Origin: Candidatus Methylacidiphilales bacterium
GTDB taxonomy: Bacteria > Verrucomicrobiota > Verrucomicrobiia > Methylacidiphilales > CAZTYG01
Reading direction: 5' to 3'
NCBI GenBank assembly: GCA_033875315.1
Contig: JANRJG010000042.1
Span: 1-64,000, forward strand
DNA: 64,000 nt
Below the pieces are notes generated by a model that saw only the letters and a list, made by a program, of their open reading frames with translations, did no database searches and was not told the origin of the DNA. Numbering within the stretch: the first letter of the stretch is position 1; every line of letters starts with the position of its first letter. The translations under genes and the position numbers were made by a program. This document shows positions 1 through 64,000 of the stretch, piece by piece.

Positions 1-109
1 AGGGTTGCGGCGGCACCGACCCGCTCCCTTCGTCGTCACTTCCTCACGTATATACTTCATATATGCTCGGTCGTTCCTCCTCGGGTTCGGGCCGGTGGCA
101 CTCGCAACG

Positions 110-151
110 CGGACTTGCCCTATTTTTGAGATGACTTCTAAGGCAAGTCCG
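110..151. repeat. Perfect 10-bp inverted repeat with alternative inner stem
   Basis: The arms at 110-119 and 142-151 are exact reverse complements separated by 22 nt. A second copy of GACTT at 133-137 can also pair with AAGTC at 145-149, so two mutually exclusive stems are possible. The element lies about 60 nt upstream of the SrkA-like gene. The rest of 1-210 holds no gene I can support; it looks like an intergenic region or leader. Function unknown. Confidence 0.5.
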
Positions 152-198
152 GCGGGGATTGGGATGTATTAACCCTGTCCGCCGGGCCCGCGCCAGAC

Positions 199-205
199 TA
201 TAAAT
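199..205 (+). promoter_or_regulatory. TATAAAT -10-like box just before the srkA-like start
   Basis: A TATAAAT heptamer ends only 5 nt before the GTG at 211. If it is a real -10 element, the transcript would be leaderless or nearly so, or the true start would lie downstream. No convincing -35 box is seen. Weak evidence. Confidence 0.25.
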
Positions 206-210
206 ACCGG

Positions 211-1239
211 GTGGCCCGCCGCACTCCATCCCATGGTTCCTCCCCCGCCTGGGGCAAGGACACCCAATTTTTCTACGACTTGACCCCGGAAAGGACTCTG
301 GCTGCGATCGAATCCACCGGTCTGCATTGTACCGGCCGGGTCCACTTCCTCAACAGCATGGAAAACCGGGTCGTCGCCGCCGAATTGGAGTCGCCCCTGC
401 CCGGGACCTCCATCACCTACGTGGTGGCCAAGTTTTATCGCCCAGGCCGCTGGACGCGGGAACAGATCCTGGAGGAACACGATTTCCTCTACGACCTGGC
501 CGAGGCCGAAATTCCCATCTGCGCCCCGTTGGGCGGGCGAGGACGCAGCCTGCATGTTTTGGATGACACCGGCATCCGCTTCAGTCTCTTCCCCCGCATC
601 GGCGGGAGGACCCCGGACGAACTCGATGAGGAACAACTGGTGCGCGTGGGACGGCTCATGGGCCGCGTCCATGCTGTGGGGGCCTCGGGCAACGCCAGCC
701 ACCGTATCACCCTCGGGCCCTCCACCTATGGCCGGGCCAGCCTCGATGTACTTCTGGGGGAAGGCCACATTCCCGATCCCTTTGCCGGGCAGGTGGAGCG
801 CTTGGCCGGGGAAATGCTCGATCGTTCGAACGAGTGGTTCGCGGAAACCCGCAACCAACGCATCCACGGAGATGCCCACTTGGGCAACCTGCTCTGGACC
901 CCGGAAGGGGCCATGTGGGTGGACTTCGACGACATGGTGATCGGACCACCCGTGCAGGACCTGTGGCTGCTGGCGGCAGGGCGGGAACCTTCGGATGCCG
1001 GGCGTCGCGACTGCCTGCTTTCAGGCTATCAGGAGTTTCATGACTTCGACCACCGTTCCTGGCGATTGATCGAACCCCTGCGCGCCCTGCGCTACCTGCA
1101 TTTTGCCGCCTGGATCAGCAAGCGCTGGCAAGATCCGGCCTTCCCCCGGGCCTTCCCCTTCTACGGCACCCCGGCCTATTGGGGCCAGTTGGCGGATGAC
1201 CTGCGGGAATGTTGCGATATGCTGGAGGCGGGCGATTGA
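211..1239 (+). CDS. srkA: SrkA/RdoA-like stress response kinase (YihE family)
   Basis: Cytosolic Ser/Thr protein kinase of the aminoglycoside-phosphotransferase fold. The E. coli family member opposes stress-induced programmed death. The 342 aa length is near the usual 328. The N-terminal lobe shows NSMENRV and VVAKFYRPGRW, the family signature with the ATP-binding Lys. The catalytic loop IHGDAHLGNLLW and the metal-binding WVDFDD follow around residues 218-240. The start is GTG at 211, since no nearby in-frame ATG precedes the conserved FxxLTPE segment. It is followed 5 nt later by a ferredoxin-like gene, suggesting co-transcription. The family assignment is strong; the physiological substrate is unknown. 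Confidence 0.85.
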   Translation: MARRTPSHGSSPAWGKDTQFFYDLTPERTLAAIESTGLHCTGRVHFLNSMENRVVAAELESPLPGTSITYVVAKFYRPGRWTREQILEEHDFLYDLAEAEIPICAPLGGRGRSLHVLDDTGIRFSLFPRIGGRTPDELDEEQLVRVGRLMGRVHAVGASGNASHRITLGPSTYGRASLDVLLGEGHIPDPFAGQVERLAGEMLDRSNEWFAETRNQRIHGDAHLGNLLWTPEGAMWVDFDDMVIGPPVQDLWLLAAGREPSDAGRRDCLLSGYQEFHDFDHRSWRLIEPLRALRYLHFAAWISKRWQDPAFPRAFPFYGTPAYWGQLADDLRECCDMLEAGD

Positions 1240-1244
1240 AAACC

Positions 1245-1586
1245 ATGCACCCGGAATTGGAAAAAATTGGAGCCGATCGTGCACAACGCCATGTGTTCCT
1301 TTGTCTAGGACCGGATTGTTGTGCCAAGGCAACCGGTGAGGCCGCATGGGAACGGCTGAAGACCTCGCTTCGTGCACACGACCATCCGGTCCTCAGGACC
1401 AGGGCGGCCTGCCTTCGCGTGTGCCAAGGGGGACCGGTGATGGTGGTTTACCCGGAGGGCGTATGGTATGCCGGAATCACCCCTGACCGGATCGACCGCC
1501 TGGTCCAAGAGCACCTCATCGGAGGCAACCCGGTGGAGGAATGGGTCATCGGCCGCCATCCATTATCCGGAGGACAGAATCCATGA
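1245..1586 (+). CDS. Thioredoxin-like [2Fe-2S] ferredoxin
   Basis: Small (113 aa) soluble electron carrier of the thioredoxin-fold [2Fe-2S] ferredoxin family. Visible features are FLCLGPDCC near residue 20 and CLRVCQGGPVMVVYPEG near residue 58; this spacing of four cysteines with the CxGGP turn is typical of the cluster site. The start at ATG 1245 is chosen over the upstream TTG at 1209 because homology begins just after it and GGAGG lies upstream at about 1225. It sits 5 nt after srkA and its TGA overlaps the next ATG (ATGA), so the three genes probably form one operon. The redox partner is not evident. Confidence 0.75.
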   Translation: MHPELEKIGADRAQRHVFLCLGPDCCAKATGEAAWERLKTSLRAHDHPVLRTRAACLRVCQGGPVMVVYPEGVWYAGITPDRIDRLVQEHLIGGNPVEEWVIGRHPLSGGQNP

Positions 1587-1966
1587 GCGGCACCCTCAAT
1601 CGCACCCTTTACGCCGTGGTCAATGCCGCCGGATTGCCGGGGGTCGGCACCCTCCTTTCCGGTCGGAAGCGCCTTGGCTGGGTGCAGATCGGCCTTTCCC
1701 TCGTCTTCATGGCCTTGTCCGCGCTGCCACTGGTGGCGATGGCGATGGAAATGGCCGCCCGCGGCATGACCGTGAAGCGTCTCGTCGACCTCTTTTTGTT
1801 CCAGGACACCTGGATTTTCAGCAACCGGGAAAGCACCCTGTTTTTTTTCGCCCTGGCCGGTTTGCTGGGGTACATGACCAACCTGCTCTGGTCACTCACG
1901 ACCACCCGGCCGAAACGCCAATCATCCCCACCTCCCCTGCCCCATCCCCCACGGCCGCCTTCCTGA
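1583..1966 (+). CDS. Small two-helix membrane protein
   Basis: A 127 aa hypothetical protein. Two hydrophobic segments are visible, at about residues 33-55 and 83-103, separated by a short charged region, and the C-terminus is rich in Pro and Ser. I do not recognise a family. The start at 1583 is preferred because its ATG overlaps the ferredoxin stop codon and GGAGG lies about 9 nt upstream. Its stop codon is inside a hairpin shared with the convergent cysNC gene. Translational coupling to the ferredoxin suggests a related, perhaps membrane-associated, redox role, but that is inference only. Confidence 0.6.
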   Translation: MSGTLNRTLYAVVNAAGLPGVGTLLSGRKRLGWVQIGLSLVFMALSALPLVAMAMEMAARGMTVKRLVDLFLFQDTWIFSNRESTLFFFALAGLLGYMTNLLWSLTTTRPKRQSSPPPLPHPPRPPS

Positions 1967-1988
1967 GCCAGCCGATCAGGCCTCAGGA
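1961..1988. terminator. Bidirectional hairpin containing both convergent stop codons
   Basis: TCCTGAG at 1961-1967 pairs with CTCAGGA at 1982-1988, with a possible inner CC/GG pairing. The TGA of the plus-strand membrane protein (1964-1966) and the TGA of minus-strand cysNC (1985-1983) each lie inside an arm. On the minus strand a short T run precedes the stem and there is no clear U-tract after it. Probable compact shared terminator. Confidence 0.5.
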
Positions 1989-3932
1989 AAAACGGCAAAC
2001 TTGGATGGCGTGGGCCAGCAGCTTATCCACCGATGACTGCACGTCCATCTCGGCCGTGGCCAGACGCAACTCCGGTTTCTCCGGTGCTTCATAGGGATCG
2101 CTGATCCCGGTGAACTGGGGAATCTCTCCAGCACGGGCCTTGCGGTACAGACCTTTGGGATCCCGGCTCTCGCAGACCGCAATGGGGGTATCGACATGGA
2201 CCTCGACAAAGGCATCCTCCCCGATGATCTCACGCGCCGCGGCGCGGTCGCGCTGGTAGGGGGAAATGAAGGCGGTGATGACAATCAAGCCGGCTTGATT
2301 GAACAATCGGGCCACTTCGCTGATGCGGCGGATGTTTTCCGTGCGGTCCTCCATGCTGAAACCAAGGTCACGATTGAGCCCGTGGCGGATGTTATCTCCA
2401 TCGAGGATATAGCACGGCCGGCCAAGGGAAACCAACTTTTGTTCGAAAGCCTTGGCGATGGTGGACTTGCCCGATCCGCTCAGGCCGGTGAGCCAGAAGG
2501 TGACCCCGCGTTGGCGCAGCATCGTCTCCCGGTCGGATGACGTGACCAAGTGGTCCTCACGGGTGATGTTCTGGCTGACCGGGGTGTCGGAGGCCGGGGT
2601 CCCGGGCGCGGCCACAGGACGGTCGATGATCATTCCCGCCGCGACGGTGGCGTTGGTCAGGCGGTCGATGAGGATGAAGCTACCCGTTTCGCGGTTGGCG
2701 CTGTAGGCATCATAGGCGACGGGACGGTGAAGGGTCAGGTGTACCCGTCCGATTTCGTTCAAGGCCAGTGAAACCGGCTCGTTTTCATTGTCCTGCCGCA
2801 GTTTGCGCATGGAGTTGACGTCCACCCGGTAACGGACGGCACTGAGCACACCGGGCACCATTTGGGTGGTGTGTTTGACCAGATAGGTGGTGCCGGGAAC
2901 CGCGGGCGACTCATGCATCCAGACCAGCATGGCATCGAATTCATGGCCCACATGCGGCACATTGTTCGGGTGAACCAGCATATTGCCGCGGGAGGCATCG
3001 ATCTCATCCTCTAGCGTCAAGGTCACCGACATCGGGGGGTAGGCCTCGGGAATCGGTCCGTTGTACGTTTCGATCGACTTGACCCTCGAACGGCGGCCGG
3101 ATGGTAGTGAGGCCACCTCGTCACCCACCCGGATCACGCCCGAGGCGACCGTACCGGCAAAGCCGCGGTAGTTGAGGTTCGGCCGGAGGACATATTGGAC
3201 GGGAAAACGGAAGTCGATGAGATTGCGGTCGGCCACGATGTTGACGTTCTCGAGGTGGTGCAGAAGGGTCGGGCCGTCATACCAGGGTGTATTGACACTG
3301 CGATCGACCACGTTGTCCCCATTCAGAGCGGACAACGGGATGAAATGGACGTCGTGGAACGACATGCGGGCGGCAAATTCGTTGAAATCCTGCCGGATCT
3401 TGTTGAAGACGTCTTTCGACCAATCCTTGAGGTCCATTTTGTTGACGGCTACGACCACGTGCTTGATGCCCAGCAGCGAGACGATGAAGCTGTGACGCTT
3501 GGTCTGGACAACGACCCCGTGCCGTGCATCGACGAGAATGATGGCCAGGTTGCAGGTCGAGGCCCCGGTGGCCATGTTGCGGGTGTATTGCTCATGGCCG
3601 GGGGTGTCGGCGATGATGAACTTGCGCTTATCGGTGGAAAAGTAGCGATAGGCCACGTCGATGGTGATGCCCTGCTCGCGTTCCGCCTTGAGTCCATCGG
3701 TGAGCAGTGCGGGGTCGAAGTCGGTGCCGGTGGTGCCATGGACCTTGGAATCCTTCATGACGGCGGCCAGCTGGTCTTCGTAGATCATCTTGCTGTCGTA
3801 TAGGAGGCGCCCGATGAGGGTGGATTTGCCGTCATCCACACTGCCGCAGGTCAGGAAGCGGAGAAGATCCTTTTCCTCGTGCAGTTTGAGGTAGGCTTTG
3901 ATGTCAGTGGCGGCAAGGTCGTGGGAATGCAT
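1983..3932 (-). CDS. cysNC: Bifunctional sulfate adenylyltransferase subunit 1 / APS kinase
   Basis: Fusion of CysN (EF-Tu-like GTPase subunit of ATP sulfurylase) and CysC (adenylylsulfate kinase), as in NodQ, 649 aa. The GTPase half shows GSVDDGKS at 30-37, DTPGHEQY at 109-116 and NKMD at 164-167, followed by EF-Tu-type beta-barrel domains. The kinase half begins near 475 with P-loop GLSGSGKST at 483-491 and [10 protein letters not shown] just after. Together with CysD it makes APS from sulfate and ATP, then phosphorylates it to PAPS. It lies 41 nt downstream of cysD on the same strand. The kinase domain matches the presence of a PAPS-type, not APS-type, reductase next door. Confidence 0.95.
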
Positions 3933-3973
3933 GGCGGATTTCCGTGGTCGGGTGTTCGCTGTTCGGAGGCAGG

Positions 3974-4882
3974 TTAAAAGTAACCATCTTTCTTTTTTTC
4001 TTCCATCGAGGCGGCGCCATCGTAGTCGATGACACGGCCCTGGCGTTCCGAGTTGGTGGCCAGAAGCATTTCCTGGACGATTTTCTCCAGGGTATCGGCC
4101 TCGGATTCGACCGCACCCGTGAGAGGGTAGCAGCCGAGGGTACGGAAACGGACGCGCTTCATTTCTGGTTGTTCGCCAGGCTCGAGAGGAAGGCGTTCGT
4201 CGTCACGCATGATGAGGGTGCCGCTCCGTCTCACCACGGGTCGTTCCTTGGCGAAATAGAGGGGCACGATGGGGATGTCCTCGCGCATGAGGTAAAGCCA
4301 GATATCGAGTTCGGTCCAATTGGAGAGGGGGAAAACCCGGATGGATTCGCCCTTGTTGACCCGGCTGTTGTAGAGGCTCCAGAGTTCCGGACGCTGGTTC
4401 TTGGGATCCCATTGGTGGAAGGCATTGCGGAAACTGTAGACCCGCTCTTTGGCCCGTGATTTTTCTTCATCGCGCCGGGCTCCACCAAAGGCCGCATCAA
4501 AACCGTAGTGATTGAGGGCCTGCTTCAAGGCCTCGGTTTTCATGATGTGGGTGTGTTTCTCAGAACCATGGGTGATCGGATTAACTCCCAGATTGACCCC
4601 CTCTTGGTTGGTCCAGACCAACACTTCGGATATCTCCCGGCTGACCCGGTCTCGCAGCTCATACATTTCCTTGAACTTCCATAACGTGTCGACGTGCAGA
4701 AGCGGGAAAGGCAATTTGCCCGGGGCGAAGGCTTTTTGGGCCAGTCGGAGCATCACGGCCGAATCCTTGCCGATAGAATAAAGCATGACCGGCTTTTGGA
4801 ACTCAGCCGCCACCTCGCGGATGATCTGGATGCTTTCTGCCTCAAGTTGGCGAAGATGGGATAGCTGATAGGTGGGTGACAT
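3974..4882 (-). CDS. cysD: Sulfate adenylyltransferase subunit 2
   Basis: Catalytic subunit of heterodimeric ATP sulfurylase, 302 aa, the usual length for CysD. It belongs to the PP-loop (adenine nucleotide alpha hydrolase) superfamily; the SIGKDS pyrophosphate loop is at 36-41, and [21 protein letters not shown], split around a conserved Arg-rich stretch, is visible near 135-155. It forms a complex with the CysN half of the downstream protein, whose GTP hydrolysis drives APS synthesis. First gene of the cysD-cysNC operon and divergent from cysH, with which it shares an AT-rich upstream region. Confidence 0.95.
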
Positions 4883-4977
4883 ATGACTGGACTCGATCGG
4901 GTTATAATATATAAAGCATATAGAGATAGTCGTCTTTTTAAGGGTGACAAGAGAAAAAAGATATCTACAGTAAAAAA
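4883..4977. promoter_or_regulatory. AT-rich divergent promoter region of cysD and cysH
   Basis: This 95 bp gap separates divergent cysD and cysH and is strikingly AT-rich against the surroundings. It holds TATAAT at 4903-4908 on the plus strand and TATATT at 4911-4906 on the minus strand. No good -35 hexamer is correctly spaced for either, which would fit activator dependence. The regulator is not encoded in the window. Confidence 0.45.
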
Positions 4978-5751
4978 ATGAGTGCTAGCCAGGCAACTAC
5001 AGTTTCCTCTGCCCCGACGCCTCTCTGGCCCGTGAAAGACTTGGCCCACTGGAACCAAATACTCCTCGCCCAGAATGCACAGGAACGGGTCGCTTGGGCC
5101 TTGAAAAACTATCGGGGTCATATCGTTCTTTCTTCCAGTTTCGGCGCGCAGGCGGCAGTGATGCTTCACTTGGTCACGACCCAAGAGCCTTCGATTCCGG
5201 TGGTGGTCGTCGATACCGGCTATCTCTTCCCCGAAACCTACCAATTCATCGATACCCTGACCGAGCGCCTGAAGCTGAATCTCCATGTCGCACGGCCTGC
5301 CATTAGTGCGGCTTGGCAAGAAGCCCGTCATGGCAAACTGTGGGATGGAGGACTGGAGGGCCTCGAAAAATACAACCAACTGAACAAGGTCGAACCCCTG
5401 GAGGCCGCCCTGCATCATCTCCATGCCCGGGCCTGGTTGACCGGCATCCGTGCACAGCAATCCCTCACCCGGGAAAAGCTTGGAGTACTGGCCCTGAAAA
5501 ACGGACGGGTCAAAGTCCACCCCATCCTTGATTGGACGGACCGCGATGTCTTCCAATACCTGAAGAATCACAACCTCCCGTATCACCCACTTTGGGACCA
5601 GGGTTATGTCTCGATTGGCGACACCCATTCCACCCGACAATTGACCGAGGGCCTGTCCGAGGCGGAGACGCGCTTCATGGGGTTGAAGCGCGAATGCGGC
5701 CTGCACGAAAACTCCTCCTCCGAGGGCCAGTTGCCAGAGTATTCCATCTGA
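4978..5751 (+). CDS. cysH: PAPS reductase (phosphoadenylyl-sulfate reductase)
   Basis: Thioredoxin-dependent reductase that converts PAPS to sulfite and PAP, 257 aa. SSSFGAQA at 52-59 is the phosphate-binding PP-loop and [11 protein letters not shown] the following conserved strand. The catalytic cysteine is Cys240 in ECGLH. The paired Cys motifs that bind a 4Fe-4S cluster in APS reductases are absent, so this is the PAPS type and needs the APS kinase half of CysNC. It is divergent from cysD. The ATG at 4978 has a poor Shine-Dalgarno sequence. The recO gene follows on the same strand but has its own promoter. Confidence 0.92.
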
Positions 5752-5787
5752 CCCGGAAACTCGGCCTCCCGGGGAATCAGCAATCCG

Positions 5788-5816
5788 TTGGCCAAGATCC
5801 GCTGCGCCACTATAAT
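5788..5816 (+). promoter_or_regulatory. Sigma70-type promoter of recO
   Basis: TTGGCC at 5788-5793 and a consensus TATAAT at 5811-5816 are separated by exactly 17 nt. The predicted transcript start near 5823 leaves a leader of about 30 nt before the recO TTG start. Confidence 0.65.
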
Positions 5817-5853
5817 CCATGACCAGCGGGAGCATGCACAAAGGAGGGCAGCG

Positions 5854-6393
5854 TTGAATACCCGGGACTCTGGGGTCATAGTCCACTGCCTTCCCTATTC
5901 CGAGACCAGCGTCATCGCGGTTTGGATGTCGGAAAATCACGGCATCCTACGCACCCTGGCCAAGGGAGCGCGGCGTCCCAAGCAACCTTTGTTCGGCCTC
6001 GTGGATGCGTACCGCGCGGGGTCGTTCGGTTTCCGCGCCAGCCGCACCTCGCAATTGCACACGCTGGTCGACTTTGCCCCTGAACGCTACTACCCGGGAT
6101 TGGCCTCGGATTATGCCCGCGGACTGTGCGCATCCTATTTCTACGAAGTCATCGCACGGTTGAGTGAACCCCAGCACCCGCAACCGGAGATACACCAATT
6201 GTATCTCAAAGCGCTGGATTACCTAGATCACCGAGCTCCGACCCCGACGCTGGTCGGGCGATTTGAGAAGCGGCTTTTTGAATTACTGGGCCTGCATGAC
6301 CCGGGTTGCACCCACCGGGTATTACGCCAACGTTTGCTCCACCCCCTGCCCAAAACGTGGCAGCGGCTGGCAACGGTCCTGGGCGAATCGTAA
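5854..6393 (+). CDS. recO: DNA repair protein RecO
   Basis: RecO promotes RecA loading in RecF-pathway recombinational repair by displacing SSB and annealing strands. The N-terminal OB-fold is visible in the first 80 residues (GVIVHCLPYSETS, GILRTLAKGARR), followed by a helical region with YFYEVIARL and RFEKRLFELLGL. I place the start at TTG 5854: AGGAGG at 5842-5847 is 6 nt upstream, and the promoter just upstream would be untranslated only with this start. The protein is then 179 aa, clearly shorter than E. coli RecO (242), and the C-terminal part, including any four-Cys zinc motif, is missing. It converges with ispG. Confidence 0.85.
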   Translation: MNTRDSGVIVHCLPYSETSVIAVWMSENHGILRTLAKGARRPKQPLFGLVDAYRAGSFGFRASRTSQLHTLVDFAPERYYPGLASDYARGLCASYFYEVIARLSEPQHPQPEIHQLYLKALDYLDHRAPTPTLVGRFEKRLFELLGLHDPGCTHRVLRQRLLHPLPKTWQRLATVLGES

Positions 6394-6403
6394 AACAACC
6401 TCT

Positions 6404-6438
6404 GCCGACAACCGGCTTCAGGCTGTTGCGGATTCGGC
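6404..6438. terminator. Possible hairpin between convergent recO and ispG
   Basis: GCCGA at 6404-6408 pairs with TCGGC at 6434-6438, and AAC/GTT inside can extend the stem. The ispG TGA stop (6420-6418) is in the loop. The pairing is interrupted and no T-tract follows on either strand, so this is a weak call. Confidence 0.3.
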
Positions 6439-8196
6439 CACGGGTTGGGGATCGACCCACTTTCCGTTTTCCTTGATCAGGTCCACCAAACGCTCGACCG
6501 CCTCATCCTCGGGGATGTTGAACTTGACCGGTTTCTTGCCGATGTAGAGGTTGATCTTGCCGGGAGCCCCGCCGACATAGCCAAAATCGGCGTCGGCCAT
6601 TTCCCCGGGACCGTTGACGATGCAGCCCATGACCGCGATCTTGACCCCTTTGAGGTGGAGGGTGGCCGCCTTGATCCTGGCCGTGGTCGATTGGAGATCG
6701 AAGAGCGTCCGCCCACAGGACGGGCAGGCGACGTAATCCGTCTTGAAGATCCGGTTGCCTGCGGCCTGGAGGATATTGAACCCGAGGCGGATGCTCGCTC
6801 CCGGGGCCTTTTCCTGCCGGATGAGGATGGCATCGCCGATCCCATCACACAGAAGCGCCCCGATGTGGATCGCCGATCCTAACAAGCTCTGGAGGATGTC
6901 GGGATTCTCCCCGGGATGGAAGGTGTCCTTGAGCAGGATTGGATGGCGCGGGTGGATGCGTGAAGCCAGAATGCGGGTGGCCACAATCGGGTTGAGCAGG
7001 CAACCGTCCTTGACCGTGACCATGACCGGTGCCTCCATCTCGTTGACCGCCCGGATCACCGTTTCATCCTCCAAGTCGACCTCGATCACTCCGGAGGTTT
7101 CATAAACCACTTCCGGAGCGGTATCGCCGAGGGCGGCAAAGCGGGGTTTGAGGGCCTGGTAATTGTCCTCGGTGGCAAAAACGCGGGCGGGTTCCCCGGC
7201 CCCGGCCTTGATGCCTCCAAAGTCCACCGTGAAGCTGTTGCGCCGGGCGTAGACAAAGGGATCAAAGCTGAGGGCGAAATCCCCTTTCGGCTCTGCGCCT
7301 CCATTGAGGGATTCCGCATAGGCCGCGAGACCACGGGCCACCGGAATTTCATGCACGCTGTCCTCGGTCAATGAAACCCGGATCGTATCACCCAGCCCGT
7401 CGCGGAGAAGGGAACCGATGCCGATGGCGCTCTTGATGCGTCCATCCTCGCCCTCCCCGGCCTCGGTCACTCCGAGGTGGAGCGGGTAATTCCAATCCGG
7501 CCCCAGCTCGTTGAGCTTGGCCACCAGGAGGCGGTAGGCGTTGATCATCACCTTGGGATTGGAGGACTTCATCGAGAAGACGAAGTTGTGGAACTGGTAC
7601 TTGCGGGCGATGCGGGCGAATTCCAACGCACTCTCCACCATGCCGAGGGGAGTGTCGCCATAGCGGTTCATGATGCGGTCGGAGAGCGAGCCGTGGTTGG
7701 TACCGATGCGCAGGGCCAACTTGCGTTGGTGGCAAAGGTCGATCAGGGGCTTGAAGGTTTCCTCGATCCGTCCCAGTTCCTCGAAATATTCCTGGTCGGT
7801 GTATTCACGGACGGCGAACTTCTTTTTGTCGGCGAAATTACCCGGATTGATGCGGACCTTGTCGACCCACTGGGCCGCCTCGAGGGCGGCATCGGGCTTG
7901 AAGTGGATGTCGGCCACGATCGGGACATGGCAGCCCTGGGCCGCGAGTTCCGCCTTGATGTTCTTGAGATTGGCGGCGTCTTTGACCGTGGGCGCTGTGA
8001 TGCGGACCAACTGGCATCCGACCTTGACCAAGTCGAGGGTCTGCTTGACGCAGGCCGCCGTGTCCATGGTGTCGCAGGTGAGCATGGACTGGACAACAAT
8101 GGGGTGGTGTCCACCGATGATCACGTCACCCACCCGGACCTCACGGGTCAGGCGGCGGTGGTATTGGAAGGGATTGGCGCAGTATTGGAGGGACAT
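6418..8196 (-). CDS. ispG: 4-hydroxy-3-methylbut-2-en-1-yl diphosphate synthase, long form
   Basis: The penultimate MEP-pathway enzyme, which converts MEcPP to HMBPP with a 4Fe-4S cluster and an external reductant. At 592 aa it is the long three-domain type with a central insertion, as in plants, Chlamydia and Bacteroidetes, rather than the ~370 aa form of E. coli. The TIM barrel occupies the N-terminal ~270 residues (HHPIVVQSMLTCDTMDT, RINPGNFADKKKF). Cluster ligands are Cys491 and Cys494 in ACPSC and Cys525 in GCIVNGPGE. It is the last gene of the uppS-cdsA-dxr-rseP-ispG operon, 19 nt after rseP. Confidence 0.95.
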   Translation of the reverse strand: MSLQYCANPFQYHRRLTREVRVGDVIIGGHHPIVVQSMLTCDTMDTAACVKQTLDLVKVGCQLVRITAPTVKDAANLKNIKAELAAQGCHVPIVADIHFKPDAALEAAQWVDKVRINPGNFADKKKFAVREYTDQEYFEELGRIEETFKPLIDLCHQRKLALRIGTNHGSLSDRIMNRYGDTPLGMVESALEFARIARKYQFHNFVFSMKSSNPKVMINAYRLLVAKLNELGPDWNYPLHLGVTEAGEGEDGRIKSAIGIGSLLRDGLGDTIRVSLTEDSVHEIPVARGLAAYAESLNGGAEPKGDFALSFDPFVYARRNSFTVDFGGIKAGAGEPARVFATEDNYQALKPRFAALGDTAPEVVYETSGVIEVDLEDETVIRAVNEMEAPVMVTVKDGCLLNPIVATRILASRIHPRHPILLKDTFHPGENPDILQSLLGSAIHIGALLCDGIGDAILIRQEKAPGASIRLGFNILQAAGNRIFKTDYVACPSCGRTLFDLQSTTARIKAATLHLKGVKIAVMGCIVNGPGEMADADFGYVGGAPGKINLYIGKKPVKFNIPEDEAVERLVDLIKENGKWVDPQPVAESATA

Positions 8197-8215
8197 AAGC
8201 CGGAAGGATTGCGGG

Positions 8216-9631
8216 TCAGGGTTTGGCGGGTTCGAATTGGTATTCCGCGGCAGGTTTGCCGTCCTTTGTTTGTTCGAAAAAGGTCCTGACCTTGCGGGCG
8301 GAGCGGTTGAGGTCGAAAAAGCTGACGTAGAGGAAGAAGCAAAGGATGACCGCCAACGAGGCCAGGTGCATCATTTCCACGAAGCGGATTTCCGCCGGCT
8401 TGCGGCGGATCCATTCGGCCAGCGAGAGCACAATGTGGCCGCCGTCGAGGACCGGAATGGGCAGCAGGTTCATGATGGCCAGGTTGACATTGAGGACGAC
8501 GGAAAAATACAGGACGAGGCGCCAGTCCACAGTGAGGAGATTGACCAGGTTGTCGAAGATGCCGACCGGCCCGCTGAGGTGGCGGACCCCCACCCCGGAC
8601 TTCGGGCTGACCAAGGCTTCCATGGTGCGCTTGATGGTGAAGATCCCGTTGGTGATCTGCTCTGCCGGGGGGATATGGACGACTTTGCGATCGACCATGT
8701 TCCAACCGACCCCGATGAGACGCCGCTTGGTGGTGGTTTCGAGAAGCGGAGTGACCGTTACGGCAAAGGAGTCGTGGCCACGCAGGACTTGGAGCGCAAC
8801 CGGTCCCGCGGCCTTGCCGACCAAGTAACCCACCAGGCCGGGGCTGGTGACGACCGTTCCGTTGACTTGGGTGATGACATCGCCCTTGCGGAGTCCCGCG
8901 CCCTCGGCAGGTGACCCCTTGATGACTTGGCCGACTGTGGCAGGCCGGGAGGGATAATCCTCAATCCCGATCATGCGCAGGTTTTCCATCTCAGGATTCT
9001 TGACCGGTAAGACGGAAAAGGACAATGGCTGCCCTGCTCGCAACACTTCCACCGAAACCCTTTCGTTCTTTGAAAGCATGAGTGACTCGACAACCCCATC
9101 AAAGCGACCCTGCCAGCGGCTGACCCGGTGGCCGTCGATGCGTTCAATGACATCGCCCGGCTGGATTCCGGCCTGGTCGGCCGCGCTTCCCGGCTCGACG
9201 TATCCGACCGTGCGGGTGAGCAGGCCCTGGTTCTGCGGGACCCCGGTGACAAAGCAAAGTACGGCGAAGACCACGGCGAGGAGGAAACTGAAAAGAGGGC
9301 CGGCGAAGGCAGTCAGGATTTTGGACCAGGGTGAAGCCGGGGGCAGATCCTTGGCCTGCTGTTCGCTTTTGCCCTCGACGGCCTCCATGGCCACCATTTG
9401 GGGGAGTTTAACGAATCCACCGAAGGGGAACAACCGGAGGGTATACTCCACACCGCGCCAACGGAATCCAAAGACCTTCTGGCCCATGCCGATGGCAAAT
9501 TCTTCCACCACCAGCCCACGCCAACGGGCAGCCAGGAAATGGCCCAGTTCATGAACGAAGACGGTGATGCTGAAAAGCAGGAAGGCCGCCAAAAAAGCGG
9601 CCAGCATGGTGAAAACGATTCCGAAGGTCAT
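8216..9631 (-). CDS. rseP: RIP site-2 metalloprotease RseP
   Basis: Inner-membrane intramembrane zinc protease (site-2 protease, M50) that cleaves anti-sigma factors and signal-peptide remnants. With the start at 9631 it has 471 aa. HELGH at 27-31 in the first membrane helix supplies the zinc ligands and catalytic Glu, and LPIPVLDGGH near the C-terminus supplies the third ligand. Two PDZ domains lie between (GSAADQAGIQPGD and GSPAEGAGLRKGD). The start is chosen where ATG overlaps the dxr TGA (ATGA), not the upstream start at 9667, because the protein should begin at the first helix. The substrate anti-sigma factor is not in the window. Confidence 0.93.
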   Translation of the reverse strand: MTFGIVFTMLAAFLAAFLLFSITVFVHELGHFLAARWRGLVVEEFAIGMGQKVFGFRWRGVEYTLRLFPFGGFVKLPQMVAMEAVEGKSEQQAKDLPPASPWSKILTAFAGPLFSFLLAVVFAVLCFVTGVPQNQGLLTRTVGYVEPGSAADQAGIQPGDVIERIDGHRVSRWQGRFDGVVESLMLSKNERVSVEVLRAGQPLSFSVLPVKNPEMENLRMIGIEDYPSRPATVGQVIKGSPAEGAGLRKGDVITQVNGTVVTSPGLVGYLVGKAAGPVALQVLRGHDSFAVTVTPLLETTTKRRLIGVGWNMVDRKVVHIPPAEQITNGIFTIKRTMEALVSPKSGVGVRHLSGPVGIFDNLVNLLTVDWRLVLYFSVVLNVNLAIMNLLPIPVLDGGHIVLSLAEWIRRKPAEIRFVEMMHLASLAVILCFFLYVSFFDLNRSARKVRTFFEQTKDGKPAAEYQFEPAKP

Positions 9632-10776
9632 AAATGGAGGTGAAGGCGGGCTTCTTTCCGGGCCCAACCGTCCGCAGAAACTATAGCATCCAGGCTGGGT
9701 GAGGCAATGTTGTCGTGCCGCTGCATGACCCTCTCCACCGTTTCCCAGATGCCCGGGAACGGGCAGCGTCCGCCGAGAAAGGCCTCGACCGCCACCTCAT
9801 TGGCCGCATTGAAAACTGCCGGCAACGTGCCCCCTGCCGTGCCGGCCTCACGGGCCAGGCGCAGGGCGGGAAAACGAACCGGGTCGGGGGCCTCGAAGAG
9901 CAACTGGCCCAGTTTGGCCAGATCGAGCACGGGCAGATTGTTCGGGAGCCGCTTCGGATAGGTGACGGCATACTGGATCGGAAAACACATGTCCGAGTGG
10001 CTCAGCTGGGCGATGACCGAGTGGTCGACGAATTCGACCAAGGAATGGACGATGCTCTGCGGGTGGACCACCACATCAATGCGGTCCATGCCAGCACCGA
10101 AAAGCCAGCGGGCTTCGATCATTTCCAGGCCCTTGTTGAAGAGGGTGGCGGAATCAATGGTGATCTTGCGTCCCATGTCCCAGGTCGGGTGTTTGAGGGC
10201 CTGGGCCACGGTCACGTGGGCCAGCTCCGCGGCCGGGGTGGTGCGGAATGGTCCACCGGATGCGGTCAGGATGAGGCGGCGGATCTCGGGGTTGGGGGCA
10301 TTTTGCAGGCACTGGAAAATGGCATTGTGCTCGCTGTCGACCGGCAGGACCTTGCGCCCAAGCGCGGCAGCGGTGCCCATGACTTCCTCGCCGGCCATGA
10401 CGAGGATTTCTTTGCTGGCCACGGCCAGGTCCTTGCCGGAACGGAGTGCCGCCAGGGCCGGACGCAGACCGGCCGTGCCGACGATCGCCACCAAGACCAT
10501 GTCCGCCTCCACTTCCTCGACCAGCCGGACGAGACCTTCCTCACCGGAAAAGCAACGGCACCCCGAAGGCAACAGCGACGGCATACCGGCCGCGGCGTCG
10601 GGGTCGGTGACGGCGACCGTGCCGACACCGAATTCACGCACCTGTTCGGCCAGCTTCTCCGTGCTGCGCTGCACGGCCAATCCGACCAACTTCATCCCGT
10701 CAGGGAATTCGCGGGCGACTTTGCAGGCGCTCATGCCGATTGAGCCGCTGGAACCTAGGAGGATGACACGTTTCAT
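9628..10776 (-). CDS. dxr: 1-deoxy-D-xylulose 5-phosphate reductoisomerase
   Basis: Second MEP-pathway enzyme, making MEP from DXP with NADPH and a divalent metal. It has 382 aa, the family norm. The NADPH-binding GSSGSIG is at 8-14, the metal and substrate region shows VDSEHNAIFQCL near 147-158 and TASGGPF near 183. NKGLEMIEA is typical of the catalytic domain. Its ATG overlaps the cdsA stop and its TGA overlaps the rseP start, so translation is coupled on both sides. Together with ispG in the same operon, dxs at 50.3 kb and ispF at 27 kb it supplies isoprenoid precursors. Confidence 0.96.
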   Translation of the reverse strand: MKRVILLGSSGSIGMSACKVAREFPDGMKLVGLAVQRSTEKLAEQVREFGVGTVAVTDPDAAAGMPSLLPSGCRCFSGEEGLVRLVEEVEADMVLVAIVGTAGLRPALAALRSGKDLAVASKEILVMAGEEVMGTAAALGRKVLPVDSEHNAIFQCLQNAPNPEIRRLILTASGGPFRTTPAAELAHVTVAQALKHPTWDMGRKITIDSATLFNKGLEMIEARWLFGAGMDRIDVVVHPQSIVHSLVEFVDHSVIAQLSHSDMCFPIQYAVTYPKRLPNNLPVLDLAKLGQLLFEAPDPVRFPALRLAREAGTAGGTLPAVFNAANEVAVEAFLGGRCPFPGIWETVERVMQRHDNIASPSLDAIVSADGWARKEARLHLHL

Positions 10777-11627
10777 GGGATGATGAAGAAAAGGAGGTAC
10801 GAGAAAAACAGGGGTGCGGTGAAGAGGATGCTGTCGATGAGGTCCAGGCAGCCGCCGATTCCAGGGATGATCCCGCCGGAATCCTTGATCCGGGCGTCCC
10901 TTTTGATGACCGATTCAGCCAGATCGCCAACGACACTGATCAGGGAAAGCAGGACACCAAGGCACCAGGGGTGGAAGCTGTGGAAGACCGGGCTGATGGG
11001 GTCGAAAAGCCGGGACAACGCCAAGCTGACCACGAGGGCCAGAACCAAGCCGCCGACGAAGCCTTCCCAGGTTTTCTTGGGACTGATTGTCGGACTCATC
11101 TTATGCCGCCCGAGGGTGGTGCCAACGATGAAGGCGCCGATGTCGGTGGCCTTGGTGACCGCCACGACATAAGCGGCGAGCAGTACGCCCTGGGATGGGG
11201 GGTAGCCCGCCTGGAAGAGTATTTTGATGATGAAGGAAAAGAGAAAGGGAATGTAGAAAAACCCGAAAAGGGTCAGGGCCACTGTGGCCATGGGACTGGC
11301 TTGGTTGGTTTCGAAAACCTGACGGCTCAACAGGCCGATGATGACCAGCAGGATGGCCAGGGTGTCGGCCCCGCCCCACCAAGTACCGGCCTGGGCCATG
11401 GGCAACGACGGCAGCGAACAGACCAGAAGGTACACGGCCCCGCAAAAGACCCCGGCTTTCTTGAAAACTTTCAACCCCTTGGATTCCTGCAGGGTATAAA
11501 ATTCCCATTGGGCCAACAATCCGGTCACCGCCACCAGGATACAAACGCCCCAGTAGTGCCCGGAATGGGAGAGATAGAACAGAAGTCCGATCAACAAGGC
11601 ACTGGAAAAAATTCGCTTGGCCAGCAT
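10773..11627 (-). CDS. cdsA: Phosphatidate cytidylyltransferase
   Basis: Integral membrane enzyme that forms CDP-diacylglycerol from phosphatidic acid and CTP, the entry to phosphatidylglycerol and phosphatidylethanolamine. About eight hydrophobic segments are visible across 284 aa. The C-terminal signature region holds HKMSPTISPKKTWEG and, further on, SVVGDLAESVIKRDARIKD, the metal-binding CdsA motif. I place the start at ATG 11627, which shares its A with the uppS TGA; a GTG immediately upstream at 11630 is possible. The gene order uppS-cdsA-dxr-rseP is widely conserved in bacteria, which supports every assignment here. Confidence 0.93.
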   Translation of the reverse strand: MLAKRIFSSALLIGLLFYLSHSGHYWGVCILVAVTGLLAQWEFYTLQESKGLKVFKKAGVFCGAVYLLVCSLPSLPMAQAGTWWGGADTLAILLVIIGLLSRQVFETNQASPMATVALTLFGFFYIPFLFSFIIKILFQAGYPPSQGVLLAAYVVAVTKATDIGAFIVGTTLGRHKMSPTISPKKTWEGFVGGLVLALVVSLALSRLFDPISPVFHSFHPWCLGVLLSLISVVGDLAESVIKRDARIKDSGGIIPGIGGCLDLIDSILFTAPLFFSYLLFFIIP

Positions 11628-12364
11628 CACACCCCCCCGAAGCGCCTCTGGCGCTTGTTGTATTCAGCCACCGCTTCCTGGAGGTGTTTCTTGCGGAAGT
11701 CGGGCCAAAGTACCGGTGTGATGAACAATTCGGTGTAGGAAGCCTGCCAGAGCAGGAAGTTGCTCAGACGCATCTCCCCACTGGTGCGGATGAGCAGGTC
11801 GGGATCAGGGAACCCGGCCGTGTAGAGGTGCGAAGAAATCATGCCCTCGTCGATGTCCTCCGGGCGGATACTCCCGGCCACGGCCTTGCGGGCCAGTTCA
11901 CGGCAGGCTTCGGTGATTTCCACCCGGCCGCCATAACTGAGCGCCAACAGCACCGTGAGTCGTTTGTTGTGCACGGTGGCGCGGGCGGTGCGCTCCAGCT
12001 GGGAGGCCACCTCAGGGGGAAGGTCGGCCAGCCGCCCGATGGGAACCACACGGATGGATTCTTTTTCCATCGTCTTCTCATAGTCGCGCAGCACCTTGAG
12101 GAGGAGTCCCATCAATCCCTTGATCTCACTGCGCGGCCGGGACCAATTTTCCACGGAAAAGGCGTAGAGGGTGAGGAACTCGATGCCCAAGTCGGCGGCG
12201 GCCCGGATGGTGGCCTCGACGGATTTTGCTCCCTCACGGTGGCCGGCCAGCCGCGGTTGCTTACGCTTGGCGGCCCAGCGTCCATTGCCGTCCATAATCA
12301 CGGCCACATGTCGGGGCACCTTGATATTCTCCTCACCGACCGCTTTGCGCCGGACATCGCTCAT
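11627..12364 (-). CDS. uppS: Isoprenyl transferase (undecaprenyl diphosphate synthase)
   Basis: Cytosolic cis-prenyltransferase that extends farnesyl diphosphate to the C55 carrier used for peptidoglycan and polysaccharide assembly. It has 245 aa. The signature MDGNGRWA is at 24-31, with Asp25 the metal-binding catalytic residue, followed by HREGAKSVE and TLYAFSVENWSRP. The C-terminal DLLIRTSGEMRLSNFLLWQ, read as two blocks, is also diagnostic. First gene of the five-gene operon, separated from upstream ugd by a strong terminator, so a promoter should lie in 12365-12412; I see no clear boxes there. Confidence 0.96.
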   Translation of the reverse strand: MSDVRRKAVGEENIKVPRHVAVIMDGNGRWAAKRKQPRLAGHREGAKSVEATIRAAADLGIEFLTLYAFSVENWSRPRSEIKGLMGLLLKVLRDYEKTMEKESIRVVPIGRLADLPPEVASQLERTARATVHNKRLTVLLALSYGGRVEITEACRELARKAVAGSIRPEDIDEGMISSHLYTAGFPDPDLLIRTSGEMRLSNFLLWQASYTELFITPVLWPDFRKKHLQEAVAEYNKRQRRFGGV

Positions 12365-12412
12365 ATCGTGCTCAACCTGAGGATGGGTTTTGGAGACATG
12401 ACAGCGTTACGG

Positions 12413-12448
12413 AAAAAAAGCGGATGGCCCTCGCCGGACGTCATCCGC
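12413..12448 (-). terminator. Intrinsic terminator of ugd, overlapping its stop codon
   Basis: On the minus strand GCGGATG (12448-12442) pairs with CATCCGC (12426-12420), followed at once by seven T residues (12419-12413). The ugd TGA (12443-12441) starts inside the first arm. This is the best-formed rho-independent terminator in the window and separates ugd from the uppS operon. Confidence 0.75.
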
Positions 12449-13733
12449 GCCCCACGCTGTGGTACTCGAAGCCGAGGGCCCGCATTTCTTGCGGCACCAG
12501 CAGGTTGCGCCCGTCAAAAAGAACGGGTGTGCGCATGGCTTCCCGTATCTTGACCCAATCGAGCACCTTGAAATCCTGCCACTCCGTGGCAATGACCAGG
12601 GCATCGGCGTCCCGGGCGGCCTCGTAGGCGTCCTCCGCCAGGGGAATCTGGGGGTAGGCCTCGCGGCATTTTTCCATGCCCTTGGGGTCGAAAGCCCGGA
12701 TCTTGGCCCCTTCTCCTAGCAGTCTCTTGGAGAGTTCGATGGCCACGCTGGAACGGATGTCATCTGTGTTGCCTTTGAAAGCCAGGCCCAGTTGCCCGAT
12801 CCTCTTCTCGTTCAGAACCCAGAGCACGGAACGCATTTTTTTGAGGAAGCGCTCCAGTTGGTCCCGGTTGATGCCCTCCACCACTTTGAGCAGTTGGAAA
12901 TCGTAGCCCAGTTCCTCGGCGATCTTGATGAAGGCGGAAAGATCCTTGGGAAAACAGGAACCCCCATAGCCGAGGCCGGGATTGAGGAAAGCCTTGCCGA
13001 TGCGGTGGTCGGCCCCCATGCCTTCGGCCACCTTGGTGACGTCCGCTCCGGAGGCCTCGCATATCGCGGCCACCGCGTTGATGTAGCTGATCTTGAGGGC
13101 GAGGAAGCTGTTGGAAGCGTGCTTGATCAATTCCGCGCTGTTCAGGTCCGTGACCATGATCGGAGCGCGGAAGGGCTGGTAAATCGCTTCCATCAGCGGA
13201 GTGGCACGCTCTCCGCTGACTCCGAAGACAATGCGGTCCGGATTCATCAAGTCGGCCACCGCGCTGCCCTCCCGCAGGAACTCGGGATTGCTTACGACGT
13301 CAAAATCCACTCCCTTGCGCCCGTAACGGCGGATGGTGTCGGCCACGCGTTCCCCTGTTTTCACCGGGACGGTGCTTTTATCGACAATCACCCGATAGGA
13401 AGTCATCACCTCGGCGATGCTGCGCGCCACTTTTTCGATGTAGCTAAGGTCGACACTGCCGTCGGGTTGCGGGGGGGTGGGGACGGCGATGAAAACCACC
13501 TGGGATTTGTCCACGCCCTCGGCGATGGAATCCGTGAATTGCAGCCGCTTGAGCTGGACGTTTTTGCGCACCAGATCTTCAAGGCCGGGTTCGTAAATGG
13601 GAATTTGTCCTGCGCGGAGTCGTTCGATTTTTTTGACGTCGTTGTCAACGCATATGACCTGGTGGCCGACTTCGGCGAAACAGGTCCCAGTCACCAATCC
13701 GACATAGCCGGATCCGATTATCGAGATGTTCAT
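12441..13733 (-). CDS. ugd: UDP-glucose 6-dehydrogenase
   Basis: NAD-dependent oxidation of UDP-glucose to UDP-glucuronate, a precursor for surface polysaccharides. It has 430 aa. The Rossmann motif GSGYVG is at 7-12, the catalytic cysteine is Cys260 in GYGGSCFPKD, and DKSTVPVKTG and SNPEFLREGSA are family blocks. The C-terminal domain (LGLAFKGNTDDIRSS) closes the substrate site. It follows lptD by 9 nt on the same strand, so the two may be co-transcribed and end at the terminator overlapping the ugd stop. A GDP-mannose dehydrogenase role is less likely given the UDP-type sequence blocks. Confidence 0.93.
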   Translation of the reverse strand: MNISIIGSGYVGLVTGTCFAEVGHQVICVDNDVKKIERLRAGQIPIYEPGLEDLVRKNVQLKRLQFTDSIAEGVDKSQVVFIAVPTPPQPDGSVDLSYIEKVARSIAEVMTSYRVIVDKSTVPVKTGERVADTIRRYGRKGVDFDVVSNPEFLREGSAVADLMNPDRIVFGVSGERATPLMEAIYQPFRAPIMVTDLNSAELIKHASNSFLALKISYINAVAAICEASGADVTKVAEGMGADHRIGKAFLNPGLGYGGSCFPKDLSAFIKIAEELGYDFQLLKVVEGINRDQLERFLKKMRSVLWVLNEKRIGQLGLAFKGNTDDIRSSVAIELSKRLLGEGAKIRAFDPKGMEKCREAYPQIPLAEDAYEAARDADALVIATEWQDFKVLDWVKIREAMRTPVLFDGRNLLVPQEMRALGFEYHSVGRG

Positions 13734-13742
13734 GAGAGGGGA

Positions 13743-16001
13743 TCAACGGTCGACCGTGAGGGAGGCCTCGGGGAAGGCCTTCAGCGTCAGGGTGAAAAAG
13801 GCCAGGAATTCCTCATCGCCCTCGCGGTTGTCTCGCATGGCCGCGCCCAGACCCAGTTCCCAGGCCCGCAGGTCGCGGTAGAGTTCGTAGCGTTGTTCTT
13901 CAAGAGTCCCGTCATCGGCTTCAAAAACCAGGGACTGTGATACCTTCCAGTCATCACTCAAACGCCAGAAGGAGGAGAATTTGATCAGGTTGCTCTCGTC
14001 CAGGAAATAGCGTCCGGAAAGAACACTGGGGGCGGCATAAGCAGGGTCGGTGTAATCGACATTGTCGAGGTAGATGTGGCCCAGGCTGAATTCGACGGAC
14101 GGGTTGACCTGCCAAGTGAGGGTGTTGTCCCATTCGTTGAATTCATCCCCGGCCAACCCGACGGCGAAGTAGGAATTGAAGCGCAACCACGGAACCGGAT
14201 TGATTTCCATATCGCTGTAAATGTGCGAATAAACCCGGTCTGAAAGTTGGCCCATGGAGGCACTCCGGGTGATGTCGGCCTGGGAGTAGAGGTCCCAAGT
14301 CATCAAATCAACATTCAAACCGTCGCGGCGGGTCTGGATACGGTTGCGGATGCCGTGGCGGATGGCGGTCTGTTCATCGATGGAGTCGATGGAATTGAAG
14401 GAGGAAAAGCCGAGGGGGGATATGCGGGTGTTGGGAATGCGACTGTCAAAGCCCCGGAACTGGTCGGGAGTCTCGTTGGGCTCTGGGATGTAGTTCGCCT
14501 GGAGATAGGGCTGAAAAACATGGCGCAGGCCGTCCAGTCCCCAGTTCGCATTCTGCACGTCCTGCCAGACGCGCGAAATCTTGAAGGAAGATTCCAGACC
14601 GAGATTGAAGGCCAGCCGGCCCACTTCCGGATTGGGGCTCTGGTCGATCACGGGCGTGTTGGACTTGGTGTATGCCGTACCCCGGACTCCGGCGCTCGGG
14701 GTTACGGAAAGCCAACCGAAATACTGCTTGGGGAAAAGAAGCTCGTGGTAGCTGTCGTAACGCACCGCGGAATAACGCTTGCCCGGTCGGTACTTCTCGA
14801 ATTGCTTCTCAAAATTGACCACGGAGCTTTCCCCTTCGTAAAACAGTCCCCAACCGACCGGCTGGCGTTTGAATTCGAGGCTGAACTCCGGTTTGCGCTC
14901 GGTGACGGTGAAAAGGTCGTTGACCTGGGTGCGGGCGAGCAAGGTGGCGGTGAAATTGGGGTCGTAGTAAACGAGGTCGGCAAAGTTATCCGGCTGGCGT
15001 TCGTTGCGGTACTCCGGGGTGAAGAAATCCTCGGTGACAAAGCGGTCGCTCCAAACGTTGATATCGGCGGTGGTGTCGAACTCAGGGGAAAGTTTGTATT
15101 TGTGCTGATAACTCACCCGGTAGCGGCTTTCTTCCGGTGTGATGATCCGGTCCGGTTCATCTGAATTGATGGTATTGCCATCGTCGTTGATATAGAAAGC
15201 CTTGAGGTTGCCTTGGTCGCCGGGTCGGGGGTGGAAATCAAACTCAAGCCGGGCTGGCACCCCGCGGCGTGAGTAGTAACCCGTGCCAGCGGTCACACTG
15301 AGGCGTTTGTCGATTGCGGCCGTGTAGGCACCGAGGGCGTAGAAACCCAAATCCGAGGTTGATCCGACCGTGAACTCCAGGTTCTCCAAGTCGTCGCCGA
15401 GGGGAATGGCGGCGTAGGGCAGCCACATCACCGGGACGTCCCCGATTTTGACCAGGACGTTCTTCATCACCACCAGTTCATCCGGATAAAGTTCGATCGT
15501 CGAGGCCTTGAGGCTGTAGGAGGGGTTTTCCCGGTTTTCCGTGGTGAGGACGGCATCCTTGGCGATGAATTTGTCCGGGCGTGGATTCTGCAGTTCCTTG
15601 CCCATCAAATAGGCCCGCTCTTGAACGGTGCGGAAGTCGAGTGACTTGACCAACTTGGAATCCACGTTGTATTCAAAAAAATCACCCCGGTAGATTTTGC
15701 CCGGAACATAGATGCTGACATGGCCCTTGGCAGTGATCAGGCGGGTTTTCTGGTCAAACGTGATGGAGTCGGCATAAAGCACATCGTCGCCATAACGCAC
15801 AATGACGTTGCCCTCGGCATAGGCCACACCGGCCTCGAATCGGTTGTCCCCATCGGCCGTGATCTCGACCGGTTTTTTCTGAACCTCGCTCTTGGCATCA
15901 GCCGCCTCAAGGGTCACAGAAAGACCCAGAGTCAGCCATAAAATGGAAAGTAAACCTTTCAAGCGGAGCAATCTATTAACATTCGCCAACCTGCCTGCCA
16001 A
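13743..16001 (-). CDS. lptD: LPS-assembly protein LptD
   Basis: Outer-membrane beta-barrel that inserts lipopolysaccharide into the outer leaflet with LptE. The protein has 752 aa. A signal peptide covers about residues 1-34 (hydrophobic GLLSILWLTLGLSVTLEA). The periplasmic OstA/LptA-like jellyroll spans about 45-150 (VAYAEGNVIVRYGDDVLYAD, read as beta repeats). The rest is barrel, with alternating aromatic strands. The cysteine pairs that lock E. coli LptD are not visible, so disulfide-dependent maturation is doubtful. Its presence shows that the host makes LPS. ugd follows 9 nt downstream. Confidence 0.85.
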   Translation of the reverse strand: MAGRLANVNRLLRLKGLLSILWLTLGLSVTLEAADAKSEVQKKPVEITADGDNRFEAGVAYAEGNVIVRYGDDVLYADSITFDQKTRLITAKGHVSIYVPGKIYRGDFFEYNVDSKLVKSLDFRTVQERAYLMGKELQNPRPDKFIAKDAVLTTENRENPSYSLKASTIELYPDELVVMKNVLVKIGDVPVMWLPYAAIPLGDDLENLEFTVGSTSDLGFYALGAYTAAIDKRLSVTAGTGYYSRRGVPARLEFDFHPRPGDQGNLKAFYINDDGNTINSDEPDRIITPEESRYRVSYQHKYKLSPEFDTTADINVWSDRFVTEDFFTPEYRNERQPDNFADLVYYDPNFTATLLARTQVNDLFTVTERKPEFSLEFKRQPVGWGLFYEGESSVVNFEKQFEKYRPGKRYSAVRYDSYHELLFPKQYFGWLSVTPSAGVRGTAYTKSNTPVIDQSPNPEVGRLAFNLGLESSFKISRVWQDVQNANWGLDGLRHVFQPYLQANYIPEPNETPDQFRGFDSRIPNTRISPLGFSSFNSIDSIDEQTAIRHGIRNRIQTRRDGLNVDLMTWDLYSQADITRSASMGQLSDRVYSHIYSDMEINPVPWLRFNSYFAVGLAGDEFNEWDNTLTWQVNPSVEFSLGHIYLDNVDYTDPAYAAPSVLSGRYFLDESNLIKFSSFWRLSDDWKVSQSLVFEADDGTLEEQRYELYRDLRAWELGLGAAMRDNREGDEEFLAFFTLTLKAFPEASLTVDR

Positions 16002-16110
16002 CAGGAATTAAAGAATTAGAACGGGTTTTTAATGCAAAAACCAGTAAAAAACAGGTCAAGCCACTGAAGTTTCGCTGGATAAGTCACATAATCGCCCAGA
16101 AGGCCCTTGT

Positions 16111-17031
16111 TCAACAACTCCAATCAAGCATGCGTTCGATCGGGATTCTGGCCCGTTCGGCCAAACCAGAGTCGAACTCGATCCGCGGTTCGAGGGTTTC
16201 CAGGGCACGCACCATTTTCTCGAGCGTGTTCATTTTCATGAAACGGCAATCGGCACAGGCACAATGGTCGGTGGGGCCGGGGATGAAGGTCTTGCCGGGC
16301 AACTCCCGGTGTAAACGATGCAACATTCCGGACTCGGTCACGATGATGAAGGCGGAGGCCGGTGACTTGCGGCAATACTCCACCATTTTTTCCGTCGAAC
16401 AAACCTCGTCGGCCAGCAACCGCACCGCGCGGGTGCATTCGGGATGGGCCACCACCGGGGCATCGGGATGCTGGTGCCGGATTCGGACAATGCTCTGGTG
16501 GGTGAATTCCATGTGGACATAACAATTCCCTTCCCAAAGACGCATCTCGCGACCGGTCTTCTGTCTCACCCACTCGCCCAGGTTCTGGTCGGGAACAAAA
16601 AGAATTTCGCGGTCGGAAGGGACCTTCTGCACGATCCGTTGGGCATTGCCCGAGGTGCAGATGACATCGCTCAAAGCCTTGACCCCGGCGGAACAGTTGA
16701 TGTAGGCCACGACGTACAATCCGGGATGTTTGTCCAGGTAGGCCTTCAACTCCGGAGCCGGACAGGAATCGGAAAGGGAACATCCCGCATCGAGGTCGGG
16801 CAGGATGACGGTCTTGCCCGGGTTGACCAGTTTGGCCGTCTCGGCCATGAAGTGCACCCCGCAGAACAAGATGACATCGGCGGTGGTTTCCTTGGCGTGA
16901 TAGGCCAGCCCGAGGGAATCCCCGACGTAATCGGCCACCTCCTGGATTTCGGCGGTCTGGTAATTGTGGGCCAGGATGACGGCATTGCGTTCCTTCTTCA
17001 GAGCGAGGACGCGTTGGCGGAGGTCGGACAT
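16111..17031 (-). CDS. nadA: Quinolinate synthase A
   Basis: Condenses iminoaspartate with dihydroxyacetone phosphate to quinolinate in NAD synthesis, using a 4Fe-4S cluster. It has 306 aa, the short type. Likely cluster ligands are Cys125 in ICTSGNA, Cys199 in HPECT and one of the cysteines in HCACADC (257-262). LAHNYQ at 20-25 is also diagnostic. It lies 30 nt downstream of lspA on the same strand, and about 110 nt upstream of lptD, whose own upstream region is AT-rich. No nadB or nadC is present in the window. Confidence 0.95.
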   Translation of the reverse strand: MSDLRQRVLALKKERNAVILAHNYQTAEIQEVADYVGDSLGLAYHAKETTADVILFCGVHFMAETAKLVNPGKTVILPDLDAGCSLSDSCPAPELKAYLDKHPGLYVVAYINCSAGVKALSDVICTSGNAQRIVQKVPSDREILFVPDQNLGEWVRQKTGREMRLWEGNCYVHMEFTHQSIVRIRHQHPDAPVVAHPECTRAVRLLADEVCSTEKMVEYCRKSPASAFIIVTESGMLHRLHRELPGKTFIPGPTDHCACADCRFMKMNTLEKMVRALETLEPRIEFDSGLAERARIPIERMLDWSC

Positions 17032-17061
17032 GACGGAAGGATAAGGCCTGTGGGCGGGGAA

Positions 17062-17553
17062 TCAATCCACCGCTTGGCGTGGACGGATTTCCTGCACAAG
17101 GATACGGCACAAGATCCAAACCACGGAACAGGAAATGGCGGCATCGGCGATGTTGAAGGCCGGCCAGCGCATGAACCCGAGGTTGAAGTCGAGGAAATCC
17201 ACCACATAACCGAAGCGCAGCCGGTCCACCAGATTGCCCACGGCACCGCCCAGTACGCAGCCGGCCAGCAGGTTGACTTCGAGCTTCCTCCAGTCCAACT
17301 CCCGCGCCATCCAGAAGGCCAGTCCCAGGATCAGCATCACCACCAAAGCGAGCAAACCATTCCGCCCCTGGAAGAGACCGAAGGCGATCCCGGTGTTGGT
17401 GACAAAAGTCAGATCAAAGAAGCCCGGTACCACCGCCCATCCGTCACCCGGATGCGACAACCGGCCAAGTATCCAAGCCTTGGTCGCCTGGTCGGAACCC
17501 AGGATGGCGGCAGCCACCGCATAGAACAACGGTCTGGGCCTGGGCAATTCCAT
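17062..17553 (-). CDS. lspA: Lipoprotein signal peptidase (signal peptidase II)
   Basis: Inner-membrane aspartyl protease that removes the signal peptide from prolipoproteins after lipidation. It has 163 aa and four transmembrane helices. The catalytic aspartates are Asp110 in GNLVDRL and Asp137 in FNIADAAI, and SDQATKAW at 20-27 is the conserved first-helix motif. It follows ileS by 3 nt, the conserved ileS-lspA arrangement of many bacteria. Confidence 0.95.
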   Translation of the reverse strand: MELPRPRPLFYAVAAAILGSDQATKAWILGRLSHPGDGWAVVPGFFDLTFVTNTGIAFGLFQGRNGLLALVVMLILGLAFWMARELDWRKLEVNLLAGCVLGGAVGNLVDRLRFGYVVDFLDFNLGFMRWPAFNIADAAISCSVVWILCRILVQEIRPRQAVD

Positions 17554-17556
17554 GGC

Positions 17557-20304
17557 TCAACCCACCACCGCCCCGGTGCAACGGGGACAAAGTTCCGGAT
17601 GCTCCGGATGTGAGCCCAACTCCGGGAAGAATTTCCAACAACGAACACATTTCCGGCCCGGATGCCTCATGGCCACCACTTCCATCGTCCCCTGCCCCTG
17701 CTCTTTCTCCTTCGCCTCCCCTGCCAAGAGATTCACTTCGGAAACCAGGCAAACCTCGGCCAGCAAAGCAGCGTCTGACGGCGAAAAACCAGAGGCGCTG
17801 ACCTCCAAGGCCGCCTCCAGATTCTTTCCGATGATTTTTTCACGCCGCAGGGCTTCCAACTTTTCATTCGCGGCCGACCGCAATGCCAGGATTTTCTCCC
17901 AACGAGCGACAAAACCCTCCGGCAGCACCGGCTTGTGGGCCACCGGGAAATCCTGGAGGTGCACCGAATCACGCACTAACCCGGCGGTCTGCCACTCGCC
18001 CGACCGGTTCGATGCCATGAACTGCCAGGCCTCTTCGGCCGTGAACGGGGTGATCGGCGCCAGCAACCGGCATAAAGTGTCCAACACCGCATGCATCACT
18101 GTCTGCGAGGACCGGCGGCGAGCGCCACCGTCCGGATCACAATACATGCGGTCCTTCAGGACATCGACGTAGAAGGCCGAGAGATCGACCGCGCAGAAGC
18201 GGTTGATGGCCTGGTAGGCCTGGTAGAACTCATAGTCGTCGTAGGCCTTCCGCACCGCGGCAACAACTTCCTGCAGGCGGTCGAACAGGTAGAGGTCGAT
18301 CTCGTCCAGATCCTTCACGGCAATGGAATGCAGCGCGGGGTCGAATCCATCGAGGTTGGCCAGCAGGATGCGCAGGGTGTTGCGGACGGACCGGTAAGTG
18401 TCCGCCACACGCGAAAGGATGTTCTTCGAAAAAGGCACGTCGTTGGTGTAGTCCTGGCTGGCCACCCACAGGCGGAGCACATCGGCCCCATACTCACCCA
18501 CCAGAGTGGTCGAATCCGTGGCCCCGCTGGATTTGGAATACTTTTTGCCCTGTTCATCCACGATGAACCCGTGGGTCAGGACGCTGCGGTAGGGCGCACA
18601 TCCGTTCGTCATGACCGAAAGGCACAGCGATGAGTTGAACCACCCCCGGTGTTGGTCGCTGCCCTCGAGATAAAGGTCGGCCGGAAAGGAAAGGCGCTTC
18701 TTCACCACCGCGGCCTGGCTGGAACCGGAATCGATCCAGACATCGAGCGTGTCCCGGCCTTTGGTGAGTCCAGCGGGCAGTCCGAGCCGGGCTGCCAACG
18801 CATCGGCACCGGTCTTGAACCAGACGTCGGTCCCTTCCTTCTCCACCAGATCCGCGAAAGCGCGCACGGATGCTTCGGTCATCACGGGTTGGCCTGCCTG
18901 ATCAAAAAACGCAGGGATCGGGATGCCCCAGGAACGCTGCCGGGAAATGCACCAGTCCGGACGCGAGGAAACGGCCCCATGAATGCGGTTGCGGCCCCAA
19001 GCGGGTATCCAGCGCACCCGGTCGATTTCCTCCAAGGCCGTGGCCCGGAAGGCGTCCACCTTGATGAACCATTGCGGCACCGAGCGGAAAACGATGGGCG
19101 TCTTTGAACGCCAACAATGCGGGTAGTCATGCACGTAATCTTCCCTCGCCCAAAGACGGTCCTTCACCTCCAAAAGGCCGATGACCAGGGGATTGGCCTT
19201 GAATACGTACTGGCCGACCAACTCCGGCACGCCGCAGGCCTCGGTCAGACACCCCCGGTCATCCACGGGCGAAAACGCCTCCAGCCCGTGCTGTTTTCCG
19301 AGGAAATAGTCGTCCGCACCATGTCCGGGAGCGATGTGGACGATGCCCGTTCCCGCATCGGCGGTGACAAAATCCGCCGGATAAACATTCCCGGTCCGTT
19401 CCAAGAAGGGATGGTGATAGGTCGCTCCGACCAATTTGGTCCCGGCAAAGGATGTACCCAAAAGCCGGCACCCCTCAAATCCCGGCGCTTTGCCCGCGAG
19501 ATCGGTCTGCACCACCATCTTGACGCCATTGACTTCGTAGACCCCGTAGGAAAGCTTCTCCGAGACAGCCACCGCCAGGTTGGCCGGCAGCGTCCACGGC
19601 GTGGTCGTCCATACCAAAAGCGATGTCTTTTCGGGAACGCCAAGTTTTTGCGCGCTCTCCATCGTAAGAGGAAATTTCACAAAAATCGCCGGATCGGTCT
19701 TCTCCACGTATTCCACTTCGGCCTCGGCCAGTGCGGTCTGGCAGCCGGTGCTCCACGAGACCGGTCGCAACCCCTGATAAACAAGATCCCGGCCAACGAT
19801 GGAGGCAAATCCGCGCAGCACTTCCGCCTCATAGCCCGGGTCCATGGTGATGTAGGGATTTTCCCAGTCGGCCAGCATGCCCAGTCGGCGGAACTGCCCG
19901 CGTTGGATGTCGATGAACTTGCGCGCCATTTCCGCGCTTTTCTCCCGGATCTTCACCGGATCACCGCCCTGGTCGCCCAGTTCCTTGACCACCTTGTGCT
20001 CGATGGGCAACCCATGGCAGTCCCATCCCGGGATCATCGGGACACGGAACCCGGCCATGTTGCGGGTCTTGGCCACCAGATCCTTGAGGGTGAAACTGAG
20101 CACATGCCCGATGTGCGCATCCCCGTTGGCAAACGGTGGTCCCAGATGGAAGATGAACGGCGGCGACCCGGCCCGCTTCTCCTGGATCTTTGCATACAAG
20201 CCGCTGCGTTCCCACAGGGCCAGCAGGTGGGGTTCACGCTTGGCCAGGTCCGCCTTCATGGGAAAGGCCGTTTCGGGAAGTTGCAGGGTGCTCTTGTAGT
20301 CCAT
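17557..20304 (-). CDS. ileS: Isoleucyl-tRNA synthetase
   Basis: Class I aminoacyl-tRNA synthetase charging tRNA-Ile, with a CP1 editing domain. With the ATG at 20304 it has 915 aa. The HIGH motif appears as DAHIGH in the N-terminal Rossmann domain, and the second signature appears as KYSKS, a common variant of KMSKS. A zinc finger closes the C-terminus (CVRC and CPRC about 20 residues apart). I reject the upstream TTG at 20337 because homology starts at the later Met. It is co-oriented with lspA, 3 nt apart. No T-box leader is seen upstream. Confidence 0.96.
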   Translation of the reverse strand: MDYKSTLQLPETAFPMKADLAKREPHLLALWERSGLYAKIQEKRAGSPPFIFHLGPPFANGDAHIGHVLSFTLKDLVAKTRNMAGFRVPMIPGWDCHGLPIEHKVVKELGDQGGDPVKIREKSAEMARKFIDIQRGQFRRLGMLADWENPYITMDPGYEAEVLRGFASIVGRDLVYQGLRPVSWSTGCQTALAEAEVEYVEKTDPAIFVKFPLTMESAQKLGVPEKTSLLVWTTTPWTLPANLAVAVSEKLSYGVYEVNGVKMVVQTDLAGKAPGFEGCRLLGTSFAGTKLVGATYHHPFLERTGNVYPADFVTADAGTGIVHIAPGHGADDYFLGKQHGLEAFSPVDDRGCLTEACGVPELVGQYVFKANPLVIGLLEVKDRLWAREDYVHDYPHCWRSKTPIVFRSVPQWFIKVDAFRATALEEIDRVRWIPAWGRNRIHGAVSSRPDWCISRQRSWGIPIPAFFDQAGQPVMTEASVRAFADLVEKEGTDVWFKTGADALAARLGLPAGLTKGRDTLDVWIDSGSSQAAVVKKRLSFPADLYLEGSDQHRGWFNSSLCLSVMTNGCAPYRSVLTHGFIVDEQGKKYSKSSGATDSTTLVGEYGADVLRLWVASQDYTNDVPFSKNILSRVADTYRSVRNTLRILLANLDGFDPALHSIAVKDLDEIDLYLFDRLQEVVAAVRKAYDDYEFYQAYQAINRFCAVDLSAFYVDVLKDRMYCDPDGGARRRSSQTVMHAVLDTLCRLLAPITPFTAEEAWQFMASNRSGEWQTAGLVRDSVHLQDFPVAHKPVLPEGFVARWEKILALRSAANEKLEALRREKIIGKNLEAALEVSASGFSPSDAALLAEVCLVSEVNLLAGEAKEKEQGQGTMEVVAMRHPGRKCVRCWKFFPELGSHPEHPELCPRCTGAVVG

Positions 20305-20401
20305 GAAAGCCGCAAAGGGTAGGTTCCCCCGTTGCAAAGGTCAATCGCCCGGCTGAAAGGAAAAGATGCACCCTCCCGGGGCTTTTGCTAAACTCCCCCA
20401 C

Positions 20402-20680
20402 ATGAAATCCGCCCTCGATATCGCCATGGAACGCTTCGCCGGGGGAAACCCCACCCCGAAACTCACCGACGAACAGAAGCAAAAAATTCAGGAATTGAAC
20501 AACTTCTACCAGGCCAAGATCGCCGAACGCGAAACCTTCCTCACCTCGCGCATCAAGGCGGCCGCCCAGGACGGCAACGCCAAGGAAGTGGAGGAACTCC
20601 AGGACCAACTTCGCCGCGACCTGGCCAATTTCCATGAGGAGCTCGAGGCCAAGAAGAAAAAAGTTTGGGACGGGGCTTGA
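20402..20680 (+). CDS. Small charged coiled-coil protein
   Basis: A 92 aa soluble protein without a recognised name. From about residue 20 it is almost wholly helical and rich in Glu, Lys, Gln and Ala, with heptad spacing consistent with two helices (about 21-50 and 55-88) that could fold back as a coiled coil. It ends in a Lys run before the last few residues. Similar small Verrucomicrobia proteins exist as conserved hypotheticals, from memory only. The ATG at 20402 is preferred over the upstream start at 20366. It is divergent from ileS and convergent with the DUF5069 gene. Confidence 0.6.
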   Translation: MKSALDIAMERFAGGNPTPKLTDEQKQKIQELNNFYQAKIAERETFLTSRIKAAAQDGNAKEVEELQDQLRRDLANFHEELEAKKKKVWDGA

Positions 20681-20713
20681 TCCAGCACAGCAAAGGGCGA
20701 AAAAGTTTCCAGT

Positions 20714-20734
20714 TCCTCCGTCCTCTGTCCTCTG
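20714..20734. repeat. Three tandem 7-bp units (TCCTCYG)
   Basis: TCCTCCG, TCCTCTG and TCCTCTG stand head to tail 34 nt after a gene end, with degenerate sequence before. Reverse-complemented they read GAGGACR, the same unit as the array at 30914-30948. The remainder of the gap between the convergent genes (20681-20783) shows no other structure. Confidence 0.6.
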
Positions 20735-20783
20735 CCCCACCCCCTGCCTTGCTCTGCTAACTTCGTTACCTTCTGTTTAAAAA

Positions 20784-21305
20784 TCAACCCTGCTTCGACT
20801 TCACGAAATCGATCAACACGCGGTCATTGTCGCCTGCCGACCAGGCCAATCGGAGAAAATCCGCCAGATGAATCCCGTGCTGGCGGGCGAAAGCGCGGTC
20901 ACCCCCGCAGCCATACATCAGGTCGGGGTTCATCTCACCGCGCAATTTGGCCCGCGCCTTGGCCATCAATCGTGGCAACCATTCGATCCCTTCCACCGCG
21001 TCGGTCTTGGCGGGCAGTTCCTCCATCCGGACCATGCCCCCGGTCTGTCGTCCTTTCAATTCCTGTAAAAAATAATCCCGCCGCACCGCCGTGATCAGCA
21101 GGCAGGTGGCAAAATCAGGTTCGTGGTATTTGACCGCATCCTCGACAAAGTCATAAAGCTCCTGGGCCGAACAGCCGATGCTTTCCAAAAACCGCACCTG
21201 TTCCCCACGGAAAATCTCCGGGGCCCCGCGCCTACCGGCAGCGTAGTGCTTCAATCCCTCCTCATAAATCTCCCGGAAAATCCTCGTCCAATCTGTGTCG
21301 CTCAT
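20784..21305 (-). CDS. DUF5069 domain protein
   Basis: A 173 aa soluble protein of unknown function. The second half (LPRLMAKARAKLRG, then MYGCGGDRAFARQHG and ADFLRLAW) matches the DUF5069 pattern that I associate with Verrucomicrobia and Planctomycetes; the first half (WTRIFREIYEEGLKHYAAG) is helical. There is no signal peptide or membrane segment. It is divergent from the DEAD-box helicase gene and convergent with the coiled-coil gene. Function is not inferred. Confidence 0.65.
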   Translation of the reverse strand: MSDTDWTRIFREIYEEGLKHYAAGRRGAPEIFRGEQVRFLESIGCSAQELYDFVEDAVKYHEPDFATCLLITAVRRDYFLQELKGRQTGGMVRMEELPAKTDAVEGIEWLPRLMAKARAKLRGEMNPDLMYGCGGDRAFARQHGIHLADFLRLAWSAGDNDRVLIDFVKSKQG

Positions 21306-21408
21306 CCCCTCATCCTACCCTTATCCCGCCCCCCATCAACCCCTCTGAACAAAATGCCTCCCCCCGCTTATTTCATGGGCAAAGCCGCTCCTTCCCCTAG
21401 GATGTCTC

Positions 21409-23139
<1,731 letters not shown>

Positions 23140-23168
23140 TTCTTATCCAAACGGATGCTGCTCTTTTT

Positions 23169-23265
23169 AACATGAAGCGCGCGAAGGCCACGAAGACAGA
23201 CAGGTATTGGCGGGCAAAACTCCATTCAGCGATCAGGAGTTTGTGCTTCGTGCTTTGCGGTGAAC
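23169..23265. repeat. Dispersed nonamer-bounded element, copy A (internally shortened)
   Basis: The left end carries three reverse-complement nonamers of the form CTTCRYGNN (23169-23195); the right end reads CTTCGTG-CTTTGCGGT-GAAC (23246-23265). The middle (23202-23239) matches the reverse complement of 24908-24946 at about 32 of 38 positions. Copy A therefore is an inverted, internally shorter relative of copy B. It fills nearly the whole gap between deaD and the AraC gene. Confidence 0.7.
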
Positions 23266-23277
23266 AGCCTTACGGCT
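23266..23277 (-). terminator. Small hairpin with the AraC-gene stop codon in its loop
   Basis: AGCC (23266-23269) and GGCT (23274-23277) flank a four-base loop that contains the TAA stop of the AraC-type gene. An alternative CAGCC/GGCTG pairing (23265-23269 with 23280-23284) is also possible. The stem is short and no T-tract follows, so it is listed mainly as part of the stop-in-hairpin pattern. Confidence 0.3.
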
Positions 23278-24127
23278 CCGGCTGCCGGTGCACCTTCCGG
23301 TAATCCCGCGGGGTGACCCCCGTTTCCTTGCGGAAGGCCCGCGAAAAATACAGCGGGTCCCCGTAACCACAGGCGGCGGCGACTTCCGCCACCGCCTTGC
23401 GTGTCTCCACCAGCAGGCGTTTGGCCTCGCGGATGCGCAGGCTTTGCAAGTACTGTCCCGGGGCCACCCGCACCACCTGCTTCCATCGCCTCCGGAACGT
23501 GGCCGGTGACAAGCCCTGCCTCGCCGCGACCTCGTCCCAGTCCACTTCCTGGGATAAGCGCCGCCGGACTTGTTGCCGGATGGCCGCGACCGCCCGCTCC
23601 GCCGGATCGGGTTCGGGATGGGACTGCCCCAAAAGACTGTCCAAGATCATCGATTCGCAGATCCGGTCCACCCGGTCGGCCGATCCTTCGACGGCCCCAT
23701 CCCCCATGGCCTGCTGCAATTCCTCGCATCTTTCCAACAAACGCCTGACATCCTGGATACGCCAAATGGGTTTGTCCGTGTGGACAAACCCCATCTTCCG
23801 GAAGGCCCCCACCAGCCGTCCCGGGTAAACCACGTAGAGTTCCTCCCAGCTCTCATGACCATCGGCCGGGCCGTAGGCCACCGGATCACCCGGCCACTGC
23901 ATCAACACCGCCGGCGCGGCAAACTTCCACCTTCTCCCTCCCCTCCGGTATTCCCCTCCGCCCGAAAGGATGAAAGAGTAGTTGCAGGTCGGAAAGGTCG
24001 TACGGACCCACTCCGTCTTTCGGCCGATGTAGCCTATGGTGGAAACCGGGAAAGGGGACGGATAACGGCGCAACAACGGGGCCCAATGTCTGATCAAAAA
24101 GTCCATATTTTCGATTAAAGCCTCCAT
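23270..24127 (-). CDS. AraC-family transcriptional regulator
   Basis: A 285 aa DNA-binding regulator. The first ~160 residues form an AraC-type cupin sensor domain (CNYSFILSGGGEYRRGGRRW, read as strands). The last ~100 residues carry two helix-turn-helix units (VDWDEVAARQGLSPATFRRRW and VAEVAAACGYGDPLYFSRAF), ending with the family signature F-R-K-E-T-G-V-T-P. It is divergent from the ThuA-like gene with only 41 nt between the starts, so it likely controls that gene and the Gfo/Idh gene beyond. The ligand, probably a sugar or sugar derivative, is inferred from the context only. Confidence 0.88.
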   Translation of the reverse strand: MEALIENMDFLIRHWAPLLRRYPSPFPVSTIGYIGRKTEWVRTTFPTCNYSFILSGGGEYRRGGRRWKFAAPAVLMQWPGDPVAYGPADGHESWEELYVVYPGRLVGAFRKMGFVHTDKPIWRIQDVRRLLERCEELQQAMGDGAVEGSADRVDRICESMILDSLLGQSHPEPDPAERAVAAIRQQVRRRLSQEVDWDEVAARQGLSPATFRRRWKQVVRVAPGQYLQSLRIREAKRLLVETRKAVAEVAAACGYGDPLYFSRAFRKETGVTPRDYRKVHRQPEP

Positions 24128-24168
24128 TCCCCTCTGACAATATCTATCTACGATGAACGGATTACTCC

Positions 24169-24807
24169 ATGAAGCGCAAAGCCCTCATCCTGGCCGGCGG
24201 GTGGCCCGGCCACCATCCGGAAAGCATCGCCGACCTCTTCCAAGCAGACTTGGCCACCGCCGGATTCAATGTTCAGGTGGAAAAATCCCTCGATCCCCTG
24301 GCCGATGCCTCCCTGCCTACCTATGACCTCATCTTCCCCTGTTGGACCATGGGTCAGTTGACCGACGTACAAAGCAAGGGTCTCCAAGCCGCCGTTCGCA
24401 GCGGCTCCGGCCTCGGCGGCATCCACGGGGGCATGGGCGATGCTTTCCGCGGAAACCTCGACTACGAATGGATGGTCGGCGGACACTTCGTCGGCCACCC
24501 GCACGTCGGCGATTACACCGTCCGCCTCAGGGTCATCGGTGATGAAATCACCGAAGGCATGCCGGAAGAATTTCCCTACCGATCCGAGCAATACTACATG
24601 ATGGTCGACCCCGGCATACGCGTCCTGGCAGAGACCGTCTACACCTACGAAGGCCACACCTGTGCCATGCCCGTCGTCTGGACCAAACAATGGGGCGCGG
24701 GCCGCGTCTTTTACAATGCCCTCGGCCATGATCCCAAAGAATTCCTCGACCATCCCCACGTCCGCCAGATGACTGTCCGCGGCCTCCTCTGGGCCGCACG
24801 TTCCTGA
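24169..24807 (+). CDS. ThuA-like domain protein
   Basis: A 212 aa soluble protein of the ThuA (trehalose utilisation) family, with a class I glutamine-amidotransferase-like fold. Visible blocks are ALILAGGWPGHHPES, GSGLGGIHGGMGDAF in place of the nucleophile elbow, MVGGHFVGHP, and WTKQWGAGRVFYNALGHD near the C-terminus. The usual catalytic Cys is absent, as in most ThuA proteins. ThuA family members help convert 3-keto sugars in Rhizobiales. It lies beside a Gfo/Idh/MocA oxidoreductase that could generate or consume a 3-keto sugar, and under a likely AraC regulator. Confidence 0.85.
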   Translation: MKRKALILAGGWPGHHPESIADLFQADLATAGFNVQVEKSLDPLADASLPTYDLIFPCWTMGQLTDVQSKGLQAAVRSGSGLGGIHGGMGDAFRGNLDYEWMVGGHFVGHPHVGDYTVRLRVIGDEITEGMPEEFPYRSEQYYMMVDPGIRVLAETVYTYEGHTCAMPVVWTKQWGAGRVFYNALGHDPKEFLDHPHVRQMTVRGLLWAARS

Positions 24808-24821
24808 ATTGGCACAAGGCA

Positions 24822-24984
24822 GTTCACCGCGAAGCAGAACCACATGATTGGAAATACCTTTTTTAGTACTCCAACCCCGATGTATAAGGATCGGGGTTGG
24901 ATTCATGCTCATCGATCGGTGAATGAAGTTTTGCCAGCCAATACCCGTATGCCTTCGCGAACTTCGTGTTCTTCGTGGTAAAAC
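24822..24984. repeat. Dispersed nonamer-bounded element, copy B (163 bp)
   Basis: The left end reads, in reverse complement, CTTCGCGGT-GAAC; the right end has CTTCGCGAA, CTTCGTGTT, CTTCGTGGT and AAAAC. Between them are a perfect 11-bp stem with an 8-nt loop (24871-24900) and the segment shared with copy A (24908-24946). It sits in the 216 bp gap between thuA and the Gfo/Idh gene, where no gene is seen, and the hairpin could attenuate or end transcription, though T residues lie before rather than after it. Confidence 0.7.
24871..24900. terminator. Perfect 11-bp hairpin inside repeat copy B
   Basis: CCAACCCCGAT (24871-24881) and ATCGGGGTTGG (24890-24900) are exact reverse complements around an 8-nt loop. 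A T run is at 24859-24864, upstream on the plus strand, and none follows. It may be a transcript-end or processing structure, or simply part of the repeat. Confidence 0.45.
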
Positions 24985-25023
24985 AACCTCATCTAAGCGG
25001 CTGAGAACCACCCAACGATTTTT

Positions 25024-26058
25024 ATGAAAACCTACGCCAAAGCCAAAGACATCAAGGTCGGCGTCGTCGGATACGGCGGCGCCTTCAACATGGGACGCCA
25101 GCACCTCAAGGAAATGCAGGCCGCCGGCATGACCCCGGTCGCCGTGGCTGAAGTCGACCCCGCACGGCTCGCCGTGGCCACACAGGATTTTCCCGGCATC
25201 CAGACCTACGCAACCGTCGCGGAAATGCTGAAGAAGTCCGATGTCGAGTTGATCGTGCTCATCACCCCGCACAACACCCACGCCCCCCTCGCCCTCCAGT
25301 GCCTGAAGGCCGGACGCCATGTCGTTAGCGAAAAACCCCTCGCCATCACCACCGTCGAGGTCGATGCCATGATCACCGCGGCCAAAAAATCCGGCGTCAT
25401 GCTCTCCACCTACCACAACCGCCATTGGGATGGCCGCATCCTCCAGGCGGTCGAACTGGTCAAAAAGAAAAAAACCATCGGCGACATCCTCCGCATCGAA
25501 TGCCACATGGGCGGCTACAACAAGCCCGGGGATTGGTGGCGCAGCAGCCGCAGCATTTCCGGCGGCATCCTTTACGATTGGGGGGTCCATCTTTTGGAAT
25601 ACTCCTTGCAACTCATCGACGCTCCCGTGACCGAAGTCAGCGGCTTCGCCCACCAGGGCTTCTGGGGCCCCAAGACCCCCTGGGGCAAGGACGCCAATGA
25701 AGACGAGGGTTTCGCCGTGGTTCGTTTCCAAAGCGGCCAGTGGCTGACCCTCTGCATCACCCAGATCGATTCCAAGGGCAAGGATGGCTGGGTGGAAATC
25801 ACCGGCACGAAGGGGACCCTGCTCCTGGACGGCCCGCACTCCACCCTCTACCAACACGCCGACGGAAAATCCCTCACCACCCGCCTGCCCAATCCGAAGG
25901 ATGAGGGCGCGAGATACTACCAAAACGTGGCCCGCCACTTGGTGAAGGGGGAGAAGCTCGTCATCACCGGCGAATGGTCCCGCCGCCCGATCCACATCCT
26001 GGACTTGGCCGCCCAAAGCGCCAAGAAAGGCAAATCCCTCCCGGCCAAATACGGCTGA
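25024..26058 (+). CDS. Gfo/Idh/MocA family oxidoreductase
   Basis: NAD(P)-dependent sugar or inositol dehydrogenase-like protein of 344 aa. The Rossmann fold is at the N-terminus (VGVVGYGGAFNMG), and SEKPLAIT around 102-109 is the EKP catalytic motif. The C-terminal alpha/beta domain contains GGILYDWGVHLLEYSLQLI, read as the family GG-x-x-x-D-x-G-x-H-x-x-D-like region. The substrate cannot be read from sequence. Its position after a ThuA gene and an AraC regulator fits 3-keto-sugar chemistry. Between it and ThuA lies a repeat element with a hairpin, so co-transcription is uncertain. Confidence 0.88.
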   Translation: MKTYAKAKDIKVGVVGYGGAFNMGRQHLKEMQAAGMTPVAVAEVDPARLAVATQDFPGIQTYATVAEMLKKSDVELIVLITPHNTHAPLALQCLKAGRHVVSEKPLAITTVEVDAMITAAKKSGVMLSTYHNRHWDGRILQAVELVKKKKTIGDILRIECHMGGYNKPGDWWRSSRSISGGILYDWGVHLLEYSLQLIDAPVTEVSGFAHQGFWGPKTPWGKDANEDEGFAVVRFQSGQWLTLCITQIDSKGKDGWVEITGTKGTLLLDGPHSTLYQHADGKSLTTRLPNPKDEGARYYQNVARHLVKGEKLVITGEWSRRPIHILDLAAQSAKKGKSLPAKYG

Positions 26059-26129
26059 CGCACCTAGATGGAGTCCTCAGAGCGCCAGCGGCTGCGAACT
26101 CAGAATACCCAAAGCCTGAAGCAATCCCC

Positions 26130-26900
26130 TCACTCCGCCCCGGAGGCCTTCATGAGGCGGGCAGCGATGCGCCGCACCCAGCAGCGCGGGACAAATCGAA
26201 CACTGAAGGAAAAGAGTTCCTGGAAAGCCGAGGTCCAGGCCACGGCGGCTTGGCCCTCCAATTGTCCCATGCCCGCACGCACCACCTCGCCGACCGACTG
26301 GCTGCGGGCAAAGAAACGGGGGTTCATCCCGGCCACTTGCTGGAACTCGGTGTCAACCGGGCCCGGACACAGGCAGCCCACATGCACCCCGAATCCGCGC
26401 GCTTCCTCGTGAACCGCCTCGGAAAAGGAAACCACGAAGGCCTTGCTGGCGGCATAGACGGCAAAGTACGGCACGGGTTGGAAGGCCGCGGTGGAGGCGA
26501 TGTTGAGGATGAATCCCGAACGACGTTCGCACATACCGGGGAGAAAGAGTCGGGTCAGGCGCACCAGACTCTCGACGTTGACCCGCAGCATGGCCGTGAT
26601 GTCGTCCTCGGACATTCGCACCAGCCCGGCCTGTTTGCCCAGGCCGGCATTGTTGACCAATCCACCCGGTGTCGCCCCCAGTGCGGCCACCCGGGCCAAA
26701 ATCCGGGCCGGTGCATCAGGGTCGGCCACATCTTCGACGAAGATCTCCGCCAAGGGTCCGAGTTCCCGGGCCAGGGACTCCAACCTTTCGTGACGTCGCG
26801 CCACCAACAGCACCCGATGGCCACGGGCGACAAAAGCGCGGGCAAAGCCCTCACCGATCCCGCTGCTCGCCCCGGTCACGACCACGATCGATGGTTTCAT
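26130..26900 (-). CDS. Short-chain dehydrogenase/reductase
   Basis: Classical SDR of 256 aa with NAD(P) binding TGASSGIG at 9-16, NNAG at 83-86, and the catalytic Ser136, Tyr149 and Lys153 (YAASK). An Arg at the end of the second strand (LVARRHERL) suggests NADP preference. A C-terminal extension with a hydrophobic stretch (ELFSFSVRFVPRCW) resembles the YqjQ/DltE-like SDRs. The substrate is unknown. It is divergent from ispF and convergent with the Gfo/Idh gene. A short CTCCG/CGGAG hairpin (26133-26145) lies directly before its stop codon. Confidence 0.85.
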   Translation of the reverse strand: MKPSIVVVTGASSGIGEGFARAFVARGHRVLLVARRHERLESLARELGPLAEIFVEDVADPDAPARILARVAALGATPGGLVNNAGLGKQAGLVRMSEDDITAMLRVNVESLVRLTRLFLPGMCERRSGFILNIASTAAFQPVPYFAVYAASKAFVVSFSEAVHEEARGFGVHVGCLCPGPVDTEFQQVAGMNPRFFARSQSVGEVVRAGMGQLEGQAAVAWTSAFQELFSFSVRFVPRCWVRRIAARLMKASGAE

Positions 26901-26971
26901 GCCATTATTCTATCCCGGGGTGGCCAAAAGAAAAGCATTGGCGGGCGCGGAGGCGTTTCTATCCTCCCCCC

Positions 26972-27454
26972 ATGCAACGCGTTGGTCTGGGTTATGATGT
27001 CCACCGCCTGGTCACCGGGCGCCCCCTTTTCCTCGGCGGGATCGAGATCCCCCACAGCCATGGTCTCGACGGCCATTCCGACGCCGACGTGCTCATCCAC
27101 GCCATCGCCGACGCCCTTCTCGGCGCCATCGGCTCGGGCGACATCGGCTTCCATTTCCCCAACAACGACCCCCGCTGGAAGGGTGCTCCCAGCCGGATCT
27201 TCCTCGAGGAAATCCGCCGCATGATCGATGCCCAGGGCGGGAAAATCATCAACATCGACGCCTCCCTCATCGCCGAAGCCCCGAAAATTGTCCCGCATCT
27301 GGCCGCCATGAAAGCCGCCCTCGGCAGCGCACTCGGACTCGACCCCAAGCGCATCGGCATCAAGGCCACCACCAACGAAGGCATGGGCTTCGTCGGCCGC
27401 CAGGAAGGCATGGGGGCCTTCGCCGTCGCCCTCGTCGACCTGCCCGAGGGTTGA
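26972..27454 (+). CDS. ispF: 2-C-methyl-D-erythritol 2,4-cyclodiphosphate synthase
   Basis: Fifth MEP-pathway enzyme, a trimeric zinc enzyme that releases CMP to form MEcPP, 160 aa. YDVHRL near 8-13 supplies Asp9 and His11 as metal ligands, and GHSDADVLIHAI is the family signature; ATTNEGMGFVGRQEG near the C-terminus is also typical. The ATG at 26972 is chosen because the family starts right there, although the frame is open far upstream. There is no Shine-Dalgarno sequence. The TGA is 2 nt before the tmk start, so the two are likely co-transcribed. No ispD is adjacent, though ispDF pairing is common. Confidence 0.95.
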   Translation: MQRVGLGYDVHRLVTGRPLFLGGIEIPHSHGLDGHSDADVLIHAIADALLGAIGSGDIGFHFPNNDPRWKGAPSRIFLEEIRRMIDAQGGKIINIDASLIAEAPKIVPHLAAMKAALGSALGLDPKRIGIKATTNEGMGFVGRQEGMGAFAVALVDLPEG

Positions 27455-27456
27455 GA

Positions 27457-28110
27457 ATGATGAGTGGCATGAGACCGCGTCTGATCAGTTTCGAGGGGGG
27501 CGAGGGTTGCGGCAAATCGACCCAACTCGGCCTGTTGGTGCAACGCCTGCAATCCGCCGGACAAACCGTGGTCACCCTGCGCGAACCGGGTGGCACGGAA
27601 GTGGGTGAAGTCATCCGCGACCTGCTCAAGCACCACCCTGCCGGCCACGGCATGAGTGCCGAAACCGAATTGTTGCTCTTCGCCGCCAGCCGGGCCGAAC
27701 TGGTGCGCAAACGCATCGTCCCCGCCCTCGAAGCCGGACAATGGGTGGTCTGCGACCGTTTCCTCGATTCCACCACTGTATATCAAGGCATCGCCCGCGG
27801 GTTGGAGGCGGAGTCCGTGGCCGCGATCAACCGTTTTGCCATCGCCGGGCACACGCCCGGCCTGACCCTGGTGCTGGACACCGATCCTGCCGAAGCCCGC
27901 GAGCGGATGCGCCTGCGCGACGGCGAGAAAGCGGACCGGATGGAAAGCGAACCGATGGATTTCTACCACCGGGTGGCCGGTGGCTTCCGCAATCTGGCCG
28001 CGCAAAACCCCGACCGTATCCGCCTGGTCCCGGCCTCGGGCCCGGTCGGGGAAGTGGCCCAATCCGTCCTCAAGGAGTTCCGTCATGCCTTTCCCGGCGT
28101 CCTGGATTAA
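27457..28110 (+). CDS. tmk: Thymidylate kinase
   Basis: Phosphorylates dTMP to dTDP for DNA synthesis, 217 aa. The P-loop GGEGCGKST is at 14-22, LREPGGTEVGE is the dTMP-binding segment, and the DR(Y/F) motif appears as DRFLDST. The LID region ARERMRLRDGEKADRME follows. The start is at ATG 27457 with GAGGG 6 nt upstream; a second ATG follows directly and a third in-frame ATG lies 12 nt later. The 3' end overlaps holB by 26 nt, a conserved tmk-holB pairing. Confidence 0.95.
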   Translation: MMSGMRPRLISFEGGEGCGKSTQLGLLVQRLQSAGQTVVTLREPGGTEVGEVIRDLLKHHPAGHGMSAETELLLFAASRAELVRKRIVPALEAGQWVVCDRFLDSTTVYQGIARGLEAESVAAINRFAIAGHTPGLTLVLDTDPAEARERMRLRDGEKADRMESEPMDFYHRVAGGFRNLAAQNPDRIRLVPASGPVGEVAQSVLKEFRHAFPGVLD

Positions 28111-28954
28111 GGAACGATTGGTCCAGAGCCGCGATGCCGGCCGGCTGGCGCATGCCTACCTCCTGACGGGGTCGTCGATGGACGACTTGGAACGCCTTTT
28201 CCGGGAGTTGGCCGGGGCCCTGCTGAATTCCTCCGCGTCGGAACAACGGGAGCACGAAGACCTGCATGTGATCCGGCCCGAATCGAAATCGCGCCGATTG
28301 GGCATCGACCAAGTGCGCTCCCTGGAAAAAGAACTGCGCCTCAAATCATACCGGGGCGGGTTGAAAGTGGCGGGGATAGTCGCCGCCGATCAACTATGCC
28401 AGGGGCGGGCCGAAGCGGCCAACGCCTTCCTCAAGACCCTGGAAGAACCCCCCGACCACAGCGTGCTCTTTCTCTTGAGCGACCGGCCGGAACAGTTGTT
28501 GCCCACCATCCGTTCCCGTTGCCTGACCCTGCCATTGCAAAAAGAAGGGCAAGAAGCACCGACAGCCATCCTGCCCCCCGACTGGTTGGAAGCCTGGCAC
28601 CAGGCGGGACACGACTCGGCCGATGCCGCCTACCGACGGGCCTCCCTGCTGCAGGAATTGTTTCGCGCCCTGCGCGAAGCGGCCGAAAGCAAGTTCTCCG
28701 ACCATCCTGACGGCAGCAAAGAAGAAAAAGATGCCTTGGCCGCTTTGATCGAAAGCGAGTTCATTCCCCTGCGGGATCGGGCCTTGTCGGAAATCATCAG
28801 CTCTACTTGGTCGGTCACCCCGCGTGAATTTGCCCTTTTCCACGGAGGGCGGATCTGCTTAGCTCTGGATGATTTGAGGTATGCCCTCAGCCGCAACATC
28901 GATCAAAGCTTGGCCATCGACCGGGCCTGCCTGAAGATCAGCGGCCTCATTTAG
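28085..28954 (+). CDS. holB: DNA polymerase III delta' subunit
   Basis: Clamp-loader subunit that, with delta and gamma/tau, opens the beta clamp. It has 289 aa, shorter than E. coli delta' (334). HAYLLTGSS near residue 21 marks the degenerate nucleotide site: the P-loop Gly-Lys pattern is lost, as in the family. ANAFLKTLEEPPDHSVLFLLSDRPEQLLPTIRSRC, read as short blocks, is diagnostic, with the SRC sensor motif. The zinc-binding four-Cys module is not visible. The start at ATG 28085 lies inside the end of tmk. Confidence 0.88.
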   Translation: MPFPASWIKERLVQSRDAGRLAHAYLLTGSSMDDLERLFRELAGALLNSSASEQREHEDLHVIRPESKSRRLGIDQVRSLEKELRLKSYRGGLKVAGIVAADQLCQGRAEAANAFLKTLEEPPDHSVLFLLSDRPEQLLPTIRSRCLTLPLQKEGQEAPTAILPPDWLEAWHQAGHDSADAAYRRASLLQELFRALREAAESKFSDHPDGSKEEKDALAALIESEFIPLRDRALSEIISSTWSVTPREFALFHGGRICLALDDLRYALSRNIDQSLAIDRACLKISGLI

Positions 28955-28969
28955 GGTTGTTTAGCCCTA
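28952..28969 (+). terminator. Hairpin starting at the holB stop codon
   Basis: TAGGG (28952-28956), whose first three bases are the holB stop codon, pairs with CCCTA (28965-28969). A T-rich tail follows (28970-28983). The stem is only 5 bp, so a weak intrinsic terminator at best. Confidence 0.4.
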
Positions 28970-29009
28970 TTTATTGATTCTTTATCTATAAAGTCGTTTT
29001 ATTTTGACG

Positions 29010-29019
29010 TTCACGTGAA
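29010..29019. promoter_or_regulatory. TTCACGTGAA palindrome upstream of accB
   Basis: A perfect 10-bp palindrome 33 nt before accB, in an AT-rich promoter-like stretch. A second imperfect palindrome, CTTTAT-CT-ATAAAG, lies at 28980-28993. The position suits an operator for lipid-synthesis control, but no cognate regulator is known to me. Confidence 0.35.
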
Positions 29020-29051
29020 TTTTCATAGTCTCCGTCTCTCGGAGGAAAACT

Positions 29052-29516
29052 ATGGAACTCAAAGAAATCAAATCGGTGATCGACCTCATGGCCCGGAACG
29101 GGCTGACAGAGTTCGAATTGGAGCGAGACAATTTCAAGATTCGTATCTGTAAGGGGGCGTCCGGCGCCTACCAAGTGGCCGCCCCGGTGCCGATGATGGC
29201 CCCGGCCCCACTCCACCATCTGCCCCCTGCCCACCCAGCGGCCCACCCCGCTCCTCCAGCAGCCCCGGCTTCCGTCGGCGCCGCCATCCACTCCCCCATG
29301 GTCGGCACCTTCTACCGCTCCCCCTCCCCCGACTCCCCCTCCTACGTCGAGGTCGGAACCGAAGTCACGGAAGAAACCGTGGTCTGCATCATCGAAGCCA
29401 TGAAGGTGATGAACGAAATCAAGGCCGAGGTCAAAGGCGTCATCACCGAGATCGTGGCCGAAAACGGCAAACCGGTCGAATTCGGCGCCCCGCTCTTCAA
29501 GATCCAACCGCGCTGA
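29052..29516 (+). CDS. accB: Acetyl-CoA carboxylase biotin carboxyl carrier protein
   Basis: Carrier subunit of acetyl-CoA carboxylase, 154 aa. A short N-terminal helical domain is followed by a flexible Pro/Ala/His-rich linker (about 42-78) and the C-terminal biotinyl domain. The biotinylated lysine is Lys118 in EAMKVM, and [13 protein letters not shown] at 81-93 is the thumb-containing loop. GGAGG stands about 8 nt before the ATG. accC follows 7 nt later, the standard accBC operon. The carboxyltransferase genes accA and accD are not in the window. Confidence 0.96.
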
Positions 29517-29523
29517 AGACCCC

Positions 29524-30897
<1,374 letters not shown>

Positions 30898-30913
30898 GGG
30901 CTTCGTATTTCTC

Positions 30914-30948
30914 GAAGACGGAAGACGGAGGGCGGACGGCAGACGACG
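30914..30948. repeat. Five tandem 7-bp units (GARGRCG-like)
   Basis: GAAGACG, GAAGACG, GAGGGCG, GACGGCA and GACGACG run head to tail directly after the accC hairpin. The unit matches that at 20714-20734 in the opposite orientation. Identity declines from left to right. Confidence 0.55.
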
Positions 30949-30966
30949 GCCGTGGGATTCAACAGC

Positions 30967-31614
30967 ATGAGCTCGACCGAAAAGAAAAACGCACTCTCGC
31001 GCGCCCGCCTCTATGCCATCCTCGACACAGGCTACAGCGATCCGGGGAACTGGGCGCAATTGGCAGGGCAATTGATCCGGGGCGGCGCGGGCATTCTTCA
31101 GATCCGGGCCAAACACGCCCCGGAAAAAGACATTGTGGCTTGGACGGCCCCTGTTCTCGCGGTCACCCGGTCTGCGGGCATCCCGCTCATCCTCAACGAC
31201 CATCCCCACTTGGTTCCAGTGACGGGAGCGGACGGCTGCCATATCGGACAGGAGGACGGCACGGTGGCCGCGGCCCGGAAATTGGCCGGACCGGATGCCC
31301 TGGTCGGCAAATCCACCCACTCACTGGACCAGGCGCGAGCTGCGGAACAGGAAGCACCGGATTACATCGGCTTCGGCCCGATATTTGCCACCGCCACCAA
31401 GCCTGATTACGTGCCCATCGGTACGGAGGCCATCCAGGCCATGGCGAGGGAAATCACCCTGCCCGCCTTTTGTATCGGGGGGATCAAGCGGGAGAACGCG
31501 GCCGGGCTGGTGGCGATGGGAGCCCGTCGGCTGGTCATTGTTTCCGGACTGCTGCAGGCTCCCGACCCCGAGGCTTATGCGCGGGAAGTCTTGAACGATT
31601 TGCAAAAGCTGTAG
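30967..31614 (+). CDS. thiE: Thiamine phosphate synthase (ThiE/TenI family)
   Basis: TIM-barrel enzyme joining HMP-PP and the thiazole phosphate to thiamine phosphate, 215 aa. Family blocks seen are QIRAKHAPEK near 45, LILNDHP near 75, GCHIGQED near 88, GKSTHSLDQA near 112 and the diagnostic GPIFATATKPDY near 133. TenI-like aminotransferase-independent isomerases share the fold, but the ATATK phosphate-binding loop favours ThiE. The ATG at 30967 is preferred to the GTG at 30952. It follows accC after a hairpin and repeat array. No other thiamine genes or TPP riboswitch are seen nearby. Confidence 0.8.
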   Translation: MSSTEKKNALSRARLYAILDTGYSDPGNWAQLAGQLIRGGAGILQIRAKHAPEKDIVAWTAPVLAVTRSAGIPLILNDHPHLVPVTGADGCHIGQEDGTVAAARKLAGPDALVGKSTHSLDQARAAEQEAPDYIGFGPIFATATKPDYVPIGTEAIQAMAREITLPAFCIGGIKRENAAGLVAMGARRLVIVSGLLQAPDPEAYAREVLNDLQKL

Positions 31615-31723
31615 AGTGTTTTCTGTTTTATCAGCGAATCGTTCTCGTTCCTCGGGGATGGAGAGAACAAGCACGAGAGCGAGTAATACCAAATCCTACT
31701 ATGTGGGCGAAAAAGTGCCTTAC

Positions 31724-31798
31724 GGGAGGGCGAAGCTCCTGCTGAGCAGCGTCTGGCATGATGACTTGAAACCGGCTCGGAGGGAGCCTTGCCGTCCC
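31724..31798. repeat. 75-bp element with 25-bp imperfect inverted ends
   Basis: The left end (31724-31748) and the reverse complement of the right end (31774-31798) align over 25 bp with the consensus GGGASGGCRARGCTCC followed by YKCYGAGC. About 25 bp separates them. The 237 bp gap 31615-31851 otherwise holds an imperfect dyad rich in GTTCTCG/CGAGAGCGAG around 31638-31684 and no gene. Confidence 0.55.
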
Positions 31799-31851
31799 AA
31801 AAACCCCGTCGCCAAGTCAATGTAACTTGGTGTAAACAGGCGCAAAGCTCC

Positions 31852-33234
31852 CTAGCGTGTGACAGTGATATTTCCAGAGGACACCGACAGGCGCCAGAAG
31901 CGGCGGCTGGTGTTGTTGGTGTCGATGACCTGGACCCCGCTGGCGGTGGCGTTGACCGTGATGCCGTTGGGTTCCCCGCCCATGATTTCCGTCCAGGCAC
32001 CGCCCAGGGTCTTCCGGGCCACCACGCCGCCGGTGGTAGCGGTTCCGCTGGCATTGGTCCAGACAGTGGCGTTGAGGGAACTGGATGTCGACAACTGCAC
32101 CTCATAGGTCAGGTCGGGACGTTGGGTGGCATTGGCGGAGAACGTGTAGTTGCCGGGGGTTCCCGTCAAAACGGGAAGCAGGCTGCGGGCCGAAACGGTG
32201 GTGTTGCCAGCACCCAAGGCATAGGCCATCAGGTTGGTGATCCCATCGTTGTTGGCATCGGCGGTGGCGTTGGCTCCACTGGCCCAGGAAGAATAGCCAC
32301 CCCCCGTGATGGCCACGACCAGATTGTTGCCGACAACTTGGGGCGTGGAAGCAAAGACCCCTTCGGGCAGGCTGACCGAGCCAAGGGTGGCATTGCCGGT
32401 GATGGATCCAGCCTGAATGAGGGTGTAAGTGCCCGCTGAGGGGCTGCCGCCATTGGAAGTGATATTGACCGGGGTGGTGTCCAGGCTGAGGCTCCCAAGT
32501 ACTTTCAAAGGCACATGGCTGCCGGCTACGTTGATCAAGTTGGCGTTGAACTCGCCTCCGGTGTTGAAGGTCAGATTGCCGCTGATGGTGCCATTCCCCT
32601 GGATTTGGGAAGATTCCCCGATGATGACTTCTCCTGATCCGGTAGCCGAGCCCGTGGTATTGGTAATCGAAAGTACTCCGCTGCCCAGAACCTGGGTTCC
32701 CCCAGTATGGCTACTGGAACTACTCAAAAGCACACGCGCTGTCCTAATGTCCAGCAACCCATCCCCCGCCAGTCCGGCACTAAAGGCAATTGTGCCCGCG
32801 GGATTGAGCAGGCCGGTGCTGACGTTGAAGGTGTCGCCATCGGCAATGGTCACTTGTTGGGTGAAGGTGGCGTTCTGAGTGGCTTGGTGGTTGAAAAACC
32901 CTCCTGAGGTGAAAGTAATGGGAAGGTGCGCGGTGAACTCTCCGGATATAATGTCAATCGAGTCCAAGGTCAAGCCGGCGCCTGACAGCGTAAGGGAAAA
33001 ATTTCCCTGATTGGAATAAAGGGAGGCTACCGTGCCGGAGACCCCCGTGATGGAAACGGAGGAACCAAAGTCATCCACATTGACCGCGTTGCCGTTGGGA
33101 ACGCCACCGTCGTCCCAATTGGCGGCATTACTCCAGGAAGTATTGCCGCCACCGCCGCCAGTCCACGTCGATTGCGCCAGGCAGAATGTGCTGGGCAGCA
33201 CGGTCACAATCAGAAGAACGATGGTTTTGTTCAT
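31852..33234 (-). CDS. Exported beta-helix (autotransporter-associated repeat) protein
   Basis: A 460 aa secreted or surface protein with a signal peptide (about 1-20, cut after CLAQ). The mature part is rich in Gly, Ser, Thr and Asn and opens with STWTGGGGGNTSWSNAANW, the pattern typical of Verrucomicrobia and other PEP-CTERM-like exported proteins. SSSSSHTGGTQVLGSGVLSI and SQIQGNGTISGNLT are autotransporter-associated beta-strand repeats. After about 310 the segment TADANNDGITNLMAYALG resembles the D-x-D-x-D-G-x-x-N-x-x-E-Y-A-L-G calcium-loop region frequent in Verrucomicrobia. No translocator barrel, LPXTG or sorting anchor is seen. Located just beyond the Tad locus; role unknown. Confidence 0.75.
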   Translation of the reverse strand: MNKTIVLLIVTVLPSTFCLAQSTWTGGGGGNTSWSNAANWDDGGVPNGNAVNVDDFGSSVSITGVSGTVASLYSNQGNFSLTLSGAGLTLDSIDIISGEFTAHLPITFTSGGFFNHQATQNATFTQQVTIADGDTFNVSTGLLNPAGTIAFSAGLAGDGLLDIRTARVLLSSSSSHTGGTQVLGSGVLSITNTTGSATGSGEVIIGESSQIQGNGTISGNLTFNTGGEFNANLINVAGSHVPLKVLGSLSLDTTPVNITSNGGSPSAGTYTLIQAGSITGNATLGSVSLPEGVFASTPQVVGNNLVVAITGGGYSSWASGANATADANNDGITNLMAYALGAGNTTVSARSLLPVLTGTPGNYTFSANATQRPDLTYEVQLSTSSSLNATVWTNASGTATTGGVVARKTLGGAWTEIMGGEPNGITVNATASGVQVIDTNNTSRRFWRLSVSSGNITVTR

Positions 33235-33311
33235 TTTATTCTCCGCTGTAATTTGATAGTTTTCCTAACATATTAGTTGACGAGTGGACGGCTCTGCATT
33301 CAAGCCGAATG

Positions 33312-33713
33312 CTACACCTTGGAAGAAACCCTGTCGCAGGCCGGCACCTGGCGAACCTGCAATTCCATTCCAGGAGCAAGCCCGACCGCCTCCCCGGCGG
33401 GAATCTCCAGACAAGAATAAGCCCCCCGAACCGGCCAAACCAAGGACCAGGGCCCGATGTGATGCACCACATGGACTATTCGTTGGTTCCGGTCGAGGAA
33501 GATGGCATCAATGGGAAATTGCATGAAAAACATGTGGATGGAATCACAGGGAAGGAGCCAGATGCCGGTGCCGGATGCCAGCGCCCTGCGTCCGAGAAGG
33601 CCACGCAGGCGGAACCACGGACCGGGTCGGTACTCGACGTGAGACAAGACCCTGCCGCCTGGCGCGAGGGAAAACTCATATTCACCAGGAAGAATCGTTT
33701 TTTTCACATCCAT
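33312..33713 (-). CDS. DUF192 domain protein
   Basis: A 133 aa protein nearly filled by a DUF192 domain: RGLLGRRALASGTGIWLLPC, split as two strands, then SIHMFFMQFPIDAIFLD and the ending strands AYSCLEIPAGEAV. DUF192 proteins are small beta-rich proteins, usually exported, of unknown function. No clear signal peptide precedes this one. The start at ATG 33713 lies 26 nt downstream of the TadG-like gene, so it likely belongs to the same transcript. Upstream reading of the frame into the TadG gene is an artefact. DUF192 genes beside tad genes are seen elsewhere (from memory), so a link is plausible. Confidence 0.75.
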   Translation of the reverse strand: MDVKKTILPGEYEFSLAPGGRVLSHVEYRPGPWFRLRGLLGRRALASGTGIWLLPCDSIHMFFMQFPIDAIFLDRNQRIVHVVHHIGPWSLVWPVRGAYSCLEIPAGEAVGLAPGMELQVRQVPACDRVSSKV

Positions 33714-33739
33714 GGGATCATCGTATTGGGTTGAAGGCC

Positions 33740-36271
33740 TTACTGAACCAGCTTGAGGGAAATGCGCTTGGCGATTTCCTGGAAGGAGGCCACCAAGGCG
33801 GTGTTCCCGGCCGTCACATCGTAGTAATTGCCGTTGCGCTGGTTGCTGTATTGGGGAAAGGTGGCGTCGTTGTTGTCGTTGGCCATGCGTTTCATGGCGT
33901 CGGCGTAGGTGCCGGAATAGTCCACGGTGTAGATGGTGGCTTTCTGCTGCTCCCGCAGCAGCCAGCATTGGGCTTCAACCAACCAATAGCCGTTGGTGTT
34001 GTCCGGATTGGAGGTCTCCCATTGGTTGTTCCTCACCGACCACCAGTCCTTCCAATTCATGCGGTTGTTGGTGTCGTCGATTTCATCACGCACCGGACTC
34101 CAGTTGTATCGGGGTGGAACGGCCGTGGCGTTGGTGGTCCAGGAACCCAACTGGGTCAGGTCAGTGATGGCGCTGTAGGTGGCGTTTTCGGAAGAATTGG
34201 TGCCTACCGGGTTGGTGAACTGATCAAGTCCCCCGGCGCAAGTGAAATTCGGGTAAAAGTCGGAGATGGCCATGGTCCCAATACCATACAAGTCTCTAGG
34301 AGGCAATGTGGAGGAGGAGACCGAGGCTTTGACCCAGTTGACCGGGTTGGAGCTGCTGGAATAACCGCTGTAAGTATCGCGAAAGAAAACGCCGTAACTG
34401 TTGGCGTAGCGCCGGGTGCCCGGGAAAAAGCCGACATAGTCATTGGTCATGACGCCATCGGGATCGTGACGGTTTTTGGTGCCGTCCCAGGAGTAACGGG
34501 GAGACGAGGTGTTTTTAAACGGATTCATGGCATCGGCAATGACCGCCCCGGGAAACCCAACCAGGTTGATGTTGAAAAGCTTGGCCTTTTCGTAAACCAT
34601 CCGGTAGCGGGTGGCATTGGTGCTGAGGGCGGTGGCATCGGCCAGATTCCAATAGGGGGAATTGTTCAAAGCCGGATTGGTGGTGCCATTTTTAAAGAAA
34701 AAATTGGCCGGATACGACCAATCCTTCCACTTGGAAGAGGAACTGGGAATGCTGAAGGAAACCGGGTAGAGCACCAAGTTGGCATTGCTGGTCCCCCCAT
34801 TGTTGTTGATTCCGTTGGCGTTGACCCCGCGCCCGCGCGGGTAAACCGAGTCTGAAAGGCTGGAGCCGGGATAAGCGGCGGTGAGGTCGGCCAAATAAGT
34901 GGAGGGAGGACTGCCGCTGGTGGTGCTGCCCGAATGGCTGGCGAAACTGGCTTTCCAAACCACGGTCGAGTTATCGGTGAACGTGTTGATGGGGTCATCG
35001 ATGATGCCGCGCACCCCCCGGGCAAGGGTGGCATTGCCCACTGTGCCAAACAAAGCCGTGGGGGCAGCGCGGGTGGCCAGGTTGTAAGAGGTGAAGCCGG
35101 AGGTGGCAGAAGAATCGAACGCAGGAATGGGGACATCCGTGGCCGAGGTCATGTTTCCAACCAGCAAAGGATCCAAATGGAAATCATACTTGGCCGGCAG
35201 CCAAGTGGGCCGGGCACTGGGATCCGTGGCCGTGCCGTTCGCGTCGTTCCAAGGGTAGCCGAAGCCGGGGCCACGGGCGTAGGAAGACAGGGTGTTGAAT
35301 TGACCGTCGGTCATCAGCACGTAATTGACCTGGATCTGGTCCCGGATGGCCTGGGGATAGGTGTCCAACATCGCCTTGACGTTCTTGGCCGCAATGCGCA
35401 TGCCCTCATATGCGTTGGTGCTCCCATACCACTTCAGGTTGCTGTTGAGCCAATTGGAGACATTTTTTGAGGAAACTCCGCCAATGCCGGTGTTGAAACC
35501 CCGGGCCGGGAAGAAATAGCCGTCGCTGGTCTCACCGTCGTCATCTTCATTCGGCGGCCAGACCACGGCGGCATTTCGGCTGTAGGCGACCACAAGCATG
35601 AAATCGCGGGTGTCGTCGAAGAACGGGCAAAAGGCCTCGACGGCATCGAGCAATCCATCAGCGCGGGTGCCGGAGGTGGGAAAATTACCGGAATTGCCCT
35701 GCTCCAACATCGAACCGGATATGTCCAGGACGAGGGCGATGACGGCGGGGAACCTTTTGGCCACGGCCTTGCGTTTCATCTCGACATAATTCGAGCCGAT
35801 GATGCGCATGAAATAGGTCGGCTGGCGGACCTGGGCTTCCACGGTGGTGAAAATCACGTCCACCGGCTTGTAATCGTAGGTGGTGTTGCCGCTCCCGACC
35901 GTCGTGACCCGGGCCCACTCGCCCACATTGTTGGAAATGTACATCTGCTCCCCACCAGTGGCGTTGATGGTCCCGTTGACCGTCCAATCGTTGACGGTTT
36001 TTCCAGAAAGGAAATCGGGGTAGTTGGCCTTGAGGGTGGTCAAAGCGACGGCCTTGCGGCGATCCAGGCTCATTTTGGGGTTTTCCCCGATGCGCAGGGC
36101 GGTGGAATCCAGGGCACGGGAGATACGCGCGTCGGCACGATACATCAGACCGACGTCGACGGTCAGGCCGGTCATGAGGATGACGATGGGGAGCACCAGG
36201 GCAAATATGATGAGGATCTGGCCTTTTTTATCACGGCGGAGGAAGTGCCAGGGGAATGCTTTCATAGTCAT
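33740..36271 (-). CDS. TadG-like von Willebrand factor A protein of the Tad pilus
   Basis: Large (843 aa) membrane-anchored protein. The N-terminus has a Tad/TadE-type hydrophobic anchor (GQILIIFALVLPIVILMTGL) after a positively charged stretch. A von Willebrand A domain follows; its MIDAS motif is DISGS within ALVLDISGSM near residue 160, and VLMTDGQFN is the T/D segment. The rest is a long Asn/Ser/Thr/Tyr-rich region with a second vWA-like half, ending in KRISLKLVQ. This matches TadG, a pseudopilin-like factor for Flp pilus function. It is longer than most. The start is probably ATG 36271; ATG 36265 is equally possible. Confidence 0.8.
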   Translation of the reverse strand: MTMKAFPWHFLRRDKKGQILIIFALVLPIVILMTGLTVDVGLMYRADARISRALDSTALRIGENPKMSLDRRKAVALTTLKANYPDFLSGKTVNDWTVNGTINATGGEQMYISNNVGEWARVTTVGSGNTTYDYKPVDVIFTTVEAQVRQPTYFMRIIGSNYVEMKRKAVAKRFPAVIALVLDISGSMLEQGNSGNFPTSGTRADGLLDAVEAFCPFFDDTRDFMLVVAYSRNAAVVWPPNEDDDGETSDGYFFPARGFNTGIGGVSSKNVSNWLNSNLKWYGSTNAYEGMRIAAKNVKAMLDTYPQAIRDQIQVNYVLMTDGQFNTLSSYARGPGFGYPWNDANGTATDPSARPTWLPAKYDFHLDPLLVGNMTSATDVPIPAFDSSATSGFTSYNLATRAAPTALFGTVGNATLARGVRGIIDDPINTFTDNSTVVWKASFASHSGSTTSGSPPSTYLADLTAAYPGSSLSDSVYPRGRGVNANGINNNGGTSNANLVLYPVSFSIPSSSSKWKDWSYPANFFFKNGTTNPALNNSPYWNLADATALSTNATRYRMVYEKAKLFNINLVGFPGAVIADAMNPFKNTSSPRYSWDGTKNRHDPDGVMTNDYVGFFPGTRRYANSYGVFFRDTYSGYSSSSNPVNWVKASVSSSTLPPRDLYGIGTMAISDFYPNFTCAGGLDQFTNPVGTNSSENATYSAITDLTQLGSWTTNATAVPPRYNWSPVRDEIDDTNNRMNWKDWWSVRNNQWETSNPDNTNGYWLVEAQCWLLREQQKATIYTVDYSGTYADAMKRMANDNNDATFPQYSNQRNGNYYDVTAGNTALVASFQEIAKRISLKLVQ

Positions 36272-36294
36272 GGATTCATGGGTTCGGTTGGATG

Positions 36295-36954
36295 TCAAAA
36301 GAAGCACCGGTCATAGAGGGTACCGGGTATGAGACCGGAGACGATTTTTCCAAGAGGAGTCACGGTGGTGTAGGTGCGGAAGATTTCCACACAGACGGAT
36401 TTTTCACCAGCGGCGAGGTAGTCAATGGTGAGCAGTTTCGAGGTGTCGGGGTTGCCGTTGGGCAGGTTCTGGGCCAGGACCGTATCGACCGCACCGATGC
36501 GCGAGTAGGAACCGCTGCTGGCATTGCCGCCGGAGTAATAAAATTGTTTATCGATGATGATGACGTCGTCGGTGGTCGAATTGGCGGTGTGGGTGCTGCG
36601 GTTGGGCCCATCGAGACGGATGAGGGAGGAAACGACCACTTGGTAGATACTGGAAGATTCACCGGACTGGACCACGCTGCTCATCATGGGAGTGACGACC
36701 TTGGTCTGGATTTCCGAAGAGGCACCGGTGGCGGTGGCATCGATGCTCCAGCGCATGTACATGCGGGCCCCTTCGCGGTCGGCTGCGGCCATGCGGTTGA
36801 GGCTGCCGATCAGAATCCCGAGTTCGATGGCACCGAAAACCAGGACCATCATAACCGGGACGGCAACGACGACGAATTCAATCAGGGCCTGGCCTCTGCG
36901 GTGGGGGTGCCGGGCACCGGGACTGAGTGAGACCATTTCGGTTTTCAGGTTCAT
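36295..36954 (-). CDS. tadE: TadE-like minor pseudopilin of the Tad locus
   Basis: A 219 aa protein with the TadE signature: a basic segment, then GQALIEFVVVAVPVMMVLVFGAIELGILI, split as the leader and helix, with the conserved Glu after the cleavage-site-like Gly. TadE and TadF are pseudopilins processed by the prepilin peptidase TadV. The C-terminal part is beta-rich and predicted periplasmic. Its ATG overlaps the preceding stop (ATGA), and the TadG-like gene follows after 23 nt. Either TadE or TadF naming is possible. Confidence 0.78.
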   Translation of the reverse strand: MNLKTEMVSLSPGARHPHRRGQALIEFVVVAVPVMMVLVFGAIELGILIGSLNRMAAADREGARMYMRWSIDATATGASSEIQTKVVTPMMSSVVQSGESSSIYQVVVSSLIRLDGPNRSTHTANSTTDDVIIIDKQFYYSGGNASSGSYSRIGAVDTVLAQNLPNGNPDTSKLLTIDYLAAGEKSVCVEIFRTYTTVTPLGKIVSGLIPGTLYDRCFF

Positions 36955-37439
36955 GGTTCGTTGGTGGATTGGATGGTGACCTGGATATCCAAGCTTTTGG
37001 AAGAGCTGGCCGCCCCCACCATCTTGATCAGCGGGGTGACATAGGTGAAGGGGAGCTTCAATTGGGCAACCACCGAACTGCCGTAGGTGCCCGCATCGGA
37101 CGGAGTGAGGACAAGGGCATCACTGGAGGTCTGGTTGGCAGACACAGTGGGGAGGGAAACCCCCCGCAGCAGGAAATTGCCGTCCGCGCTCTTGAGGGCA
37201 TTCACAAAGACTTCGCGCCGGGTCAAGGTGTTGCCAGCTTGGAGGGGGTCGTAGACGGTGGAGGCGCGAATGCCCGCCCGCAGCATGTGGGCCATGCGTT
37301 GTTTGGTGTAAAGGTAACGTCCGAGATCCAACAGGCCCATGAGGCAGATGGTGAAGACGACAAAGACGAGGGCGAACTCGACCAGGGTTGATCCTTTGGA
37401 GCAGCGCGGAGACCGCAGGCTGGGTGAAACAAGCCGCAT
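36951..37439 (-). CDS. tadF: TadE/TadF-like minor pseudopilin
   Basis: A 162 aa protein with an N-terminal TadE domain: KGSTLVEFALVFVVFTICLMGLL, read as the short charged leader plus helix with the conserved Glu at position +5-like. The remaining ~110 residues are likely periplasmic. The ATG at 37439 is preferred; the frame stays open upstream without homology. It overlaps the next pseudopilin gene by 4 nt. A hairpin at 37498-37517 lies upstream, after the response-regulator gene, so this may be the first gene of a second transcript in the locus. Confidence 0.78.
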   Translation of the reverse strand: MRLVSPSLRSPRCSKGSTLVEFALVFVVFTICLMGLLDLGRYLYTKQRMAHMLRAGIRASTVYDPLQAGNTLTRREVFVNALKSADGNFLLRGVSLPTVSANQTSSDALVLTPSDAGTYGSSVVAQLKLPFTYVTPLIKMVGAASSSKSLDIQVTIQSTNEP

Positions 37440-37497
37440 GGTCGGGAAAATATCCGATCTGGGGCCGTTCGGCAACGGCGCATTAGCCCCATAGTGT

Positions 37498-37517
37498 ATA
37501 GGGCCTTTAGTCCCTAT
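37498..37517 (-). terminator. Hairpin with the response-regulator stop codon in its loop
   Basis: ATAGGG (minus 37517-37512) pairs with CCCTAT (37503-37498); the TAA stop of the response-regulator gene lies in the 8-nt loop (37511-37504). The stem is 6 bp and no U-tract follows. It could partly uncouple the signalling genes from the pseudopilin genes downstream. Confidence 0.45.
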
Positions 37518-38196
37518 CGGCGCCGGGCGCTTCTGTGGATCTGCCCGGCTGGCATTCCATGTAAAGGACCGCCACTTGGGAACGCCGGGCTGCGCCCAGT
37601 TTGATAAAGATGCGTCCGAGGTAGTTTTTGACTGTTTTTTCACTCAGGCCCATCTCCTCGGCGATCTCCTTGTTCAGCTTGCCCCCCGCGACCAGAGAGG
37701 CGATGCGGCGTTCCTGGGCGGATAACTGGGCCATGCGGGCTTCGATGCGGCGGTGGTCGTTGCGCTCCTGTAGAGCCAGGGCCAGGCTTTGGGCAACTTC
37801 GGGGGGGAAGACCCGGCCACCGGCGGCGACATCGGTGATGGCACGTCTGAGTTCGGCGCGGTCGATGTGTTTGAGCAAAAATCCCGAGGCCCCGGCTTCA
37901 ATGCCCTCCAAAGCAGTGGCATGATCGAGAAACGAAGTCAGGATGAGCACCCGTGCCTCACAACCGGTGGCAATGATCCTCCGGCACACCTCGGCACCCG
38001 GAATGTCGGGCAACCGGAGGTCGAGCAAGACCACGTCAGGTTCCAGAGAGGCGGCCAGATCCACCGCAAGGCTTCCGGTTCCGGCCTCCCCGACGATGAG
38101 GAGATCGGAAAAGTGCTCCAGAAGGGCCCGCAATCCGGTGCGCACCATCTCATGATCGTCCACCAAGAGGATGCGGATGGGGGTGGGTGGATTCAT
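37507..38196 (-). CDS. NarL/LuxR-type response regulator
   Basis: A 229 aa regulator with an N-terminal receiver domain (phosphoacceptor Asp59 in VVLLDLRLPD, acidic pair Asp13-Asp14, Lys near 110 in LLKHID) and a C-terminal LuxR helix-turn-helix (LSAQERRIASLVAGGKLNKEIAEEMG, split across the motif). Its ATG overlaps the stop of the histidine kinase gene (ATGA), so the pair is a cognate two-component system. It lies inside the Tad locus, between tadC and the pseudopilin genes, and probably controls pilus gene expression. That target is inferred from position. Confidence 0.93.
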   Translation of the reverse strand: MNPPTPIRILLVDDHEMVRTGLRALLEHFSDLLIVGEAGTGSLAVDLAASLEPDVVLLDLRLPDIPGAEVCRRIIATGCEARVLILTSFLDHATALEGIEAGASGFLLKHIDRAELRRAITDVAAGGRVFPPEVAQSLALALQERNDHRRIEARMAQLSAQERRIASLVAGGKLNKEIAEEMGLSEKTVKNYLGRIFIKLGAARRSQVAVLYMECQPGRSTEAPGADRD

Positions 38197-39290
38197 GCGG
38201 CGTCCTCCATCGGTCCCGGGGCGTCCGTGCCCAGGGGCATGTCCAATTCGACCCTTGTTCCTCCACGGGCGCCGTCCATCCAGCGAATTTTGGCGCCGAT
38301 GGAGCGGGCACGGCGGGACATGCTGTTGAGCCCGAGTCCGCCGAGGGCAGAGGGATTCATGCCCATGCCGTCGTCTTCGACCGACAGTCGAAGCTGTGCC
38401 TGACCGGTCCACAGCTGGACCCGCACCCGACGGGCCCGGGCATGGCGAACAACATTCATCAGTGCTTCCGAGGTGATGGCATAGAGTTCCTGGGACTGGC
38501 CGGGGGTGAGCAACTGGTCGACTTGGGAAGGGCAATCCAATTCGACCGAGACCCCACCGCTCATACTGGCGGTGAGGTCGGACAAAGCCCGGGAAAGAGA
38601 ACGGATGCGGTGGAGCAGGCCTGCCGACCCCTGCAGACTGCCCCGCAGGTTGGTCAGCAATTGATTGATCTGGCCGGTGGCCGTGGAAAGATCGGCAGCC
38701 TGGGGCAGGCCGGGATCCAAAGAGGAACGGATCAATTCCAACTTGAGACCGATGGCATATAGGCTCTGGATCAATCCGTCGTGCAGATCGTGGATCAATC
38801 TTTCCCGGTCCCGTGTCAATTCGGTCAATTGGGCTTCCCGCTCGCGCACCCGGTCTTCGGCCAGACGGCGGACGGCGATTTCCGATTCCAAAAGATCGCG
38901 CTGCTCGAATGAGCGCTTCATCAGACGGGCGAGTTCACCCATCTCAGTGGGTTCCCTGACGAGGCGGGCCAGGGGCATCGGGCTCCCCTCATGCAAGCTG
39001 GAGGTGATCAGATGGAGCGGGCGGATGACGCCGAAAATCATGACGATGGTGAAGATCAAGCCCGTGGCGATGATCAGCCAAAAAGTCACCTGCCAGGTCA
39101 AGCCAAGCCCGGGACCCGCAGGAAAAGGACCTTCCCCGCCCCGGCCCAGCCAGGAGAGCATGAAGAGCAGGACCACCAGTCCGAAATTAAGAAAAATCAA
39201 AAAGAGACAGAGCCCGAGGGTGAGCCGGTGCCGCCCTCGCCCAAAGCTGCTGCCGGTCTTCATGCGAAGGTAAAGGCAGGAGCCGGACAT
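38193..39290 (-). CDS. Membrane sensor histidine kinase (NarX/DesK-type)
   Basis: A 365 aa kinase with two membrane segments (about 26-48 and 67-90), leaving a short loop outside, so it probably senses membrane or cytosolic signals rather than a large periplasmic ligand. A HAMP-like linker (91-145) is followed by a HisKA_3 dimerisation domain: HDLHDG at 167-172, the phosphoacceptor being His170. An HATPase domain closes the C-terminus with DDGMGM and GGLGLNSM. Coupled to the NarL-type regulator by an ATGA overlap. It is encoded 9 nt after tadC. Confidence 0.92.
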   Translation of the reverse strand: MSGSCLYLRMKTGSSFGRGRHRLTLGLCLFLIFLNFGLVVLLFMLSWLGRGGEGPFPAGPGLGLTWQVTFWLIIATGLIFTIVMIFGVIRPLHLITSSLHEGSPMPLARLVREPTEMGELARLMKRSFEQRDLLESEIAVRRLAEDRVREREAQLTELTRDRERLIHDLHDGLIQSLYAIGLKLELIRSSLDPGLPQAADLSTATGQINQLLTNLRGSLQGSAGLLHRIRSLSRALSDLTASMSGGVSVELDCPSQVDQLLTPGQSQELYAITSEALMNVVRHARARRVRVQLWTGQAQLRLSVEDDGMGMNPSALGGLGLNSMSRRARSIGAKIRWMDGARGGTRVELDMPLGTDAPGPMEDAA

Positions 39291-39299
39291 TTTGCGACT

Positions 39300-40253
39300 T
39301 CAGAGCGCAAATTTGCCATTGACCAGTTGCAGGGCGGCCGGCCCGAGAATGACAATGAAAAGACAGGGAAGAATGAAGAGGACGAGCGGGATCATGATCT
39401 TGACCGGGGCCTGGTTGGCTTTGGTTTCCGCGCGCTGGCGGCGTTTGAGACGCATGGCCTCGGTTTGAATCTCAATGACCCCGGTGAGGCTGCCGCCCAG
39501 TTTGGCGATGTAATTGACCGCTGCGATGAACGTGCGCAGGTCCTCGACCCCGGTTCGTTTGACCAGGTTGTTGAGAGCGACCGACCGTGCAATACCGAGG
39601 TTGATTTCGCGCAGGGTGCGGCGCATTTCCTCGGCCAGGGGGCCCTTGGTACGTTCCGCGACGATCTGCATGGCACCGTCGAATGCCATACCGGCGGAAA
39701 CACTGATGCTGATGAGGTCGAAAGTGAAGGGCAGGGCGAGCGAGATCTCGTGTTTGCGTTTGTTGGCACGCCCGCGGATGATGCCCACCGGCAGACGTTG
39801 GCCGAGAAGCGCGCCTATCCCGCAGACCGCCAGCAACAAGATCGGCGCCACGGTGCCCTGGAGCACGGCCGGAGTGAAGAGAAACGCAAAAAGCAAGGGG
39901 ATGGCCGCGGCCAACATCCAGGAAAGGGTGGTCAACTGGGCTCCGGTCAACTGCCCGATCATGCCGGCCTCGGCGATGGCCTGGTCGGCGTCGGCCACCA
40001 TTTTGGCCGGGGTGAATCCGGCAAATTTCTTCGACCACTTGTTCGACAAAGGCAGAAAGACACGGGCGACGATACCCTTGTTCATCTGCTCGGCGTCACG
40101 CAGGCCGCCCTGGGATGCGGCCTCGCCCTGTTGGCCCTTTTGCAGACGTGCGGTCAGGCTGACCGGCTTGGATTCCCCGGTGGTGAAAGCGGCCGCGATG
40201 CAGATGAAAGCACCGGTCAGGAGAAAAAACGTGATGATCAACAACGGGCTCAT
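39300..40253 (-). CDS. tadC: Tad secretion system inner-membrane protein TadC
   Basis: Type II secretion F-domain (GspF/PilC-like) protein of 317 aa. Hydrophobic segments are seen at about 3-23 and 95-140 and at the C-terminus (VKIMIPLVLFILPCLFIVIL, split). The T2SF domain around 160-290 carries DLISISVSAGMAFDGAM, EMRRTLREINLG and LRTFIAAVNYIAKLGGSL. With TadB it forms the inner-membrane platform on which the TadA motor acts. Its ATG overlaps the TadB stop (ATGA). The sequence order TadA-TadB-TadC is the conserved one. Confidence 0.9.
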   Translation of the reverse strand: MSPLLIITFFLLTGAFICIAAAFTTGESKPVSLTARLQKGQQGEAASQGGLRDAEQMNKGIVARVFLPLSNKWSKKFAGFTPAKMVADADQAIAEAGMIGQLTGAQLTTLSWMLAAAIPLLFAFLFTPAVLQGTVAPILLLAVCGIGALLGQRLPVGIIRGRANKRKHEISLALPFTFDLISISVSAGMAFDGAMQIVAERTKGPLAEEMRRTLREINLGIARSVALNNLVKRTGVEDLRTFIAAVNYIAKLGGSLTGVIEIQTEAMRLKRRQRAETKANQAPVKIMIPLVLFILPCLFIVILGPAALQLVNGKFAL

Positions 40254-41251
40254 ATTTCGATATCGACGATGCGCCAGATGATAAAAGCGCCGAGAAGCTG
40301 CATGCTGAGGGCGAAGCCGATGAGAAAATAGCCGGGCACAGTGGAAATCAGGGGTTTGATGTAATCCGGGTTGATGACCGCCACCGCGCCGCCGATGACG
40401 AAAGGCATACTGGCCACCAGCACGCCGGAGAGTTTTCCCTGTGTGGTGAGGACATTGATCTGTCCCTGGATCTTGAGCCGATCACGGATGGTGGCGGCGG
40501 TTTTCTCAAGGATTTCCGCAAGATTGCCCCCCACCTTGCGCTGGATGATGTATCCACTGACGACAATCTTGAGTTCCTCACTGGGAACACGCAAAAGCAT
40601 GTTCTCCAGGGATTCCTGCTCGGGCATGCCGAGGTTGGTTTCCTTGATGACCTGGCGGAACTCCGAGGCGATGGGTTCGGGAGACTCGGCCACGGCGACG
40701 TTGCAGCCCTGCAGGAAGGACTGGCCGGCCCTGAGAGAGTTGACCACCAAAATCAGGAAGTCGGCCAACTGGGTGGTGAATTTGTTGACCCTCATGCCCT
40801 TGCGCATGTGGATGATGGGGACATGCAGAAAGGAAAAAACCAGAAATGCCAAAACGCCCAGAACCAGGTTGCGCGAGATGAGGGCAACACCCAGGGCTCC
40901 GATACACGCGAAGGCCCCCCGAAGGATGAGGAACTCGGAAACGCGGAGCGGAATGTCGGCGCGGGCCAGATCCTGTTCGATGGTGTTGAAAAAGGCCTCA
41001 CCGGTAAATCGCCCCAAAACCGGCTTGAGGTCGACGTTGGAAAGCAGGCTTCTTTTCTTCTCATCGGCCAGACCCGCGGCGAACTCCGCCTTCAACTCCT
41101 CGGGAACGGCGGTGAGTTTGCTGATACGGGACTTGACCTTGCTCTCGGTTTTCTCGCCTCCAAGGAGCGAACCGAAGGCCATGGCCAGGGCAATGAAGGT
41201 GAAGAGTGTGCAGAAAACAACGGCAAGAAAGAGCAGGGTATCCTGGCTCAT
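40250..41251 (-). CDS. tadB: Tad secretion system inner-membrane protein TadB
   Basis: Type II secretion F-domain protein, 333 aa, partner of TadC in the pilus assembly platform. The N-terminal helix (7-29) is followed by a soluble part, two helices near 110-150 and a T2SF domain (LADFLILVVNSLRAGQSFLQG, split), ending in a C-terminal helix. The start at ATG 41251 has GGAGGT 6 nt upstream and overlaps the TadA stop by 4 nt (ATGA). The long upstream open frame is not homologous. Confidence 0.9.
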   Translation of the reverse strand: MSQDTLLFLAVVFCTLFTFIALAMAFGSLLGGEKTESKVKSRISKLTAVPEELKAEFAAGLADEKKRSLLSNVDLKPVLGRFTGEAFFNTIEQDLARADIPLRVSEFLILRGAFACIGALGVALISRNLVLGVLAFLVFSFLHVPIIHMRKGMRVNKFTTQLADFLILVVNSLRAGQSFLQGCNVAVAESPEPIASEFRQVIKETNLGMPEQESLENMLLRVPSEELKIVVSGYIIQRKVGGNLAEILEKTAATIRDRLKIQGQINVLTTQGKLSGVLVASMPFVIGGAVAVINPDYIKPLISTVPGYFLIGFALSMQLLGAFIIWRIVDIEI

Positions 41252-42714
41252 GGGACCTCCACCACGGTTTGAAAGACCTCGACTGGCAGGTTTTCCCCGT
41301 GCGCCCTGAGCTTGTCCATGCATTTGGGAATAATGCCATTGCCGCGCAGGACGCCTTTGACCTTGCCTTCCGGAGTCAGCCCCGTTTGCTCGAAAACGAA
41401 CAAATCCTGCAGGGTGATGGTTTGTCCCTCCATGCCCTGCACCTCGGTGATATGGGTGATACGGCGAGATCCGTCCTGCAGACGCGACGTCTGGACAAAC
41501 AAATGGACGGCACTGGCCAACTGTTCCCGGATGGCCTTTTCCGGCAGGTCCACCCCGGCCATCAGCACCAGGGTGGAGATGCGGGATAACGCGTCACGCG
41601 GGGTGTTGGCATGCGTGGTGGTCAACGAACCATCGTGGCCGGTGTTCATGGCCTGGATCATGTCGAGGGCCTCGCCCCCACGGCACTCGCCGATGACGAT
41701 GCGGTCCGGGCGCATCCGCAACGAGCTTTTCACCAGATCGCGGATCGAAACCTCGCCTTTGCCTTCGATGTTGGCGGGCTTGGCCTCGAGGCGGACGACG
41801 TGGGGCTGCATGAGGGCAAGCTCGGCGGCGTCTTCGATGGTGAGAATGCGGTCGCCTTCGGGAATGAATCCGGAAAGGGCGTTGAGCAGGGTGGTTTTGC
41901 CGGAACCCGTGCCACCGGAGACCACGATGTTGAGGGCACCGCGCACGCAGGCTTGGAGGAACATGGCCATGCCCTTGGATAGGGCCTTGAACTCGATCAG
42001 ACGGTCGATGGTGAGTTTGTTCTTGCTGAATTTGCGGATGGTGATGGTCGGGCCATTGAGGGCGCAGGGAGGTACAACCACGTTGACACGGGAACCATCG
42101 GGCAAACGGGCATCGCAGATCGGGCTCGATTCATCGACCCGGCGCCCGAGCGGCGAGAGGATCTTGTCGATGACCCGGCGGCAGCTGGCATCATCGACAA
42201 ATTTGATCGGGGAAAGAGTGATACGGCCCTTCTGTTCGATGTAAATGGTCTGGGGGCCATTGACCATGATTTCTGTCACGGTTTCATCGTTGAGCAGGTC
42301 TTCAAGAGGCCCGAAGCCGACCATCTCGTTGACCACATCGGCCATGAGCTTGTCGCGCAACTGGCGTCCGATGGGGACCTTGTCGGCCGAAAGTTTTTCA
42401 TCGATCAACTGCTCGATGGTCTGCCGCAGCATCTGCTGGTTGCCGCTATTGAGGAGCTGGGGATTGATCTTCTGGATCAGGTAGGGCAGGAGGGAACGCT
42501 TGAATTGGAGGATGAATTCGGCGGCGGCATTGGTGGCGGAAGTCGGCGCGGATGGGATGGCGCCGGAAGGGGCGGAAGCCGGGACGGGGCCGGCCGGCCG
42601 GGCTTGGGGCGGGGTCAAGCTGGGCTTGGAAATACCCGGGCTCATGGTGCCGGGTGGACGGCTGAAGCCCGGTCTGGAACCCGGACCGCCGTAGCCTGGG
42701 GGAATGGGTCTCAT
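41248..42714 (-). CDS. tadA: Tad pilus assembly ATPase TadA/CpaF
   Basis: Cytoplasmic secretion ATPase (VirB11/GspE family) that powers Flp pilus extension, 488 aa. The first ~65 residues are Pro/Ala/Ser-rich and probably disordered. The N-terminal domain follows (LLPYLIQKINPQLL), then the CpaF region with GFGPLEDLLNDETVTEIMVNGP, split. Walker A is GGTGSGKTT, and DRIVIGECRGGEALDMIQAMNTGHDGS, split, holds the Walker B and His boxes. It is upstream of tadB with a 4-nt overlap and about 50 nt downstream of tadZ. Confidence 0.95.
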   Translation of the reverse strand: MRPIPPGYGGPGSRPGFSRPPGTMSPGISKPSLTPPQARPAGPVPASAPSGAIPSAPTSATNAAAEFILQFKRSLLPYLIQKINPQLLNSGNQQMLRQTIEQLIDEKLSADKVPIGRQLRDKLMADVVNEMVGFGPLEDLLNDETVTEIMVNGPQTIYIEQKGRITLSPIKFVDDASCRRVIDKILSPLGRRVDESSPICDARLPDGSRVNVVVPPCALNGPTITIRKFSKNKLTIDRLIEFKALSKGMAMFLQACVRGALNIVVSGGTGSGKTTLLNALSGFIPEGDRILTIEDAAELALMQPHVVRLEAKPANIEGKGEVSIRDLVKSSLRMRPDRIVIGECRGGEALDMIQAMNTGHDGSLTTTHANTPRDALSRISTLVLMAGVDLPEKAIREQLASAVHLFVQTSRLQDGSRRITHITEVQGMEGQTITLQDLFVFEQTGLTPEGKVKGVLRGNGIIPKCMDKLRAHGENLPVEVFQTVVEVP

Positions 42715-42764
42715 GGCATCAGTCTAGAAGGATTGCCGGCATCGTTCAACCGGAAACCATGCCA

Positions 42765-43919
42765 CTAGGCGGAGGGTTTATCGTCCCAACGTTGGGCGGT
42801 GTATTCGGCCAGCTTGGAAACGACGGCGGAGAAGGGATGGTCCGCGTGTGACTGCATCAGGGGTTTGCCGCTATTGATGCTGAAGGTGGTTTCGGCGGCC
42901 ACGCTGGGCAGGTAAGCCGTGACCTGGTGCGCCAGAACTTCCTCGATTTCGGCCTCGCTGATTTCCGAGCCCACCTCGGCATTGTTGATGATGATTTTGA
43001 TTTTCTCGGCGGGGATCCCACGGGCGGTGAAAGATTTGATCTGTCGTTGCATGGCCATCAACCGGGCCAGGTCCCTGGTGCCGAGGAGGAAAATCAAGTC
43101 GGCCTCATCCACTGCGGCCGCAGTCATGGGCAGATCATAGGCACCGGTATCGATCACGCTGAAATCGGCAACTTCCCGCACCGCCTTGACCATGTTCTTG
43201 GCTTGCTCGTAATCAAAGCCATAGAAGTCAAATTCGTCATTGGGGCAGGCCAGGAAGCGGAAGCCAAGGGCATGTTCCGCAAGGAGGTTGCGCAAAAGGC
43301 CGCTGTCCAAACCCATTCCCTGGCCGATGGCATCGGCCATGGTGTGACGGGGGACCTGGTCGAGCATGGTGAAGAAGTCGCCGGCGGACATGCTGAAGTC
43401 GAGCAACGTGGCCGGTGCGCCGTGGCGGCACAAACCAAGGGTGAGGTTGACGGCAAAAACCGTTTTGCCGACACCGCCACGTGGACTGGCGACCGCCACC
43501 ACATAACCGGAGGCATCTCCGGTTTCCGAACCGCTGACAATCTGCTGGCTTCGATTGCTTTCCGCCTGTTTGTAGGTGTTTTGGATGGTTTGGGGGGAGA
43601 GCGGAGGGACCAGCACGTCGCGCAAGCCTGCTTGGAGGATTCTTTGCCAAACTTCCCCACCTTCACCGCCTTGGAGGATGGGGACGAAGTAAGCGTCGCG
43701 CAGTTTTTTGCGCAAGGCAGTGATGAGCTCCATGCCCTCCATGTCGGGCAGGGCCAATTGGACAAAAACCAGTTCAGGCCGGAGACCGGGACCGGCGGTG
43801 AGGGCTTGGTTGCCGGTGAGTCCCTGGCCAAGCATTTTGAAGCCTGGCAGAGAACCGAGCGCCTCCTGGAACGCCTTGGATACTTGGGGGTCCTGGTGGA
43901 CAAGATAGAGGCCAGGCAT
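42765..43919 (-). CDS. tadZ: Tad pilus localisation ATPase TadZ/CpaE
   Basis: A 384 aa ParA/MinD-like protein that positions the Tad machine. The N-terminus is a receiver-like domain (LVFVQLALPDMEGMELI) without a full set of phosphorylation residues. The deviant Walker A reads SPRGGVGKT at 145-153: Arg replaces the usual first Lys of KGGxGKT, which fits the atypical TadZ proteins. ADLIFLLGTRDLARLM and KIIINNAEVGSE follow in the C-terminal half. The ATG at 43919 is chosen after the secretin stop; the frame is open upstream but overlaps the secretin. Position between secretin and tadA supports the call. Confidence 0.85.
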   Translation of the reverse strand: MPGLYLVHQDPQVSKAFQEALGSLPGFKMLGQGLTGNQALTAGPGLRPELVFVQLALPDMEGMELITALRKKLRDAYFVPILQGGEGGEVWQRILQAGLRDVLVPPLSPQTIQNTYKQAESNRSQQIVSGSETGDASGYVVAVASPRGGVGKTVFAVNLTLGLCRHGAPATLLDFSMSAGDFFTMLDQVPRHTMADAIGQGMGLDSGLLRNLLAEHALGFRFLACPNDEFDFYGFDYEQAKNMVKAVREVADFSVIDTGAYDLPMTAAAVDEADLIFLLGTRDLARLMAMQRQIKSFTARGIPAEKIKIIINNAEVGSEISEAEIEEVLAHQVTAYLPSVAAETTFSINSGKPLMQSHADHPFSAVVSKLAEYTAQRWDDKPSA

Positions 43920-43944
43920 GGAATGAGTCGGGTGGGTTCTGGAA

Positions 43945-45792
43945 CTACGGCTTGACGGTTCCGTTCCCGCTGTTGTTGGGCAGGCCGGGCATTTTGGCCT
44001 CTTCCGGGACCACGGCCGCCCCGGCATTGGAGGTTGCCGGAGCGACGTTGGCATTGGCATCCAGGGGCCTCACGCCGACTTCGTTAAAATTTCCCGGAGT
44101 GGAGGGAACCGTGCGGGCGGGTTCACGCACAAAGACCTCCCGCGCGCTGATGCGCACCGGCTTCGAGTTGATCCCGACGGTCTGCATTTCCCGGCGCATG
44201 GGTGCCCCCTGGACGGAACGGTCGTTGACCTCGCTGAAATCGGAGAGCCCGGTGATGCAGGGTGTCAGGGTGAAGACCAGTTCGTTGCGGTTGTCGGTGT
44301 TGTTCCGGTTTTTGAACAATTCGCCAAGAATCGGGATTTTCTCGATGAAAGGAATGGCTTCCATGTTTTTGCGGTCCTCGCTGGTGAAGAGGCCCCCGAT
44401 GACCAAAGTCGACCTGTCTTTGAGGGCGACGCGGGTTTCCATCTGGTTGGTGTTGACCGGAATGACGCCGTTGACCGCGGTGGCACCCAACGAGCTGACC
44501 GAAGGTTGGATGAGAAGTCGGACGACGCCATTCTCATCAATCGAATTGACCACCTGTTCCCGGGCCGCTCCGGTGTCAGACTCGGCGCGAGTGATCCTGC
44601 GGTCCTGGGTGGAAATGGTGGAGAAGGGAATGGTGCCGTCCGTGCGCGTGCGGAAAACGGCTTCTTCCCGGGTGATCGGGCTGATGCGCAAGGTGACCCC
44701 GACGGCCTGCTGGCTGAATTCCTGGGTGGTCACACCGTTATCGATGGTAACACTGGTGGGAATGGAGACAATGCTGCCGGCGATGAACTCGGCCGGCTGG
44801 CCGTTCATCACCGTGATGGTTGGGGATTGCAGAACCTTGACGTCGCCGCGGGTGATGGCGGCATTGAGCTGGGCTTGGAAATCCCCCACGGCGTTGGTGT
44901 TGATCACGTTAAAGAAAGGTGCGCCGGCGCTGAAAGCTTCCTGCACATTCAGCGGCAGGGTCAATCCGGAGGTGAACACACCGGCCGCGGAGCGTGTTCC
45001 ATAGCGCATCCCGATGTTCGAGGTTTTGCTGACCTGAACACTGAGTACGTTGACCTTGATTTGAACCTGGATGATGTTCCTGGCACTCATCAGGTTGATG
45101 ACATTTTCGGTGTAAGCATGGGCCACATTGATGGCCTTGATGATACGCAGGTCGTTCAGCAGCTCGCCCTCCAAGACAATCACAGGGCGGTAGTCGGACG
45201 CAGAGGTGACGGTCCCGGTGCTGGAGCCGGCAGCCTGTCCGCGGGGAGCGACAATTTCGCTGGCGGTTTCGTCGCCGAAGGCACGTCGCATGTTGGCGCC
45301 AACCAGCGAGGATTGCGGGGGAAGGACGGTGACTTTGAGGCCGGGATCCCCGACGAATTGGAGGATGGCGGTTTCCAGTTCTTTTTCGATTTCATTTTCC
45401 CGGAACCGGCTTTTGACCGAGATTTTGTACACCTTGGTTTCACCGTCTTCGGTCACACTGATGTTGGCTGTTCCCGGGGAACGCAGGGCCAGGACCACCT
45501 TGTCGGTCAGGTCGGCAGGCTGGCTCAAAATTTTGGGTTTTTCCAGAACCTCGCCGGCCGAATCCTTGAACTCCCAAAAGCCGTCGATGACAACCGACTT
45601 GTTGTCGATTTTGATGACCGCATTTTCGAAGTTCTTCACCGGGATGGTGATGTTTTCCTCAACAAATCCCGTGATGCCAGCGGCACCGGTTTCTTCTGCG
45701 GCGATGACCGTCGATGGGCAGAATGACAGCCACGGGCATATGGCGGCCAGCAGCACCAAGGGGACGTTAAGGGCGAATGGCTTCGTGATCAT
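43945..45792 (-). CDS. rcpA: Tad outer-membrane secretin RcpA/CpaC
   Basis: Secretin forming the outer-membrane pore of the Flp pilus machine, 615 aa. A signal peptide occupies about 1-31. The N-terminal part contains a BON/N0-like domain (VKSRFRENEIEKELETAILQF). The secretin core shows VQIKVNVLSVQVSKTSNIG and the C-terminal signature VPVNTNQMETRVALKDRSTLVIGGLF, split, ending in FTLTPCITG. It follows cpaB by 3 nt. A GGAAC/GTTCC hairpin (minus, near 43960-43939) spans its stop codon, where transcription could be attenuated before tadZ. Confidence 0.9.
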   Translation of the reverse strand: MITKPFALNVPLVLLAAICPWLSFCPSTVIAAEETGAAGITGFVEENITIPVKNFENAVIKIDNKSVVIDGFWEFKDSAGEVLEKPKILSQPADLTDKVVLALRSPGTANISVTEDGETKVYKISVKSRFRENEIEKELETAILQFVGDPGLKVTVLPPQSSLVGANMRRAFGDETASEIVAPRGQAAGSSTGTVTSASDYRPVIVLEGELLNDLRIIKAINVAHAYTENVINLMSARNIIQVQIKVNVLSVQVSKTSNIGMRYGTRSAAGVFTSGLTLPLNVQEAFSAGAPFFNVINTNAVGDFQAQLNAAITRGDVKVLQSPTITVMNGQPAEFIAGSIVSIPTSVTIDNGVTTQEFSQQAVGVTLRISPITREEAVFRTRTDGTIPFSTISTQDRRITRAESDTGAAREQVVNSIDENGVVRLLIQPSVSSLGATAVNGVIPVNTNQMETRVALKDRSTLVIGGLFTSEDRKNMEAIPFIEKIPILGELFKNRNNTDNRNELVFTLTPCITGLSDFSEVNDRSVQGAPMRREMQTVGINSKPVRISAREVFVREPARTVPSTPGNFNEVGVRPLDANANVAPATSNAGAAVVPEEAKMPGLPNNSGNGTVKP

Positions 45793-45795
45793 GGC

Positions 45796-46671
45796 TCAAA
45801 AAACGGTTTTTCTCGACGGCAATGCGGTTTTGGGTGGCGGAGCTTTGACTTCCGCAGCGGAATTATTGGCGCGAAGGAGGTTGGCGATGATGTTTTTCTC
45901 CAATTCCGATTGCGGCTCCTGGATGGCGGTGTCGTCGAAACGGCGCAAGACCAACCAAATTGAAGTGGCTACGGATTCGGCATTGGTGATGATTTCCGCC
46001 TCGCGCTGGGTGACTTCGAAGGTGGCATTGGTACCCATGGCCAACCGGCCTTTACCGCCCTCGGCCGTTTCTTCACCGCCCGCCACCTGGCTGCCGTGGA
46101 TGATATCGAAGATTTTGACCCGCTGCAGGAATGTGATGGTGATCTTTTTTCCCATGGGGACATTTTTGGTCGGGAGCATGTCGTCTTCGAGTTCGAAGGA
46201 CCCCACCAAATCGACAAAGTCACCGTTTTTGACGAGGAAGCTGTTGGCCTTCACCTCGTCCACCCGCACGGAAATCAATCTTTTACCCGGCTCGATGACC
46301 ATGGAAGGCTTGGGCAGGCTTTCCCGTGTGCGGGCCTTAGGCTGGAGGAGCCACTCATTTTTGAACAGACTCTGGTAGGCAAAGAGATCCTTGACTTGGT
46401 CGAGGCTGCGCAAGGCGTTGTCGGGGATGACAGTGACAGGCACTTTCAGAACGCCCACGTTCATGTCGTTGAGCGGCGTGCCGGTTTCCAAGTCTTCTTT
46501 TACGAAAAGAACATCGCCCATCTCGATTTTGACTTCCGGTGCGGCTTCTATGACCGGTTTGGATGCGAGTGCTTTTTGGCGTTCCACATCGATCATTTTC
46601 TTGATCAAAAAGATGCTGCCAGCGCCAAGTACAAGCGCCAAAACCACTAGTATGGTAAATGATTTGTTCAA
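45796..46671 (-). CDS. cpaB: Tad pilus assembly protein CpaB/RcpC
   Basis: Periplasmic/outer-membrane factor with a SAF domain, linked to secretin function, 291 aa. One N-terminal helix (about 6-24) acts as anchor. The SAF-like region covers DVLFVKEDLETGTPLNDMNVGVL, split. The RcpC/CpaB domain is ISVRVDEVKANSFLVKNGDFVDLVG, split. The start codon is TTG at 46671 with AAAGG 6 nt upstream, and a clear promoter lies just before. It is the first gene of the Tad operon in this window; no flp pilin or tadV peptidase gene precedes it here. Confidence 0.85.
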   Translation of the reverse strand: MNKSFTILVVLALVLGAGSIFLIKKMIDVERQKALASKPVIEAAPEVKIEMGDVLFVKEDLETGTPLNDMNVGVLKVPVTVIPDNALRSLDQVKDLFAYQSLFKNEWLLQPKARTRESLPKPSMVIEPGKRLISVRVDEVKANSFLVKNGDFVDLVGSFELEDDMLPTKNVPMGKKITITFLQRVKIFDIIHGSQVAGGEETAEGGKGRLAMGTNATFEVTQREAEIITNAESVATSIWLVLRRFDDTAIQEPQSELEKNIIANLLRANNSAAEVKAPPPKTALPSRKTVF

Positions 46672-46692
46672 AACAGGCCTTTAATTACGCTT

Positions 46693-46721
46693 TTTATAGT
46701 AAAAAAGGGGGTATGCGTCAA
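46693..46721 (-). promoter_or_regulatory. Sigma70-type promoter of the Tad operon
   Basis: On the minus strand TTGACG (46721-46716) and TATAAA (46698-46693) are spaced by exactly 17 nt. Transcription should start near 46686, 15 nt before the cpaB TTG start, with AAAGG at 46682-46678. Confidence 0.7.
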
Positions 46722-46792
46722 CAAATTGATTCAATCCGGGTCCGGGCTCGACCTGAGCGCGGGGCCCCTTAACTTGACAACGGAGAACGGCC

Positions 46793-48022
46793 ATGCCCCT
46801 GCGACTTTCCAGAATTCCCCGATGCGCTCGCGTCCTGTTTGCTGCTGCCCTGCTCCTGATCCCTGCCGTGGTCCAAGCGACCAATTTGAACGATCTTTTC
46901 CATTTGCCGGTTTGGAAAGACAGCAACTTGTGGGACGACGAGGCCGAGGGTGTGGCGTGGCGGATGAAATTGAAGGGAACCAGCAACGCCGGAACAGAAA
47001 TTTACCGCAACAGTTTTTACGGGAGCATGGAAGTGTTGGGGGAACCGCTTTTCTCCCTTGACCTGTACTGCTCCGAGCACAAGCCGCAGCGGGTGGTCTT
47101 TGGATTCATCAACCAGGCCGATCTCAACGCCGTGGGAACCCAGCTGGCCGAACCGGAGTTCCGCAAGAAACGCGATGAAGCCATGGGCAGAATCAGTGCC
47201 CAATTGAGCGAGCGTCTCGGCGCCCCGGCCGGGAGCGGACCATGGACATGGTCCTGGGTCGGGCACCAGATCCAAATGCAGGCCACTTCTTCGGCCCTGA
47301 TCGTCACCCTCGAGAAAGGGAACTACGTGCCGAACGAAAGCGAAGCCCAGAAGATGGTGGAAAAGGACCACCGGGCCTTCGATCCGGCCGAACGGGTCAA
47401 GCGACGGTCCAACGGCGATGTGGTCATCACCGGGCTGCCTCCCATCTCACAGGGAAACCGCGGTTTCTGCGTTCCGGCCGCGTGGGAAAAGGTACTGCGC
47501 TACTACGGGGTATCCTTGAATGTTTATGAGTTGGCGGAGGCGGGAGGCACCACCGTCAACGGCAGTTCCTTCCGTGGTTTTGCCGGCAGTGTCAGCCGGG
47601 ACCTGTCCCCCTTGGGCTTCAAGCTCGATTACCTGCGGGAAACGGCAGACGATCTGGCCGGAATCCAGGGCTATCTCGACCGCGGCCTGCCCTTGGTCTG
47701 GGGGATCGACGCCCAGTTGTTGCCTTTGTGGGTCGAGCAGACGGGCCGCCGGCGGGACGGACTCGAGGCCAGCGACAAGGTGGTTAGGAAACTCACCGGA
47801 CCCCCGGGCTACCACGCGCTCCTGATCATCGGATACAACCTGGCCAAAGAGGAAATCGCGCTCTCCGATTCGACCGAACTCGGCCACAGCCATCCGGAAA
47901 TCTGGATCACGCGGAAAGAGGCCGGGTTGGTGGCCATCCCCTCCGCTCCGCTCATCGCCATCCTTCCCCCGAATGCCCTGACCGTCCCGACGCGTGCCTT
48001 CAAAAAAGCCCGCTGGTATTGA
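46793..48022 (+). CDS. Exported C39-like papain-fold protein
   Basis: A 409 aa protein with a signal peptide (about 1-29, cut near VVQA). The first ~200 residues are of unknown fold. The C-terminal part resembles a peptidase C39-like domain: Gln220 in ISQGNRGFC, Cys226, His341 in GYHALLIIGYN and Asp359 in LSDST give the oxyanion Gln, nucleophile and catalytic pair in order. It could be an extracellular or periplasmic cysteine protease, or an inactive relative. It is divergent from the Tad operon and convergent with an exported esterase. No known substrate; the family call rests on residue pattern only. Confidence 0.6.
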   Translation: MPLRLSRIPRCARVLFAAALLLIPAVVQATNLNDLFHLPVWKDSNLWDDEAEGVAWRMKLKGTSNAGTEIYRNSFYGSMEVLGEPLFSLDLYCSEHKPQRVVFGFINQADLNAVGTQLAEPEFRKKRDEAMGRISAQLSERLGAPAGSGPWTWSWVGHQIQMQATSSALIVTLEKGNYVPNESEAQKMVEKDHRAFDPAERVKRRSNGDVVITGLPPISQGNRGFCVPAAWEKVLRYYGVSLNVYELAEAGGTTVNGSSFRGFAGSVSRDLSPLGFKLDYLRETADDLAGIQGYLDRGLPLVWGIDAQLLPLWVEQTGRRRDGLEASDKVVRKLTGPPGYHALLIIGYNLAKEEIALSDSTELGHSHPEIWITRKEAGLVAIPSAPLIAILPPNALTVPTRAFKKARWY

Positions 48023-48047
48023 ACACCCGGTGAGGGCGGGGCTTGGC

Positions 48048-48989
48048 TTACTTCGCGCGGGTCTTCCCCCGCGACTGGAGCCATGCCTCGGCCGCGGCCC
48101 GTGAGGGAAACCAGAAACTGGACGCGGTCTCGGCCCGGGAAAGTTCCGCCGCACTCACAATCGCATCATCGCCGTCCCGCAACACCCAGCCATCGAGTTG
48201 CGAGATGTTCTCCAGCCGGGTGCCCGGGTAGGTTTCGGGCTTCTGGCGCAGATTGAGGGAATCGGCCAAGAATTGTTTGGCCAATGACGCCACCCGTTCA
48301 GGTGTTCCCTTGGTTTGATCAAGCTCCAACAGCGCCCAATTGGCGCCCAAGGTCCGGTTCTCCAAGTAAAGCTTGCGGGTCTTCTCCGCCGCGCCATCGG
48401 GCTGGTCGGTGGCCGAGACAAACAAACCCGGCACCCGGCGGGACGAGGCATAAGGAGGCGTCCACCATGCGCCAAGAACGCTCACGAAAGCCATCATCTT
48501 GTCCGCCTTGTAGAGGGTCATGGAAGCCGCGAATTGCGCCCCGGAGGAAATACCCCAAACCATGAAATTGGACTGACCGAGGTCGCGCCGTCCTGTCAGA
48601 CGATCAAAGTCACGCAACGCCTGGGTGACGGCCAGTCCGGAGCCGCGCATGGCATTGGAGTAGTCACGGCGGTCATCGTCCTCAAACTGGCATCCCAGCA
48701 AAGCCAGTTGGTGTTCTGAGGCAAAGGCGGGCCAGCCGTCTTTATCCACCAGCGGCCGGCCGTCTTCATTGTGCCCCGGAACCAACACCAACACCCCCCG
48801 CACCGTCTCCAGGCCGGCAGGGATCAGGCAACGGAAACGGGCCACAGTGAAGTTATCGGCCGGACGGGCCGGGATTTCACAATCGAACGTCTGCGCTGAC
48901 GCAGTCGGTTCCGCTAAAATGACGGCCGCGCACAGGGCGAAAATCATCCACAGTCCGCACCTTGAATGATCCCGCAAAGATAGGTTCAT
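48048..48989 (-). CDS. Exported alpha/beta-hydrolase (esterase-like)
   Basis: A 313 aa exported hydrolase. A signal peptide spans about 1-32 (hydrophobic IFALCAAVILAEPTASA). The alpha/beta fold is suggested by GVLVLVPGHNEDGR near 65-78 and by the nucleophile elbow GISSG at 146-150, with Ser148 as likely nucleophile; the catalytic Asp and His are not confidently placed. PGLFVSATDQPDGAAEKTRKLY resembles the strand before the acid residue. The substrate is unknown; a feruloyl- or dienelactone-type role is possible. Convergent with the C39-like gene. Confidence 0.65.
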   Translation of the reverse strand: MNLSLRDHSRCGLWMIFALCAAVILAEPTASAQTFDCEIPARPADNFTVARFRCLIPAGLETVRGVLVLVPGHNEDGRPLVDKDGWPAFASEHQLALLGCQFEDDDRRDYSNAMRGSGLAVTQALRDFDRLTGRRDLGQSNFMVWGISSGAQFAASMTLYKADKMMAFVSVLGAWWTPPYASSRRVPGLFVSATDQPDGAAEKTRKLYLENRTLGANWALLELDQTKGTPERVASLAKQFLADSLNLRQKPETYPGTRLENISQLDGWVLRDGDDAIVSAAELSRAETASSFWFPSRAAAEAWLQSRGKTRAK

Positions 48990-49018
48990 GGCGAAAGTCT
49001 GCGGGCCGGTTCGGCGGT

Positions 49019-50239
49019 TCAGGAAGGACGTCCCCTGCCCTTGCGGGCCGGGCCGGCCACTCGGGACCAGGATTTGAGACGTAGGGCGTTGAGATTGATG
49101 AAACCGGTGGCATCGCCCTGGTTGTAGGCCCCGGCGTCGGCCTCCATCGTGGCGACGTGCGGGTTATAAAGGGAAACCTTGCTGCGCCGTCCGGCGGTGA
49201 TGATGTTTCCCTTGTAGAGCTTGATCCGGACCGAACCGGTGACGTTTTCCTGGCTCTGGTCAACGGCGGCCTGGAGAAAATTCCGCTCGGGGGCGAACCA
49301 GAAACCGTTGTACACCAGCTCGGAATACTTCGGGATCATCCCGTCGCGCAGATGCATGACCTCGCGGTCCATGGTCAGGGTTTCCATCTGGCGGTGGGCG
49401 AAGTGGAGGATGGAGCCTCCCGGGGTTTCATAGACGCCACGCGATTTCATGCCGACGAAGCGGTTCTCCACCAAGTCGACCCGGCCGACTCCGTGTTTGC
49501 CGCCGAGCTTGTTGAGGGCTTTCATGACCCCGGCCGGGGTGAGTCGCTTGCCATTGACCGCGACACAGTTCCCACGCTCGAAATCCAATTCGACGTATTC
49601 TGCCTTGTTGGGGGCATCCTCGGGAGCCACGCTGAGAACGAACATATCCTTGGTCGGCTCGCGCCATGGATCTTCCAAGATACCACTTTCAAAGCTGATG
49701 TGGAGGAGGTTCCGGTCCATGGAGTAGGGCTTCTTGGCCGTCACGGGGACGGGAATGCCCTTGGACTTGGCGTAAGCGATGAGATCGCTGCGGCCCTTGA
49801 AATTCCAGGTGCGCCAGGGCGCGATGACTTTCAGTTCGGGAGCGAGGGCGGCGAAGGTGAGCTCGAAACGCACTTGGTCATTGCCCTTGCCGGTGGCGCC
49901 GTGGGCCACCGCTTCGGCTTTCTCCAAACGGGCGATGTCGACCTGCCGCTTGGCGATGAGGGGGCGGGCGATGCTGGTGCCGAGGAAATACTGGTTCTCG
50001 TACAGTGCCCCGGCCCTGACCATCGGGTAGATGAAATCACGGGCAAATTCCTCGGTCAGGTCGTCGATGTAGCACTTGGAGGCCCCGGTGCGGACGGCTT
50101 TTTTGTCGAGGCCCTTGAGTTCCTCTTCCTGGCCGATGTCGGCGCAGAAGGCGATGATTTCGGCCCCGTATTCTTCCTGGAGCCAGCGGAGAAGGATGGA
50201 GGTGTCGAGACCCCCGGAATAGGCGACAACGATTTTCAT
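49019..50239 (-). CDS. argG: Argininosuccinate synthase
   Basis: Joins citrulline and aspartate with ATP in arginine synthesis, 406 aa. The PP-loop AYSGGLDTS is at 5-13; family blocks [26 protein letters not shown] and [10 protein letters not shown] (C-terminal) are visible. It is on the same strand as, and 109 nt downstream of, dxs, with a hairpin in the gap. No argH or argF is seen. The gap 48990-49018 to the esterase gene is too short for a terminator of note. Confidence 0.97.
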
Positions 50240-50300
50240 AAATGACTGGTTGATGGGGCAGGCAAAGAGCGAAGCAGGGTGGTTTTTCGCAGGGGTGATG

Positions 50301-50320
50301 CCGCGTTGTCTCCAACGCGG
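50301..50320. terminator. Perfect 8-bp hairpin between dxs and argG
   Basis: CCGCGTTG (50301-50308) and CAACGCGG (50313-50320) are exact reverse complements around a 4-nt loop. It lies between the dxs stop and the argG start on the minus strand. There is no U-tract. It may be a weak terminator or a copy of a dispersed palindrome; no second copy is in the window. Confidence 0.45.
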
Positions 50321-50348
50321 TTTGGATCATTTCCCTTGCTGATCCACC

Positions 50349-52253
50349 TCAGGCCACGGCGGGTTTGGCGGCGGCGGGTTTGAGTTTCTTGAGGAAAGGC
50401 TGCAGTTTTTCCAATGCCCCTTCCACGCTCAGGCCGTGGAGCGCGCGCAGCTGGTCGACCTTGCCGTGGTCGATGAACTGGTCGGGCCAGCCGATGCGGA
50501 CGACCGGGGTGTTGAGGCCGAGATCGCTCAGTTCCTCGATGACCCCGGCACCGAAGCCCCCCTTGATGACATGGTCCTCGAAAGTGACAATAACCTCGCA
50601 ACTGCGGGCAAAGAATTCGAGGGTGCCGCGGTCGAGGGGTTTGGCGAAACGGGCATTGATGATGGCGGTGGAAACGCCCTGGGCCTCGAGCTTGGCCGCG
50701 AGTTCCTGCCCCATGGGGAGCATGTGACCGTAGCTCCAAACAGCGACTTGGGTTCCGTGTTTGATGACCTCGGCCTTGCCGATGGGAAGGAGCTGGGGGT
50801 TTTCCTTGACCTTCGCGCCCACACCCGCGCCACGCGGATAACGCAGGGCCACAGGCCCCGCATACTGGGTGGCGGTGTAGAGCATATCCGCCATCTCATC
50901 TTCATCCTTGGGCGACATGTGGACCATGTTGGGCACGCAGCGGAGGTAGGAGATGTCAAAAAGGCCGTGGTGGGTCGGACCGTCATCGCCGGAAAGACTG
51001 CCGCGGTCCATGGCGAACACGACGGGGAGGTTCTGGAGGGCCACATCATGAATGATCATGTCGTAGGCACGCTGAAGGAACGTGGAGTAGATGGCGCAGA
51101 CCGGTTTGTAGCCTTTGGTGGCCAGTCCTGCGGCAAAGAGCACTGCATGTTCCTCGGCGATGCCGACATCGAAGTACTTGTCCGGGTGTTTGGGCTGGAA
51201 GCGGTCGAGGGCGGTGCCGTTGGGCATGGCGCCGGTGATGGCGACGATTTTGTTGTTGGTGTTGGCCAGCTTGACCAAGGTGTCGGCGAAAACCTGGGAA
51301 AAGGTGGCGGGTCCGCTGGCGTCACTTTCGCCGTCGGTCGGGTGGTAGGTGCCGGGGCCGACACCGTGGTATTTCTTCTGTTTGGACATGGCCAGCTCGA
51401 AGCCCTTGCCCTTCTGGGTGAGAACGTGGAGCAGGACGGGATGATCCTGGTCCTTGAGGAAGTTCAACATCTTGATCAGGCTGTCGGTGTCGTGGCCGTC
51501 AACCGGGCCGTAATAGGTCAGTCCCATTTCCTCGAAAATGACGCTGGGAAGAAGGAGGCTTTTGGCGGCTTCCTCGGCCTTTTTGGCGTATTTGAGGGCG
51601 GTCTGTCCACCGAGGCGCTCGATAACCTGGCTGGCCTTGTCGTGGAGGTAGCTGAACTGCGGGTTGGTGGAGATTTTATTGAAGTAGCTGGCAATGGCAC
51701 CGACGTTCTTGTCGATGGACCACTCGTTGTCGTTGAGGATGACGATGAGCTTCTTGGTGTGTTGGGTGATATTGTTCAGGGCCTCGAAGGTGACCCCGCA
51801 GGTGAAGGCGGCATCACCGCAAAGGGCGACCACATGTTCATCGCTTTTGCGCAGGTCACGGGCCGTGGCCATGCCGACGGCGGCGGAAAGCGCGGTGCCG
51901 GCGTGGCCCGCACCGTAGCAATCGTGCGGGCTTTCGGTGCGGAGCATGAAGCCATTGAGCCCTCCGGCTTGGCGGATGGTGGGGAACTGTTTGCGGCGCC
52001 CGGAGAGGATCTTGTGGACGTAGGCCTGGTGGCTGACATCGAAAACAAAGTTGTCTTTGGGGGTTTCGAAGACGTGGTGCAGGGCGATGGTCAGCTCGAC
52101 CAGGCCGAGGTTGGGGCCGAGATGCCCCCCGTTTTTGCTGCAAACCTGGATCAGTTCATCCCGGATTTCCTGCGCCAGGACGGCCATCTCTTCCGTATTG
52201 AGTTTTTTGACATCAGCCGGTCCATTGATCCGGTCCAGTATTTTTGCAGCCAT
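50349..52253 (-). CDS. dxs: 1-deoxy-D-xylulose 5-phosphate synthase
   Basis: First and rate-limiting MEP-pathway enzyme, condensing pyruvate and glyceraldehyde 3-phosphate with TPP, 634 aa. The TPP-binding region shows HAGTALSAAVGMATARD, then ALCGDAAFTCGVTFEALNN with the GDG-like GDA motif; GDDGPTHHGLFDISY and RYPRGAG mark the pyrimidine domain and TVTFEDHVIKGGFGAG the transketolase C-domain. The ATG at 52253 is chosen over the upstream start at 52277. xseB is 36 nt upstream on the same strand, the conserved xseB-dxs neighbourhood. Confidence 0.96.
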   Translation of the reverse strand: MAAKILDRINGPADVKKLNTEEMAVLAQEIRDELIQVCSKNGGHLGPNLGLVELTIALHHVFETPKDNFVFDVSHQAYVHKILSGRRKQFPTIRQAGGLNGFMLRTESPHDCYGAGHAGTALSAAVGMATARDLRKSDEHVVALCGDAAFTCGVTFEALNNITQHTKKLIVILNDNEWSIDKNVGAIASYFNKISTNPQFSYLHDKASQVIERLGGQTALKYAKKAEEAAKSLLLPSVIFEEMGLTYYGPVDGHDTDSLIKMLNFLKDQDHPVLLHVLTQKGKGFELAMSKQKKYHGVGPGTYHPTDGESDASGPATFSQVFADTLVKLANTNNKIVAITGAMPNGTALDRFQPKHPDKYFDVGIAEEHAVLFAAGLATKGYKPVCAIYSTFLQRAYDMIIHDVALQNLPVVFAMDRGSLSGDDGPTHHGLFDISYLRCVPNMVHMSPKDEDEMADMLYTATQYAGPVALRYPRGAGVGAKVKENPQLLPIGKAEVIKHGTQVAVWSYGHMLPMGQELAAKLEAQGVSTAIINARFAKPLDRGTLEFFARSCEVIVTFEDHVIKGGFGAGVIEELSDLGLNTPVVRIGWPDQFIDHGKVDQLRALHGLSVEGALEKLQPFLKKLKPAAAKPAVA

Positions 52254-52289
52254 GTGGTTCTCTTTCCTTTGCCCCATCGTGGGGGTATT

Positions 52290-52607
52290 TCAAAACAGAC
52301 GGGCCTCGCCGGCAGAATCCTCTTCTGCCGGGGCAGGCTGGTCTTCCCCCTGGATGGCCGGGAGACCGCCCGGGGAAGCGGTAAATGTCCCCGACTTTTG
52401 CCGGGTTAACAATTCAATTTTTTGCTCTGCCGCCGCCAGCTTCTCGCTGCAAAGGCCCAGAAGCTTCATTCCTTCCTCGTAACGCCCGATCAGATCCTCC
52501 AAGGGCAGCTCGGGCGACTGCATCAGACCGACGAGTTCGTCGAGGCGGGCGACGGCCTGTTCAAAGGTGATATCAGCGGACTTGTCCTTGGCAGGGGGCT
52601 TGGGCAT
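52290..52607 (-). CDS. xseB: Exodeoxyribonuclease VII small subunit
   Basis: Small subunit of ExoVII, which degrades single-stranded DNA, 105 aa. The conserved helical region is residues 11-65: DITFEQAVARLDELVGLMQ, LPLEDLIGRYEEGMKLL and CSEKLAAAEQKI. A C-terminal extension of about 40 residues rich in Pro, Ala and Glu is longer than in E. coli (80 aa total). The ATG at 52607 is preferred. It is followed by dxs. The large subunit xseA is not present in this window. Confidence 0.9.
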   Translation of the reverse strand: MPKPPAKDKSADITFEQAVARLDELVGLMQSPELPLEDLIGRYEEGMKLLGLCSEKLAAAEQKIELLTRQKSGTFTASPGGLPAIQGEDQPAPAEEDSAGEARLF

Positions 52608-52668
52608 CGGGGAGTCAGACTCTGGCCGGGGCAGCGGTGAGATCAATCCCGAAAAGCAGGCGGCTGGA

Positions 52669-53529
52669 TCAGGGGGTCAGCTGACCATTGCGCCGGGGGA
52701 AACGCATCCGGTGGGCCAACCAACCATGTTTGGGGGCAAAGAGGAGGGCCACGATGAACAAACCCGCCTGGGCCAGTACGATACAGGCCGCGGTGGACCC
52801 ATCGATGCGGAAGCTGAACCAAATTCCGGCGGCACAGGCCAGCCAGGCACTGCCCACCGACCAGGCCATCATGCCCTCGAAACGGTCGCTCATGAGATAA
52901 CCAATGCAGCCGGGTGTGATCAACATCGCCACCACCAGGATGATCCCCACCGCCTGCAAGGATACCACCACGGTAGCCGCCAGCAGGCAGAGCAAAAGGT
53001 AGTGAAGAAAGACCGTGTTCAAACCGATGGTCCTGGCCTGGAGGGGGTCGAAGCAAAAGAGCATCAGGTCCTTCCGGAGCACCAGGATCACCGCCAGGGT
53101 CACTCCCCCGATGGCCAAGACCTGCCGGAGCGTCTCCGGCTCAATGCCCAGAATATTGCCGAAGAGGATGTGGTCGAGGTGAAGATCGCTTTCGGTTTTG
53201 GAAAAGAGCACCAGTCCGAAGGCGAAGAGACCGGTGAAGACGATACCCAGGACAGTGTCCTCCTTCAGACGGCTGTTGGCCTTGAGAAACCCGCTGGCCG
53301 CGCCACAGAAGACCCCGCTGGCGAAGGCCCCTGCGGCCAGAGGCAACCCAAACAGGTAGGCCAGAACGATCCCGGGCAGTACGGCATGCGAGACCGCATC
53401 GCCCAGGAGGGACCAGCCCTTGAGCACCAGATAACAGGAAAGGACCGCACAAACCGTTCCCACCAACAACCCCGCGAGCAGGGCGTCCTGCATGAACGGG
53501 TGGGAAAAGGGTTCCCAGAGGCCGTTCAT
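52669..53529 (-). CDS. Mn/Zn-type ABC transporter permease 2
   Basis: A 286 aa inner-membrane permease of the ABC-3 family (MntB/SitD/ZnuB type), with about eight helices. GDAVSHAVLPGIVLAYLFGLPL, split around the His, holds the conserved SHAVLPG; GIVFTGLFAFGLVLFSK follows. The C-terminal helices carry SLQAVGIILVVAMLITPG, a family signature. It is the last gene of the operon; its ATG overlaps the stop of the first permease gene (ATGA). With two permeases the transporter resembles SitCD or TroCD, not ZnuABC, which has one. Confidence 0.92.
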   Translation of the reverse strand: MNGLWEPFSHPFMQDALLAGLLVGTVCAVLSCYLVLKGWSLLGDAVSHAVLPGIVLAYLFGLPLAAGAFASGVFCGAASGFLKANSRLKEDTVLGIVFTGLFAFGLVLFSKTESDLHLDHILFGNILGIEPETLRQVLAIGGVTLAVILVLRKDLMLFCFDPLQARTIGLNTVFLHYLLLCLLAATVVVSLQAVGIILVVAMLITPGCIGYLMSDRFEGMMAWSVGSAWLACAAGIWFSFRIDGSTAACIVLAQAGLFIVALLFAPKHGWLAHRMRFPRRNGQLTP

Positions 53530-54362
53530 GGGGTGGCCCCCCGTGCGCGGGTGCAGAGGCCGCACTTCGGCGAAAACAAAAACGCGGCCAGAAAGACCAG
53601 GGTTTGCAGCACGACGATGCAGCCTCCCACTTCGCCATTGAGAAAGTAACCCGTGTAGGCCCCGGCACCCGAAACGACCGCCCCCATCAGGCCGGCTATC
53701 AACAACATGCGGTCAAACCGGTCGCTGAGCAGGTAGGCGGTGGCCCCCGGAGTCACCAGCATGGCCACCACCAGGATCGCCCCCACCGCTTGCAAGGCCG
53801 CGACGGTGATGAGCGAGAGGAGGGCCAGCAAGGTCAACTGAAGCAGGTGGACCGGAAGACCGAGCGTGCGGGCCTGACCAGGATCGAAACAAAAAAGTAC
53901 CAGGTCTTTCCACTTCAGTCCCAGGACCAGCAAAGCCGTGGCCGAGATCAGGACCATTTGCACCATGTCCGCGCGGGCGATGCCGAGGATGTTGCCAAAA
54001 ACAATCGTCCTCAGATTGACCTCGGAGGGATGGAGCGATATGAGAAACAGGCCCAGGGCAAAAAAGGCGGTGAAAACCACCCCGATGACCGCATCCTCGC
54101 GCAACCGGGTGCGGGCCTTGACCAACCCCATGCCGAGCGCAGCCAGCATTCCGGTTGAGAATGCCCCCAGGACCATGGGCAATCCCAGGATGTGGGCGAT
54201 GGCCACTCCTGGCACGACCGAATGGGAAAGGGCATCCCCCATCAACGACCAACCCTTGAGGATGACAAAACAGGAAAGCAAGCCGCAGACCCCGCCGATG
54301 AGCGCGCTCATCACCATGGCCCGGACCATAAAATCGTATTGCAAGGGTTCCAACCAGTTCAT
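53526..54362 (-). CDS. Mn/Zn-type ABC transporter permease 1
   Basis: A 278 aa ABC-3 family permease with about eight helices and the same landmarks as the gene downstream: [19 protein letters not shown], split, and [20 protein letters not shown]. It probably pairs with the second permease as a heterodimer. Both ends overlap neighbours by 4 nt (ATGA), typical of a translationally coupled operon. Residues 58-72 and 210-230 match across the two permeases, suggesting an old duplication. Confidence 0.92.
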
Positions 54363-55192
54363 TCTTCCACCCGGTCCTCGATTTTCCCGCCATGTCCAAG
54401 CACCAACGGCCGCTCGTCATCGGTCAACACGATTGGATTATCACCCGGAGCATCGTCCAGGCGGAAATGGCGCAACTTGCCGCCGAAAGCCCGCCCAAGA
54501 TTCTCGGCGGTGAAGACCTCGACCGTGGGACCATGCGCCAGCACCGTGCGGTTGATCAGCACCACTTGATCACAAAATTCCGGCACCGATCCGAGATTGT
54601 GGGTCGAAACCAGGATGATGTGTCCGGAAGCGCGCAGCTCGCGCAACACCTCGATGATGGATATCTCGGTCTTCACATCGACGCCGGTGAAGGGTTCATC
54701 CAGGAGAATAACCTTTGCCTCCTGGGCCAGGGCGCGGGCCAGGAAGACGCGCTTCTTCTGTCCGCCGGAAAGCTCCCCGATCTGGCGGTCCTGCAGACCC
54801 TCCAGCCCGACACGCTCCAAGCTCCGCCGCACGGCCTCGCGGTCGGCCGCGCGGGGGATGCGCAGGAAGTTCATGTGGCCGTAGCGCCCCATCATGACCA
54901 CATCCCGGACCAGAACCGGGAAACTCCAGTCGACTTCCTCCGCCTGGGGCACGTAGGCCAGCAGATTCCTGCGGCAGGCTTGGGGCACACTCAGGCCACC
55001 GATGGTGACCTCGCCCTCGGTCGGCCGGACAAAACCGACAATGGCTTTGAAGAGGGTCGACTTTCCACTGCCATTGACCCCGACGAGGGCACAGATCACT
55101 CCGGTTTCCAAACGGAAGGTGGCATCGTAAAGGGCGGTGTTCCCGTTGCTGTAGGTCACGGTCACCTTGGCCACATCAACAGAAAAACTCAT
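54359..55192 (-). CDS. Mn/Zn-type ABC transporter ATPase
   Basis: A 277 aa cytosolic ATPase of the MntA/SitB/ZnuC type. Walker [10 protein letters not shown] is near 39-47, the ABC signature [16 protein letters not shown] near 138-153, Walker [13 protein letters not shown] near 159-170, and the His-loop STHNLGSV near 196. It energises the permease pair. It overlaps the substrate-binding protein gene upstream and the permease gene downstream by 4 nt each. Confidence 0.94.
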
Positions 55193-56091
55193 GGACGGTC
55201 CTCCGGGGTGAAACCGCGGACAATGGTGTTGGCGTTGGTTTCAAGCAGTTTCAAATAAGTCGGTGCCGGACCATCCGGCCCGGTGAGGGAATCAACATAC
55301 AAGACGCCGCCGTAGCGTGCCCCGGTTTCCTGGGCGATCTGCCGGGCCGGCTTGTCACTGACCGTACTTTCGGAGAAGACCACCGGGATTTTCTCCCGGC
55401 GCACGATATCGATGACTTTGCGCACCTGTTGCGGTGTGCCCTGTTGGTCGGCATTGATCGGCCAGAGATACAATTGCTTCATTCCGTAATCCCGGGCCAG
55501 GTAAGAAAAAGCCCCCTCGCTGCTGACCAGCCAACGGCGCTCGGCCGGGATGGAATCCAAAGCTTGGCGGAGCGGAGCGTCCGCCGCACGGATCTGCTCG
55601 GTGTAGGCACGGGCATTGGCCGAGTAGACCGCCTCGTTCGCCGGATCCAGTTTCGCAAGGGCCGCGCGCACGTTTTCCACATAAATCAAGGCGTTGGCTG
55701 GCGACATCCAGGCATGGGGATTCGGTTTTCCGGTGTAGGGTCCCTCGCTGATGCCCATCGGCTCGATGCCCTCGGTCAACACCACACCCGGCACCCGGCC
55801 GAGGCGGCGGAGAAATTTCTCGAACCAACGTTCCAGATTCAGACCGTTCCACAAGATCAAGTCAGCCTGCTGGGCCCGGACCATATCACCCGGCGTCGGC
55901 TCATATCCATGGATTTCCGCCCCCGGCTTGGTGATGGAGACCACCTCCGCCGCATCCCCCGCCACATGGGCGGCGATGTCCTGCAGGATGGTGAACGTGG
56001 TCAGGACACGTTTCTTGCCCGTCGCAGCCTGTCCGGGCAGGGATGAGGCCATGACCAGCAGCAGAAAAAGCAAAAGGGGCCGGAGCTTCAT
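55189..56091 (-). CDS. Manganese-type ABC transporter substrate-binding protein
   Basis: A 300 aa cluster-A-I metal-binding lipoprotein-like protein with a signal peptide (about 1-22); there is no clear lipobox Cys. Metal ligands in order are His61 in EIHGYEP, His126 in NPHAWMS, Glu192 in SSEGAF and Asp267 in YVDSL. The third-ligand Glu (rather than His) and the [14 protein letters not shown] block match Mn/Fe proteins such as PsaA, MntC and SitA, and the His-rich zinc loop of ZnuA is absent. First gene of the four-gene operon, divergent from the MntR-like regulator with an inverted-repeat operator in the gap. Confidence 0.9.
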
Positions 56092-56113
56092 CGGCCCAAC
56101 CTAGACTCTCTTG

Positions 56114-56131
56114 AGTTAGATGCAACTAACT
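56114..56131. promoter_or_regulatory. MntR/DtxR-type operator (18-bp inverted repeat)
   Basis: AGTTAG (56114-56119) and CTAACT (56126-56131) are exact inverted repeats around a 6-nt spacer. It lies between the divergent substrate-binding protein and regulator genes. DtxR/MntR/TroR-type operators commonly carry a TTAG...CTAA core with this spacing. It is probably the site where the adjacent regulator represses the importer when Mn is plentiful. Confidence 0.65.
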
Positions 56132-56185
56132 TTTTAAGACCATATTAACATTGCTAGCCGGGCTTATTCCGCTTAGGGTCTCCCC

Positions 56186-56626
56186 ATGGCCCAGCCCGTG
56201 GCTCCCCTGCTTTCGCAGAGCATTGAAGACTACCTGGAACGGATCTACGAGTTGATCGAACTCAAGGGCTACGCCCGCGTCTCCGACATTGCCGAGGCCC
56301 TGCGTTTCACCCGTCCCAGTGTCTCCATCATGGTCAAGCGCCTGGACAAACTGGGCTTCCTGCGATACGAGAAGTATCGCGGCCTGACCCTGACGGAAAA
56401 GGGCCGGGAGGTGGCCCGGCGCATCCAACGCCGGCACGTCATTCTAACCGAGTTCTTCACCCTTCTCGGGCTGGACCGCAACGTCATCGCACGCGACGTC
56501 GAAGGCATTGAACACCACGTCAGCTCGGAGAGCCTGGAAAAATTGGAACGGATTGTGGAATACTGGGCCCGCCACCCGGCGGAACTCCGCCGGATCATTC
56601 CCGGAGCGGGCAAGAACCGTCCCTGA
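56186..56626 (+). CDS. mntR: MntR/DtxR-family metal-dependent regulator
   Basis: A 146 aa winged-helix repressor of the DtxR family, the short form lacking an SH3-like domain, as in MntR. The N-terminal HTH reads LSQSIEDYLERIYELIELKG and RVSDIAEALRFTRPSVSIMVKRLDKLGFL, split. Metal-site candidates in the dimerisation domain are in RRHVILTEFFTLLG and EGIEHHVSSE (His/Glu pairs). It is divergent from the Mn importer, with an inverted-repeat operator in the shared gap. Autoregulation and repression of the importer are inferred. Confidence 0.9.
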   Translation: MAQPVAPLLSQSIEDYLERIYELIELKGYARVSDIAEALRFTRPSVSIMVKRLDKLGFLRYEKYRGLTLTEKGREVARRIQRRHVILTEFFTLLGLDRNVIARDVEGIEHHVSSESLEKLERIVEYWARHPAELRRIIPGAGKNRP

Positions 56627-56655
56627 CTGTCCGCTCAAGCCATAACGATGCCGTT

Positions 56656-56826
56656 GCTCACCGCGAAGATCGCGAAGGACGCGATGTATTTGGGACTTGG
56701 ATACTGAAAAAATTCAATTCACCAGTCGGTGAGTCTGAATCCGAGGGCAATGAGCTTGAATGGCTCTGTATTTTATTCATATCCAACTATTTCGACTTCG
56801 CGCCCTTCGCGCCCTTCGTGGTGAAC
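56656..56826. repeat. Dispersed nonamer-bounded element, copy C (171 bp)
   Basis: The left end reads in reverse complement CTTCGCGAT, CTTCGCGGT, GAG; the right end reads CTTCGCGCC, CTTCGCGCC, CTTCGTGGT, GAAC (56796-56826). The middle holds AATTCACC-AGTCGGTGAG (about 56716-56734), akin to a segment of copies A and B. It fills the 206 bp gap between the MntR gene and the P-type ATPase gene, which otherwise has no gene. Confidence 0.65.
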
Positions 56827-56832
56827 AACCGC

Positions 56833-59058
56833 TCAACGCCGGAAAAGCAGGCGCAGGCTGTTGAGACAAACCAGCACCGTACTACCCTCGTGGGCCATCA
56901 CGCCGAGGCTGAGGGGGATTTTCCCGGTCAAAGACCCCAACGCCATCACGACCACCGTACCAAAGGCCACGACCAAATTTTGTCGGATGATGGTGCGGGC
57001 CCTGCGGCTGAGCAGGTAGGCCTTCAGGAAAAGATCGATGCGGTCGTTCATGAGCACAACGTCGCTTTGCTCGACCGCGGCATCGCTGCCCCTGGCCCCC
57101 ATGCCGACAGCCACTTGGGCCGCGGCCAGGCTGGGCGCATCATTGATTCCGTCGCCCACCATGGCCACCACATGGCCCTCGCGGGTCAACTCCTCGATGG
57201 CGCGCACTTTGTCCGCAGGCAACAACCCGCCGCGGATATCCTTGGCATCGAGCCCGATCTCCGCCCCGACCTGGTCCGCCACCTGCTGCCGGTCCCCGGT
57301 CAACATGACGGTGCGCAGCCCGAGTTCATGCAACGATTCCAGCACCGGCTTGGATTCCACGCGCACCCGGTCGCGCAGGAGCATGCGTCCCAGAACATCG
57401 CCCTTGAGAATCCAGATTTCGCTGCAGGCCGCTTCGGGAAGGGGCACGGCATCGACCAGAGCGGCCACCGCCCCCTGGGCCACCAGTTCACGACGACCGA
57501 TGACGCACAATTCCCCGTTCAGCCGTGCACTCACGCCCTGGCCGGTGTGGTTTTGGAAATCGCCCACCCCGAGGTCGCTCAATCCCTGCTTGCGTCCGTA
57601 ACGCACGATGGCCCGGGCGATCGGGTGTGAAGCCTGCACTTCCATGCTGTAGGCAAGTTCGGCCACATCGCGTTCGCGACCCGGGGGCAGACTGAGGACC
57701 TGCTCGACTTCCAATTCGCCGGAGGTGAGGGTTCCGGTTTTGTCGAGGGCCACACAGTCGACACGAGCCAATTCTTCGACAGCCGCCCCGCCACGGAAAA
57801 GGAAACCCTGACGGGCACCGGCAGCGATGGCGGCCAGGATGGCGGAGGGGATGGAGAGAACGAGGGCGCACGGGCTCATGACCACCATCAAGGTCATAGC
57901 ACGGTAAAACGCGGAGTATCCATCGTTGTTCTCAAAAGGGGGGACCTTGAGAACGATCCACCAAACAAAAAACATCAATGCCGTGCAGCCCAGAACCACC
58001 CAGGTGTAACCGGTGCCGAAACGGTCGGTGAACCGTTGAGCGGGGGCGCGGCGGTTTTGTGCGTTGCGGATGAGGTCGATGATTTTCTGCAACGCACTTT
58101 GCCGGAGCGGCCGGAGCACCCTGGCCTTGACCGAACCCCAGGTGTTGAGTGTGCCGCCGAACACCTCGTCGCCGGGATTCTTGGCCACTGGAAGACTCTC
58201 CCCGGTCAGGGCCGATTCATCGGCCGCCGTCTGGCCGTCGGTCAACAGCGAATCCACCGCGAACAAATCCCCCGGCCGCACGACGAGGATATCGCCCGGC
58301 TGGAGGGATTCGGCCGGGACCTCCTCCTCGGAGCCGTCGGACCGGAGGCGGATGGCATGGCGCGGGGTGGCCTTGAGCAGGGAGTCGATGGCTCCGCGGG
58401 TGCGGTGGGAAGCGTAGGCCTCCATGGCCCCGGAGGCGGAAAACAGGAAGAGCAGCAGGGCTCCCTCACCCCAGGCTCCCACCAACGAAGCTCCGGCGGC
58501 GACCGCCAGCATGAGGAAGTGAATATCCAGACGTCCACGGCGCAGGTTGTGCCAGGCATCCTCGGCCGCGTCGCGTCCACCGGCCAGCAGGGCTCCGGCA
58601 TAGAAGACCACATCCAGCCATGAAGGGCCCAATTGCAGCTTGTGCACCAGAAAACCGGAGACCAGCAGGGCCCCACAGATGCCGGCATAAGTGGCCAGTT
58701 CGCGCCAGTCCTCTTCTTCCTCCTCCTCCTCGAACCAATCCAGCTCCCGCCATTTCCAGAATGTCGGCGCCGTCGGGCACGTGGGCTTGCGCAATACCGT
58801 TCCGTCACCTTCCTTGTCCACGCGGATGGAGGGACTCAAACCGGTGCGTTGTTCCGGCAAGAGGGCCTCGACTTCGGCCAACGATTGGCGCAGGGCTTCC
58901 TGCAAGGCGGCGACATCGACATTCCCCAACGTGGCCACGCTCAGGCGGCGGTTTTCCGGGTCGATCCGCACCGCCTCGACCCCAGGCTGGGAAATGAGGA
59001 AACGCGACAGGCCGACCAGGCGCAAGTCGTCGGAATCAGCAGGTGCCGAGAAAGACAT
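56833..59058 (-). CDS. P1B-type heavy-metal ATPase, Co/Mn/Fe class (P1B-4-like)
   Basis: Metal efflux P-type ATPase of 741 aa. A ferredoxin-like HMA domain (about 12-62) lacks the CxxC metal site, and a run of seven Glu lies at 110-116. The phosphorylated Asp439 is in DKTGTLT; SHPIARAI is the P1B His-Pro motif. The membrane motif is SPC (395-397) rather than CPC, and HEGST is in the last helix region (His723), as in P1B-4 pumps for Co, Fe(II) or Mn such as CtpC and PfeT. Cu and Zn/Cd are less likely. Close to the Mn importer and MntR, so it may export excess Mn or Fe; no shared operator is seen. Confidence 0.85.
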   Translation of the reverse strand: MSFSAPADSDDLRLVGLSRFLISQPGVEAVRIDPENRRLSVATLGNVDVAALQEALRQSLAEVEALLPEQRTGLSPSIRVDKEGDGTVLRKPTCPTAPTFWKWRELDWFEEEEEEEDWRELATYAGICGALLVSGFLVHKLQLGPSWLDVVFYAGALLAGGRDAAEDAWHNLRRGRLDIHFLMLAVAAGASLVGAWGEGALLLFLFSASGAMEAYASHRTRGAIDSLLKATPRHAIRLRSDGSEEEVPAESLQPGDILVVRPGDLFAVDSLLTDGQTAADESALTGESLPVAKNPGDEVFGGTLNTWGSVKARVLRPLRQSALQKIIDLIRNAQNRRAPAQRFTDRFGTGYTWVVLGCTALMFFVWWIVLKVPPFENNDGYSAFYRAMTLMVVMSPCALVLSIPSAILAAIAAGARQGFLFRGGAAVEELARVDCVALDKTGTLTSGELEVEQVLSLPPGRERDVAELAYSMEVQASHPIARAIVRYGRKQGLSDLGVGDFQNHTGQGVSARLNGELCVIGRRELVAQGAVAALVDAVPLPEAACSEIWILKGDVLGRMLLRDRVRVESKPVLESLHELGLRTVMLTGDRQQVADQVGAEIGLDAKDIRGGLLPADKVRAIEELTREGHVVAMVGDGINDAPSLAAAQVAVGMGARGSDAAVEQSDVVLMNDRIDLFLKAYLLSRRARTIIRQNLVVAFGTVVVMALGSLTGKIPLSLGVMAHEGSTVLVCLNSLRLLFRR

Positions 59059-59064
59059 GACGGC

Positions 59065-59565
59065 TCACTCTACCTGGCCGGTCCCGGGCGAAAGAGCCTT
59101 GCCGGTGCGAAACTCGGGGTGACGGATCTTGCCCCCGGCTTCGGCCACCCGGATCGTTCCTACGATGACAAAAATCATCCAAGCCGAAAAAACAAGCACG
59201 GAAGGGAGAGCGAAGCGGGGCCAACGAGTCAAGACCACCGCCAATACCACGGCCAGTCCCCCCGAAAGATAGATGGCCCAGGAAAGACCTTCGGCGGCTT
59301 CCTCGTGTTCATGCAGCCATCCTTCCCCCTCCCCGTCCAAGGCGGGCTGGATCAGGCCTTTCTCAAATCGTTCTTCCGCCTCTTCACCGGTATACATCAC
59401 TCCGGCAGTGGCCAAAGCCATCGCCGCGATCAACCCGAGGGCCGTCAATTGGACAGGTGGAGTCTTGAATACAGTTCCCACCCAGAGGATCAACAACCCA
59501 ATGGGAATGCCCACGATGGGCAAATGATTGAGGGCTATGTGGAGGTGTTCGGGGGTCAGGTTCAT
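59065..59565 (-). CDS. Four-helix membrane protein upstream of the metal ATPase
   Basis: A 166 aa membrane protein with about four hydrophobic segments (around 8-30, 38-58, 97-117, 122-142). It opens with HLHIALNHLPIVG, a pattern found in small DUF2231-like membrane proteins, and holds an acidic, His-containing loop at about 60-90 (TGEEAEERFEKGL, LHEHEEAAEG). Metal binding by that loop is possible but not shown. The ATG at 59565 has GAAGGA upstream. The stop is 6 nt before the ATPase start, so the two genes form an operon and this one may be an accessory factor. Confidence 0.55.
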   Translation of the reverse strand: MNLTPEHLHIALNHLPIVGIPIGLLILWVGTVFKTPPVQLTALGLIAAMALATAGVMYTGEEAEERFEKGLIQPALDGEGEGWLHEHEEAAEGLSWAIYLSGGLAVVLAVVLTRWPRFALPSVLVFSAWMIFVIVGTIRVAEAGGKIRHPEFRTGKALSPGTGQVE

Positions 59566-59666
59566 GTTCCTTCTTTTGTTAAGAAGACACATTACCCACA
59601 CTAATTGAGAACAACAAGCTCGATTGGAGGATAAATATCTCCACTACAATCAATTACACTTGAGAC
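59566..59666 (-). promoter_or_regulatory. Upstream region of the metal ATPase operon
   Basis: On the minus strand TTGTTG and TAATGT stand 17 nt apart and about 20 nt before the membrane-protein start, a plausible sigma70 promoter. The gap also holds the end of the metallophosphoesterase gene region, where TTGAG-T-CTCAA forms a small palindrome at 59660-59670 across that gene's stop codon. Confidence 0.4.
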
Positions 59667-60476
59667 TCAAACTCGCGTGAGAACCGCTTGCGGGCTCGAC
59701 AACTCGTTCTCTTTGGGCGCCAAGTCCGACTGCTCACCAACTGATTGGACGTGCAGGTCCCGCAGGAGTTCAATCCGTCCATCCATGTGCTCGACCAAGG
59801 CGGAGCAGCTTTCGACCCAGTCGCCCGAGTTGTAATAGTGGGTGTTCCCCAATTGGCGATCGGCCGCATGGTGGATATGGCCGCAGAGCACGGCATCCAC
59901 CTGGTAATCCTCCGCATAGCGCACCACGGCCTGTTCGAAATCACCGATGAAGCTGACCACGTTCTTGACCTCGTTTTTGACAAAAGCGCTGAGCGACCAA
60001 TAGGGCCGTCCCAAGAGACGACGCCCCAAGTTCACCACCCCGTTGAGGTTGAGGAGGATCTTGTAACCCAAATCACCAATGTGGGCCAGCCAGCCCAGAT
60101 TCTGCACCACCACATCCAGTTCATGCCCATGGATGACCAGGATACGGCGACCATCGACCGTGGTGTGGATGTCGTTTTTGCGCACGGTCACGGAACCGTA
60201 AGGTCCGAGAAATCCGCCCAGAAATTCATCGTGGTTGCCCGGGATATAAATCAACTCCGTGCCTTTGCGTGATTTGCGCAAAAGCTTCTGGATCACGTCG
60301 TTGTGGTCCTGTGGCCAGTAGATCCCGCGACGCAGGGCCCAGATGTCGATGATATCGCCGACCAGATAAAGGCGGTCGAACTCATGGTGCTTCATGAACT
60401 CCAAAAGTGCGGCGGCTTTGCTCCCCCGCGTGCCGAGGTGAACATCCGAAATCCAGCAAGTGCGATAATGGGCCAT
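59667..60476 (-). CDS. LpxH-like metallophosphoesterase
   Basis: Calcineurin-type phosphoesterase of 269 aa. All metal-site motifs are present: SDVHLG near 10, GDIIDIW near 40, GNHDE near 79, HGHELD near 117 and GHIHHA near 200. The overall pattern is that of UDP-2,3-diacylglucosamine hydrolase (LpxH/LpxH2), the lipid A step after LpxA-LpxC-LpxD. With LptD in the window that role fits, but other substrates in this large superfamily are possible. No other lpx gene is nearby. Confidence 0.75.
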   Translation of the reverse strand: MAHYRTCWISDVHLGTRGSKAAALLEFMKHHEFDRLYLVGDIIDIWALRRGIYWPQDHNDVIQKLLRKSRKGTELIYIPGNHDEFLGGFLGPYGSVTVRKNDIHTTVDGRRILVIHGHELDVVVQNLGWLAHIGDLGYKILLNLNGVVNLGRRLLGRPYWSLSAFVKNEVKNVVSFIGDFEQAVVRYAEDYQVDAVLCGHIHHAADRQLGNTHYYNSGDWVESCSALVEHMDGRIELLRDLHVQSVGEQSDLAPKENELSSPQAVLTRV

Positions 60477-60500
60477 GGGTGTCAGGTATACTAGGCGTTG

Positions 60501-60520
60501 TTATTCACAATTTATTCACA
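60501..60520 (+). promoter_or_regulatory. Two tandem DnaA-box-like nonamers
   Basis: TTATTCACA occurs at 60501-60509 and again at 60512-60520, 11 bp apart, matching TTWTNCACA. They lie in the 167 bp gap between the divergent phosphoesterase and exonuclease genes. No dnaA, dnaN or AT-rich unwinding stretch of replication-origin type is nearby, so gene regulation by DnaA is more likely than an origin. Confidence 0.4.
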
Positions 60521-60643
60521 TACTAGCCATGGGTGTGTCATGACCATTGCAGCAAAGAGGCAATTATGTGACAATCAACTTTTCCCGAGTAAGTCCCACG
60601 GAATGGACTTCTCAAGCACCCCACCCGCTCCCATCTTCCTCCC

Positions 60644-61207
60644 ATGACCTACGGCAAGGCGCGCTACGCCGCCATCGATTTTGAATCCGCCGGCAGCGCC
60701 CCGGGAAAAACCGATGCCCCGATCCAGCTGGGCATCGCCCTGATGGAAGGGGGGACGATCCAAACAGAAGGAGCTCTCCGCACCTATCTCCGCACCGATC
60801 GCCCGGTCACTTGGACCGCACAACAGGTCCATGGCATCACCGACGGCGACCTGGCCGACGCACCGTCCCTGGCGGAACTATGGCCGGAGATTCAACGAAG
60901 GCTGACCGGCCGCGTCATCGTGGCCCACAGCGCGGCGACGGAGAAGCGGTTCCTGCGCCTCTTCCCCACCCACCGTTTCGGCCCTTGGGTCGACACCCTG
61001 GCTCTCGGGCGGGAAATCCATCCCGGGCTGGCCTCACACCGGCTCGGCGACCTGGTGCAGGCACTGGATCTGGAGTCGTCACTGGCATTGGCCTGCCCGG
61101 GTTTGCGCTGGCATGACGCACTCTATGATGCCACAGCCAGTCTGATTCTCCTGGCCCGCCTGATCCGGGATGGGGCAATGGAAAACCTTCCCCTGGAAAG
61201 TCACTGA
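60644..61207 (+). CDS. DEDD 3'-5' exonuclease domain protein
   Basis: A 187 aa stand-alone exonuclease related to the DNA polymerase III epsilon subunit (DnaQ). AAIDFES at 9-15 is the ExoI Asp-x-Glu motif, VIVAHSAATEKRFL near 90-103 covers ExoII, and WHDALYDATASLILL holds the His-x-x-x-x-Asp ExoIII motif (DEDDh). It could be a proofreading subunit or a general RNase T-like or DNA-repair exonuclease; no polymerase partner is adjacent. Convergent with the phosphorylase gene. Confidence 0.85.
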   Translation: MTYGKARYAAIDFESAGSAPGKTDAPIQLGIALMEGGTIQTEGALRTYLRTDRPVTWTAQQVHGITDGDLADAPSLAELWPEIQRRLTGRVIVAHSAATEKRFLRLFPTHRFGPWVDTLALGREIHPGLASHRLGDLVQALDLESSLALACPGLRWHDALYDATASLILLARLIRDGAMENLPLESH

Positions 61208-61217
61208 ATCCCGGCGC

Positions 61218-61235
61218 CGCTTTCCAAGGAAAGCG
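61218..61235. terminator. 8-bp hairpin between convergent genes
   Basis: CGCTTTCC (61218-61225) and GGAAAGCG (61228-61235) are exact reverse complements with a 2-nt centre. It lies between the convergent exonuclease and phosphorylase genes, suiting a shared terminator. The short loop would melt to a 7-bp stem with a tetraloop. No T-tract. Confidence 0.45.
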
Positions 61236-61256
61236 ATCGAATTGGAATATCGGATA

Positions 61257-61964
61257 TTACTCGGGGGCTTCGAGTTCTTTCACCACTTGGGCGACAAACA
61301 TGGTCAGCTTGGCCCGCACCTCGGGCAATGGAGCCAGGAAATCCTTGAAGGCTTTGATCCGGTCCTGGTTGAAAGCAAGATGGGCGATGAGCTTCAACGG
61401 CGAGGTGCGCCCGGTGTGCATGTTGTAGCCCTGGGAAAGCACATCGTTGGGGATGTCCTCGGTGGCCAGATCGCTGACGGCGCGGATGCTGAGAAAATCC
61501 AGACAGTAGGGCAGCACGGCCCGGGCGACCGCATCGGTTTCCATGTCGACGATCTGGCAGTTGAACTCTCGACCGATGGCCTGCTTCTGCTCCGCGGTCG
61601 AAACCACCGTGGGCGATGGGTAAACCTTGGCGATGTCGAATCCGGGCAGGAGTCGGAGGTAATTGATCAGGGCCTCCGAGCTGTAATCCTGGACGATGAT
61701 GATTTGACCGCGTGCCATTTGCGGGGACAACGCCCCGGCGAATCCGGCCAGGATCACCTGGCTGACCTCGAAATGCTTCAAGACCGATTCGGTTCCCCGG
61801 GCCGAAAGTTCGGGCCCCATCCCGATCACGGCCAAAACGACCGAGGCCCGGCCCAGCTTTCCCTCGTGGACCGTGATGTGGTCAACCACGCGTGTACTGC
61901 GATGACTCAACGCACCGAGGAAATCCTTGGCTTCGTATTCGGTGGGAAAAAGGACGGCGATCAT
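61257..61964 (-). CDS. Hopanoid-associated nucleoside phosphorylase-like protein (HpnG type)
   Basis: A 235 aa phosphorylase/nucleosidase superfamily protein. LAGFAGALSP near 73 and VDMETDAVARA near 130 carry the substrate and ribose-binding Glu of the MTA/SAH nucleosidase fold, and IRAVSDLA near 152 the catalytic Asp. HpnG cleaves adenine from adenosylhopane in hopanoid synthesis. The gene lies 7 nt downstream of squalene-hopene cyclase on the same strand, so that role is favoured over a general MTA/SAH nucleosidase. No hpnH radical-SAM gene is in the window to supply adenosylhopane. Confidence 0.75.
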   Translation of the reverse strand: MIAVLFPTEYEAKDFLGALSHRSTRVVDHITVHEGKLGRASVVLAVIGMGPELSARGTESVLKHFEVSQVILAGFAGALSPQMARGQIIIVQDYSSEALINYLRLLPGFDIAKVYPSPTVVSTAEQKQAIGREFNCQIVDMETDAVARAVLPYCLDFLSIRAVSDLATEDIPNDVLSQGYNMHTGRTSPLKLIAHLAFNQDRIKAFKDFLAPLPEVRAKLTMFVAQVVKELEAPE

Positions 61965-61971
61965 GGCAAGT

Positions 61972-63978
61972 TCAGGAGACCGGGGAAATGGCGCCGCGCG
62001 CCCGGAGGAGTTGGCGGAATTCCGACAAGGCGATCATGGGCCAGTTGGTCCGGTAGAGGTCGTATTTTAGGTAGAAGACGCAGGGAAATCCGGTCCCGGT
62101 GATGTAGTCCTCGCGCCAACTGCCGTCCTCGCTTTGGGTGGCGGAAAGGTATTGCACGGCGCGGACCACGCTGGCACGGGCCGGTTCCTGAAAGACCAGC
62201 ATCCCCATCAAGGCCCATGCCGTCTGCGAGGGCGTGCTCGGCCCCTGACCCTTGAGACGCGCATCGTCGTAAGACGCGCACGTTTCACCCCATCCGCCAT
62301 CGGGGTTCTGACAGGACTCCAGCCAGTCGCGAGCGCGCACGATCCAGTCCTGGTTCATGTCCTCGCCGATGTAATACAATCCGCGCAGGGCCTGCCAGGT
62401 GCCGTAGACATAATTGACCCCCCAACGACCCCACCACGAACCATCCTCCTCCTGGGTTTGACGGAGGTAGCGGATGGCCTTCTGCAGGAACTTTTCCTTT
62501 TTGTTGAAGCCGTATCTGCCAAAACACTCGAGCACGCGGGCGGTGATGTCACTGCACGGCGGATCGAGGATGGCCTTGTGGTCGGCGAAGGGCACATGGT
62601 CGAGCCACTTCTTGGTCACGTCCTTGTCGAAAGCCGCGTAACCACCGTTTTTGCACTGGAAACTGGCGGCCCAGGGCAGGGCCCGCTGGATGGCCTCCAG
62701 TTTCGCCTTCTCGTCGGTGGCCTCGATCATCCGCAGGGCCAGGAGGATCTTCACCGTGTCGTCGACGTCGGGGTAATACTTGTTGTTGTATTCAAAAGCC
62801 CAGCCGCTGGGCTCGCCCTTGTAGCGGTTCTTGACCGCCCAATCACCCTTGAACCGCACTTCGTTGCGCACCAAGTAATCGGCGGCTTTGACCAGTTGGG
62901 GGTCGTTTTTCGGGACCCCGGAACTGGCCAGGGCCACGCTGGTGATGGCGGTGTCCCAGATCGGGGAAAAGCAGGGCTGGAACCGGTAATCGTCTTTTTC
63001 TTTGTCGAAGACTTCGAAGTCGTAGAAGTGTTTCTCGTTCTTTTTGACCAGCGGGTGATCGTCGGGGTAGCCTAGACAACGCAGGGCAATGAGGGTGTTG
63101 AGGATGCTGGGGAAGATCGCGCCGATCCCATCGGAACCCTCGCCGCAACGCGCCACCATCCAATCCTCGGCCTTTTTCAGGGCGCAGGCCCGGAAAGGCT
63201 TCCAGGGAATGGCTTCGACCATCTTGAGGATGCGGTCGACGAGAAGGAAAAGGTTGCGGAGCGTGAACCACTTCTTGTCCCGGGGGAGCGAAAAGTCCTG
63301 GCCCTCCGTTCCATAGGGGTAGAGTTCATGGAGTTGTTTCTCCGGAGGGAGGAGCTTGGTCGGACGGAAGTGGTTGATGACGGCCAGCGGCACGAACATG
63401 TTCCGCGTCCACGACGACAATTCGTAAATATTGAAGAAAAACCAATTGGGCAGGAGCATGGCCTCGGCTGGAATGGTGGGCAGATACTTCCAGGGAAACT
63501 GGCCAATGAGGGCCAGGTAAAGCTTCCCGTAGGTGTTCATCTTGGGAATTCCCCCCAGTCGCAGGATGGTGGCGTGGGCCTTCTTCATCACCGCATCGTC
63601 CGGGCTGAAGCCGGCCATCTTGAGGGCGAAGTAACACTTCACCGAGGCGTTGATTTCACTCGGTCCGCCATGATAGGTGGTCCACCCCCCGTCGGGCAAC
63701 TGGCGGTCGAGGATGTGCTTCACGATCCGGGCCTGGCGTTCCATGTTGATTTCCCCGCGCCAATACTCCAGCAGCAGGACGTCGCAGACCAGGGTGGTGT
63801 CCACGATGAGTTCGCCGATCCAGTGTCCGTCCTCCTTCTGCAGGCTTCGCAGGTAGGTCTGGGTGCGGGCGATGGCCTGGTCGACCTTGGCCGCCAGGGA
63901 CGGTTCAACTTGCAACTTGAGGTGGTGCTGGCCCAGGGTGAACGTGCTCACCGAGGACTGGGTATCACTGCTGGACAT
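61972..63978 (-). CDS. shc: Squalene-hopene cyclase
   Basis: Membrane-associated cyclase converting squalene to hopene, 668 aa with the start at ATG 63978. The catalytic DVDD is at 404-407 in PDVDDT; the QW repeats appear as LPDGGWTTYHGGPSE, EDGSWWGRWGVNYVYGTW, split, and NPDGGWGE. The last QW repeat reads EDGSWREDYITGTGFP, split. The family has about 630-720 aa. The GTG at 63990 is an alternative start. With the HpnG-like phosphorylase it points to hopanoid production. The upstream 5' region ends at the window edge. Confidence 0.95.
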   Translation of the reverse strand: MSSSDTQSSVSTFTLGQHHLKLQVEPSLAAKVDQAIARTQTYLRSLQKEDGHWIGELIVDTTLVCDVLLLEYWRGEINMERQARIVKHILDRQLPDGGWTTYHGGPSEINASVKCYFALKMAGFSPDDAVMKKAHATILRLGGIPKMNTYGKLYLALIGQFPWKYLPTIPAEAMLLPNWFFFNIYELSSWTRNMFVPLAVINHFRPTKLLPPEKQLHELYPYGTEGQDFSLPRDKKWFTLRNLFLLVDRILKMVEAIPWKPFRACALKKAEDWMVARCGEGSDGIGAIFPSILNTLIALRCLGYPDDHPLVKKNEKHFYDFEVFDKEKDDYRFQPCFSPIWDTAITSVALASSGVPKNDPQLVKAADYLVRNEVRFKGDWAVKNRYKGEPSGWAFEYNNKYYPDVDDTVKILLALRMIEATDEKAKLEAIQRALPWAASFQCKNGGYAAFDKDVTKKWLDHVPFADHKAILDPPCSDITARVLECFGRYGFNKKEKFLQKAIRYLRQTQEEDGSWWGRWGVNYVYGTWQALRGLYYIGEDMNQDWIVRARDWLESCQNPDGGWGETCASYDDARLKGQGPSTPSQTAWALMGMLVFQEPARASVVRAVQYLSATQSEDGSWREDYITGTGFPCVFYLKYDLYRTNWPMIALSEFRQLLRARGAISPVS

Positions 63979-64000
63979 GGGGCGAAACACTATCCAAGCC

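Follow-up and report, generated by a model that had tools for sequence, protein, structure and literature searches.

A decayed gene-less member of a dispersed family of array-bounded elements in a Methylacidiphilales genome, and the link of such elements to GxxExxY genes

What is the non-coding DNA that separates deaD from the next gene in this genome, and how did it come to be there? The window analyzed here (the whole stretch of 64,000 nucleotides from a contig of a Candidatus Methylacidiphilales bacterium) contains three related segments, called copies A, B and C, all located between protein genes. The initial annotation had described copy A as an element bounded by inverted arrays of a nonamer, with three units on the left and two imperfect units on the right, and had inferred a non-autonomous mobile or REP-like family. 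The features concerned are the following.

21409-23139, plus strand: deaD (DEAD-box RNA helicase), identified by Pfam; its stop codon is 3 bp upstream of copy A.
About 23143-23283, minus strand: copy A, whole extent, with type I consensus ends; gene-less, internally deleted and decayed, it fills the deaD-AraC gap.
23169-23195, minus strand: left nonamer array of copy A, three reverse-complement units (CATGAAG, CGCGAAG, CACGAAG), by direct reading.
23244-23265, plus strand: right nonamer array of copy A, two imperfect units with the end GTGAAC, by direct reading and scores.
23270-24127, minus strand: AraC-type regulator gene, from Pfam and ORF ends; its last codons and stop are supplied by copy A.
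24169-24807, plus strand: ThuA-domain gene (Pfam), immediately before copy B.
24806-25002, plus strand: copy B, gene-less, between the ThuA gene and the Gfo/Idh/MocA gene, with about 22 similar places in its own genome; the right array is intact (24953-24983) and the left one is worn to one unit.
25024-26058, plus strand: Gfo/Idh/MocA oxidoreductase gene (Pfam), after copy B.
56638-56845, minus strand: copy C, the best preserved in the window, with inverted arrays at 56656-56686 and 56796-56826.

Direct reading confirmed the nonamers described on both sides of copy A. The claimed match of its core to the reverse complement of copy B also held: a repeat search aligned 23165-23234 with the reverse complement of 24914-24983, at 80% over 70 nt, and a second arm, 23251-23271, with 24816-24836. 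Copy A is internally deleted, as its description as a shortened relative of copy B implied, and the absence of coding capacity was confirmed, the copies of the window being without ORF. The boundaries first proposed, 23169-23265, were corrected to about 23143-23283 because the family consensus (CTTAGCCGGAACAATGCAGTT...AACTGCATCGTTCCGGCTAAG) extends beyond the arrays. BLAST of copy A against its own genome found copies with E down to 2e-5. Copy A is a shortened, worn and gene-less member of a dispersed family of small elements.

The extent of this family was examined in the whole genome (3.15 Mb, 42 contigs). It contains 93 matches to the array pattern CTTCGNGNNCTTCGNGGT, at no more than one mismatch, but only 2 to its reversal. 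These 93 matches form 59 clusters, and where both ends are present their order is always minus then plus. With copy B as query, BLAST retrieved 22 further places, the best with E 3e-24; one of them at least (on contig C18) lies in the flanking gene and not in the element. The flanks of the array sites are unrelated across the many copies. Two kinds of site can be distinguished: type I, of about 200-215 bp, with a common core and longer ends, and type II, which consists only of arrays around a short unrelated interior. Copies A, B and C are of type I. The type I consensus is CTTAGCCGGAACAATGCAGTTCACCGCGAAGNNCGCGAAGNNCGCGAAG ... plus its inverse; intact copies are bounded by inverted CRCGAAGNN arrays, and the alignment of 21 type I copies places the consensus ends CTTAGCCGG...CCGGCTAAG outside the arrays. 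All three copies of the window meet the definition, i.e. tandem 8-10 bp units of CRCNNAG type, outward-pointing inverted arrays and ...GGT(G/A)AA outermost. The outcome that would have refuted a family, namely that only these three copies exist, did not occur, as the genome has some 22 close copies and some 59 sites with arrays.

Some sites show additional features. Three type I copies (L060, L069 and L082, on G000 contigs C11, C15 and C30) share an extra terminal hairpin, CGTCCCGT(G/C)ACCGCGTTGGTCACGCCGAACGGGACC, which looks like a fusion with a second repeat family. A further repeat (TATCCGGATAGGCTCT) directly adjoins several type I elements (flanks of L054, L056, L071 and L096). Among the type II sites of G000 (L055, L066, L070, L088, L094), many solo arrays stop about 5-20 nt from an apparent start codon and occupy the usual leader position.

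Short target duplications had been predicted at the boundaries; they were looked for and not found. In 18 type I copies the direct-repeat sum was 21 against 22.9 expected (p 0.66), the ends of decayed copies being uncertain by a few bases. MITEs of DDE transposons, like the Correia/NEMIS elements, are gene-less, carry terminal inverted repeats and reach many intergenic copies. The array elements resemble them in each of these points and in size (about 100-215 bp), but differ in that their ends are tandem arrays, no target-site duplication was detected and no link to a DDE transposase was found. Membership among DDE-transposon MITEs fails on the target-site duplication.

A gene-bearing form exists in the same genome. 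On contig C38, between atpA and atpG (both named from their translated flanks), CRCGAAG arrays enclose a GxxExxY ORF (19563-19913) in a 456-bp element; the ORF matches PF13366 (PDDEXK_3)/TIGR04256 with E 1e-43. Because this array cluster encloses a GxxExxY ORF, a general survey of GxxExxY flanks was undertaken, in which the 200 bp to the left of each gene were compared by alignment with the reverse-complemented 200 bp to its right, with a score threshold of at least 30. Inverted arrays flank 28 of 34 Verrucomicrobiota PF13366 loci, whereas of 127 control windows, shifted within the same loci by 900 bp, none is flanked. A set of 77 GxxExxY loci that spans many phyla of bacteria as well as methanogenic archaea yields 56 with such flanks, against none of 142 shifted windows. 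Comparable inverted arrays were thus absent from all 269 pooled shifted windows, and none of 24 ParE toxin genes, taken as a control, has array flanks at a score of 30 or more. About a quarter of GxxExxY loci lack strong inverted arrays. The best period of the element arms is 8-10 in 181 of 200 cases, and the median element span is 465 bp. Chance similarity of GC-rich sequence without conserved boundaries, which has nothing in its favour beyond the high G+C, is refuted by the reversed-pattern control and by these shifted windows, and can be all but excluded.

The same layout with different units surrounds genes for the S23 four-helix bundle (PF05635, the 23S-IVS protein) at 16 of 30 loci. S23 genes outside rRNA (e.g. 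L154, G000:C38:203129-203446; L134-L163) often lie within inverted tandem arrays of their own, whose units include GTGATGAGG, AGCTTAGAG, GGAGAACA and GTAGTGAG. This suggests that S23 genes of the IVS type are generally elements bounded by arrays. Two GxxExxY loci deserve separate mention. At L133 a 52-bp near-perfect inverted repeat (GTTACGCGATTTTGACAAATGG...) brackets the GxxExxY element outside its arrays. In an Akkermansia-like genome (L294, G051:C30:33000-37200), a variable island holds two GxxExxY genes together with several array fragments, which recur elsewhere in that genome with 73-96% likeness; comparison within this Akkermansia-like genus revealed a complex variable island, and no clean empty site was found.

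No function is known for the GxxExxY family (TIGR04256/PF13366 PDDEXK_3), and a paper that mentions it does so in passing and without reference to repeats. Its D, ExK and QxxxY residues are invariant in sets of 28 and 59 sequences. For a close relative (L217), an AlphaFold model with pLDDT 94.6 gave Cas4, lambda exonuclease, RecE and AdnAB as best Foldseek matches in the PDB, with probabilities of 0.95-1.0 and E values of 2e-3 to 2e-2 for Cas4 and lambda exonuclease; as the E values overall are only about 2e-3 to 5e-2, we treat the match as an assignment of fold class. A sequence search of the PDB gave no match, GxxExxY having no solved close relative there. From this model GxxExxY is predicted to be a PD-(D/E)XK nuclease of the RecB/Cas4/lambda-exonuclease branch, the features of that class being met by both residues and fold. 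GxxExxY was absent from 50,697 phage records and present in 7 of 72,556 plasmids, and the possibility that it is plasmid- or phage-borne cargo was rejected on these counts.

These results refine the REP-like part of the initial annotation: the gene-bearing relatives encode GxxExxY and neither a RAYT nor a DDE transposase. Among the closest known kinds of element are still the repeats of REP/BIME type, which a RAYT (an IS200/IS605-like Y1, or HUH, transposase) moves. Like them, the array elements are short, dispersed, palindromic and extragenic and show no target duplication, and by inference they rely on a single-domain nuclease whose gene lies elsewhere in the genome. This genome also has three weak Y1_Tnp hits, which might favour a RAYT as mover. 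However, none of the three Y1_Tnp loci has arrays or AGCCGG ends within 1.5 kb, the ends are inverted tandem arrays, the consensus lacks the GTAG/CGTC tag, and the associated nuclease is of the Cas4/RecB branch and not HUH. A RAYT mover is largely refuted by the Y1_Tnp loci without arrays or ends, and we consider it very unlikely.

The array unit follows the type of GxxExxY protein. GPGLLE-type proteins pair with CRCRGAG or CRCNAAG units, G[CS]GFLE-type proteins mostly with CACGAAA/CACGGAA and GFG[FY]LE-type proteins with ACAGGAT, and this pairing persists where different types share one genome. Unit and subfamily are correlated (Mantel r 0.33, reached in 0 of 2000 permutations), and mapping of the unit label on the protein tree required 16 changes against 33 when shuffled (0/200); this tree rests on few columns and many of its forks are unresolved. 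Arrays also multiply with the gene. Among 194 Verrucomicrobiota genomes, at least 5 hits to the pattern ACCRCRRAGNNCRCRRAG were found in 43 of the 110 with PF13366 and in none of the 84 without. The ACCRCRRAGNNCRCRRAG count is correlated with PF13366 (Spearman 0.58) and the reversed control pattern is unrelated to it. Some of these hits are the arrays flanking GxxExxY genes themselves; after subtraction of two hits per gene, 21 genomes keep at least 5 extra. The 43 genomes with S23 but without GxxExxY average 0.47 arrays. When families are taken one by one, arrays and gene go together in 11 of 12, and one (f20) shows the reverse. It remains possible that this co-occurrence reflects shared inheritance. 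The enclosure of GxxExxY by arrays and the lack of multiplied arrays in genomes without it suggest an undescribed kind of small mobile element.

A DNA search with copy B in 19 genomes of the same order found no copies outside its own genome, and consequently no direct empty sites are available for copies A, B and C. Filled and empty states were observed at the gatA-gatB junction, compared in one family of 80 genomes plus two others. In ten genomes the gatA stop and the gatB start are adjacent or overlapping (TGATGAACTACGAAGCC), with 14-19 nt from the stop to a fixed gatB point. Other genomes have gene-less inverted arrays at this junction, of types CACGAAA, CACGGAA, CGCGAAT, GTAGTGAG and CCAAGCTC. 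About twenty carry a GxxExxY gene there, mostly within CACAGAG arrays. In G018 (L413) GxxExxY is in fragments between CACAGAG-type arrays, a state intermediate between gene-bearing and gene-less elements, and in G245 an S23 gene lies inside GTAGTGAG-type arrays. Since the states differ among genomes, insertion or loss must have occurred, and elements with and without a gene are forms of the same thing. Within one family the GxxExxY copies at gatA-gatB fall mostly into a single clade, and one clade for all 20 is not rejected (AU p 0.41); they were in most cases probably inherited vertically and do not represent independent events. For this reason the case for independent insertions rests mainly on the differing array types. 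The array element is insertional and is linked to GxxExxY, and the many copies, their unrelated flanks and this presence or absence at one homologous site support the non-autonomous mobile or REP-like family originally proposed.

The link might nevertheless concern cargo and not an enzyme. In this alternative, which we consider less likely, it is the arrays that are mobile or act as hot spots, some other machinery of the host or of an element spreads them, and the GxxExxY and S23 genes are passengers captured between them. Two observations favour it: two unrelated protein families occur in the same architecture and at the same gatA-gatB site, and type I elements bear an extra terminal sequence (AGCCGGAACAATGCAGTT) outside the arrays. 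As this sequence is absent from the GxxExxY element, another enzyme might move type I. Against passengers stand the agreement of unit sequence with protein family and subfamily, the multiplication of GxxExxY-type arrays only where GxxExxY is present and not with S23 alone, and the invariant catalytic residues of GxxExxY.

A second alternative acts on RNA: the inverted arrays would form a transcript stem that is cut by RNase III or that stabilizes or terminates the message, and would be kept as harmless or useful. Several results agree with it. The GxxExxY ORF is in sense with the operon in 55 of 66 co-directional neighbourhoods and antisense in 11; type I ends abut gene 3' ends in 25 cases versus 5' ends in 10 (both counts relied on longest-ORF gene calls). 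The predicted folds of copies B and C surpass those of shuffled sequences (z -3.4 and z -6.1), the arms of copy C pairing into one long stem. Finally, the S23 IVS in the 23S rRNA of Coxiella burnetii, a 428-nt sequence with inverted ends and GACAGAT tandem heptamers, is excised by RNase III (PMC4990558). On the other hand, the fold is lost in copy A, which is no better than shuffles (z +0.83), and no T run follows the element ends, unlike an intrinsic terminator (direct reading). An RNA role alone also leaves unexplained the multiplication in the genome, the presence or absence at homologous sites and the dependence on the nuclease gene, and we consider it unlikely. Rfam had no match in 22900-25300, the region covering copies A and B.

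This S23 IVS is the closest element described so far. Like the 23S rRNA intervening sequences (about 430 nt), the array-bounded elements are small and selfish, with inverted ends that pair into a stem, as predicted for copy C but not for copy A, short tandem repeats (at the 5' end in Coxiella) and one small ORF that often decays, and the non-rRNA S23 genes found here share the inverted-array build. Unlike them, the copies of the window have no ORF and lie between protein genes, not in 23S rRNA; their array type belongs with GxxExxY and not with S23, whose elements have other units; and their family multiplies to dozens of copies.

Our preferred reading is that copy A is a decayed, non-autonomous member of a widespread group of small mobile elements whose gene-bearing form encodes GxxExxY; we give it a probability of about 0.6. 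In this reading GxxExxY would recognize its own array, probably as a single-stranded DNA (or RNA) hairpin of the long inverted repeat, and would process the element ends; elements with a matching array may thereby be copied or relocated to intergenic gaps, and those without a gene, among them A, B and C, would be served in trans. We lean towards such movement in trans by GxxExxY, but it is inferred from correlation only, without data on binding, cutting or movement. Element movement is itself an inference: no direct excision or transposition event between near-identical genomes was seen, the comparison set having no same-genus genome. No description of the link between GxxExxY and arrays was found in the open-access literature searched (subscription papers, preprints and database comments were outside its scope).

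These findings tie intergenic repeats that are very common but unexplained to a nuclease family that is conserved, lacks a known function and thereby gains a testable role and substrate. The 23S rRNA intervening sequences, long debated, are brought into a general pattern of selfish elements bounded by arrays, and many natural pairs of empty and filled sites, e.g. gatA-gatB, are on offer. A bolder reading, tentative and in our opinion just short of an even chance, is that a new class of transposable elements owes its mobility to GxxExxY, a stand-alone Cas4/RecB-like nuclease that would recognize lineage-specific inverted tandem arrays and spread them, with or without its own gene, in bacteria and archaea. 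If true, it would explain the common intergenic repeats of CACAGAGGA/CACGAAGNN type, and S23 genes, with arrays of their own, would form a second, parallel class that includes the rRNA intervening sequences.
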